Positions 1 to 33,860 of a stretch of 33,860 bases of DNA are shown here, one piece after another (within the stretch, counting starts at the first letter, position 1; every line of letters starts with the position of its first letter). The notes under the pieces are model-generated. The model searched no databases. It had not been told where the DNA came from and worked only from the letters and a program-made list of their open reading frames with translations. The DNA is from Mycobacterium sp. (GTDB lineage: Bacteria; Actinomycetota; Actinomycetes; Mycobacteriales; Mycobacteriaceae): positions 1-33,860 of the forward strand of contig JAOPVX010000379.1 in NCBI GenBank assembly GCA_025965975.1. The letters run 5' to 3'. Both the position numbers and the translations under genes were made by a program.

Positions 1-664
1 GCCGCGCCGTCTCCGGCGGGATCTCTTGGTAGCGCAGTGGGCGGTCGAGGACCGTACCGATGACGTCGACCAGCTCGGCGTTGGTGAAGGCTTGCGGGCC
101 GGTCAGCGCAACCTTGCGGCCGTTGAGGTCGTCGGTGAGCAACGCCTGGGCGGCCACCGCCGCGATGTCCCGCTCGACGATGGGAGCGCTCGACGCGGAC
201 GCGTATGGGCCACTGACCACGTCCCCAGCCTGCAGCTGCGCTGACCACATGCCCGCAAAGTTCGACGCGAACTCCCTCGGGCGCAGGCTCACCCACTCCA
301 AGCCGGACTCGATGGCAAGCTGCTCGACCTCCGTGTTGCGGTCCCCGCGAAAGCGTGACGGCTGAAGGGAGAAGTCGTCGTCAGCGTTGATCGCCGAGAG
401 TGCCACGAGCCGCGTCACTCCCTCGCTGGCGGCCCGTTTCACAACCGTTGCGAGGTCATCGCCGAGCGCCCGGGAGTTGAGAAACACCGCGTCGGCGCCC
501 CCAAGCCCAGCCGAGGCTGACGTCACGACGTCCACGCCGGCAGGGAAGCCGGAGAGGTCGGGGCGGCGAGTGACGGCGCGGACTTTGGCGCCGGCGTCGA
601 CCAGGAGTGTGACGAGCGGGCGGCCGACATTGCCGGTTGCACCCGTGACCAGAACTGTTTTCAT
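1..664 (-). CDS. NmrA-like NAD(P)-binding protein, copy 1 (3' end outside window)
   Basis: Reading leftwards from ATG at 664, the frame stays open to base 1, about 221 codons, so the C-terminus is missing. The start encodes MKTVLVTGATGNVGRPL, a Rossmann nucleotide-binding loop (GATGxxG) of the atypical SDR/NmrA family. Family members bind NADP(H) and act as reductases or redox sensors; the substrate here is unknown. Further signatures are LVALSAINADDD, GDRNTEVE and LTGPQAFTNAE. The protein closely resembles the complete copy at 4593-5477, which shows how the C-terminus should look. Its ATG overlaps the stop codon of the upstream DUF1772 gene (ATGA at 661-664), indicating translational coupling. 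The frame has no lesion in the visible part. Confidence 0.9.
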   Translation of the reverse strand, partial: MKTVLVTGATGNVGRPLVTLLVDAGAKVRAVTRRPDLSGFPAGVDVVTSASAGLGGADAVFLNSRALGDDLATVVKRAASEGVTRLVALSAINADDDFSLQPSRFRGDRNTEVEQLAIESGLEWVSLRPREFASNFAGMWSAQLQAGDVVSGPYASASSAPIVERDIAAVAAQALLTDDLNGRKVALTGPQAFTNAELVDVIGTVLDRPLRYQEIPPETAR

Positions 665-1213
665 GGTGTTGTCCTTTTCGATTTGTTGTTTCCGATTGCG
701 GCTGAGGGTTGGACTGCATTCCGCGACGACTGCACGGGCACCGCTACTGCGGCCAGTAGCACGAAGGCCAGCGCGGCGGTGGTGGTGCGCGCGGCGTGGG
801 CCAGTCGCCAGCGGTCACGCACGTTCGACCAGTCGCCCGGCGGGGCCAGGACCCGACCAGCTCTGTTGGTCGGTGTTGATCGGCGCGCTGATCGACGCAC
901 TGATTGCCAGGGTCGCCAGTAGCAGCAGTACGGCGGTCAGTGTGAGCCAGCGGCCGCTGCCGCGTCGGCGGATTAACGCGAGGGTCAGCGCCGCCGCGGC
1001 GAGGATGGCCGGCACCAGCAGCGCAGTGGCCAGGTCGCCGAGGTGCTGGAGTTCGATGAGGCGGACTTGGGTGTAGCCGGTGGCGAGGAATCCCGCGAAC
1101 AGGCCACTGAACTGCACCGGGCCGACGGTCGACGTCGTCTGCAGTAGCGTCGGCAGGTCTGCCGGATCGGCGGCGGCCACGGTGATCGACGTGTCGGAAT
1201 GTGGCGTCGTCAT
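661..1213 (-). pseudogene. DUF1772 membrane protein, copy 1, broken by a one-base frameshift
   Basis: The gene starts at ATG 1213 (MTTPHSDTSITV), eight bases after an AAGGGAG ribosome site. It encodes a four-helix membrane protein of the DUF1772 (anthrone oxygenase-like) family. After the conserved INTDQQSWS the frame changes: the rest of the protein (VLAPPGDWSNVRDRW, AHAARTTTAALAF) lies in another minus frame and runs to a TGA at 661-663. Compared with the intact paralogue at 3950-4516, there is one extra C in the run at about 852-854; removing it restores SWSVLAPP. The restored stop overlaps the NmrA start (ATGA). It is either a recent pseudogene or a sequencing error, because everything else in the gene looks maintained. 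Confidence 0.85.
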
Positions 1214-1250
1214 CTGTTGTCTCCCTTTTGAATGCGAGAAGTCGGGCGCG

Positions 1251-1454
1251 CTAGGCGATGTCGGGCTCGGCGAGGAACGGGTAAGCGGTGTAGCCCCGCT
1301 GAGCCCCGCCATAGAAGGTTTCGGGGTGCGGGGTGTTGAACGGTCCGCCGCGCGCCATTCGCCGCGACAGGTCAGGGCTGGCCAAGAACACCGCGCCGTA
1401 GGGCCGGTCTGACTGTTCGCTTCGGAAAATCACGAGTTTCAGGACGCTCTCCAT
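1251..1454 (-). pseudogene. C-terminal fragment of an Old Yellow Enzyme-type ene-reductase
   Basis: A 67-codon frame from ATG 1454. Its distal two thirds read FLASPDLSRRMARGGPFNT, then ETFYGGAQRGYTAYPFL. This matches the end of the Old Yellow Enzyme (alkene reductase, FMN TIM-barrel) family, where a GRPFLANPDL...NTPDPATFYGGG...YTDYP pattern is typical. The first 15 residues (MESVLKLVIFRSEQS) do not fit the family, and the barrel, FMN-binding and catalytic parts are absent, so only about 50 of roughly 360 residues remain. The fragment begins directly at a promoter region and precedes the DUF1772-NmrA pair. This suggests an ene-reductase once headed this operon and was lost by internal deletion. 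Confidence 0.7.
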
Positions 1455-1515
1455 AGTCACTATAGATGAGTATCACAATACGTGACTATCATCAAAAGTG
1501 CTAGTGTGAGGAGTA
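1453..1515. promoter_or_regulatory. Divergent promoter/operator segment of the MarR type (site A)
   Basis: This segment holds ATAGTCACTAT (1453-1463), a palindrome with 5-base arms, and GTGACTATCAT (1482-1492). The rightward half continues as AAAAGTGCTAGTGTGAGG before ATG 1515. This resembles the promoters of the two marR genes (5979-6010 and the complement of 11380-11412), which read GTGACAATCAT or GTGACTATCAT followed by TCAAGTGTTAG. No MarR gene follows here: the frame from ATG 1515 stops after nine codons. The leftward half carries TATAGT just before ATG 1454, a candidate -10 element. I infer a divergent operator whose marR gene was deleted. Confidence 0.6.
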
Positions 1516-1522
1516 TGGAGGA

Positions 1523-1715
1523 TCATCCGGCCATCTGGACATGAGTGGCAAGCGGAAATCCGAGACTGGCCGTGCATAGGTCGACGGCCAGGAACAGATG
1601 TTTTCTCCCTCATGGTCAGCTGAGGCAGCGACCAGGCATGCAGGCCGACCTCAGTGGCCATCCGAGCGAACGCCGGATCAAGGGCCTGCACCTGTTCTTG
1701 GTGGGACCGCATCAT
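1523..1715 (-). pseudogene. Carboxymuconolactone decarboxylase-like fragment, frameshifted and truncated
   Basis: It starts at ATG 1715 after GAGGAGC. The sequence MMRSHQEQVQALDPAFARM, EVGLHAWSLPQLTMREKT fits the N-terminus of the CMD/AhpD-like family (small helical proteins of aromatic catabolism or peroxide defence). Near 1597 the reading shifts by one base and continues as FLAVDLCTASLGFPLATHV before a TGA at 1523-1525. The C-terminal helices (about 40 residues) are missing. The catalytic CxxC of AhpD-type members is not in the visible part. The truncation point coincides with the start of the orphan MarR-type promoter, so a deletion junction probably lies at about 1515-1525. Confidence 0.7.
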
Positions 1716-1994
1716 CGCGTTGCTCCTCTAACGACGCCGGCGGTCGCGCGAGAACCTGGTGCGGGCAGCCCAAAGGCCTTGCCGTGCCGGCGTTACCAGT
1801 GGCCGGACGTCCTTCCCGGCTGAGTAGAGGGCGGCGGGGCTTCCGCGCCGTTCGCGGGCTAGTGCCGCATCGACCATCCCCAGATACGGATCGCGATAAA
1901 GGTCGGTGCCGGTGTCCGAAATTCGTTGCCGGCATTACCGGCATCGCGGTCGAGCAGTGACGCACCGTCGTCGGGGCGGCACACCTCCGCGTAG

Positions 1995-2648
1995 CCGCGC
2001 AGCCACGGGCTGGGCTACGTGCTGGCGATCGCGGCCAACCGGCGCGTGCCCACCCACGCCGGCCCGATCCGCGTCGATGCGCTGCCCGCACTGATATCAC
2101 CACACGCCTGGCAGAAGCACTCCGCCGGTGCCGGCGGGCACCGCCCACGCCTGTACTCCTGGGCCTGGTTTCGGCTGCTGGCCGCCGACGACACCACCAC
2201 CGGCGTTCATCATTCGCTGATCCGCCGCAACGATGCCACCGCGGAATTGGCCTACCTACGCTGCGACCGCCCACGCCCGGTCCCGTTGCACACGCTGGTG
2301 GCCGTGGCTGGCCAGCGCCGGCGCATCGAGGAATCGTTCCAGAGGGCCAAAGGCCTGGCCGGAATCGACCAGCACCAGGTCCGACGCTGGCGCTCCTGGC
2401 ATCGCTGGAGCACCCTGGCCATGCTCGCCCACGCTTTCCTGGCCGTGGCCACCGCGATCGAACGCGATACCGCATCCACACCGACCGGCCTGATCGCGTT
2501 GACCGTCAACGAGTTTCGACGACTCTTCGACGCCCTACTACTGACCGCCAAACACACCCTGAACAGCCTGCTGGCCTGGTCACGATGGCGACGACAACAC
2601 CAATACCGGGCCCGGCAATCCCACTACCGACGACGGGAAAACCAATGA
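1995..2648 (+). mobile_element. IS701/IS4-type transposase remnant, 5'-truncated
   Basis: About 218 codons read GLGYVLAIAANRRVPTHAG, then GHRPRLYSWAWFRLLAADD, then RRIEESFQRAKGLAGIDQH, then WHRWSTLAMLAHAFLAVAT. This is the C-terminal half of a DDE transposase of the IS701-like type common in actinobacteria. The Glu in RRIEESF is the expected third catalytic acid. An in-frame stop (1992-1994) precedes the match and the N-terminal half with the two catalytic Asp residues is missing, so it cannot be active. The apparent start at 2019 (GTG) is internal to a conserved stretch and not a true start. The 3' end abuts a truncated SDR gene (2655-2744). I could not find clean terminal inverted repeats. 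Confidence 0.8.
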
Positions 2649-2654
2649 CCCGAT

Positions 2655-2744
2655 CTACGGCTGCAGTACTAGCCGCACCGCGGCCGCCCGTCCGATGCCG
2701 GATGACGCCCCCGTGACGACGACGTGCGGATGTGCGCAATCCAT
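2655..2744 (-). pseudogene. 5' fragment of a short-chain dehydrogenase/reductase
   Basis: From ATG 2744 the frame encodes MDCAHPHVVVTGASSGIGRA, then AAVRL, the beta1-loop-helix Rossmann start of a classical SDR with the TGxxxGIG motif. After about 25 residues homology ends and a TAG follows at 2655-2657. The rest of the gene (about 220 residues with the YxxxK site) is absent. The break lies seven bases from the end of the transposase remnant, so insertion of the element or a later deletion at its edge probably removed the gene. Confidence 0.75.
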
Positions 2745-2751
2745 GATTCTC

Positions 2752-2975
2752 CCTACGGAACTGATTCGGTCCTGCTGAGTCGTGTAGCGCAGGTACCCGT
2801 CCAAGTTGATGAGCAGGATGGCTTCCGGCCTGACCTGGTATTGCCGACCAGCGTGTCGCCGCGTCGATAAGTACGGTCGCGGCACGTCGCGCCCACTGTT
2901 CGATCGCCGCCGTGATGTCGGGCCACGCCACATCGTCGCGCACCGCTGGGGACTCCGCGATTGACGCGGTGGGTC
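2752..2975 (-). pseudogene. Unrecognised frame-switching remnant downstream of the sigma factor
   Basis: Two minus frames each carry protein-like text that joins at about 2840-2850. The upstream part reads VRDDVAWPDITAAIEQWARR, then AATVLIDAATRW. The downstream part, in another frame, reads QYQVRPEAILLINLDGYLRY and continues to the SDR start. This looks like one gene with an indel. I do not recognise the family. It sits where an anti-sigma factor would be expected, but there is no zinc-binding HxxxCxxC motif, so it is not an RshA homologue as far as can be seen. Confidence 0.3.
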
Positions 2976-3049
2976 GGCCGGTATCGCACGGCCAAATCCC
3001 GCCCATCTAGGGATTCCGATGAGCGTTGGGTCGGCTGGAGCAAGGGAGA

Positions 3050-3712
3050 TCACGACACCGCCTGGGTCGCGCTGCCGGCAAGTGGCTCACGCACCAATCC
3101 TGGTTGGGTGGCCAACGTGAGAAGGAGTGCGCGCAGCTGTTTGCGTCCTCTGTAATGCCGCGACATCACCGTGCCGACCGGAGTGTCCATGATCTCGGCA
3201 ATCTCTTTGTAGGAGAAGCCTTCCACGTCGGCCAAATACAGGGTGGACCGAAAGTCTTCCTGCAACGTGTCCAGCGCGGCCTTGATCTCCGGGTCCGGTG
3301 ACGATTCGAGGGCTTCTACCTCCGCCGAGCGCAGGCCGGTCGGTGCGTTCGCTGCATACACCGCCAAATGGCGATCCGTGATCTCGCCGACCAAGTACTC
3401 AGCGGGTCGGCGCTGTTTCTTCCGGTAGTTGCTGATCCATGTGTTGGTGAGGATCCGGTAGAGCCACGCCTTGAGATTGCTGCCATCACGAAACGATCGA
3501 AAACCCGCGTATGCCCGTAACATCGTGTCCTGCACCAGGTCCTCGGCGTCGTGCCGATTGTGTGTCATCCCCAGCGCGCCGGCGAAGAGTTGATCCATCA
3601 GCGGGATGGCGTCGCGTTGAAAACGAGCGGTCAGCGCCGTGTCCGTCCCGGCCGACTGTGCGCCGAGTGCGTCGCCGCCGCCGTCGGCAGCGGTCATCGT
3701 CTCGCTAATCAC
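3050..3712 (-). CDS. ECF sigma factor of the SigH type
   Basis: A 220-residue protein from GTG 3712, placed six bases after AAGAGGA; an ATG five codons later is the alternative. It carries sigma region 2 ([39 protein letters not shown]) and region 4 ([20 protein letters not shown], then [13 protein letters not shown]). The linker [11 protein letters not shown] is characteristic of SigH (RpoE group, oxidative and heat stress), whose M. tuberculosis member is about 216 residues. It directs RNA polymerase to stress promoters. Unusually, no RshA-type anti-sigma gene follows; only relics do. It is therefore a divergent SigH paralogue, perhaps unpartnered. Upstream is the convergent end of a DUF1772 gene transcribed in the same direction. 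Confidence 0.88.
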
Positions 3713-3949
3713 CACACATCCTCTTAACCCGGGTGCGGCCTTGCCCAGACAGTCGGTGCCCACGAGTGATGCTCGTAGCTGCCCCGGCGATCGGACTTGG
3801 CTTTCTCGTTCGGCTTGACGCGGCCGACCCGTGGGCCATTCGGCGGATGCCCGGCCGCGGAGGGCCGAGGCTCAATCCGGCTGCGTCAGTGGGCAACCGG
3901 GGCAGCGACCGGATTGGATGCAGCGTTGCGGGTCGCGTCGGTGCAGGCA

Positions 3950-4516
3950 TCATCGCCGCTGATCGCGCCGTGGCGCAGGCCGGCGAGTAATGGCCGCTGC
4001 CACGAGGAGGGTGAACGCGCACACGGCGGTGGTGGTGCGCACCAGGTGAGCGATCTGCCAGCGGTCGCGCACGCTGGCCCAGTCGCTCGGCGGTGCCAGC
4101 ACCGACCAGCTCTGTTGGTCGGTGTTGATGGGAACGCTGACCAGCGCGCTGATGATGAACGTCGCCACGAGCAGGCCCAGCGCGGTCAGGGCCAGCCAGC
4201 GGGTGGGTCCGGGCGTGCCGATCGTGACGAGGACAAGGGTCGCGGTGGCCAGCAGCGCCGCGGGCAGCAGGACGGCGGCGAGGTCGTTGAGGTGAGCGAG
4301 CTCGACGAGGCGGACCTGCGTGTATACGGGGGCAGCGAAACGTCGCAGGCTGGCTTCCAGGACGAGGACCGCGGTGAGGAATCCCGCGAACAGACCGCTG
4401 AACAGCACGCCGGCCACCACAGCGATCCTTGCGACGGAGTCAGCGCTGCGCCGCCACGGTTTTCCGACGCTGCCGGACGATTCGGCGCGGACAGAGTGGA
4501 TCTGGGGTGTGCTCAT
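3950..4516 (-). CDS. DUF1772 membrane protein, copy 2 (intact)
   Basis: A 188-residue protein from ATG 4516 (MSTPQIHSVRAESS), preceded by AGAGAG. It has four hydrophobic segments: about residues 28-48 (VARIAVVAGVLFSGLFAGFL), 75-97, 104-125 and 160-180. The DUF1772 signature is PINTDQQSWSVLAPPSDW, then DRWQIAHLVRTTTA. Related fungal and bacterial proteins are called anthrone oxygenase-like, but the reaction is not established for this branch. It lies 76 bases downstream of the NmrA-like gene on the same strand and probably shares its transcript. It is the undamaged partner of the frameshifted copy at 661-1213. Confidence 0.85.
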   Translation of the reverse strand: MSTPQIHSVRAESSGSVGKPWRRSADSVARIAVVAGVLFSGLFAGFLTAVLVLEASLRRFAAPVYTQVRLVELAHLNDLAAVLLPAALLATATLVLVTIGTPGPTRWLALTALGLLVATFIISALVSVPINTDQQSWSVLAPPSDWASVRDRWQIAHLVRTTTAVCAFTLLVAAAITRRPAPRRDQRR

Positions 4517-4592
4517 CGCATCTCTCTTTGTGGTGTCGGACGCTGGCTGCGCAGTCCATCGGGTCGAAGGCGGAGGGCATGGCCGTTGTTGC

Positions 4593-5477
4593 CTAGTGGC
4601 GTGGAAGGGGTATCGGCGGGCGGTGAAATGCTGAGGCGTGATCGAGAGCCCATTGCGCGTAGCTGCGCGCGGGGCGGCCGAGGATGTGTTCCACGGTATC
4701 GGTGATGGGGGCCGGCCTAGCCAGCTCGCGGGCGTAACGGGCCATCATTGCCTCGGCGAACGCCGGTGGCAGCCCGTGGGCGACCATGCCGTCCGCGGCT
4801 TCCGTCGGCGAGATCTCCTGGTAGCGGAGCGGTCTGCCGATCACCTCACCGATGGTGGTGACCATCTGCGCGTGGGTGAGCGATTGCGGGCCGGTGATCG
4901 AGATCTTTTGCCCGGCAAGGCTGTCGTCGCACAGCGCCGCGGCGAGTACCGAGGCCACGTCGGCTTCGTGGATGGGGGCGTCGGCGAATCCCGCATACGG
5001 ACCGCGCACGACGTCGCCGTTACTGACCTGCGCCCCAAACATCGTCAGTGTGCTGGCCGCAAATGAGCCCGACCGCACGCTCACCCACGACATGCCGTTA
5101 TCGGTGACTGCATCCTCGACCTCCTTGTTGCGGTCACCATTGGCCCGCGACGGCTGGCGTGCCGGATCGTCGTCGACGTTGAGTGCCGATAGCACGGCGA
5201 CGCGTTTGACGCCGTACTCGCCAGCGAGAGCCAGCAGTGTCGGTGCGGCCCGCCCGACCGCACGGGGGTGCACGAACAACGCCGTGACACCGTGCAGCGC
5301 CGCCGCGATTGTCTGCGGCCGCGACAGATCACCGAGAAACACCTCGAGTCCCGGCGGTGAGGCATCGGGCTGCGTGCCGATGTGGCGGGCCAACGCGCGG
5401 ACCCGCTCGCCCGCTGACGACAGCAGATGGACGAGGGGCCGGCCGATGGTGCCGGTCGCGCCGGTGACAAGTATCAC
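4593..5477 (-). CDS. NmrA-like NAD(P)-binding protein, copy 2
   Basis: A 294-residue protein from GTG 5477, with GAAAGGG a few bases upstream. It begins MILVTGATGTIGRPLVHLLS, the Rossmann GATGxxG loop of atypical SDR/NmrA proteins. Later come VKRVAVLSALNVDDDPARQP, GDRNKEVEDAV and ISITGPQSLTHAQM, then GRPLRYQEISPTEAADGM. It is full length for the family, which includes quinone reductase-like enzymes and redox-sensing regulators that bind NADP(H). The exact role here is unknown. It is followed by DUF1772 copy 2. In copy 1 the gene order is the reverse, DUF1772 then NmrA. Confidence 0.9.
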   Translation of the reverse strand: MILVTGATGTIGRPLVHLLSSAGERVRALARHIGTQPDASPPGLEVFLGDLSRPQTIAAALHGVTALFVHPRAVGRAAPTLLALAGEYGVKRVAVLSALNVDDDPARQPSRANGDRNKEVEDAVTDNGMSWVSVRSGSFAASTLTMFGAQVSNGDVVRGPYAGFADAPIHEADVASVLAAALCDDSLAGQKISITGPQSLTHAQMVTTIGEVIGRPLRYQEISPTEAADGMVAHGLPPAFAEAMMARYARELARPAPITDTVEHILGRPARSYAQWALDHASAFHRPPIPLPRH

Positions 5478-5519
5478 GGCTGATCCCTTTCGCGGGGTTG
5501 CCCCGATGTGTCGTGGTGA

Positions 5520-5937
5520 TCACCGCGACCGGGGACTGGGTGGGTCTGGATGTGGTGCGTGCAAAGCGGTGCCGGCGCCCGGGTGCGGGCCGGCTCCAAC
5601 AGGCGCAGTGCCAGCGGGAAGCGGCGGCGCCGGGTGGGGGTGTGCGCCGACTCGCCGTCGGCGGAGCGCATCCCGGCGACGATATTGCCGGTGCCGACCG
5701 AGTAGGTGTCGACGGGCTAGCGGGTGAACGAAACCCCAAGGTGGACAGCACCATGTCAGCGTCGGCGACCACCTCAGCGACGGCGGCCGCCTCGCGCACG
5801 TCCACTCCCGCGACGGTCAAATCCGAGCCCGTCAGCGGGAAGTCCGCGGTTGGCGGGTACCGCGGTGACGCGGTGAGTGCGTGTCGGGTCCGCAGCCGGC
5901 CGGTCTGGCCGTTGGCGCCGAAAACCACGATGTCCAT
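5520..5937 (-). pseudogene. NmrA/NAD(P)H-binding pseudogene divergent from marR
   Basis: From ATG 5937 (after GGAGGT) the sequence reads MDIVVFGANGQTGRL, then DFPLTGSDLTVAGVDVREAA, then VADADMVLSTLG. It then falls apart: a lost base at about 5735, and in the restored frame (GVSFTR-stop-PVDTYSVGTGNIVAGM) a TAG stop, followed by LALRLLEP and loss of homology. A second local shift affects the segment after RHALTA. Two or more independent lesions make a true pseudogene more likely than an error. The family is the NAD(P)H-binding (NmrA-like) domain, different in sequence from copies 1 and 2 but similar to the relic at 7065-7191. It lies head-to-head with marR at 6011. Confidence 0.8.
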
Positions 5938-6010
5938 GTCCACCTCCATTTAATCACGTATGAGGATCATCCTGTGTAGTGACAATCATGTCAAGTGTTA
6001 GTCTGGGACC
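5938..6010. promoter_or_regulatory. Divergent marR promoter/operator (site B), probably leaderless
   Basis: It contains GTGACAATCAT (5979-5989), within the inverted repeat TGACAATCATGTCA. Next comes TAGTCT (5999-6004), a TANNNT -10 element six bases before ATG 6011. That spacing would place transcription start on the ATG itself, a common leaderless arrangement in mycobacteria. The operator would overlap the -35 region, so the MarR protein would repress its own gene. The same arrangement, with nearly identical sequence, precedes marR copy 2. Confidence 0.65.
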
Positions 6011-6484
6011 ATGAGTGACCAGCCGGCCGGCATTGCCGAACTCGATGAGCGGATTCCGTTTCTGCTCGCACAGCTGGGTTCGTATATCAGCGACGACTTC
6101 CAGCACCGGCTGGCGCCCATCGGGGCGGATCCGCGGACCTACGCGGTGCTGGTGGCGCTCGCCTCAGACGACGGACAATCCCAACGCCAGTTGTCGGCGC
6201 GGCTGGGCATTCACCGCAACGCGATGGTGACCGTGATCGATAATCTGGAACGCCGGGGACTGGCCAAACGCCTGCCCCACCCCGACGACCGGCGCGCCGT
6301 CGCCGTGACCCTGACGGCGAAGGCGCGCCGCCTGTTGCCGGCCCTCGATGAGCAGGGACGCGCCCTCGAAGGCGAAATCTCCACGCCGCTGTCTTCCCAA
6401 GAACGCGACACCCTGCGGCACTTGCTGCAACGCATCGCCGCCGGAGCCGGGCTCATCCCCGGCGTACATCCTGAACTGGCATGA
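6011..6484 (+). CDS. MarR-family transcriptional regulator, copy 1
   Basis: 157 residues beginning MSDQPAGIAELDERIPFLLA. The winged helix-turn-helix is visible as YAVLVALASDDGQSQRQLSA, then RLGIHRNAMVTVIDNLERRG, with the wing at HPDDRRAVAVTLTAKARRLL. Length and layout are typical of the family, which binds palindromes as dimers and usually releases DNA on binding phenolic or oxidised ligands. It is divergent from an NAD(P)H-binding pseudogene and probably once controlled it. It is highly similar over its whole length to the product of 10900-11379, so the two arose by duplication. The start is supported by the leaderless promoter geometry. Confidence 0.92.
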   Translation: MSDQPAGIAELDERIPFLLAQLGSYISDDFQHRLAPIGADPRTYAVLVALASDDGQSQRQLSARLGIHRNAMVTVIDNLERRGLAKRLPHPDDRRAVAVTLTAKARRLLPALDEQGRALEGEISTPLSSQERDTLRHLLQRIAAGAGLIPGVHPELA

Positions 6485-6560
6485 CCACGGTTGCTCAAGT
6501 CGAACCGGCCGCAGTTGTGGTGCGGCCCCGGGCTGCCCGCGGTTTGTCGTGGGCTGGGGT

Positions 6561-6905
6561 TCATGCCGCCACGGTGACGTCAACCGAGAGGAGATCGCCG
6601 ATGGCGTAGGCGGTGGGCCAGTCGCCGGCGCATACGGCGCGAGCGAGGTCCTCCACCAGTGAGCTGTGGGCCCCCAGCTCCGCCAGCCAGGCCGATAGGG
6701 TGTTCACGAGGTCATCGCACGGCACTTCAACGGTGCGTCGGTCATGCAGCCGATCGGTGACCCGATAGATTCGCACCGTTGGTCGTTTGGTCCTGTGCTG
6801 TCGGCAACGCGACCGGAAACCATTGGCGCCCTTCGGGAATGGGTCCACAGGCGAGCATGCGCGTGAGGCGGAAGTGTTGGACGATTCGGCCGGCGCGGTA
6901 CTCAT
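6561..6905 (-). CDS. Hypothetical mycobacterial protein
   Basis: 114 residues from ATG 6905, preceded by AGGAG at six bases. The N-terminal 40 residues are Ser/Arg-rich and look poorly ordered. The rest reads RPTVRIYRVTDRLHDRRTVE, then DDLVNTLSAWLAELGAHSSL, then ARAVCAGDWPTAYAIGDLLS and looks like a compact alpha/beta domain. I do not recognise a characterised family. It converges with marR (77 bases apart). There are no signal peptide, membrane segments or metal motifs. Codon use fits the neighbours, so it is probably a real gene. Confidence 0.6.
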   Translation of the reverse strand: MSTAPAESSNTSASRACSPVDPFPKGANGFRSRCRQHRTKRPTVRIYRVTDRLHDRRTVEVPCDDLVNTLSAWLAELGAHSSLVEDLARAVCAGDWPTAYAIGDLLSVDVTVAA

Positions 6906-7064
6906 GGCGTGCTCCTGGGCTGTGATCGTGGCCCCCGACGGGCCACTGTCATTGATATGGACGCCCCGCCGTCGGAAAATCGGGCGCGACGCGCGACCTG
7001 ACTTTTCGGCCCGTTCCCCCGATGGATCGCGGCGCACCGACGCGGCGCGACGGCCACCGTCATG

Positions 7065-7191
7065 CATGTCCCTGCCGGGAGGAAGTCGTCGGGTCGGCGT
7101 GTCGCCGCGACCATTCGAAGCCCGGACGCTAGTGTCGTTCCGTTCATGAGCCGACCGGTCTGCCAGCCGCGCCGAGAACCACGATGTTCAC
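7065..7191 (-). pseudogene. N-terminal relic of an NAD(P)H-binding NmrA-type protein
   Basis: GTG 7191, after GGAGGTGA, opens MNIVVLGAAGRPVGS and stops at once. Shifting by one base gives TGRLMNGTTLASGLRMVAAT, then RRPDDFLPAGT, which parallels the relic at 5520-5937 (NGQTGRL, then DFPLTGSDLTVAG). Homology is lost after about 45 residues. The promoter and ribosome site are still recognisable although the coding part is gone. Confidence 0.65.
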
Positions 7192-7211
7192 GACCCATCA
7201 CCTCCACTGGT

Positions 7212-7250
7212 CAGCATACGTGATAATCACTATCAGTGATCATCACGAGT
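7212..7250. promoter_or_regulatory. Tandem 11-base palindromes (site C)
   Basis: Two palindromes of the form GTGATnATCAC occur 16 bases apart centre to centre: GTGATAATCAC at 7220-7230 and GTGATCATCAC at 7236-7246. They lie just upstream of the relic start at 7191 and match the operator core seen upstream of both marR genes. The spacing of about one and a half helical turns suggests binding of two MarR dimers. Confidence 0.6.
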
Positions 7251-7542
7251 CCAGGGTGGTGGAACATAGTGCCGGTGGTGTGGGGCGAGGACACGAGCTG
7301 GGCATCAGGTAAGTCGCATCGCCGTAACCGGTGTAGGGCAGCACGTTAGCGCCCTCATCGGTCACCTCCCGGGCCGCCGCGTCGATGCGCCCGCTGGCGT
7401 AGTGGGACAACCCTGAGCTCCAGTACGCGCTGCTGGCGTAGAGCGCTAAGTTCAGCCGTGACCCGCCGTCAGCCGACGTTTCCGAGCAGCACGGCCAACG
7501 CAAGAGCGGCGGTGACACGGTGGCCAGAAGCGTTGTGTTCAT
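7243..7542 (-). CDS. Unrecognised small open frame
   Basis: 99 codons from ATG 7542. The first part (MNTTLLATVSPPLLRWPCCS) resembles the start of a secreted protein only if a frameshift is assumed. The middle reads NLALYASSAYWSSGLSHYAS, then EVTDEGANVLPYTGYGDATY. I do not recognise it. It ends inside the site C palindromes, and an alternative frame of its first 25 codons (TAALALAVLLGNVG then a stop) would be a better signal peptide. It may therefore be a damaged gene for a small exported protein. Treat as uncertain. Confidence 0.3.
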   Translation of the reverse strand: MNTTLLATVSPPLLRWPCCSETSADGGSRLNLALYASSAYWSSGLSHYASGRIDAAAREVTDEGANVLPYTGYGDATYLMPSSCPRPTPPALCSTTLDS

Positions 7543-7554
7543 CGCGATCTACCG

Positions 7555-8193
7555 TCAGCGGCGAGCCGACGGTTCGCGACGCCAGGGTGACTGGCGTCGA
7601 TATCGCGGTTCCCAGATCAGCCGGTAGACCAGCCGCAGCGGGGGCGGGACGATGTCGAGGACCGTGTTCCGGGTGGCTCGCGACGTGTCATCGAGCAGCC
7701 AGGGGAAGAACCACCCCGCGCCGTTCATGCCGATGCGGCGGCGCTGGTCGTCGCCGAACGCCTTCCACTCCCGACTGGTGAGGGTCTGCTGCACGAGCGG
7801 CAATGCCGCCGCCTCCTCGTGGTCGAGATGGCCGGTCAGCACGGCCGCGAGTTCATCGAACAGCGCGACCAGTCGCGAGGTAGCTCCCCGAGCCAGGTTA
7901 TCGTCGATCTCGCGCAGCACGGGGTCGAGCCGGGAATTCTCATCGGCCATCTTGACGAGCAGGTCGGTTTCGTCGGTCCGGTCCAGAAGCTTGGTCCGCA
8001 TCGGCGGCCACAGCATCTCGTCCTCGGCCGTGTGATGAACGGTCAGGTATCGGCTGAACGTCGCCCAGCCGGCACGCAGTGCCGTGCGCGCGGCCGGATC
8101 GTCAGCCTGCGCTGCCGCCGCCTGCATACGGTTCAGATCGCGGCGGAATGCGTTGTGCACTACGAACATCATCGTGACGTCGGGACAGTCCAT
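7555..8193 (-). CDS. Hemerythrin-like domain protein
   Basis: 212 residues from ATG 8193 (MDCPDVTMMFVVHNAFRRDL), preceded by a GGAAAGGGAAA purine stretch; the frame stays open upstream without homology. Hemerythrin-type iron-ligand positions are visible: H in VVHNAFRRD, HHTAEDEMLW, and HLDHEEAAALPLV. These occur in the expected helix order, so a four-helix bundle with a di-iron centre is likely. The C-terminal 60 residues (WFFPWLLDDTSRATRNTVLD) form an extension seen in mycobacterial members. Such proteins sense or store O2, NO or peroxide. It stands alone on the minus strand; 276 bases separate it from the next gene upstream. Confidence 0.85.
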   Translation of the reverse strand: MDCPDVTMMFVVHNAFRRDLNRMQAAAAQADDPAARTALRAGWATFSRYLTVHHTAEDEMLWPPMRTKLLDRTDETDLLVKMADENSRLDPVLREIDDNLARGATSRLVALFDELAAVLTGHLDHEEAAALPLVQQTLTSREWKAFGDDQRRRIGMNGAGWFFPWLLDDTSRATRNTVLDIVPPPLRLVYRLIWEPRYRRQSPWRREPSARR

Positions 8194-8469
8194 GAGAGGT
8201 TTCCCTTTCCGTGTTGGGACCATTGCAAGGTGGGTCCGTTGGTTGCTTCCTTGGCGGTGCGATGGTGTTTGTTGGCGGTGCGCGGACCGGTGTTTGGCAA
8301 ACGAATCCTGTGGACGCTCAGTTGCTAACGCCGACCGCGTAGCCAAGAGGGTGGTGTGGTCGGTGACGGCGTCGTCAGCCACACGCCGTACGCGCGCGGG
8401 GGACCCATTCGTAAGGTCTGAGGGTCGGATCGCCTTCCAGTCCAGGCCGCTGCTGGCCGGGGTCTGCGG

Positions 8470-9705
8470 TTAGCGGAACGCCGGCATGATTTCCTTGGCG
8501 TAGGTGCTCAGCTGGTAGCGGTGGATGTCGCTGCGCTCGTCGTCGGGGAGTGACTGGCCCCAGGTCTCATAAATCAACCAGTCCAACGCGCCGCCACCGT
8601 AGACACTCGCCACCTCCCCGATCTGGTCGCCGACCTGGCCGGCGGTGCCGCACAGCAGCTGGCCGCTCTCGATCATCCGTTGCGTCAAGGCGCGTGCATC
8701 GCCGAGATCGAAGGGGCGGTCGGGGTCGTCGGCGGGGGTGCGGAACACCTCGGTGAAGCCGAATTTCTGGAAGAAGTTGTGATACCAGAACCCGTAGGTT
8801 CGGGCGGCGTAGTCGAATGCTTCCTCGTAGGTGTCGCCGAAGGCGATCTTCACTAAGAGCCCCACGTTCTGGCCGAGACGCAGATCCTGGCCGGCCTCAC
8901 GCGCGGTGTCGCGGTAGAGCTCGGCAGTCTCGCGGGCCCGTTCGCGGTTTCCCGATGCCAGAACGAGGGTGCGTCCGTGTCGAGCGGAGTCGATCGCAGT
9001 CTGTCGTGAGAACGTGTTCACGATAAAGACTTTGGGGTGGTGCAGCGGCTTCGGGATGACGCCGATCTTGCGGACCGTACCGTCTGAGTCGACCTCGCCA
9101 GAACCACCATAGGCGCGCGTCCAGTCCGCAAGTGCCCAATCACGGATGCCGTCAGCCGGAAACGGCGCCTGGTAGAACTTGCCATGGTGGTTGAACGAAT
9201 CCTGTGTCCACGCCTTCTCGACAACTGAGAGGTACTCATCAAATCTGTCCCGATTGCGCTGATCGGACACCGGGTTCAAGGCGACGATATTCGCCGACTG
9301 GGTCAAGGTCTGCATCCAGCGGGTCTGGTAACCCCGAGCGAACTGAACACCAGCCAAACGACCCGGGAACATGTGCGTAAACAGCGCCACGTCCTCAGCC
9401 ACTCTGATGGGATCGTGCGACGTCAGCACGACCGACATGGGCATGAACTGAATCTGGGAGGTCACCGCCGCTAATTTGGCGTAGATCAGAAGGGGATTGG
9501 GCATCGATTCCCCCCCTTCGGTCTGCAGGTGATGTTCGGTGCTACCGAAACCATCGAAGCCAAGTTCGTCGGCCAACCGCGCGGTTTCTTCATACCTGCG
9601 CAGCATGCGCTGGTAGAGCTCGACATCACGGGCAACCGGACGACGAGACCTGCGTTCCTCGATCGTCACCGGGACGGCCGCGGTGCTCATCAGCAAGGTT
9701 TTCAA
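8470..9705 (-). CDS. Luciferase-like (LLM class) flavin-dependent oxidoreductase
   Basis: 411 residues from TTG 9705. The unusual start is chosen because AGGAGGA lies four bases before it; the next ATG is codon 6. The fold is the bacterial luciferase-like TIM barrel: ADELGFDGFGSTEHHLQTEG, MPMSVVLTSHDPIRVAEDVA, then FPGRLAGVQFARGYQTRWMQ. Members are FMN- or F420-dependent monooxygenases or reductases acting on small organic substrates. The substrate is unknown. It is longer than the usual 330-370 residues because of an insert around residues 195-235 (WTRAYGGSGEVDSDGTVRKI). It is divergent from a TetR gene across a region with strong palindromes, so it is very likely TetR-controlled. Confidence 0.9.
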   Translation of the reverse strand: MKTLLMSTAAVPVTIEERRSRRPVARDVELYQRMLRRYEETARLADELGFDGFGSTEHHLQTEGGESMPNPLLIYAKLAAVTSQIQFMPMSVVLTSHDPIRVAEDVALFTHMFPGRLAGVQFARGYQTRWMQTLTQSANIVALNPVSDQRNRDRFDEYLSVVEKAWTQDSFNHHGKFYQAPFPADGIRDWALADWTRAYGGSGEVDSDGTVRKIGVIPKPLHHPKVFIVNTFSRQTAIDSARHGRTLVLASGNRERARETAELYRDTAREAGQDLRLGQNVGLLVKIAFGDTYEEAFDYAARTYGFWYHNFFQKFGFTEVFRTPADDPDRPFDLGDARALTQRMIESGQLLCGTAGQVGDQIGEVASVYGGGALDWLIYETWGQSLPDDERSDIHRYQLSTYAKEIMPAFR

Positions 9706-9750
9706 GAGTCCTCCTACACGAGTGAGTTACAAGGGGCCTGAATCGGCACC

Positions 9751-9830
9751 CTCTATATCTATGGTACATACTGTTCCATAGATATAGAGCAGTATGTACC
9801 ACAGTGGGGTGTGGTGCAAGATGTTCCACA
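9751..9830. promoter_or_regulatory. Twin TetR operators with interleaved inverted repeats
   Basis: CTCTATATCTATGG (9751-9764) and its exact complement CCATAGATATAGAG (9776-9789) form 14-base arms. Interleaved with these are GGTACATACTG (9763-9773) and its exact complement CAGTATGTACC (9790-9800). A 21-base dyad TATGG-N11-CCATA lies at 9760-9780. A second dyad with the same geometry, TGTGG-N11-CCACA, lies at 9810-9830, just before the tetR ribosome site. The arrangement between divergent LLM and tetR genes indicates autoregulation and control of both directions. Confidence 0.85.
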
Positions 9831-9861
9831 ACGAGGTGCCCGGTCCTGCGAAGGAAGATTT

Positions 9862-10512
9862 ATGAGCGACGCCCAGCCCCCGACGAGCGCGGCCCCGCTG
9901 GATCGCGGCCCCGACCCCAGGGTGGTGAGGAGCCGTCAGGCCGCCTTGACCGCCGTCCAAGAACTCCTCGCCGAGGAAGGCTGGACCGGCGTCACCCACG
10001 TCGCCGTCGCCGCCCGCAGTGGCGTCGGCCGAACCACGCTTTATCGACACTGGCCCGACGTGGCATCGCTGATCCACGACGCGATCGTGCAGCGGATCGG
10101 CCAGGCGCGGACCGCACGGACCGGGGATCTGCGCGCCGATCTGATCAGCGAACTGAACGGATTACGACGATTGCTCCACGATCCGGCGAGCGAACGCACG
10201 ATGCGCGCAGTACTGGAACGAGCACCATTCGACCCCGCGTTCGCCTCCCTCAAAGAAACCCTCTACCGATCCGGCTCTGCCGGGTTTCGAGCGATCCTGG
10301 AGGCCGCCACGACACGCGGTGAACTCCGACCCGACACCGATATCCCCCTGGCCATCGATCAGCTGGCGGGACCCCTGATGTACCGGCGACTATTCGCCGG
10401 CCTCGACATCGAGGAGAAGTACGCAGAAGCAATCGTCGACAGCGTGTTACGGCTCCACGCGAACCCGATCAACAGCACACCCCCTGGAGGACACCGTCGA
10501 AAAGAAGGCTGA
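9862..10512 (+). CDS. TetR/AcrR-family transcriptional regulator
   Basis: 216 residues from ATG 9862, with AAGGAAG four bases upstream. The N-terminal helix-turn-helix reads LLAEEGWTGVTHVAVAARSG, then VGRTTLYRHWPDVASLIHDA, a classic TetR recognition helix. The C-terminal part (LISELNGLRRLLHDPASERT, then IDQLAGPLMYRRLFAGLDIE) resembles the TetR C-terminal ligand domain. It is divergent from the luciferase-like oxidoreductase at 8470-9705, and the two dyads between them are its probable targets. The ligand is unknown, possibly a substrate of that enzyme. Confidence 0.92.
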   Translation: MSDAQPPTSAAPLDRGPDPRVVRSRQAALTAVQELLAEEGWTGVTHVAVAARSGVGRTTLYRHWPDVASLIHDAIVQRIGQARTARTGDLRADLISELNGLRRLLHDPASERTMRAVLERAPFDPAFASLKETLYRSGSAGFRAILEAATTRGELRPDTDIPLAIDQLAGPLMYRRLFAGLDIEEKYAEAIVDSVLRLHANPINSTPPGGHRRKEG

Positions 10513-10527
10513 GGACCCCTTGTCCAC

Positions 10528-10716
10528 CTATGCCCTGGTCACGCTTGTGACCGCAGGCGCGCGCAAGTCTGATCGCCATTGGCAAATGTCGGAGGACTCG
10601 AGTACGTCGAGAACTGTCTTTTCGTCGAACCGGCCCAGCAGCCTCACAGCCCGTCATAACTTTTGGAGCTCATCTGCGTGGAGGCGATCGATGTCATCGA
10701 CGACCACCAAGCATGT
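10528..10716 (-). pseudogene. KAP-family P-loop NTPase fragment
   Basis: Reading leftwards from about 10716: TCLVVVDDIDRLHADELQKL, a TGA stop, then RAVRLLGRFDEKTVLDVLES, SDICQWRSDLRA and a TAG at 10528. The hhhDDIDRL Walker B motif followed by a RAVRLLGRF helix is typical of KAP NTPases, membrane-associated P-loop proteins that include the phage-exclusion protein PifA. The Walker A and membrane segments are absent, and text usually found between GRF and DE appears deleted. No intact copy is in the window. It converges with tetR 15 bases away. Confidence 0.6.
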
Positions 10717-10845
10717 TCCGGCTCGTGCCGCCGTAGCGCGATGAGGGCAACATCATGACCAGCCCGCCGCCATCCCCGTCTACATCCGTGTCGGTCACTC
10801 GGCACAACCGCGCCGAGCACGAAACTGCCGCCAGGGCATCCGCAC

Positions 10846-10872
10846 ACTCCTTACCGCACGGCGGTAAGGAGT
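10846..10872. terminator. Hairpin, candidate terminator of marR copy 2
   Basis: ACTCCTTACCGC (10846-10857) and its exact complement GCGGTAAGGAGT (10861-10872) flank a three-base loop. It lies 28-54 bases past the stop of marR copy 2 (minus strand). No T-run follows on either strand, as is usual for mycobacterial terminator-like hairpins. It could also be a protein-binding palindrome. Confidence 0.5.
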
Positions 10873-10899
10873 TGTGGCCCTCGATGTCGAACACCGCGG

Positions 10900-11379
10900 T
10901 CAAGCCAGTTCGGGATGGACACCGGGAATGAGCCCGGCCGCAGCGGCGACACGCTGCAGCAGGTGCCGCAGCGTGTCGCGTTCTTCGGCAGACAGCGGCG
11001 CCGAAATCTGGTCTTCGAGTTCGCGTCCCTGCTCATGAAGCGTCGGCAGCAAGCGGCGCGCCTTCGGGGTGAGAGTCACGGCGAATGCGCGCCGATCGTC
11101 GGGGTGGGTCAGGCGCTTGGCCAGTCCCCTTTGCTCCAGGTTGTCGATCACCGTCACCATCGTGTTGCGGTGGATGCCCAGCCGCTCCGACAACTGGCGT
11201 TGCGGCTGTCCGTCATCGGCAGCGAGTGCGAGCAGCACCGCGTAGGTCCGCGGGTCCGCCCCGGTCGGAGCCAGTCGCTGCTGGAAGTCGGTGGCAATGT
11301 GTGACCCCAGCTGTGCGAGCAGAAACGGGATGCGCTCGTCGAGTTCGGCGATGCCGTTCGGCTGGTCACTCTCACTCAT
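10900..11379 (-). CDS. MarR-family transcriptional regulator, copy 2
   Basis: 159 residues from ATG 11379 (MSESDQPNGIAELDERIPFL). The winged helix-turn-helix (GIHRNTMVTVIDNLEQRGLA; wing HPDDRRAFAVTLTPKARRLL) and the C-terminal dimer helix (RHLLQRVAAAAGLIPGVHPE) match copy 1 almost residue for residue. Both end PGVHPELA. The promoter (TAGCCT seven bases before the ATG, GTGACTATCAT further up) also matches copy 1, so the duplication included the regulatory region. The divergent partner it would be expected to control is reduced to a 39-codon frame. The next gene rightwards is a methyltransferase with its own similar operator. Confidence 0.92.
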   Translation of the reverse strand: MSESDQPNGIAELDERIPFLLAQLGSHIATDFQQRLAPTGADPRTYAVLLALAADDGQPQRQLSERLGIHRNTMVTVIDNLEQRGLAKRLTHPDDRRAFAVTLTPKARRLLPTLHEQGRELEDQISAPLSAEERDTLRHLLQRVAAAAGLIPGVHPELA

Positions 11380-11453
11380 ACCGCCCAGGCTAACACTTGA
11401 CATGATAGTCACAGCTAATGATGATCATAGAATGTGATCAAAGGGAGATCGGT
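11380..11453. promoter_or_regulatory. Divergent marR promoter/operator (site D)
   Basis: On the minus strand this reads GTGACTATCATGTCAAGTG, then TTAGCCTGGG and the marR ATG, nearly the same as site B. The operator core is 11402-11412. The rightward side has a ribosome site (AAGGGAGATC, 11441-11450) and ATG 11454, so a divergent gene once started here. Confidence 0.6.
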
Positions 11454-11573
11454 ATGCGACGTGCAGCGAGCCGCCAGCGCCTACGGCCTTCAATTTGGAT
11501 GGCACCGCCACAACCGGCTTGCACCAACGTCTTTAACCGGCGAAGGCGCGGGCCGCCTGGTAGCGACTGGTGA
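11454..11573 (+). CDS. Short basic open frame, probably the stub of a lost divergent gene
   Basis: 39 codons beginning MRRAASRQRLRPSIWMAPPQ and ending GPPGSDW. It has a plausible ribosome site but no recognisable domain and an unusual Arg/Pro content. Because it occupies the place of the marR-divergent oxidoreductase seen elsewhere in this window, I read it as leftover sequence rather than a functional peptide. Confidence 0.25.
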   Translation: MRRAASRQRLRPSIWMAPPQPACTNVFNRRRRGPPGSDW

Positions 11574-11607
11574 TAGTCATACTTGCTGATTGTCATTAGA
11601 TGTGACA
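11570..11607. promoter_or_regulatory. Operator upstream of the methyltransferase gene (site E)
   Basis: GTGATAGTCAT (11570-11580) matches the core of sites A to D. It is followed by TGTCATTAGATGTGACA (11591-11607), an inverted repeat with 5-base arms. The methyltransferase ATG is at 11618. No ribosome site is evident between them apart from TTGGGG, so a leaderless or short-leader transcript is possible. Confidence 0.5.
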
Positions 11608-11617
11608 GTATTGGGGT

Positions 11618-12325
11618 ATGAGCGATTCAGAACCCGAGAGAACCGACCAAATCATCGACTGGGACAGCGTCTACCGACAGGAATCTGAAATCCTGGCCGG
11701 CCCGGCACCCTGGAATATCGGCGAGCCACAACCCGAACTCGCCACGTTGATTAACCAAGGCAGGTTTCGCAGCGACGTACTGGACGCGGGATGCGGGTTC
11801 GCGGAATTGTCTTTGGAGCTGGCCGCGCAGGGATACACCGTGATGGGTATCGACATCACACCGACGGCTGTCGCTGCGGCGACAGCGGCCGCGGCCGAGC
11901 GTGGCCTGTCCACGGCGACGTTCCTGCAGGCCGACGTCACCTCCTTTTCCGGTCACGACGGCCGGTTTTCGACCATAGTGGATAGCACGCTGTTTCATTC
12001 GCTTCCCGTCGAGCGGCGTGACGACTACCTCAACGCCGTCCACCGTGCTGCCGCACCGGGGGCAGCGTATTTCGTCCTCGTGTTCGCCAAGGGCGCGTTT
12101 GCCGCCGAGCTGGCGGCTAAGCCCAACGAGGTAACGCAGGGCGAGCTGCGCTCAGCGGTCTCGAAGTATTGGTTCGTTGACGACATCCGGCCGGCCTGGA
12201 TACATACATGGCCGCCGCAGTTCGGCGCCGCTACGCCCGAGACGACATTCCCGGACTACGAACTCGACGAAAAGGGCCGCCCCAAGCTGGCTGCCTGGCT
12301 GTTAGAGGCGCACAAACCCGAATGA
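11618..12325 (+). CDS. Class I SAM-dependent methyltransferase
   Basis: 235 residues from ATG 11618. Motif I is DVLDAGCGFAELSLELAAQG (about residues 52-71) and the acidic end of strand 2 is VMGIDITPTAV. QADVTS and the post-II region TIVDSTLFHSLP follow. The N-terminal segment IIDWDSVYRQESEILAGPAP, then WNIGEPQPEL, is typical of small-molecule methyltransferases of the thiopurine/TehB-like type. The substrate is unknown. It lies next to marR copy 2 and shares the operator core, so it may belong to the same regulon. It is followed by a truncated NmrA-type frame (12420) on the same strand. Confidence 0.88.
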   Translation: MSDSEPERTDQIIDWDSVYRQESEILAGPAPWNIGEPQPELATLINQGRFRSDVLDAGCGFAELSLELAAQGYTVMGIDITPTAVAAATAAAAERGLSTATFLQADVTSFSGHDGRFSTIVDSTLFHSLPVERRDDYLNAVHRAAAPGAAYFVLVFAKGAFAAELAAKPNEVTQGELRSAVSKYWFVDDIRPAWIHTWPPQFGAATPETTFPDYELDEKGRPKLAAWLLEAHKPE

Positions 12326-12419
12326 GGGCAGACCCGACGTCGGCAGACCACACGATCGCGACTGGTCCTCAACGGCGGGAGCCGGCGATCGCACTCGACT
12401 TCGGAAAGCGTGCGACAAG

Positions 12420-12584
12420 ATGAACGTCACCGTATTCGGTGCGACCGGCGGAGTCGGCAAAGAGCTGGTGGCACAAGCACTCACGCACGGACATGCCGTA
12501 ACCGCGGTAGTCCGCGACCCGAACCGCCTGCCGATCAGCGATCCCGCGCTGACCGTGGCGGGGCCCGGCTGGTGGGCATGCTGA
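12420..12584 (+). pseudogene. N-terminal fragment of an NmrA-type NAD(P)-binding protein
   Basis: 54 codons from ATG 12420: MNVTVFGATGGVGKELVAQA, then LTHGHAVTAVVRDPNRLPIS, then DPALTVAGPGWWAC and a TGA. The Rossmann loop GATGGVG and the HAVTAVVRDP strand are clear, but the remaining roughly 160 residues are absent. It lies 94 bases after the methyltransferase and on the same strand, so the pair may once have been an operon. This is the fifth NmrA-type sequence in the first 12.6 kb. Confidence 0.8.
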
Positions 12585-12600
12585 TCGCCAGGGCGAGTCC

Positions 12601-12690
12601 TGCACAACCGTCTGGTTCTCGGATCCGCCACGAAGATTCGAAAAACGCGTCCGCCATTTCGATGAGAATTCTGCAAACATGCAGGTAGAA
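12601..12690. repeat. Diverged repeat, copy 1 (partner 21537-21626)
   Basis: Gap-free alignment by eye to 21537-21626 gives 68 of 90 matching bases. On the minus strand both copies keep a similar peptide: LQNSHRNGG, then FVADPRTRRLC here. Conservation of the peptide suggests a shared coding origin. Between this copy and lysG (about 12715-12865) lies Gly/Ala-coding low-complexity DNA and the palindrome GGCGGATCCGCC. Confidence 0.55.
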
Positions 12691-12867
12691 GCGTCGTCAT
12701 CGGCCACGGGGTTTGAGCTGCTAAAGCCGCGGAGCTTGCCGCCGCCGCTGCCGCCACCGCCGTTTTTGGTGCTGGTGGTGGTGGTGCCGCCGCACCCGCT
12801 GCCGTGGTGATCGAGCTCGGCGTGGCGGATTCTCGTTCGAGACGGCGGATGATGGCGGATCCGCCAC

Positions 12868-13391
12868 ATGAATGAGACACGCCTGGGAGCGGACCAGCTC
12901 GCGGCGCTGGCCGCGGTGATCGAGTTCGGCAGTTTCCACGCGCCGCCGAACGACTGCATGTAACGCCCTCCGCGGTCAGTCAGCGGATCAAAGCGTTAGA
13001 GCAGCGGGTCGGCCAGGTGTTGGTCGTTCGTGAAAAGCCGTGTAGGCCAACGGCGGCAGGAGTTCTGCTGCTGCGGTTCGCGGCCCAGGCGGCGATGCTG
13101 GAGTCCGAGGCTTTGGCCGAGACGGGGTGCGGGCGGATCGGGGGAGCGGACTCACATCACGATCGCGGTCAATGCCGATTCGATGTCGACGTGGTTCACG
13201 ACGGTGTTCGGTCAACTGCTGGAAGTGTTGTTCGACATCCGGATCGAGGACCAGGACCACTCGGCGTGACTGCTACGCGAGGGCGCGGTCATCGGTGCGG
13301 TCACCACCGAGCGCACCCGGTGCCGGGGTGTCGGGTGCAGTCGCCCGGTGTGGTGCGCTACGTACCGGTCGAGAAGCGTGACGTTATCTAG
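12868..13391 (+). pseudogene. lysG: lysG (argP-type LysR regulator) pseudogene
   Basis: ATG 12868 opens MNETRLGADQLAALAAVIEF, then GSFHAPPNDCM and a stop. Restoring the frame gives the LysR helix-turn-helix TPSAVSQRIKALEQRVGQVL, then VVREKPCRPTAAGVLLLRFA, then LESEALAE. A further shift gives IAVNADSMSTWFTTVFGQLL, then FDIRIEDQDHSA, a TGA, then LLREGAVIGAVTTERT, and a last shift gives CRVQSPGVVRYVPVEKRDVI before TAG at 13389-13391. This is the LysG/ArgP type that activates the lysine/arginine exporter LysE in actinobacteria. At least four lesions and loss of the C-terminal 110 residues make it nonfunctional. No lysE is present in the window. Confidence 0.85.
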
Positions 13392-15492
13392 TGCGGCCAC
13401 GCGTCGGCGAAGGTGGAACTCCATGAAGGGCCGACTGGCCTGGTATACCGTCGTCGACTTTGGCTGGCCACCAGATCCGCGGTCCGATCACCGTGAACAA
13501 CGCCGGAATCACCACGGTGCGCACGACGAACGTGTCGAGCAGGATGCCCAGTCCGACGACGACACCGAGCTGGGTGAGCACGATCAGCGGAAGCACGCCG
13601 AGCACACAGAACACCGCCGCCATCACAATGCCAGCGCTGGTGATCACCGGACCGGTCGCCGACACCGCACGCACGATGCCGGCGCGGGTCCCGTGCGTGG
13701 AGGTTTCTTCGCGTGCCCGGGCCACCAGAAAGATCGTGTAGTCAACCCCGAGGGCAACAAGGAACAAGAACGCGAACAGCGGCGTGGTGTAGTCCAGTGC
13801 GGGCAGACCCAGCACGTGCACGCTGGCCCAACCGCCAAGGCCCAGCGCCGATAGCGCGCTGAGCACCATGACCGCCACTAACACCAAGGGCGCCAACGCT
13901 GCACGCAGCAAAACGTACAACACGATCAGAACGACGCCCAGAATGGCCGGGATGAGAACTTGCCGGTCGCGGACAGCGGCGTCGCGGGCGTCCAACGCCT
14001 GCGCGTCCAACCCGCCGACGATGGCGGAGGGATCGGCCATCTTCACCGATTCTCGCAACGCGGCAACAGTTTTGAACGCTTGTGAGGAAGCGGGCGGCGC
14101 GTCGAGAATCACCGTCCATTGATGCAGACCGACCGCCGATGACCCGGCATCGCCGGCCGAAACCACGCCAGGGGTCGCCGTGATCGCTCGCCGAATCTCG
14201 GCCGCGCGGCCGGTGTCGCCAATCACCCGCGTGGGATCGGTCAGGCCGCTGGGGAAGTGGGCGGCCAGCGTTTCGTAGCCGGTAACCGACTCGGCTTTCA
14301 CCCGGAACTGTTCGGTCTGCGACAACCCGACGGGTGTGCCGAACAAACCGATGCCCAGCAGCGCTAACAGCGCCACGGTTGTGACGGCAACTCGGCCAGC
14401 GTGACCGGTAACCCAGTCGGCGATGTTGTGCCATACACCGGCGATGACCGCTGCGTCGGCGCCGCGCCGGGGAATGAACGGCCAGAACAGCCGCCTGCCA
14501 AACAAACCCAGCAGTGGCGGCAGCGCGAGCAGCACGAAGAGTAGAGCGATCAGTAGTCCGCAAGCGGCATGCACGCCGAGGCTGCGGGTGGCCGGGGTCA
14601 CAGCGAATACGAGGGTGAGCAATGCCAGCACCACGGTGGCATTACTCGCCACGATGGCAGGTCCGGCGCGCCCGACCGCGGTCCGTAGGGCTACGCGGTG
14701 ATCGTCGGTGTTGGTCAGTTCCTCGCGGTAGCGCGAGATCAGCAGGAGCGCGTAATTCGTGCCGGCGCCAAAAACCAGCACGCTGGTGATTCCCGAGGTC
14801 GCGCCGTCGAAGGCCAGCCCCGTTAAATGCGACACGGCCGTGCCCACCGAGGTGGACAGCCCGTCGGCGAACCCGATCACCGCCAGCGGTAGCAGCCACA
14901 GGATCGGTGAGCGATACGTAACGATCAGCAGCACGGCGACAACCGACGCAGTCACCGCCAACAGGGTGATGTTGGCACTGCTCATCGCGTTGGTGATATC
15001 GGCGATGAATGCCGGGCCGCCGGTCACTTGCACCACAAGGTCGGCCGGCGATCCGGCCGTCGCGGAGTCGCGCAGCGCGGTGATGGCGTCGTTGAGCGCA
15101 AATCCGGACAGGCCCGCAGCAATGGGGATTGGCGCCGCGGCAGCGCGGCCGTCCTGCGAGATAACCGAGTGCGGGAGCGGGGCGCCGCCGGTACTCGACG
15201 ACACGCGCTGCCACGCGGAATCGGCGGCGCCTAGATCGCCCGCCGTCAGCGCCGATCCGTCGCGCCGGGATGCGACCAGAATCGCCGGCAGCTGGTCTCC
15301 ACCGGGAAACGATTTCAATAGGGCTGCCGCCCTTGCTGATTCGGCCGACGGCGGCAGCTGCAGGGGAGCCTTGTCGGCGCCGGTGTTCGATCCGATGAGC
15401 GCCATGAATAGGCCGGCACCAGCCGCGATCAACAGCGCGATTGCCCACGAGCGCCGGTGTGTGACTGCGGCGGCGATGCGATCCCACGCCAT
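13384..15492 (-). CDS. MmpL/RND-family transporter
   Basis: 702 residues from ATG 15492 (MAWDRIAAAVTHRRSWAIAL). Two MMPL repeats are visible, each with one outer helix, a large extracellular loop and a block of five helices: first LLAVTASVVAVLLIVTYRSP, then FGAGTNYALLLISRYREEL; second LIPAILGVVLIVLYVLLRAA, then LGVDYTIFLVARAREE. The GAGTNYALLLISRYREEL and GVDYTIFLVARAREE motifs are the proton-relay helix pattern of this family. It is shorter than siderophore- and mycolate-exporting MmpLs (about 950 residues), matching the roughly 700-750-residue group. It starts 14 bases after the PAS-protein stop, so the two form an operon. Its 3' end overlaps the lysG relic by eight bases. The substrate is unknown. 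Confidence 0.9.
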   Translation of the reverse strand: MAWDRIAAAVTHRRSWAIALLIAAGAGLFMALIGSNTGADKAPLQLPPSAESARAAALLKSFPGGDQLPAILVASRRDGSALTAGDLGAADSAWQRVSSSTGGAPLPHSVISQDGRAAAAPIPIAAGLSGFALNDAITALRDSATAGSPADLVVQVTGGPAFIADITNAMSSANITLLAVTASVVAVLLIVTYRSPILWLLPLAVIGFADGLSTSVGTAVSHLTGLAFDGATSGITSVLVFGAGTNYALLLISRYREELTNTDDHRVALRTAVGRAGPAIVASNATVVLALLTLVFAVTPATRSLGVHAACGLLIALLFVLLALPPLLGLFGRRLFWPFIPRRGADAAVIAGVWHNIADWVTGHAGRVAVTTVALLALLGIGLFGTPVGLSQTEQFRVKAESVTGYETLAAHFPSGLTDPTRVIGDTGRAAEIRRAITATPGVVSAGDAGSSAVGLHQWTVILDAPPASSQAFKTVAALRESVKMADPSAIVGGLDAQALDARDAAVRDRQVLIPAILGVVLIVLYVLLRAALAPLVLVAVMVLSALSALGLGGWASVHVLGLPALDYTTPLFAFLFLVALGVDYTIFLVARAREETSTHGTRAGIVRAVSATGPVITSAGIVMAAVFCVLGVLPLIVLTQLGVVVGLGILLDTFVVRTVVIPALFTVIGPRIWWPAKVDDGIPGQSALHGVPPSPTRGRTR

Positions 15493-15506
15493 AGCCAGCG
15501 GCCGGG

Positions 15507-15929
15507 TCAGCCTCGGTACCAGATCCGGCGTGCGAGGTTAATCGGTGCAAGGGCAGCGCTCCACGCCATCCCTTGCCATCGGGCCGCGACACCAACGAAG
15601 GTGACCACGGCCCCGGCGGTATCTCCGCCGTTGCCCGGTATCAACTCGATACTTGCGCGGGCAACTACTATCCGCCCGTCATTGCGCAGGGCCGGGACCT
15701 TCAACGTCCCGCGGCTCAGTCGGCCGCGCCTCATCGCCCGATCGAAGCCCCACCAATGCAGCGGCCGAAGGACGGGCGGAATGACGAAATTGAGGTTTTG
15801 GCCGAGCGTGTCGTCGGCTGAATAACCCACGACCTCGGTGACTGAATCACCCCATTGCTGAATGATGCCGTCGCGGTCGACGGTCACGCTCGCGCGCTGG
15901 TCATCACGAGTCGCCTCGGAAGGGTCCAT
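15507..15929 (-). CDS. PAS-domain protein
   Basis: 140 residues from ATG 15929 ([20 protein letters not shown]); the open frame extends upstream but without family similarity. A single PAS domain covers most of it: [20 protein letters not shown], then [40 protein letters not shown], then [11 protein letters not shown] domains sense ligands, redox state or light. No kinase, cyclase or DNA-binding output domain follows. It is immediately upstream of, and probably translated with, the MmpL gene. Its 5' region is divergent from ctaB, with about 180 bases between the start codons. Confidence 0.8.
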
Positions 15930-16112
15930 ACCTTGATTACGGTCCGCGCCGGCCGCCGGTTCACCCGCGTAGTCAACGAGATCGACATCGCCCGGTGGTC
16001 CCGGGCGCGCGCTGTAGCAAACAGATTGCAACGTCTGGCTTTGAACCCCAGCAGGTCGCCATTCGTGTCACGTGCAGTGGCGGGCATTGAAGAAGAGCCG
16101 AGGAGCAACGGC

Positions 16113-17039
16113 GTGAGCACTCGCGAACGAGCTGACCTATCAAGGCGTGATCGCATCCGCGCCCAGCTGTCCGACTATCTGGCCCTGACGAAGCCGCGGA
16201 TCATCCACGTCGTGGTCGGCGCGATTCCGGCGATGCTGCTCGCCGAGCGCGGCACCCTAGCCCCGCTGCTGATCCTGAACACGCTCATCGGCGCGACGCT
16301 GATGCAGGCCGGGGCCAACACGCTGAACTGCGTCGCGGACGCCGACATCGACAAGCTGATGCAGCGCACCTCGGGCCGGCCCCTGGCGCGCGCGGCGATC
16401 TCGAACCGGCAAGCGCTGGTATTCGGGCTGGCGCTGAGTGTCACGTCGTTGTCGTGGCTCTGGTGGACCACCCATTTGCTGGCGGGCCTGCTCGCCGTGG
16501 CCACGATCGCGTTCTACGCGGTTGTCTACACGCTGTTGCTCAAGCGGCGCACCACCCAGAACGTCGTCTGCGGCGGAATTGTTAACGCCATGCCGGTGAT
16601 GATCGGCTGGTCGGCAGTCACCGGCACCATCGGCGGGCCGGCGCTGGTCATGTTTGCGATCATCGTGTTCTGGACGCCGCCGCACAGCTGGGCGCTGGCG
16701 ATGCGCCACAAGGAGGACTACCGGGCAGCGGGTATCCCGATGCTGCCGGCCGTGGCGACCGAGCCCCACGTGGCCAACCAGATCCTCGTCTACACCTGGC
16801 TGTCCGTAATCGCGACGCTGGTGCTGTCCATGGCGGCCGGCTGGCTGTATGCGGCGGTGGCGCTGGCGGCAGGGGCGTGGTTCCTGGTGACGGCCCACGG
16901 CCAACACGCCCGCGCGCGTCGCGGCGCGCCGCTCGAGCCGCTGCGACTGTTCCGGCAGTCCAACAACTACCTGGCCGTGGTGTTCTGCGCGCTGGCGGTG
17001 GATTCCGCACCGGCTCTGCCGACACTCCTGGGACACTGA
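16113..17039 (+). CDS. ctaB: Protoheme IX farnesyltransferase (heme O synthase)
   Basis: 308 residues from GTG 16113, seven bases after AGGAG; the open frame begins earlier (15855) but that part has no homology, and 308 residues is the family length. It is an integral membrane UbiA-type prenyltransferase that transfers farnesyl to heme b, giving heme O for the aa3 oxidase. The Asp-rich motif [20 protein letters not shown] and the second conserved region [20 protein letters not shown] are intact, with about eight helices. Mycobacteria normally carry ctaB beside transketolase and oxidase genes. Here the neighbours are idi, a PAS protein and MmpL, so this may be a second copy. Confidence 0.92.
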
Positions 17040-17057
17040 TCAGCCGACCCGGGGCTG

Positions 17058-17651
17058 GTGTGCAGATTGGAAAACCCGGAACTCGATAACCGAGTCGTAT
17101 CCCACGATGATGAGCCAATGATTCTGGTGGACAGCGATGACCGCGAAATCGGCTTCCTGTCGAAGGCCGATGCGCACCTCGGCGTCGGCCCGCTGCACCG
17201 CGCGTTCTCGCTGTTCGTGTTCAACCCCGCGGGCGAACTGCTTCTGCAGCAACGCGCGAAGGGCAAGCGCCTATGGCCGGGCTACTGGTCAAACACCTGC
17301 TGCTCGCATCCGCGCCGTGGGGAGAATATGGACAACGCCATCCACCGCCGGCTGCACGAGGAACTCGGTCTGAGGACAGAGCTGGAATTCCTGTTCAAGT
17401 TCCAGTACCGGGCGCAGTACGACCCGCAAGGCGTCGAGCACGAGCTGTGCTGGGTCTTCGCCGGGACCAGCGCCGAGCAACCGCGCCCGAACGTCCACGA
17501 AGTCGCGGCCTGGCGCTACGTCAGCCCCAAAGCGCTGCGCTCCGAGGTCGCACGCGCACCCGAGACGTTCACGCCGTGGTTCAAGCTCGCATGGGCGCGC
17601 ATCCTGCGTGAGCATGCGGTCCCACCGCTGGCGAAGGCGCCGGCTCCCTAA
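17058..17651 (+). CDS. idi: Isopentenyl-diphosphate delta-isomerase, type I
   Basis: 197 residues from GTG 17058, 18 bases after ctaB on the same strand. It is a Nudix-fold enzyme that interconverts isopentenyl and dimethylallyl diphosphate in the cytoplasm. The catalytic Cys lies in WPGYWSNTCCSHPRRGE and the catalytic Glu in EHELCWVFAG. The Nudix helix RLHEELGLRTELEF is present, and the metal-binding His residues lie in DAHLGVGPLHRAFS. Length is usual. In the methylerythritol phosphate pathway the enzyme is not essential, since both isomers are made, so it tunes prenyl supply. Its pairing with a prenyltransferase is functionally sensible. Confidence 0.95.
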   Translation: MCRLENPELDNRVVSHDDEPMILVDSDDREIGFLSKADAHLGVGPLHRAFSLFVFNPAGELLLQQRAKGKRLWPGYWSNTCCSHPRRGENMDNAIHRRLHEELGLRTELEFLFKFQYRAQYDPQGVEHELCWVFAGTSAEQPRPNVHEVAAWRYVSPKALRSEVARAPETFTPWFKLAWARILREHAVPPLAKAPAP

Positions 17652-17672
17652 GGCTGATCGCGTCTCGACGAG

Positions 17673-18278
17673 TTAGCGGGTGAGACCGATTCCCGGTACG
17701 AACCGGCCGACGCTGGCCGTGTAATCCCTGTAGTCGTCGCCGTGTATCCCCAGCAAGTACCGCTCCTCGACGATGCGGACGGATACTTCGATCGCCGCGA
17801 GGAAGAGCGCGAACACAGCGATCGCAACGAGATTGGGTGCCAGTAGTGTCTCTCCGAGCATGAACACGAGCATCGCGGCGAAGATCGGGTTGCGTACCAA
17901 CCTGAAGGTGCCGGTGCGCACTAACGTCGTCGTCTCGTTGGTGTCGACCCCGACTCGCCATGACTCGCCCATCTCGAGTTGCGTATACAGTGTGGCGGCG
18001 AGGCCGCACACGGCGAGCGCGAACCCGGCGCCGTTGACCCACCGATGGTCGAGGATGTGCAGCGGCGACACCACGCCGAGAAGTTGCAGCAGGGGAGCGG
18101 CCAGCCCACCCACCATGGCGACGATGAACCCGACGCCGCCGACCAGCCCGAGCAAACCCAGCCGACGGCTGATCCCCCGATAACCAGTCGAACCTGTGCG
18201 GCGCCACTGCATCCAGCAGCGCCAGCCCAGAGCCAGTACGCCAAAAGCAACGTAAACCACGAGCGCGACGGCAGCCAT
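17673..18278 (-). CDS. Isoprenylcysteine carboxyl methyltransferase-like membrane protein
   Basis: 201 residues from ATG 18278, with AAGGGA six bases upstream; ATGs at 18284 and 18293 are alternatives. It has about five hydrophobic helices and the conserved ICMT/PEMT-type C-terminal region: LEMGESWRVGVD, then TTLVRTGTFRLVRNPIFAAM, then VRIVEERYLLGIHGDDYRDY. This is the SAM-binding RxxRNPxY/F...EExxL pattern. Bacterial members methylate lipids or membrane-bound substrates; the substrate is unknown here. It converges with idi, 21 bases between stops. Confidence 0.82.
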   Translation of the reverse strand: MAAVALVVYVAFGVLALGWRCWMQWRRTGSTGYRGISRRLGLLGLVGGVGFIVAMVGGLAAPLLQLLGVVSPLHILDHRWVNGAGFALAVCGLAATLYTQLEMGESWRVGVDTNETTTLVRTGTFRLVRNPIFAAMLVFMLGETLLAPNLVAIAVFALFLAAIEVSVRIVEERYLLGIHGDDYRDYTASVGRFVPGIGLTR

Positions 18279-18477
18279 CGTCATTCCCTTCATCAGGAAC
18301 ACGAGTCGCTGTCGCGGCGAGTTCACGCCATCGCCGCGTCGTGATGCGGTATCCACGGCCTCAGCGCCTGCCACCGCGACGTTGAAGTGGCGTAGTCGCG
18401 TCGAATACCCGATCACCTCCACGCCAGGCCTGGCTGCGCGCGGGGGCGCGCGATACGCGACAACCTGAATCAGTAAG

Positions 18478-18503
18478 TCTCACAACGCTTATCGCATGTG
18501 AGA
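18478..18503. promoter_or_regulatory. Inverted repeat TCTCACA-N12-TGTGAGA
   Basis: Seven-base perfect arms (18478-18484 and 18497-18503) lie about 200 bases upstream of the ICMT-like gene in the roughly 490-base gap before the ZIP gene. A second short dyad, GTTGT-TAC-ACAAC, is at about 18563-18575. These fit binding sites for dimeric repressors, but no regulator is adjacent. No gene was found in this gap. Confidence 0.4.
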
Positions 18504-18672
18504 GACTATGACCCGGGGCCGATGCACCGCGGGGTACCCAAGAGCCTTCTGTAGCCGGTATCATGTTGTTACACAACGGATTACAAAGATCAGGCTGCAG
18601 TCATTCAACGCGGGCACTACTCGAGCGCTGCCCGGCCGACCTCTGAAGACGATGCCAAACCGCATTCCCCAA

Positions 18673-18719
18673 TATGGTTAGCCTTCCATAACACTGCGGT
18701 AAAGGTTAGGCTAGCCTAG
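18673..18719 (+). promoter_or_regulatory. Two tandem IdeR/DtxR-like iron boxes
   Basis: Box 2, AAAGGTTAGGCTAGCCTAG (18701-18719), matches the IdeR consensus TTAGGTTAGSCTAACCTAA at 15 of 19 positions. Box 1, TATGGTTAGCCTTCCATAA (18673-18691), matches at about 13. Centres are 28 bases apart. They lie 54-100 bases before the ATG of the ZIP transporter, where IdeR with iron bound would block transcription. Tandem boxes are typical of strongly iron-repressed mycobacterial promoters. Confidence 0.75.
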
Positions 18720-18773
18720 ACCAAGGTTGGATCAGGCCACGGTCCGATCGGACATCGAAGGGAGGCTGCCGTC

Positions 18774-19592
18774 ATGTCATCTACCCAGATAGCGATTCTC
18801 GGCCTGATCGCCGGCGGCACCATCTTTCTCGGCTTACCGGTTGGTCGACTGCGGGCAGCCCTGCCGCGACTCAAGACCGGTCTCAACGCCGTCGCGACCG
18901 GCATCCTGATCTTTCTGGTCTGGGATGTGCTTGCTCACGCCTGGGCGCCCGTCGACGAAGCGCTCGGGCATCACGAGATCGGCGATGCAGTAGGAAACGG
19001 TTTGGTCCTGGCCGGCACCGTCGGTGTGGGACTGCTCGGGCTGGTGTGGGTGGACCGATTCCTCAACCGCAGACCGGGCGCACCGGTGGGCGGTCCGGGC
19101 GCAGCGACGGTCGCGGATGTGGCCGCCCCGTCCTGGGCCGACGCGTCGGGGCGGCTCGCGCTGATGATCGCAGTCGGAATCGGCCTGCATAACTTCGCCG
19201 AAGGACTCGCGATCGGCAACTCCGCGGCCGCAGGCGACCTGAGCCTGGCTGTGTTGTTGGTCATCGGGTTCGGACTGCACAACGCAACCGAGGGCTTCGG
19301 CATCGTCGCGCCGCTGACCGGCCAGCGGCCCACCTGGGGCTTCTTGGCGTTGCTGGGACTGATCGGCGGCGGCCCCACCTTTATCGGCACTCTGGTCGGT
19401 CAACGATTCGTCAATGACACCGTCTCGATCGGATTCCTCGGACTGGCCGCAGGCTCCATCCTCTACGTCGTCATCGAACTACTGGCCGTGGCCCGCAAGG
19501 CCGATCTCAAGACGATCACCACCTGGGGCATCTTCGCCGGGCTGATACTGGGCTTCGCCACCGACGCCATTATCACCGTCGCTGGCGCCTGA
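18774..19592 (+). CDS. ZIP-family divalent metal transporter
   Basis: 272 residues from ATG 18774, eight bases after GAAGGGAGG. It has eight hydrophobic segments and the ZIP metal-binding helices IAVGIGLHNFAEGLAIGNSA (His139, Glu143 region) and VIGFGLHNATEGFGIVAPLT (His169, Glu173 region). A variable cytoplasmic loop separates helices 3 and 4. ZIP proteins carry Zn, Fe or Mn into the cytoplasm. The IdeR-like boxes upstream argue for iron, or for manganese or zinc uptake tied to iron status. The gene stands alone and is followed by the riboswitch-controlled exchanger. Confidence 0.9.
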   Translation: MSSTQIAILGLIAGGTIFLGLPVGRLRAALPRLKTGLNAVATGILIFLVWDVLAHAWAPVDEALGHHEIGDAVGNGLVLAGTVGVGLLGLVWVDRFLNRRPGAPVGGPGAATVADVAAPSWADASGRLALMIAVGIGLHNFAEGLAIGNSAAAGDLSLAVLLVIGFGLHNATEGFGIVAPLTGQRPTWGFLALLGLIGGGPTFIGTLVGQRFVNDTVSIGFLGLAAGSILYVVIELLAVARKADLKTITTWGIFAGLILGFATDAIITVAGA

Positions 19593-19869
19593 CCCCGACG
19601 ACAGCCCCGACCCGCTGCGCTGAGCGCTCGCCTACCAAACCCCGGGCTAGATCCGCTGCGTCGAGCCGCAGCCGACCGAACCCGTCGATGTCAGCCAGCT
19701 CAACCCCTAAGCACGATCATGGCTAGGCCCACGGAATTACCTGAATCCACAATTGTTCATCGGCCTCGTTTAATACACGATTCGCCCACCCACAGTTATT
19801 GAATTCGGGTGACCGAATAATTGATTTAGCGTATTAGTTAGACTTGCTTTTCTTTCTGTTCTGGGTACT

Positions 19870-20020
19870 GTTGCGGATGAAGGGGAGTAGTTCACTCTGG
19901 AATTCCGGTCTTCATCGGGCAGAGGCGGATGATCGACATGCTGGCATCGTTTGTGCCCGGTCATCCACCGGACAGCGCGGGTGTGAAAGCTGTTCGGCGA
20001 GCGAGACCTTCGGACCAACA
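19870..20020 (+). ncRNA. yybP-ykoY-type (manganese) riboswitch candidate
   Basis: The 450-base leader has two blocks that mark this riboswitch class: AAGGGGAGTAG (19880-19890) and GCGAGACCTT (20001-20010). AAGG and CCTT can form the closing stem, bringing the two metal-binding loops together. A GC-rich helical region lies between. The class senses Mn2+ and usually turns on exporters. It ends about 70 bases before the ATG of a cation exchanger. The region before it (19593-19860) has no gene; it includes an AT-rich patch at 19730-19850 that may hold the promoter. Confidence 0.75.
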
Positions 20021-20091
20021 ACCGTGTTGGCTGAGGATTCCCGTTGTCTGGGTCTGGGCGTCCGCCGGCCGTTGACCCGAAGGCCTATTCC

Positions 20092-21390
20092 ATGTCACCG
20101 AATACGAAAACAATTGGTTCATCCGACACCCGGGCGCCTGTCGCGACGCTGCTGCGGTCCCTGTCAATAGCGGCGGTATTCATTATTCCGGCACTGGGAC
20201 TGCGGTTCTCCGGAATGCACGCGACGCCGGTTCTGTCGCTGGTGATTTACGGTGCGGCGGTCATCGGCGCGAGCTTCCTTTTGGCCTGGGCTGCCGAGGC
20301 CGCGCAGATCGACGTCTCCGGCGGCCTGGCCATCGCCGTGCTGGCGTTGATCGCGGTCCTGCCGGAATACGCCGTAGACCTGTACTACGCCTACACCGCC
20401 GGCCACAACCCCACCTACGTGCAGTACGCGGCCGCTAACATGACTGGCTCCAACCGGCTGCTGATGGGCATCGGCTGGCCCGTCGTGGTGCTGATCGCGG
20501 TCGCCGTCGCCCGCAAGTCCGCTGGAAAAGCCACCCGGGCGCTGGATCTGGGACCCAGCAACCGTGTCGAACTGGGATTCCTGCTCATCGCCGGTATCGC
20601 CGCCTTCCTCATCCCGGCGACCGGACAGATCCACCTTCTCCTGGGCCTGGCATTGCTGGCATGGTTCGGCTTCTACCTCTACAAACTGTCCCGCGGCGAC
20701 GTCGAAGAACCCGACCTCATCGGCGCCGCCGCTGCACTGGGCGCATTGCCCCACCGCGCCCGACGGATCACCGTGGTGGCGATGTTCGTCATGGCCGCCG
20801 TCGTCATCCTCGCCTGCGCGGAGCCGTTCGCCAACAGTCTTGTCAACGCCGGCGCCCAACTGGGCATCGACCAATTCCTACTGGTGCAGTGGCTGGCCCC
20901 GCTCGCCTCGGAGGCACCCGAATTCATCATCGCCATCATCTTCGCCGCCCGCGGCAAGGGCACCGCCGCCATCGCCACCCTCATCTCCTCGAAGGTCAAC
21001 CAGTGGACGCTGCTGGTCGGATCGCTGCCGCTGGCCTACCTCGCCGGCGGCGGCGGCGGCGCGCTGGTCCTCGATCACCGCCAGATCGAGGAAATGCTGC
21101 TCACCGCCACCCAAACCCTGATGGGCGTCGCCATGATCGTGGCGTTGCGTTTCCACCGCTGGTCCGCGTGGGCGCTGCTGGGTCTATTCGTCGTCCAGTT
21201 CCCGATCACCTCCACCGCGGGACGCCTCATCATGTGCGGCGCCTACGCCGTCATCGCCCTCACGGCAACCATCGCCCTCCGCGAGCACCTGCTGCCCACC
21301 CTCGCCGCGCCGTTCACCCGCCGCGCCACCCGCCACGGCGGCCAGCCCCACAGCGAGCAATCACACCCAGCAGCAAGCGCCGGCCACTGA
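20092..21390 (+). CDS. Na+/Ca2+ exchanger-family cation antiporter, probable Mn2+ efflux
   Basis: 432 residues from ATG 20092 (MSPNTKTIGSSDTRAPVATL), with GAAGG eight bases upstream. It has ten or eleven hydrophobic helices and the two alpha-repeats of the CaCA superfamily: LALIAVLPEYAVDLYYAYTA, and APLASEAPEFIIAIIFAARG, then IATLISSKVNQWTLLVGSLP. The acidic residues in PEYAVD and SEAPEF are the cation ligands. A central loop (YKLSRGDVEEPDLIGAAAAL) separates the halves. The upstream Mn2+-type riboswitch makes manganese the most likely substrate, exchanged for protons or sodium. No membership of the usual riboswitch-linked families (MntP, UPF0016) is evident, which makes the pairing unusual. 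Confidence 0.85.
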   Translation: MSPNTKTIGSSDTRAPVATLLRSLSIAAVFIIPALGLRFSGMHATPVLSLVIYGAAVIGASFLLAWAAEAAQIDVSGGLAIAVLALIAVLPEYAVDLYYAYTAGHNPTYVQYAAANMTGSNRLLMGIGWPVVVLIAVAVARKSAGKATRALDLGPSNRVELGFLLIAGIAAFLIPATGQIHLLLGLALLAWFGFYLYKLSRGDVEEPDLIGAAAALGALPHRARRITVVAMFVMAAVVILACAEPFANSLVNAGAQLGIDQFLLVQWLAPLASEAPEFIIAIIFAARGKGTAAIATLISSKVNQWTLLVGSLPLAYLAGGGGGALVLDHRQIEEMLLTATQTLMGVAMIVALRFHRWSAWALLGLFVVQFPITSTAGRLIMCGAYAVIALTATIALREHLLPTLAAPFTRRATRHGGQPHSEQSHPAASAGH

Positions 21391-21463
21391 ACCGGTCCCG
21401 GCAGGCAACGCAGCAGACATCGGGCACCGCGGTCGTCCCGTTGTCACGTAACGTTTCGGTCCG

Positions 21464-21650
21464 CAAATCGCCGCCTCCAGTAGCGAACTCAGTTGACTGC
21501 ACAGGTTCGCCTTGGTGTCGGCGACGTTACGAATCATGCACAACCGCACAGTTCTAGGATCCGCCACGAACTTGACAAGAACAGGCCCACCATCTTGACG
21601 AGAATTCTGCAAACCCACAGGTAGAGATACCGCCTCTCGCCACGGAAAAC
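21464..21650 (-). other. Conserved peptide-coding remnant carrying repeat copy 2
   Basis: The minus strand reads VSLPVGLQNSRQDGGPVLVK, then FVADPRTVRLCMIRNVADTK, then ANLCSQLSSLLEAAI. Its central part is also found, diverged, at 12601-12690, with most changes leaving the peptide similar. No family is recognised, and flanking sequence (21391-21464 and 21650-21790) shows nothing else. The repeat copy occupies 21537-21626. Confidence 0.35.
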
Positions 21651-21791
21651 GGGAGCCTACAGCGGCGTGCGCGTGCGATCGGTGCTGGCGAACCAGCCGA
21701 CGCCGACATAAGGTTATCGGCGCGGTGTCAGCCCTACGGAATACAGAAGCAAAGACAGCTTGGGCCGGAAGGCGTGTAGCGCTCCGTACCG

Positions 21792-22351
21792 TCACCTTGC
21801 CGAGTGACCGCGGCCGCGCTGTGCGTGCTTGTGTGCTCCGGTGGCGTTCAACCGCCATCGCATCATCTGCGCGCTCACCCCGAAATCTTCTGCAGCTTCC
21901 TCTAGCGTGCGCCGTCCTCGCGCGACGGATAAGGCGGCCCGCTCGGGCACCAGTAAGGCTGCGGCTAGCCCGGTGGCCTGGTCTTCGACGTTTTGATTCC
22001 AATGGCGACAGCCGCGGTCGTCCAGCGCCGGAGTAGGCGGATGCGGTAGCAGTCCGTTCGCCAACTCATGGGTCACGTTGCTGTTGCATCGCCCCGGCGC
22101 ATGTCCATCGTTGTGGACGATGAGCCGACGTCTCCCACGGAACACTGTGGTGGCCGAAAAGGCCGACGGCTCAACTTGTGTGAAGTACTCGACGCCTTGG
22201 GCGGCTTCGGTGAGCTCGGACAGTCCGATAACAGGTATGTCGAGGTGCGCGGCGAGGTGCAGGGGGTCGAGCGGTCGAGAAAGCTCAGACCAAGCTCGCC
22301 GCGGACTTCCTCCGCGGTCGAGTTGGCCTCGGCCGTGAATCCCCGTCGCAA
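21792..22351 (-). pseudogene. ImmA/IrrE-family metallopeptidase, frameshifted and with altered active site
   Basis: From about 22351 (TTG) the frame reads LRRGFTAEANSTAEEVRGEL, then GLSFLD. After a one-base shift near 22273 it continues as RPLDPLHLAAHLDIPVIGLS, then FRGRRRLIVHNDGHAPGRCN, SNVTHELANGLLPHPPTPAL, DDRGCRHWNQNVEDQATGLA, then LLVPERAAL and EAAEDFGVSAQMMRWRLNAT. This is the M78/COG2856 (ImmA/IrrE) family, which cleaves phage-type repressors or regulates transcription. The zinc motif HExxH appears as HELAN, so the second His is lost. Both lesions argue for inactivity. The XRE regulator usually beside such genes is absent. Confidence 0.8.
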
Positions 22352-22368
22352 TGCAATCGGGCGTGTCG

Positions 22369-22660
22369 CTACTCCGGTTCTTGCAAGTGCCGGTATGCGG
22401 CTTTGATGATTTCGTCGAGCGCGGTCGCGCAGTATGGGCAAAGGTGAGTTGTTCGCCTGCAACGCACACCCCATTCCTGGTGATGATGTCAACCACGACG
22501 ATGCCGACCAGAACGCGGGGAGTGCAGGTCTCCGAGGCCTTCTGGTGCGTGACCCGTACGCATCCCAGCTTCTGGGCGGAGAAAAAATCTGGGAGATTCG
22601 CGGACGCTCAACCCATATCCGCGGGCCAATCCTGATAGTCAAATCGGGCCATCAATGTCG
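22369..22660 (-). pseudogene. Unrecognised remnant ending in a CPYC segment
   Basis: In one minus frame: FDYQDWPADMG, a stop, then ASANLPDFFSAQKLGCVRVT, then CTPRVLVGIVVVDIITRNGV. In another: GVRCRRTTHLCPYCATALDE, then IIKAAYRHLQEPE and a TAG at 22369. The Cys pattern suggests a small zinc ribbon. The parts look like one decayed gene just upstream of the ImmA-like relic. I do not recognise the family. Confidence 0.3.
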
Positions 22661-22689
22661 ACTATGTGTAGTCGACAGGATTTGGTGAT

Positions 22690-22948
22690 GATGGCGACGC
22701 GCTTCCACTCGGGCGGGCCTACCAAGCTTCTTCGAGCACGACCTGGCGAATTCGGGCAACGTTGGCGTGCCGAGGGCGAGCCGGAGAGCGTTGGGCGGAT
22801 CCGGTGTGCCACAGAAGGCTTCGGCTGTCGATACCAGGATGCCGTCGTTTGCCAACTGGTGTGCGATGTGGTCGCTACGCGCGTTGTCAGGCAGACTCGG
22901 CCAGCCGCAGTACGACATTGGATTGGCATGGTATTTCAGCCCTTTCAA
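22690..22948 (-). pseudogene. C-terminal fragment of a PLP-dependent aminotransferase-like protein
   Basis: From about 22948: MKGLKYHANPMSYCGWPSLP, then ARSDHIAHQLANDGILVSTA, then EAFCGTPDPPNALRLALGTP. This resembles the C-terminal small domain of fold-type I aminotransferases or MocR/PdxR regulators, where a ...GVxVSxAExF...PxxxRLALG pattern is usual. The end is frameshifted: the natural C-terminus VARIRQVVLEEAW lies in another frame at about 22710-22750. The PLP-lysine domain is missing. Confidence 0.6.
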
Positions 22949-22991
22949 GGCGTCGTGAGCGATGTTCTTTCGCCCCCGGCGTTTGCGACGC

Positions 22992-23636
22992 TTAAGCGCT
23001 CAGCAGACTCGCGGCAAAGCGCAGGTCGCGAGCGAGCGCGTCGAAAGCCTCTTCGCGCTGCGCCGGCGGCCCACGCAGGATCGACGAGGGGTGCACGGTG
23101 GCCAGACACGCCGGGCTCGCGGGGTCCAGATCCCCGGGCAAGTGCAGCACCTCACCGCGATGTGCGGCGAGACGAAAATCGCTGCCAAGCAGAGACTTCG
23201 CCGCCGTTGCGCCCATCAACACGACGACCTCGGGACCGACCGCGCTCAGTTCGGCGAGCAGCCATGGCCGACACGAGACCGCCTCGGTCCGGCTCGGCGT
23301 CTGGTGGATTCGGCGCTTACCGCGTTGCGCCTGCTTGAACTTGAAGTGCTTGACCGCGTTGGTGACATACACCCCATCACGGTCTATCCCGGCGGCCACC
23401 AGCGCCTTGTCCAGCAGCCGTCCCGCGGGGCCCACGAACGGTCGTCCCGTCCGGTCCTCCTGGTCGCCGGGCTGCTCACCGACGAGCACCATCGACGCCG
23501 ACGATGGGCCAGCGCCGAAAACCGTTTGGTTGGCGTCGCGGTACAAGCCACATCCCTGGCAGTCCATGGCCGCTTCGGCGAGTACCGACAGCTCTCGGGT
23601 GTTCGGGATGAAATCCGCTGCGTTCGTCGTCGCCAC
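22992..23636 (-). CDS. udgX: UdgX-type uracil-DNA glycosylase
   Basis: 214 residues from GTG 23636 (the frame is open to 23669). It belongs to the family 4-like uracil-DNA glycosylases, with Fe-S cysteines starting at CQGCGLYRDA. Motif 1 is VLVGEQPGDQEDRTGRPFVG. The diagnostic insert KRRIH is at about residues 107-111 (QRGKRRIHQTPSRTE), and HPSSILRGP forms the leucine loop region. In M. smegmatis UdgX the His of KRRIH forms a covalent bond with the released abasic deoxyribose, giving a suicide complex with uracil-DNA. Length and all motifs are intact. It is the only apparently whole gene between 21800 and 25470. Confidence 0.93.
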   Translation of the reverse strand: MATTNAADFIPNTRELSVLAEAAMDCQGCGLYRDANQTVFGAGPSSASMVLVGEQPGDQEDRTGRPFVGPAGRLLDKALVAAGIDRDGVYVTNAVKHFKFKQAQRGKRRIHQTPSRTEAVSCRPWLLAELSAVGPEVVVLMGATAAKSLLGSDFRLAAHRGEVLHLPGDLDPASPACLATVHPSSILRGPPAQREEAFDALARDLRFAASLLSA

Positions 23637-23739
23637 GAGCAACGAGTACCCAGGGCAGGCGATGATCACCAGTCGGAAATGCCGGCATCACGCCCGGCGC
23701 GCCGCGGACGACCGAGCATCGCTGATAGCACTCCAACCA

Positions 23740-23868
23740 ACCCAGGAGGACCGAAACCTGCGAACACCGGCACCATCCCGTTGGCCCCGTGACCGGGATA
23801 GCCGAACACCTGACTAGACCCCGACTGACGGAGACGGTCGAGATGAAATCGGCAACGTCCTGGGTCAT
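23740..23868 (-). pseudogene. N-terminal fragment of a TPP-dependent enzyme
   Basis: ATG 23868 opens MTQDVADFI. A one-base shift then gives DRLRQSGSSQVFGYPGHGAN, then GMVPVFAGFG. The VFGYPGxGxNGM segment is the TPP PYR-domain start of pyruvate oxidase and acetolactate synthase-type enzymes; the catalytic Glu region is not reached. Only about 40 of 550 residues remain. Confidence 0.6.
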
Positions 23869-23934
23869 TTCGATTCTCATCATCATGGGTGTCGCGGCCA
23901 TCCGGCGCGATCGGGTTGCGTTGTTTGGGCAGTC

Positions 23935-24932
23935 TCAATGCTCTGCGATAAGTCGCGCGCCGAGCTCGTAGTCGGTGTCGCCGTTGTGGGTGAGGACACC
24001 GCCCACCGCGTCGTCGGCCTCGTACCAGACGGTGAAGCCGTCGGGGTGGCTGAGCATGCGGCTGCGTTGGTAGCCGTTGCCCCACCCGTGGTGCTTGACG
24101 GTGCCCTCGCCGATGGTGCTCCAAAAGCCCGGCGCGCCAGGCCGAGTCGCCGTCCCGCCAGCAGCGGACGCCCCGGCGATCGCGCCCTGGTCGAGCGCGT
24201 CCTGCGAGTGCTCGATGGCCAGTCACCGCCCGGCGGCCGTGTGCCAGGCCAGCGCGACGTCCCCCGCGGCGTACACCGCCTTCGCCGATGTGCTCATGTC
24301 GGCGCCAACGACGGCGCGGGAGTCACGGATCTGCAGCCCGGCATCGCTGGCGACTCGGTGCTGCGGCGTCACGCCCGCTGCGGAAACGACAAGATCGCAG
24401 TCGATGGTAGTGGGGAGCAACAAGCGTCACCGATAGGCCGCAAAAGCCAGCGACGCCGCCGCCTCACATCCGATGACTACGGCCGTGCTGACGTTCTCCG
24501 CGGCGTCTCGCAACGCGTCGGCGTCGGCCAATGAGCGCAGCAGTCTGGCGAGCCGTCGGCCGGGCGCGCGCGGCGCGATCGCGGCGCCGCGCCGCACGCC
24601 AGGATCAAGTGTCGAACCGATAACACCGCCCCAGCGCGTACGGTGCGCTAGGCAAGGTCCAAGGCGTCCACATTCGGGTCGTGGACGAGGTCGATCGCCC
24701 TGTCATCGAATCACCGCCTGGGGTGCAGCCCGACATCATCGATCTGCCCACGCGCGTACTCCGTGCTCAACGGTGGCCGAGCATAGCGCAGCGCGGGATC
24801 GGCGGTCAGGATCCGCACGGCACTGAAAGTGTCGTGCTCGCGGAATGATTCCGCCGCCGCCGCCACGCCGACCGGCCCATTGCTGACGATGATCACCCCG
24901 TGTTCGCTCACGGCTCTCTGGTACCCGCGCAT
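23935..24932 (-). pseudogene. FAD-dependent NAD(P)H oxidoreductase pseudogene
   Basis: Starting near ATG 24932: SEHGVIIVSNGPVGVAAAAE, then ALRYARPPLSTEYARGQIDD, then homology scattered over several frames (24430-24710). Next come SVTLVAP and TTIDCDLVVSAAGVTPQHRV, then SAKAVYAAGDVALAWHTAAG. A single TGA (about 24224-24226, from an Arg codon) interrupts before LAIEHSQDALDQGAIAGASA and FWSTIGEGTVKHHGWGNGYQ, ending at 23935. This is the ferredoxin-reductase/NirB-like FAD family. The order SVTLVAP-TTIDCDLV shows loss of roughly 50 residues around the second nucleotide-binding site. Several independent lesions make it a clear pseudogene. Confidence 0.75.
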
Positions 24933-25199
24933 CCTGCTTTCAACCCCTTCGCGGGAATCACGCGCCGGTGTGCGGCCCTCATTTTGGCGGGGTAGCACCA
25001 CTAGTGTCTGCGCAGGGGACTCACCAGTGCCCCGGTGCACACGGATGGTTTGGGATCGGTCATCGCCGGATTGGGCTCTTCGTCGACCACTGCGTCGTTC
25101 TGCGCATCGCGCCGGCCCGATGCACAGGAAGTGGTGTCGGTCGCAAGGTCGCGCTGTCTTGTTTGGTCGGGCGCGCGAGCGGATACATTCACGCGGTCA

Positions 25200-25472
25200 T
25201 CTGATATCGACATAGCGGGTTTGTCACTGGACACCGTCCGCGACCAAATCGCGTCAAGCGGAGTCGAATTCGATATCGAGCAGGCCGCGGGTACGGGCGG
25301 CTTTCTGCCGCTGGCCCATCTGACGCTTCGTCACCTCGACCCGAGCAACGACCACATCGCGTTCGATCCCACCATGCACAGCGACCAGGAGGTCGAGCTG
25401 GCGCCGCGCTGGCTCAGCAATTTTCGTCGTGCGGCCTACCGGCGCAGTCGTGAAGGCCGCGACGCCCAATAA
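25200..25472 (+). pseudogene. C-terminal fragment of an unrecognised conserved protein
   Basis: The open frame begins before 25200, but only the last 85 codons look like protein: IAGLSLDTVRDQIASSGVEF, then FLPLAHLTLRHLDPSNDHIA, then FDPTMHSDQEVELAPRWLSN, then FRRAAYRRSREGRDAQ. The composition and the acidic/aromatic pattern suggest the end of a larger enzyme, but I do not recognise it. The part before 25200 reads as non-coding. It converges with the small acidic protein gene three bases on. Confidence 0.35.
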
Positions 25473-25475
25473 CTG

Positions 25476-25628
25476 TCAAGCCGTTGGCTCTTCGCTGCTC
25501 TCGTCGACGTCAGGTGTGTTCTCCCATGTCGCCATGCCACCTTCGCCGCCCTCGTCTGTGGGCCCCGGACGACCACCCTTGGGCGCGTCGGTGTCTTCGT
25601 CGTCGTAAATCCCTTTTCCGCGTGGCAT
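25476..25628 (-). CDS. Small acidic protein of 50 residues
   Basis: From ATG 25628, with AGAGGAA about six bases upstream: MPRGKGIYDDEDTDAPKGGR, then PGPTDEGGEGGMATWENTPD, then VDESSEEPTA. It is rich in Asp, Glu and Gly, has no hydrophobic core and is probably disordered. The start lies 12 bases after the stop of the F420-type oxidoreductase, so both are likely on one transcript. The function is unknown; it could be a partner or chaperone of the enzyme. Start, ribosome site and stop all fit a real gene. Confidence 0.65.
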   Translation of the reverse strand: MPRGKGIYDDEDTDAPKGGRPGPTDEGGEGGMATWENTPDVDESSEEPTA

Positions 25629-25640
25629 ATTCGGTTCCTC

Positions 25641-26627
25641 TCAGTGGGATTCGGTACGCAGCATCTCCAGCAGTGAGCCGGCCGCTTCCTTGAGGAACAG
25701 CTCCTGATTGTCGTCGCCGATCTGCACCAGCGCGATGTCGGTGAAACCCGCCTCCCAGTACTCGCGCACCGCGTCGACGATCGCATCGAGATCCGGTCCG
25801 CACGGGATGGACTCGGCGACGTCCTCCGGCCGGACGAACTGCGTGGCACCCTCGAAGCCCGCCGTCGTGGGCAGGTCGGCGTTGACCGCCCAGCCGCCAC
25901 CGAACCAGCGGAACTGATCGTGCGCGCGCTGCACGGCCGCGTCGCGGTCGGGGTCCCAGCAGATCGGTATCTGCCCGATCACCCTGACGTCGCCGGGTAG
26001 CCCGGTGGCCCGCCGCGCGTCGTGCCACGCGTCGACGAGCTCCTTGTTCGGCTCGACCGCTATTAGATGGTCGGACAGCGGCGCGAACATATCGACCGAG
26101 CGCTCACCGGACACCGCGGTGGCGATCGCGACGGCTGTCTCGGGGACGTCCCATATCCGAGCGGAGTCCACCTCGAAGTAGTCGCCCTTCCAGTCGACCA
26201 GATCGCCGGTGAACAGCTCGCGGATGATCTGGATGGCCTCCTTGAGCATCTGCTGACGCCGCGACACCGTCGGCCAGCGCCCGCCGACCACATGTTCGTT
26301 GAGATTTTCACCGCTGCCGACGCCTAGGGTGAACCGCCCGTCGGCCAGGATCTGGAGCGTGGTGGCCTTCTGCGCGACGACCGCGGGGTGGTAACGCATG
26401 GTCGGGCACGTGACATAGGTGAAGAGCTCGACCTGTTCGGTGGCCTGGGCGACGGCGCCGAGCACCGTCCACGCGTACGGCGCGTGGCCCTGCGACGCCA
26501 GCCACGGGAAGTAGTGGTCGCTGGACACCTCGAAGTCGAAGCCCGTGCGTTCCGCCGAAACGGCATAACGGACAAGTTCTTTAGGCCCGCTCTGTTCTGT
26601 CATCAGGGTGTAGCCAAAACGCGTCAT
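25641..26627 (-). CDS. F420-dependent LLM-class oxidoreductase
   Basis: 328 residues from ATG 26627 (MTRFGYTLMTEQSGPKELVR). The sequence matches the F420-dependent glucose-6-phosphate dehydrogenase-like branch: ERTGFDFEVSSDHYFPWLAS, LFTYVTCPTMRYHPAVVAQK, then RFTLGVGSGENLNEHVVGGR. The GVGSGENLNEHVVG loop and SDHYFPW are typical of the group that binds coenzyme F420 in a TIM barrel. The natural substrate is unknown. It is the first gene of a two-gene unit with the 50-residue acidic protein. Codon use is normal and no lesion is seen, in contrast to its surroundings. Confidence 0.9.
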   Translation of the reverse strand: MTRFGYTLMTEQSGPKELVRYAVSAERTGFDFEVSSDHYFPWLASQGHAPYAWTVLGAVAQATEQVELFTYVTCPTMRYHPAVVAQKATTLQILADGRFTLGVGSGENLNEHVVGGRWPTVSRRQQMLKEAIQIIRELFTGDLVDWKGDYFEVDSARIWDVPETAVAIATAVSGERSVDMFAPLSDHLIAVEPNKELVDAWHDARRATGLPGDVRVIGQIPICWDPDRDAAVQRAHDQFRWFGGGWAVNADLPTTAGFEGATQFVRPEDVAESIPCGPDLDAIVDAVREYWEAGFTDIALVQIGDDNQELFLKEAAGSLLEMLRTESH

Positions 26628-26639
26628 AGCACTCGGAGT

Positions 26640-27133
26640 ACCCGGGCGGCTCCCCCGAAAAACGACTGCCGAACGGCTACAGCCTGTCTTCGACGGCCGC
26701 CGACAGCCGGGCGCCGTCGGCCTTTCCCCGCGGCGATTGCGGTCGCGGCCTTCATCTCCTGGCCCATCTGCCGCCTACTCGGCCGCTCACCGAGATCCTC
26801 GGCGACCTGGGCGATCGCCGTGTCGGCCACGTCGGCCAGTTTCCGGCCAGTGTTCGGCGACCCAGTCGCCGAACAGGGCGACGGCCGGGTCCAGGAGCGT
26901 CTCGGTGCGGGTCGTCAGAAGAGAAGCAGCGACTCATCTGCGCTTGGGGGTCGGGTGGCACTCACTGGGCGGGTTCAGTGTGCCGGGCCGGCGCCAGGCA
27001 AACGGCTACCGGAGTGCGAAAGCGATCTCGTCGGGGTCGACCAACACACTGCCCGCAAGCAGCGGCGCCAGCGTTCGACGAAGGTCGGCTTGCCCGCGCC
27101 GTTGGGTCCGGCGACAAGGTCGAGCCGGTTCAC
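26640..27133 (-). pseudogene. Zeta-toxin-like kinase pseudogene
   Basis: GTG 27133 opens MNRLDLVAGPNGAGKPTFVE, a zeta-toxin P-loop in which the usual GKS/T is GKP. One base later the frame moves to LAPLLAGSVLVDPDEIAFAL, then R and a TAG. Further left only TRTETLLDPAVALFGDWVAE and LADVADTAIAQVAEDLGERP, then SRRQMGQEMKAATAIAAG, are readable, in different frames. Zeta toxins phosphorylate UDP-N-acetylglucosamine. The changed Walker A, frameshift and stop make it inactive. The GTG overlaps the stop of the upstream frame (GTGA), as in a toxin-antitoxin pair. Confidence 0.65.
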
Positions 27134-27336
27134 AGCGTGGCTGGGGCGTTGACTCTTCTTTTAGTTCTTTTCACGGGCGGCCCGTCACCAGGACCGAGGT
27201 GCCGTCGGGGGTGCTCGACCATCTGGCCGTCCTCGGTGAGCGCGACCGTGGCGATGCCGCGCCCGGCCAGCAGCTGGCCGTAGTCGGCGTCGGCCAGACT
27301 CTCCTGGATCCCCGCGGAGATCTCGGCGTTGAACAC
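27130..27336 (-). CDS. Possible antitoxin-like small protein upstream of the zeta relic
   Basis: 68 residues from GTG 27336, eight bases after AGGAGG, a strong site. It reads MFNAEISAGIQESLADADYG, then QLLAGRGIATVALTEDGQMV, then a basic tail KRTKRRVNAPATL. The stop overlaps the toxin start (GTGA). Position and coupling suggest an antitoxin, but I recognise no antitoxin fold. The last 25 residues may be out of frame, because the alternative frame (PPDGTSVLVTG) reads better. Confidence 0.45.
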   Translation of the reverse strand: MFNAEISAGIQESLADADYGQLLAGRGIATVALTEDGQMVEHPRRHLGPGDGPPVKRTKRRVNAPATL

Positions 27337-27349
27337 CACACCTTCCTCC

Positions 27350-27690
27350 TCGCAACGTCGAGACGCCGGGACAGAAAGCGCAGCAGATCCAGGGTGGCGC
27401 CATCGGCCCCGTGCAGGTCTTCGCTTACCCACACCCACGCATTGCCGTCGTCGAACGCACCCAGCGGGCTCGGGGTGGCCAACCCATCACACCAGCCTCG
27501 CAGCACGCGGCGCCCGCTGATCCGGCCCGGCGAGGAACCGCGCGATCACCGTGGTCTTACCGACGCCGGCCTCCCCGCGCGGCAACACCACCCGCCCGCG
27601 GCCGCGAACTGCCGCGCGCCGGCATCGATGCAGCTTCGGCCAGCACTATGTCACGATCCAGCAGCCGGTCCACCGGGCCACAGACCTCCC
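27350..27690 (-). pseudogene. LuxR/AAA-type ATPase regulator relic
   Basis: From about 27690: LLDRDIVLAEAA, then a frame change to VLPRGEAGVGKTTVIARFLA (Walker A), then another to VLRGWCDGLATPSPLGAFDD, then GNAWVWVSEDLHGADGATLD, then LLRFLSRRLD (Walker B region). These are the landmarks of the large LuxR-family ATPase regulators in their usual order. The stretch between GAFDD and WVWVSEDLH is deleted, and the DNA-binding C-terminus is missing. At least two frameshifts are present. Confidence 0.65.
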
Positions 27691-28371
27691 GCCCCGGAAT
27701 CGTTGCCCCAGGCACCGCCGGTCCCGGGGCGCCGACTTCGGAGCAAAATATCAGGTAAATACGGGATGCGCCGAGACCGGCCGGGCCAGCACACTACACA
27801 GTGAGCGTGGCGGGCTGCCGCGGGCATCGGTAACCGTCATCGGATCAGGATGCGGCCCGCGCCTAGCCCGGCCCCCGACCGCGCCCACCAACAACGACCA
27901 CTCCCACCAACAACACAGAAACCCCGCGGGATGTCGTCTAGATCGCGAGTGGCCCGTACCTCACCGCCGAGGTGGCGATCGCCGGGGGCCGCCGGCACAG
28001 ATCATGGCCGGCGGCCCCTGATGTCGGCGGCCCTGAAATCAGTTGGGACTGGAGCGCTGGCCACGGGGTCTGGGCCGTCCCGGCAGGCAGGGCAAGGTTT
28101 CTCCGGGCATTTGGGGGAGACGCCAGCATTCCGCCCGGATAGACCCGGTGCGGTAACCCAATCTCGACGAGATCATCGCCTGATTCCGTGGCGGCGAATC
28201 AAGTTGCGCTACGACTGAAATCAAAACGGAGTCTCTCAACGGCGATCCCACCCTGCGACGACGGCGCCTCAGAACCGTCAGCAAGTCCCCAGATTGGCCT
28301 TCATGTCCTGCGGGTACGCGGGGATTATCAGAAACTGTCCGGCGGGTAAACGCGCGGTAGAGAGGTCAACC
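27691..28371. other. Gap without a recognisable gene
   Basis: About 680 bases between the LuxR relic and the CtpH operon. Open frames on both strands are low-complexity and do not read as protein. The only candidate signal is the purine-rich AGAGAGG site (28358-28364) before the first operon gene. The operon promoter must lie within the right part of this stretch, but I could not pick a -10 element with confidence. Confidence 0.4.
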
Positions 28372-28827
28372 ATGAACGTCTTCACGGGCGCCGTTCGCGC
28401 CATTACACGGTCGACCGGTGCAAGTGTGGCCGCCGCCGGTGCTCTCAGTGGCGCCGCGATCAACGGTGTCATAGGTGGGGTTCAGGGCGCGGTGGCCGGC
28501 GCACAGCGGGGGCTTGACAGCGGCAGACATTCGACGCCGGCCGCTGCGCTGACGCTGGCCGCGATCGGTGCCACCGGGCTGGTGGAGTGGCCGGTCGTGT
28601 TGCTTGTCGGCGGCACTGCGCTGGCGGTGCGCCAACTCGACGAGCGTGCGCGGCAGGAGTCCGCGTCGAGGCTGTCTGCCGTACCGGACCCGCCAACGAA
28701 AGCGTCGGGACGGGCTGCTCCGGCGCCGAAGAAGGCGGCCAAGACGGCTGCGCGTAAGGCTGCCCCACGCAAGACTGCCCCGCGCAAGACCGCGGCGCGA
28801 CGCCGTTCCGCTGCGGCGAAACGGTAG
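28372..28827 (+). CDS. Small membrane protein with basic tail, Rv0426c-like
   Basis: 151 residues from ATG 28372, after AGAGAGG. Residues 1-60 are Gly/Ala-rich and amphipathic (GALSGAAINGVIGGVQGAVA). Residues 61-86 form a membrane hairpin (AAALTLAAIGATGLVEWPVV, then LLVGGTALAV). The C-terminal 40 residues are a histone H1-like tail with repeated APRKTAPRKTAARRR. Position and length agree with Rv0426c, upstream of ctpH in M. tuberculosis (known order; identity not computed). It lies nine bases before the ATPase gene, so the two are co-transcribed. Its EWPxxLxxGxxxAL stretch also occurs in the protein after ctpH. The function is unknown; it may be an accessory subunit. Confidence 0.75.
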   Translation: MNVFTGAVRAITRSTGASVAAAGALSGAAINGVIGGVQGAVAGAQRGLDSGRHSTPAAALTLAAIGATGLVEWPVVLLVGGTALAVRQLDERARQESASRLSAVPDPPTKASGRAAPAPKKAAKTAARKAAPRKTAPRKTAARRRSAAAKR

Positions 28828-28836
28828 CGCTGCCCG

Positions 28837-31800
28837 GTGAGTCTCGCTGGACTCGTGCGGGATTCCGCAACGCTGCCGTTTCGTGTGGTAAGCACCGGGG
28901 TGCGTGCTGCCGCGATGATGACCGCCGCTGGCGTTGGCCTGGTGGCGAATGCGGGCGGAGCCGACGCCGGTGTGGTCGAGTCGTTGACCGAAGCCGTCTC
29001 GACGGTTCTGGGCGACAAGCCAAGCCGTCGCTGCTGGCGCAATGACGAGCGCTGCTGGATCGAGGTGCGCGGCCTCGCCGATACCGAGACCGGCGATCGC
29101 CTCGGAGTGTTGGTCGTGCAACATGTTCTGGCCCAGCCCGGTGTCTTGTCAGCGACGTTGAACTACCCGTTATCCCGCGTAGTGGTTCGGCTGGACGGCG
29201 ACGCGGCCGCACTACCGAACCTGTGTGATGCGGTGGCAGCCGCCGAGGAGCAAGCGGGCGTCACCGCAGCCCACGGCGCTGTGATCGACCTGCCCGCCGA
29301 CGCGGTAGTAGTTGCCGGGCAATTGGTCGCGACGGCCGCTACTGCCGTCGGGCTGGCAGTGGCTCTGGCCGGGCGGGCGCTGCTGTGGCCGAGGCTTCCC
29401 GGCGCGCTCAACGCTGCGGTCACCCTGGTCGACTACCAGCCGCGCCTGCGCCGAATCGTCGAGGACCGATTCGGCGCCGCCGCCGCCGACGCAGCCCTGG
29501 CACTCGCCGCGGCCGCCGGCTACACCCTCACCCAGGCGCCGGCGTCGCTTGCCGTCGATCTGTTCGTGCAGATCGTCAAGGCTGCCGAGCGGCAGTCGGC
29601 GGCACAGACGTGGACGCAACGGGAACCGGTTTTGGCCGGACACGCCGACTGCGCCGACGGTGTGCGGCCATCGGTGCGTCCACGGCCACGTCCTGCGGGC
29701 CCGGTGGAACGCCATGGCGACCGCAGTGGCATCGCCCAACTAGTCGGCTCGGCCGCGGCGGGCCTGCTCACCGGTGATCTCGCTGCCGCGGCGACCGCCG
29801 TGGTCGTCGCTGCGCCGAAGGCGGCCCGCAATAGTCGCGAAGCGTTTGCCGCGACCCTCGGGCGCGGCCTGGCCGACGATCACGGCGTGCTCACGCTCAG
29901 GCCCGCGGCGTTGCGCAGCCTCGACCGTGTCGACGCGGTCGTGGTTGACCCGCGGGCGCTGTGCGGCGACGACTTGCAGGTGGGGCGGATCCGGGGCGTC
30001 GCCGAGGCCGATCGGGCGGCGGTATGGCGGTGGGCGCAAACCGAATTGATCCGAGGCAGCCTGCCGCCCGGATGGCACTCTGCTGTTGAGGCGGTGGCTA
30101 GCAACGGCAACGCCTGTGCCGGTGAGGTTCTGGTGCGCAACGCTCACCATCCATTGGCCGCGGCGGTGCTGGGGGAGCTGCGGCGCGGCGGGACCGGCGT
30201 GGTGTCGCTTGACGTTGACATCCTCGACGACTTGCGCTCGAGTTTCGACGACCTCGTTGCGTTTGAGGGAGCAGTGGATGATGCGCTTGCCGCTGTGGTG
30301 GGCCGCCTCCAGCAGGAGGGTCACACGGTGGCCGTGATATCGGCGGCCGCAGCACAGGCGCTGGCCGATGCGGATGTGGCGATCGGGATGGCTGGCGGCG
30401 GTGCCGTCCTGTGGCACGCGGACCTGGTGAGCGAAGACCTCGCCGGTGTGTGGCGGGTGCTGCACGCCCTGCCCGCCGCGCGGCAGGCCAGTCGGCGCGG
30501 CGTGGAGATCGCCGCCGGGGCATCGCTGCTCGGCGCGCTGCTGATGATCCCGGGGGTCCGGGGCCGCGGTCCCGGACCGGTCACCGCCGGCGCCGGAGCC
30601 GGCGCCTGGTCCGGCTTCACGCTAGCGCGCGGCGTCTTTAAGTCCAAAACTCCTGCGCCCGTGGTGGTTCAAGAATGGCACGCGATGTCGCCGGAGCAGG
30701 TGCGTCGGCTGCTGCCGACGCCGCCGGCCGCCCACAAGCCCGCGCCGCGGCCGTGGCTGATCGAGACAACCACGACGGCGTCGGGACTCGCGCGGTCGGT
30801 GGTGGAACCCCTGCGACGCTCCATTGGAGATTTTGTCGGTGCGCTGCGCGAGGAGTTGTCTGATCCGCTGACACCCGTGCTCGCTGTCGGCGCCGCGGCC
30901 AGCGCGGTGCTGGGCTCACCGGTGGACGCCGTGTTGGTCGGCTCGGTGCTGGCAGGCAACGCGATGCTGGCCGCCACGCAGCGCATTCGCGCCGAGCGGC
31001 TGCTGCGACGACTCCTCGCCGTACAGGATCCGTTGGCGCGCACGCTAATTGACGGTGCGAATCGCACTGTCGCGAGCGCCGACCTGCGTCTGGGCGATCT
31101 GATCGAAGTTCGGCCGGGGGAAGTGGTGGCTGCCGATGCGCGCCTGATCGAAGCTGTCGACCTGGAGGTCGATGAATCATCGTTGACGGGCGAATCCTTG
31201 CCGGCAACAAAGCAGACCGAAGCGACCCCGGCTGCGGCGGTGGCTGACCGGGCCTGCATGCTGCACGCCACGACGACGGTGGTCTCAGGCAAGGCGGTCG
31301 CCGTCGTGACCGCTGTGGGCGCTCAGACACAGGCGGATCGGGCGGTCCACGCATCGCAGGCCCGCGGCGTGCAAGTCGGGCTGCAAAGCCAGCTACGCGA
31401 TATGACGAACCGGGCCTGGCCGTTGAGTCTGGCGGGCGGAGCGCTGGTCACTGGGCTGGGGTTGTTGCGGCTCACCGGACTTCGGCAGGCGGTCAGCAGC
31501 GGCGTAGCGGTCAGCGTCGCCGCAGTGCCTGAAGGTCTGCCGTTGGTGGCGACGCTGGCGCAGCAGGCTTCGGCGCGGCGGCTGACCCGCACGGGGGCGC
31601 TGGTGCGCACGCCGCGCTCGGTGGAGGCGCTCGGTCGTGTCGACGTGGTGTGCTTCGACAAGACCGGCACACTCAGCGAGAACCGGCTGCGGGTCGCGCG
31701 GGTCGAGGCGGCGACGGGGGGGTCCGACGGTGATGTTCTCCGATACGCCGGTAGTGCGACACCCCCGGCCAACGGTGACCGGCACGAACACGCAACCGAC

Positions 31801-33348
31801 TCCGCTATCGCCGAAGCCGCCCATACCAGCGGTGCGGCGGGCGCCGACGCGGGGGCGGTGCACCTACCGTTCCGGTCCGGTCGGCCGTTTTCCGCCGCCA
31901 TCAGCGGCCGACAGTTGTTTATCAAGGGCGCGCCCGAAGTCGTGCTCGCGGCCTGCCATCGTGCAGGGCCGGGAGTGCAGCGACAGGTCCGCGCGATGGC
32001 CTCGGACGGTCTGCGGGTGATCGCCGTTGCGCACCGACAGCTCTCCGCGCAGCAGGCGGCGGCCGGCCGCGGCGACCCCGACGTGTTCGCCGCGTTGTGT
32101 GGGCAGGGTCTGCGGTTCGCCGGCCTACTCGGCTTGTCCGACACTCCGCGGCCCGACGCGGCGGGGGTCCTGGACGGGTTGGTCGATAGGGGCATCGGGA
32201 TCAGGCTCATCACCGGAGATCATCCCGTCACCGCGACCGCGATCGCCGGCGAACTCGGCATGCCGGTCGCCGCTGACCAGGTGATCAGCGGTCCGGACTG
32301 GGAAGCGCTGTCACGCCGCGCCCAGGAGCAGGCGGTGCAGGATCGGGTCGTGTTCGCGCGGATGTCACCCGAGCACAAGGTGCAGGTCGTCGAAACGCTT
32401 GAGCGATTGGGGCAGGTCTGCGCGATGGTCGGCGACGGGGCCAACGACGCGGCGGCGATCCGGGTGGCGACGGTCGGAATCGGGGTGGCCGCCAGGGGTA
32501 GTGACCCCGCCCGCACCGCCGCCGACATGATGCTGCTCGACGGTCGAATCGCGTCGCTGCTCGACGCGCTTGACGAGGGTCGTCAGCTGTGGAGGCGGGT
32601 ACAGGCGGCGGTGGCGGTGCTGCTCGGCGGCAACGCCGGCGAGGTGGCGTTCGCAATCATTGGCACCGCGCTCACCGGACGGTCGCCGCTGAACACCCGT
32701 CAACTGTTGTTGGTCAACATGTTGACCGACGCACTACCTGCAGCGGCGCTGGCGGTCAGCCGGCCTCACTCGGATCTGCGCTATATCGGCCGCGGTCCGG
32801 ACCGGGCCGCGTTGTGGCGCACGGTCGCAACGCGCGGCACGGTGACGGCCGGGGCAGCAGCTGCGGCATGGGTTTTGGGCAGCATATCCGGCCGCCAGCG
32901 CCGAGCCTCTACCGTCGCGCTGGTGGCGCTGGTCGGCACGCAGCTGGGTCAGACCCTGATCGATTCGCGCAGCCCCCTGGTGGTCAGCACCGCTGTCGGG
33001 TCACTGCTCGCACTCGGCGCAATCATCAGCACGCCCGTGGTGAGCCAACTGCTCGGCAGCACGCCGTTGGGTCCCGTCGGGTGGGCGCAGGCACTGGGAA
33101 CAGCGGCCGTGGCCACCGGTGTCGCCGCAGTAGCGCCGCGGCTGATGTCGCCTGGCGCTCGTAGTGAGCCGGCGGATCCGTCGACGATCTTCACCACGCC
33201 GGCGCGCAGCAACACCGCGTACACCTCACGCAACGGCACCGCCAGCAGCCGGGCGAGGATGTCCGTCAACGGATCTGATCCCACCGAGGTAAAGGCCATG
33301 GTGAACATGGTGCAAGCTCCACAAGTCCAAACCCCCTATCCGACATGA
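28837..33348 (+). CDS. ctpH: P-type cation-transporting ATPase, CtpH/CtpI type
   Basis: 1503 residues from GTG 28837. The C-terminal two thirds hold a P-type ATPase: actuator loop LTGESLP (Thr784-Glu786), the transmembrane PEGLP (898-902), phosphorylation site DKTGTLSENR (Asp941), and hinge GDGANDAAAI (1199-1204), then NMLTDALPAAALA near the end. PEGLP in place of CPx suggests a P2-like pump, not a heavy-metal one. The N-terminal 600 residues contain a heavy-metal-associated-like region (VRGLADTETGDRLGVLVVQH), a degenerate second ATPase-like half (VDAVVVDPRALCGDD) and hydrophobic stretches. Length and gene order match CtpH (1539 residues in M. tuberculosis). The ion is not known. The 3' ATGA overlaps the next gene. 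Confidence 0.88.
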   Translation: MSLAGLVRDSATLPFRVVSTGVRAAAMMTAAGVGLVANAGGADAGVVESLTEAVSTVLGDKPSRRCWRNDERCWIEVRGLADTETGDRLGVLVVQHVLAQPGVLSATLNYPLSRVVVRLDGDAAALPNLCDAVAAAEEQAGVTAAHGAVIDLPADAVVVAGQLVATAATAVGLAVALAGRALLWPRLPGALNAAVTLVDYQPRLRRIVEDRFGAAAADAALALAAAAGYTLTQAPASLAVDLFVQIVKAAERQSAAQTWTQREPVLAGHADCADGVRPSVRPRPRPAGPVERHGDRSGIAQLVGSAAAGLLTGDLAAAATAVVVAAPKAARNSREAFAATLGRGLADDHGVLTLRPAALRSLDRVDAVVVDPRALCGDDLQVGRIRGVAEADRAAVWRWAQTELIRGSLPPGWHSAVEAVASNGNACAGEVLVRNAHHPLAAAVLGELRRGGTGVVSLDVDILDDLRSSFDDLVAFEGAVDDALAAVVGRLQQEGHTVAVISAAAAQALADADVAIGMAGGGAVLWHADLVSEDLAGVWRVLHALPAARQASRRGVEIAAGASLLGALLMIPGVRGRGPGPVTAGAGAGAWSGFTLARGVFKSKTPAPVVVQEWHAMSPEQVRRLLPTPPAAHKPAPRPWLIETTTTASGLARSVVEPLRRSIGDFVGALREELSDPLTPVLAVGAAASAVLGSPVDAVLVGSVLAGNAMLAATQRIRAERLLRRLLAVQDPLARTLIDGANRTVASADLRLGDLIEVRPGEVVAADARLIEAVDLEVDESSLTGESLPATKQTEATPAAAVADRACMLHATTTVVSGKAVAVVTAVGAQTQADRAVHASQARGVQVGLQSQLRDMTNRAWPLSLAGGALVTGLGLLRLTGLRQAVSSGVAVSVAAVPEGLPLVATLAQQASARRLTRTGALVRTPRSVEALGRVDVVCFDKTGTLSENRLRVARVEAATGGSDGDVLRYAGSATPPANGDRHEHATDSAIAEAAHTSGAAGADAGAVHLPFRSGRPFSAAISGRQLFIKGAPEVVLAACHRAGPGVQRQVRAMASDGLRVIAVAHRQLSAQQAAAGRGDPDVFAALCGQGLRFAGLLGLSDTPRPDAAGVLDGLVDRGIGIRLITGDHPVTATAIAGELGMPVAADQVISGPDWEALSRRAQEQAVQDRVVFARMSPEHKVQVVETLERLGQVCAMVGDGANDAAAIRVATVGIGVAARGSDPARTAADMMLLDGRIASLLDALDEGRQLWRRVQAAVAVLLGGNAGEVAFAIIGTALTGRSPLNTRQLLLVNMLTDALPAAALAVSRPHSDLRYIGRGPDRAALWRTVATRGTVTAGAAAAAWVLGSISGRQRRASTVALVALVGTQLGQTLIDSRSPLVVSTAVGSLLALGAIISTPVVSQLLGSTPLGPVGWAQALGTAAVATGVAAVAPRLMSPGARSEPADPSTIFTTPARSNTAYTSRNGTASSRARMSVNGSDPTEVKAMVNMVQAPQVQTPYPT

Positions 33349-33632
33349 CGGGAAAGCGACAAATGGCCAAAAATTCTTCGACCAGCAGTCACCGCAGCGC
33401 CGTCGACCGGGTCCGCGAGGCCGAAAGCTTCGCGGTGGACCTGCCTGTGGTGGGTAGCGTCCGAATACCGCGACCCGAGAGGTTGGCCTACTACGGGGCG
33501 CTGGCCGCACTCGCGGCCGCCGAGATCATCGAGTGGCCGATCGCGCTCGTTCTCGGCGTGGGCCATGCGCTCGCCGAGAATCACCACAGCAAGGTAGCCC
33601 AGGAACTCGGCTCGGCGCTCGAAGAGGCCTGA
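33345..33632 (+). CDS. Small membrane protein, Rv0424c-like
   Basis: 95 residues from ATG 33345, whose ATGA overlaps the ctpH stop; ATG 33363 (MAKNSSTSSH) is an alternative giving 89 residues, closer to the 91 known for Rv0424c. A membrane hairpin reads RLAYYGALAALAAAEIIEWP, then IALVLGVGHALAE, followed by the short acidic tail VAQELGSALEEA. The EIIEWPIALVLGVGHALA stretch parallels GLVEWPVVLLVGGTALAV in the protein before ctpH. Coupled translation suggests a partner of the ATPase. The function is unknown. Confidence 0.78.
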   Translation: MTGKRQMAKNSSTSSHRSAVDRVREAESFAVDLPVVGSVRIPRPERLAYYGALAALAAAEIIEWPIALVLGVGHALAENHHSKVAQELGSALEEA

Positions 33633-33719
33633 GCTCCCGGGGTGCATCGGGAGGACCGAGACACCGTCTCGGCCAGGCTCAGGTAGGGAACGATCGTGGC
33701 GGTGTGCGCCTCGTCCTCG

Positions 33720-33860
33720 ATGAGCAGCGCCGACACCCGATCCACCGCGCTGAGCCAGCACTGCCTGTGCGGGGCGCGGGTGCCCAAGACCCTGGCCCAG
33801 CGCACCCATGACTGCCCGCACTGCGGGCTGCACGCCGACCGTGACATCGTGTCCGCCGCC
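33720..33860 (+). mobile_element. TnpB/OrfB C-terminal zinc-ribbon fragment (runs off window)
   Basis: The frame to the window edge reads ALSQHCLCGARVPKTLAQRT, then HDCPHCGLHADRDIVSAA. This is the CxxC...CxxC zinc ribbon followed by the RuvC-III Asp (ADRD) of TnpB-type proteins from IS607/IS605-family elements, such as the IS1535-like elements of mycobacteria. Homology begins at about 33748; before it the DNA reads better on the minus strand (RVSALLIEDEAHTATIVPYL), so an insertion or deletion junction lies near 33740. The N-terminal RuvC part is absent here and the true end lies outside the window. Confidence 0.75.

What the first reader, a model, noticed from the sequence alone, without database searches (positions are those of the whole stretch)
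28372..33632. P-type ATPase flanked by two small membrane proteins that share an EWPxxLxxGxxxALA hairpin
The proteins before (28372-28827) and after (33345-33632) the ATPase are different in length and tails, one strongly basic and one acidic, yet share GLVEWPVVLLVGGTALAV versus EIIEWPIALVLGVGHALA. Gene spacing is 9 bases and ATGA. This suggests paired subunits that bracket the pump, perhaps with opposite charges docking to each other. I know of no described function for the Rv0426c/Rv0424c pair.
Basis: partly seen in the sequence, partly recalled or inferred. Interest (0 to 1): 0.75.

Follow-up and report, generated by a model that had tools for sequence, protein, structure and literature searches.

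The report
Small partner proteins of double pump
Two small membrane proteins that share a short hairpin sit on either side of an oversized ion pump, and in the actinobacteria sampled proteins with this hairpin occur almost only in genomes that have this uncharacterised kind of pump, so they are probably its dedicated partners.

Summary
Proteins A (28372-28827) and B (33345-33632) share a homologous hairpin around [ED]WP: profile comparison E 1.4e-6. All 64 off-family hits of the B model were A proteins, all 28 of the A model were B proteins; shuffled models never hit the partner family. In 216 sampled Actinomycetes genomes the pump family (FUPA24, CtpH/CtpI-like) was found in 44, the hairpin in 41, both in 38. 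The hairpin gene lies upstream, downstream or divergent, once fused to the pump. "Opposite charges dock" is not supported.

Two further findings. The pump's N-terminal half reads as a degenerate P1B-type pump, without actuator domain or catalytic motifs, fused to an intact Ca2+-ATPase-like half. Antisense to the pump gene's 3' end lies a conserved Rv1535-domain ORF, from a family linked to an Mg2+ riboswitch. Where the pump was deleted (6-9 gain/loss changes on the tree) A and B stay, and this ORF in 16 of 17 loci; those genomes all hold another FUPA24 gene.

Best reading: A and B are scaffold or regulatory subunits of a two-headed divalent-cation pump, able to act in trans. No interaction was tested.

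The parts
28372..28827 (+). A: 151-aa small membrane protein; glycine/alanine-rich segment, EWP hairpin, basic Lys/Ala/Pro tail
   Evidence: no Pfam family
28531..28641 (+). EWP hairpin of A
   Evidence: Profile A6 match E 3.1e-14 (this segment is itself a row of A6); A and B family profiles align here, E 1.4e-6
28837..33348 (+). FUPA24-type (CtpH-like) P-type ATPase, 1503 aa, GTG start
   Evidence: Pfam PF00122, PF00702, PF00689 over their cut-offs, all in the C-terminal half
28837..30876 (+). N-terminal half: degenerate P1B-like pump (HMA-like domain, membrane helices, P-domain with DPR at the place of DKTGT, no room for an actuator domain)
   Evidence: AF2 pLDDT 83.3, pTM 0.83; Foldseek best hit CopA 4bbj E 4e-10; profile hits to copper-pump HMA domains and HMA4; VVVDPR aligned with a P1B DKTGT; motif counts. 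No single sequence passes a Pfam cut-off here
30877..33348 (+). C-terminal half: intact P2-type, Ca2+-ATPase-like pump
   Evidence: TGES, PEG[LM], DKTGT, GDGxND counts; best PDB hits SPCA1, LMCA1, SERCA; TM5-TM6 segment aligns best with Ca2+ pumps
33186..33275 (-). Rv1535-domain small ORF antisense to the 3' end of the pump gene (ORF 32949-33308)
   Evidence: NF040653 51.6 bits, cut-off 33; only match in the genome
33345..33632 (+). B: 95-aa small membrane protein (probable start 33363)
33477..33590 (+). EWP hairpin of B
   Evidence: Profile A6 match E 5.4e-18 (this segment is itself a row of A6)

Best explanation
The locus encodes one divalent-cation pump with dedicated small membrane partners. 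Shown by sequence and models: the large protein is an intact P2-type, Ca2+-ATPase-like pump fused behind a catalytically dead P1B-like fold; A and B carry homologous EWP hairpins; hairpin proteins and this pump family co-occur and are usually neighbours in sampled Actinomycetes. Inferred: the hairpin inserts into the membrane and binds the pump, perhaps its dead half; the glycine-rich helix and the charged tails then cluster, stabilise or regulate the pump, as PacL proteins do for P1B pumps. They can work in trans, which would explain why A and B survive local pump loss. The likely substrate is Ca2+ or another divalent cation.
For: Hairpin homology. Co-occurrence 38/6/3/169 of 216 genomes; all 13 hairpin genera are among the 17 pump genera. 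Neighbourhood in varied order and strand. One natural fusion of a B-type domain to the pump's C-terminus (L142). Two loci with A-pump-A-pump-B (L062, L082). Pump half assignments. A and B under purifying selection after pump loss: dN/dS 0.00-0.11 in four pairs within pump-less clades, 0.08-0.31 in three wider pump-less pairs. All pump-less genomes checked (19 entries, 18 genomes) hold another FUPA24 N-half, in four Nocardia just downstream of B. ctpH mRNA rose 180-fold in a ctpF mutant under Ca2+ stress (PMC9180918, passages seen).
Against: No physical interaction was tested. 6 of 44 pump genomes show no hairpin, among them all three pump genomes of one genus (g82); 14 of 55 hairpin places are not beside a FUPA24 gene and 2 are at contig ends. 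18 of 40 fetched pump loci have no hairpin gene beside them (three cut short by a contig end), including three long mycobacterial pumps that I take for CtpI (L160, L161, L163). The TM6 pattern of Ca2+ pumps was found in only 10 of 40 class-survey pumps, against 55 of 59 near ones, so the substrate may differ across the family. The model of B alone is poor (pLDDT 60.5, pTM 0.27). Profile A6 was partly built from hairpins first seen beside pumps, so its sensitivity leans towards them.
Confidence: 0.6

Rival explanations
1. A and B form their own membrane scaffold or envelope function, and the pump is an optional client gained or lost in the module.
For: 6-9 changes of pump presence on the tree with A and B kept and under purifying selection; hairpin genes with no FUPA24 gene in the fetched 18 kb in several genomes (L174-L184 among others).
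Against: Every pump-less genome examined holds another FUPA24 gene. Only 3 of 41 hairpin genomes had no FUPA24 match; in two of these another P-type ATPase gene lies within a few kb, and the third hairpin is at a contig end.
Confidence: 0.25
2. A and B are metallochaperones that hand ions to the pump, as proposed for PacL1.
For: Position beside a P-type ATPase; B has an invariant His in the hairpin (H74, 53 rows); PacL precedent (PMC9374683 passages, PMC13043812 abstract).
Against: No DUF1490 match; the window's A has no Cys or His in its tail; the active pump half looks Ca2+-type, for which I would expect no chaperone (recalled).
Confidence: 0.08
3. The small proteins are only neighbours, kept together by slow genome rearrangement.
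For: Synteny within Mycobacterium alone could be inherited.
Against: The association recurs with different order and strand in distant genera, with the genes far apart in the same genome (six genomes), and as a fusion.
Confidence: 0.07

Closest known systems
FUPA24 P-type ATPases (TC 3.A.3.24; CtpH, CtpI)
   Same: Twofold length, pump motifs in the C-terminal region (PMC3573892, passages seen)
   Different: That paper calls the N-terminal part an unusually large segment; here it reads as a dead P1B-like pump, and small partners are added
PacL1-3 (DUF1490) with CtpC, CtpG, CtpV
   Same: Small actinobacterial membrane proteins encoded with P-type ATPases, with helix glycines and disordered tails; they gather several pumps (PMC9374683 passages; PMC13043812 abstract and section 14 seen)
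   Different: No match to DUF1490; the partner pump is FUPA24, not P1B; [ED]WP hairpin
Rv1535 domain family (NF040653)
   Same: The antisense ORF passes the curated cut-off
   Different: It lies antisense to a pump gene; the M. tuberculosis Rv1535 locus has an M-box (PMC12810186, passages seen)
KdpF, MgtR, phospholamban-type pump peptides (recalled)
   Same: Small membrane peptides that act on P-type pumps
   Different: Different families; no sequence comparison made

Membership tests
FUPA24 P-type ATPase | About twice usual length with an extra N-terminal half | tested here: met
   1503 aa; the N-half profile has full-length matches in pump genes of other genera
FUPA24 P-type ATPase | Catalytic motifs in the C-terminal half | tested here: met
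   DKTGT and GDGxND each 59 of 59 near and 40 of 40 class-survey pumps
FUPA24 P-type ATPase | Orthology to M. tuberculosis CtpH | not tested
P1B ATPase (N-terminal half) | P1B fold | tested here: met
   Foldseek top hits CopA, ATP7B and a zinc pump, E 4e-10 to 1e-8, but TM-scores only 0.28-0.40; KdpB follows closely, so the class rests also on the HMA match
P1B ATPase (N-terminal half) | DKTGT, TGES, CPC motifs | tested here: not met
   Each 0 of 59 and 0 of 40
PacL / DUF1490 | Match to the Pfam DUF1490 model | tested here: not met
   A: no Pfam family; B: only DUF1972 at E 0.24, below cut-off; none of ten distant hairpin proteins matches DUF1490
PacL / DUF1490 | Clusters and stabilises its pump | not testable with these tools
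   Needs microscopy or co-purification
Rv1535 domain (antisense ORF) | NF040653 over the cut-off of 33 bits | tested here: met
   51.6 bits, 51.1 in the genome scan
Rv1535 family protein (NF040652, full length) | Score over the cut-off of 62 bits | tested here: not met
   42.8 bits: shares the domain, not the whole protein

The most novel reading that the evidence does not exclude
FUPA24 pumps are multi-part machines of a new design: a dead heavy-metal-pump fold covalently joined to a live Ca2+-type pump and served by a new family of EWP-hairpin subunits, and in mycobacteria and nocardiae tied to an antisense Rv1535-domain microprotein from an Mg2+-responsive family.
Probability: 0.4. Interest if true: 0.8.

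Novelty: new variant of a known kind. Interest (0 to 1): 0.66.

Why it matters
A 2023 review (PMC10654040, passages seen) places CtpH and CtpI apart from other P-type ATPases, uncharacterised, perhaps a unique family. PMC3573892 (passages seen) states that the M. [quoted passage not shown] This locus supplies concrete candidate subunits, an explanation for the large N-terminal half, and a link to divalent-cation stress, all testable in harmless actinobacteria.

Tried and rejected
Opposite-charge docking of A and B: rejected as a general rule, because B is only mildly acidic and many genomes show a single hairpin protein. Chance similarity: rejected by shuffled models. Pump remnants between A and B as a small protein in the pump's own frame: several loci have stops there; a frame on the other strand is kept instead. 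Rfam search of 28000-33860: two matches below their gathering scores, taken as chance. The structure of B alone was too uncertain to place the EWP motif. The comparison of the N-half with the pump's own C-half is void, because rows of A5 run into the C-half. Of nine literature searches no listing or passage that I saw describes the hairpin family, a dead P1B half or the antisense ORF at ctpH; only open-licence PubMed Central papers are held and most listed papers were not opened, so this is weak evidence of absence.

Full report
What is there. The window lies in a 7.4 Mb genome; the nearest B proteins in named genomes are from Mycobacterium, Mycolicibacterium and Nocardia. Gene A (28372-28827), the pump gene (28837-33348) and gene B (33345-33632, probably from 33363) run in one direction with short gaps. 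A has no Pfam match and B only one below its cut-off.

Is the shared hairpin real? Yes. A profile of 13 B-type proteins and one of 12 A-type proteins align over 35 columns around EWP with E 1.4e-6 and probability 90. Among 19,099 ORFs from 80 loci, every off-family hit at E up to 1 of either model falls in the other family, 64 of 64 and 28 of 28; 20 column-shuffled models of each hit the partner family 0 times. [ED]WP is in 70 of 71 A and 80 of 80 B proteins.

Arrangement near the window. Of the 80 best B loci (198 found, 80 kept), by my count have A-pump-B, 15 have A-B with the pump gone, 2 have B with pump remnants and no A just upstream (L047, L050), and 13 could not be judged because of contig ends, masked bases or broken or incomplete genes. 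Two of the 50 have A-pump-A-pump-B (L062, L082). In four Nocardia loci a more distant A-type gene precedes a second pump gene downstream of B (L047, L050, L063, L108). This sample was chosen by B, so it says nothing about pumps without B.

Beyond mycobacteria. In 216 Actinomycetes genomes drawn by the tool, the pump's N-terminal half (profile A5, E up to 1e-10) was found in 44 and the hairpin (profile A6, E up to 1e-3) in 41: both 38, pump only 6, hairpin only 3, neither 169. By genus: both 13, pump only 4, hairpin only 0, neither 78 of 95. Fisher p is 2e-32 at genome level, not corrected for kinship. Limits: A6 was partly built from hairpins first seen beside pumps, which favours such cases, and only the 5 best candidates per genome were scored. 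I fetched 40 of the 52 pump loci that I count. With models built before this survey, mostly from mycobacteria, 21 of the 40 have a hairpin protein beside or in the pump gene at E 1e-3 or better; a hairpin model that includes these scores them at 42.9-74.5 bits, L168 (hairpin broken by a stop) at 16.5, and the other 18 at 11.3 or less or not at all. Three of the 18 are cut short by a contig end (L140, L143, L164). By my reading of the 55 hairpin places, 39 are beside or inside a FUPA24 gene, 2 are at contig ends and 14 are elsewhere (two of the 39 by coordinates only). Order varies: upstream (L145-L149, L165-L167, L170-L173), downstream (L131, L156, L158), divergent (L125, L126, L128, L150) and fused to the pump's C-terminus with a basic tail (L142). 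In six genomes hairpin and pump are both present but not neighbours (G124, G177, G197, G125, G055, G095).

What the pump is. The C-terminal half is intact: DKTGT, PEG[LM] and GDGxND in 59 of 59 near and 40 of 40 class-survey pumps, TGES in 57 of 59 and 40 of 40. Its best solved relatives are Ca2+ pumps (SPCA1, LMCA1, SERCA); the TM5-TM6 segment aligns best with Ca2+ pumps. The GNxGE pattern of TM5 is in 58 of 59 and 38 of 40, but the TM6 pattern in 55 of 59 and only 10 of 40. The N-terminal half has DKTGT, TGES, GDGxND and CPC in 0 of 59 and 0 of 40; CxxC occurs in 1 of 59 and 1 of 40, PEG[LM] in 1 of 40. Its AlphaFold2 model is good (mean pLDDT 83.3, pTM 0.83). Foldseek finds CopA first (4bbj, E 4e-10, 652 columns), then ATP7B, a zinc P1B pump and KdpB; TM-scores are about 0.3-0.4, so domains are shifted. 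A sequence profile independently hits copper-pump HMA domains (4e-5) and the phosphorylation domain of HMA4 (3.9e-4) in the expected order, with an unrelated sugar-binding protein at 0.006. Taken singly, the sequences give no Pfam hit over a cut-off in this half (HMA in 7 of 25 members, best E 0.019; one member whose piece reaches the C-half is set aside). A profile alignment puts VVVDPR on the DKTGT of a P1B pump of this genome (E 1.9e-6). Between helices 235-267 and 289-312 there is no room for an actuator domain (my reading). So I read this half as a dead P1B-like pump. [quoted passage not shown]

Pump loss and the antisense ORF. On a tree of A plus B from 66 loci, the 15 pump-less loci need 9 changes of state, at least 6 forced by well-supported branches; a change may be a loss or a regain (quick tree without bootstraps). 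All 16 pump-less loci tested keep a match to the end of the pump before B (best E per locus 4e-5 to 2e-39, six frames), which speaks for loss. In four pairs within pump-less clades dN/dS of A and B is 0.00-0.11, in three wider pump-less pairs 0.08-0.31, in seven pump-bearing pairs 0.04-0.37. The genomes of the pump-less loci, 19 entries of which two are the same genome, all hold another FUPA24 N-half; in four Nocardia it is the one just downstream of B. The retained stretch has stops in the pump's frame in several loci. On the other strand it keeps a frame with the pattern of PLRELYAVLWR-x-GVVEI, found in 67 of 79 loci examined, in 16 of 17 pump-less ones (not L063), and inside the pump gene in 43 of 43 loci with a whole pump gene and the pattern; 32 of 67 stop 19 codons after the pattern begins, 36 have an ATG 21-22 codons before it, 7 both, 6 neither. 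In four pairs within pump-less clades pooled pN/pS is 0.42 in that frame, 0.49 in plus frame 1 and 1.15-1.73 in the other four; plus frame 1 does about as well, so this test alone is not decisive. NCBIfam is clearer: the window ORF scores 51.6 bits against a cut-off of 33 for the Rv1535 domain, the only match in the genome. In the 216 genomes the domain occurs in 10, all of the window's family. In each of the 10 one copy lies within 300 bases of the B hairpin on the other strand, on the pump side in 9 (including pump-less G215 and, below the cut-off, the fused G175) and beyond B in G241; one further copy lies just beyond another pump gene of G241 and 8 lie elsewhere. In M. tuberculosis Rv1535 is tied to an Mg2+-sensing M-box (PMC12810186, passages seen); CtpH does not occur in that text.

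How it may work. The evidence supports functional partnership of hairpin proteins and pump. How they touch is inference: I favour a membrane scaffold or regulator, as with PacL proteins, whose helix glycines are needed for clustering (PMC13043812, section 14 read). The substrate, Ca2+ or a similar ion, rests on the C-half of near relatives and on one expression report (PMC9180918, passages seen).

Noticed in passing
window 32949-33308 (-), domain 33186-33275: Rv1535-domain small ORF antisense to the 3' end of the pump gene, conserved in relatives and kept in 16 of 17 pump-less loci.
   Followed up: partly
window 28837-30876: N-terminal half of the pump reads as a dead P1B-like pump without actuator domain.
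   Followed up: yes
L142 2797-8148: Pump with a B-type hairpin domain and a long Lys/Ala tail fused at its C-terminus.
   Followed up: partly
L168 8072-9142: Hairpin gene beside a pump interrupted by a stop at the tryptophan codon.
   Followed up: no
L185 and L186: Hairpin genes within a few kb of a different P-type ATPase gene in genomes without a detected FUPA24 gene.
   Followed up: no
L172 8116-8904: Hairpin protein whose basic tail weakly resembles histone H1-like HC2 (E 1.5e-4, below cut-off).
   Followed up: no
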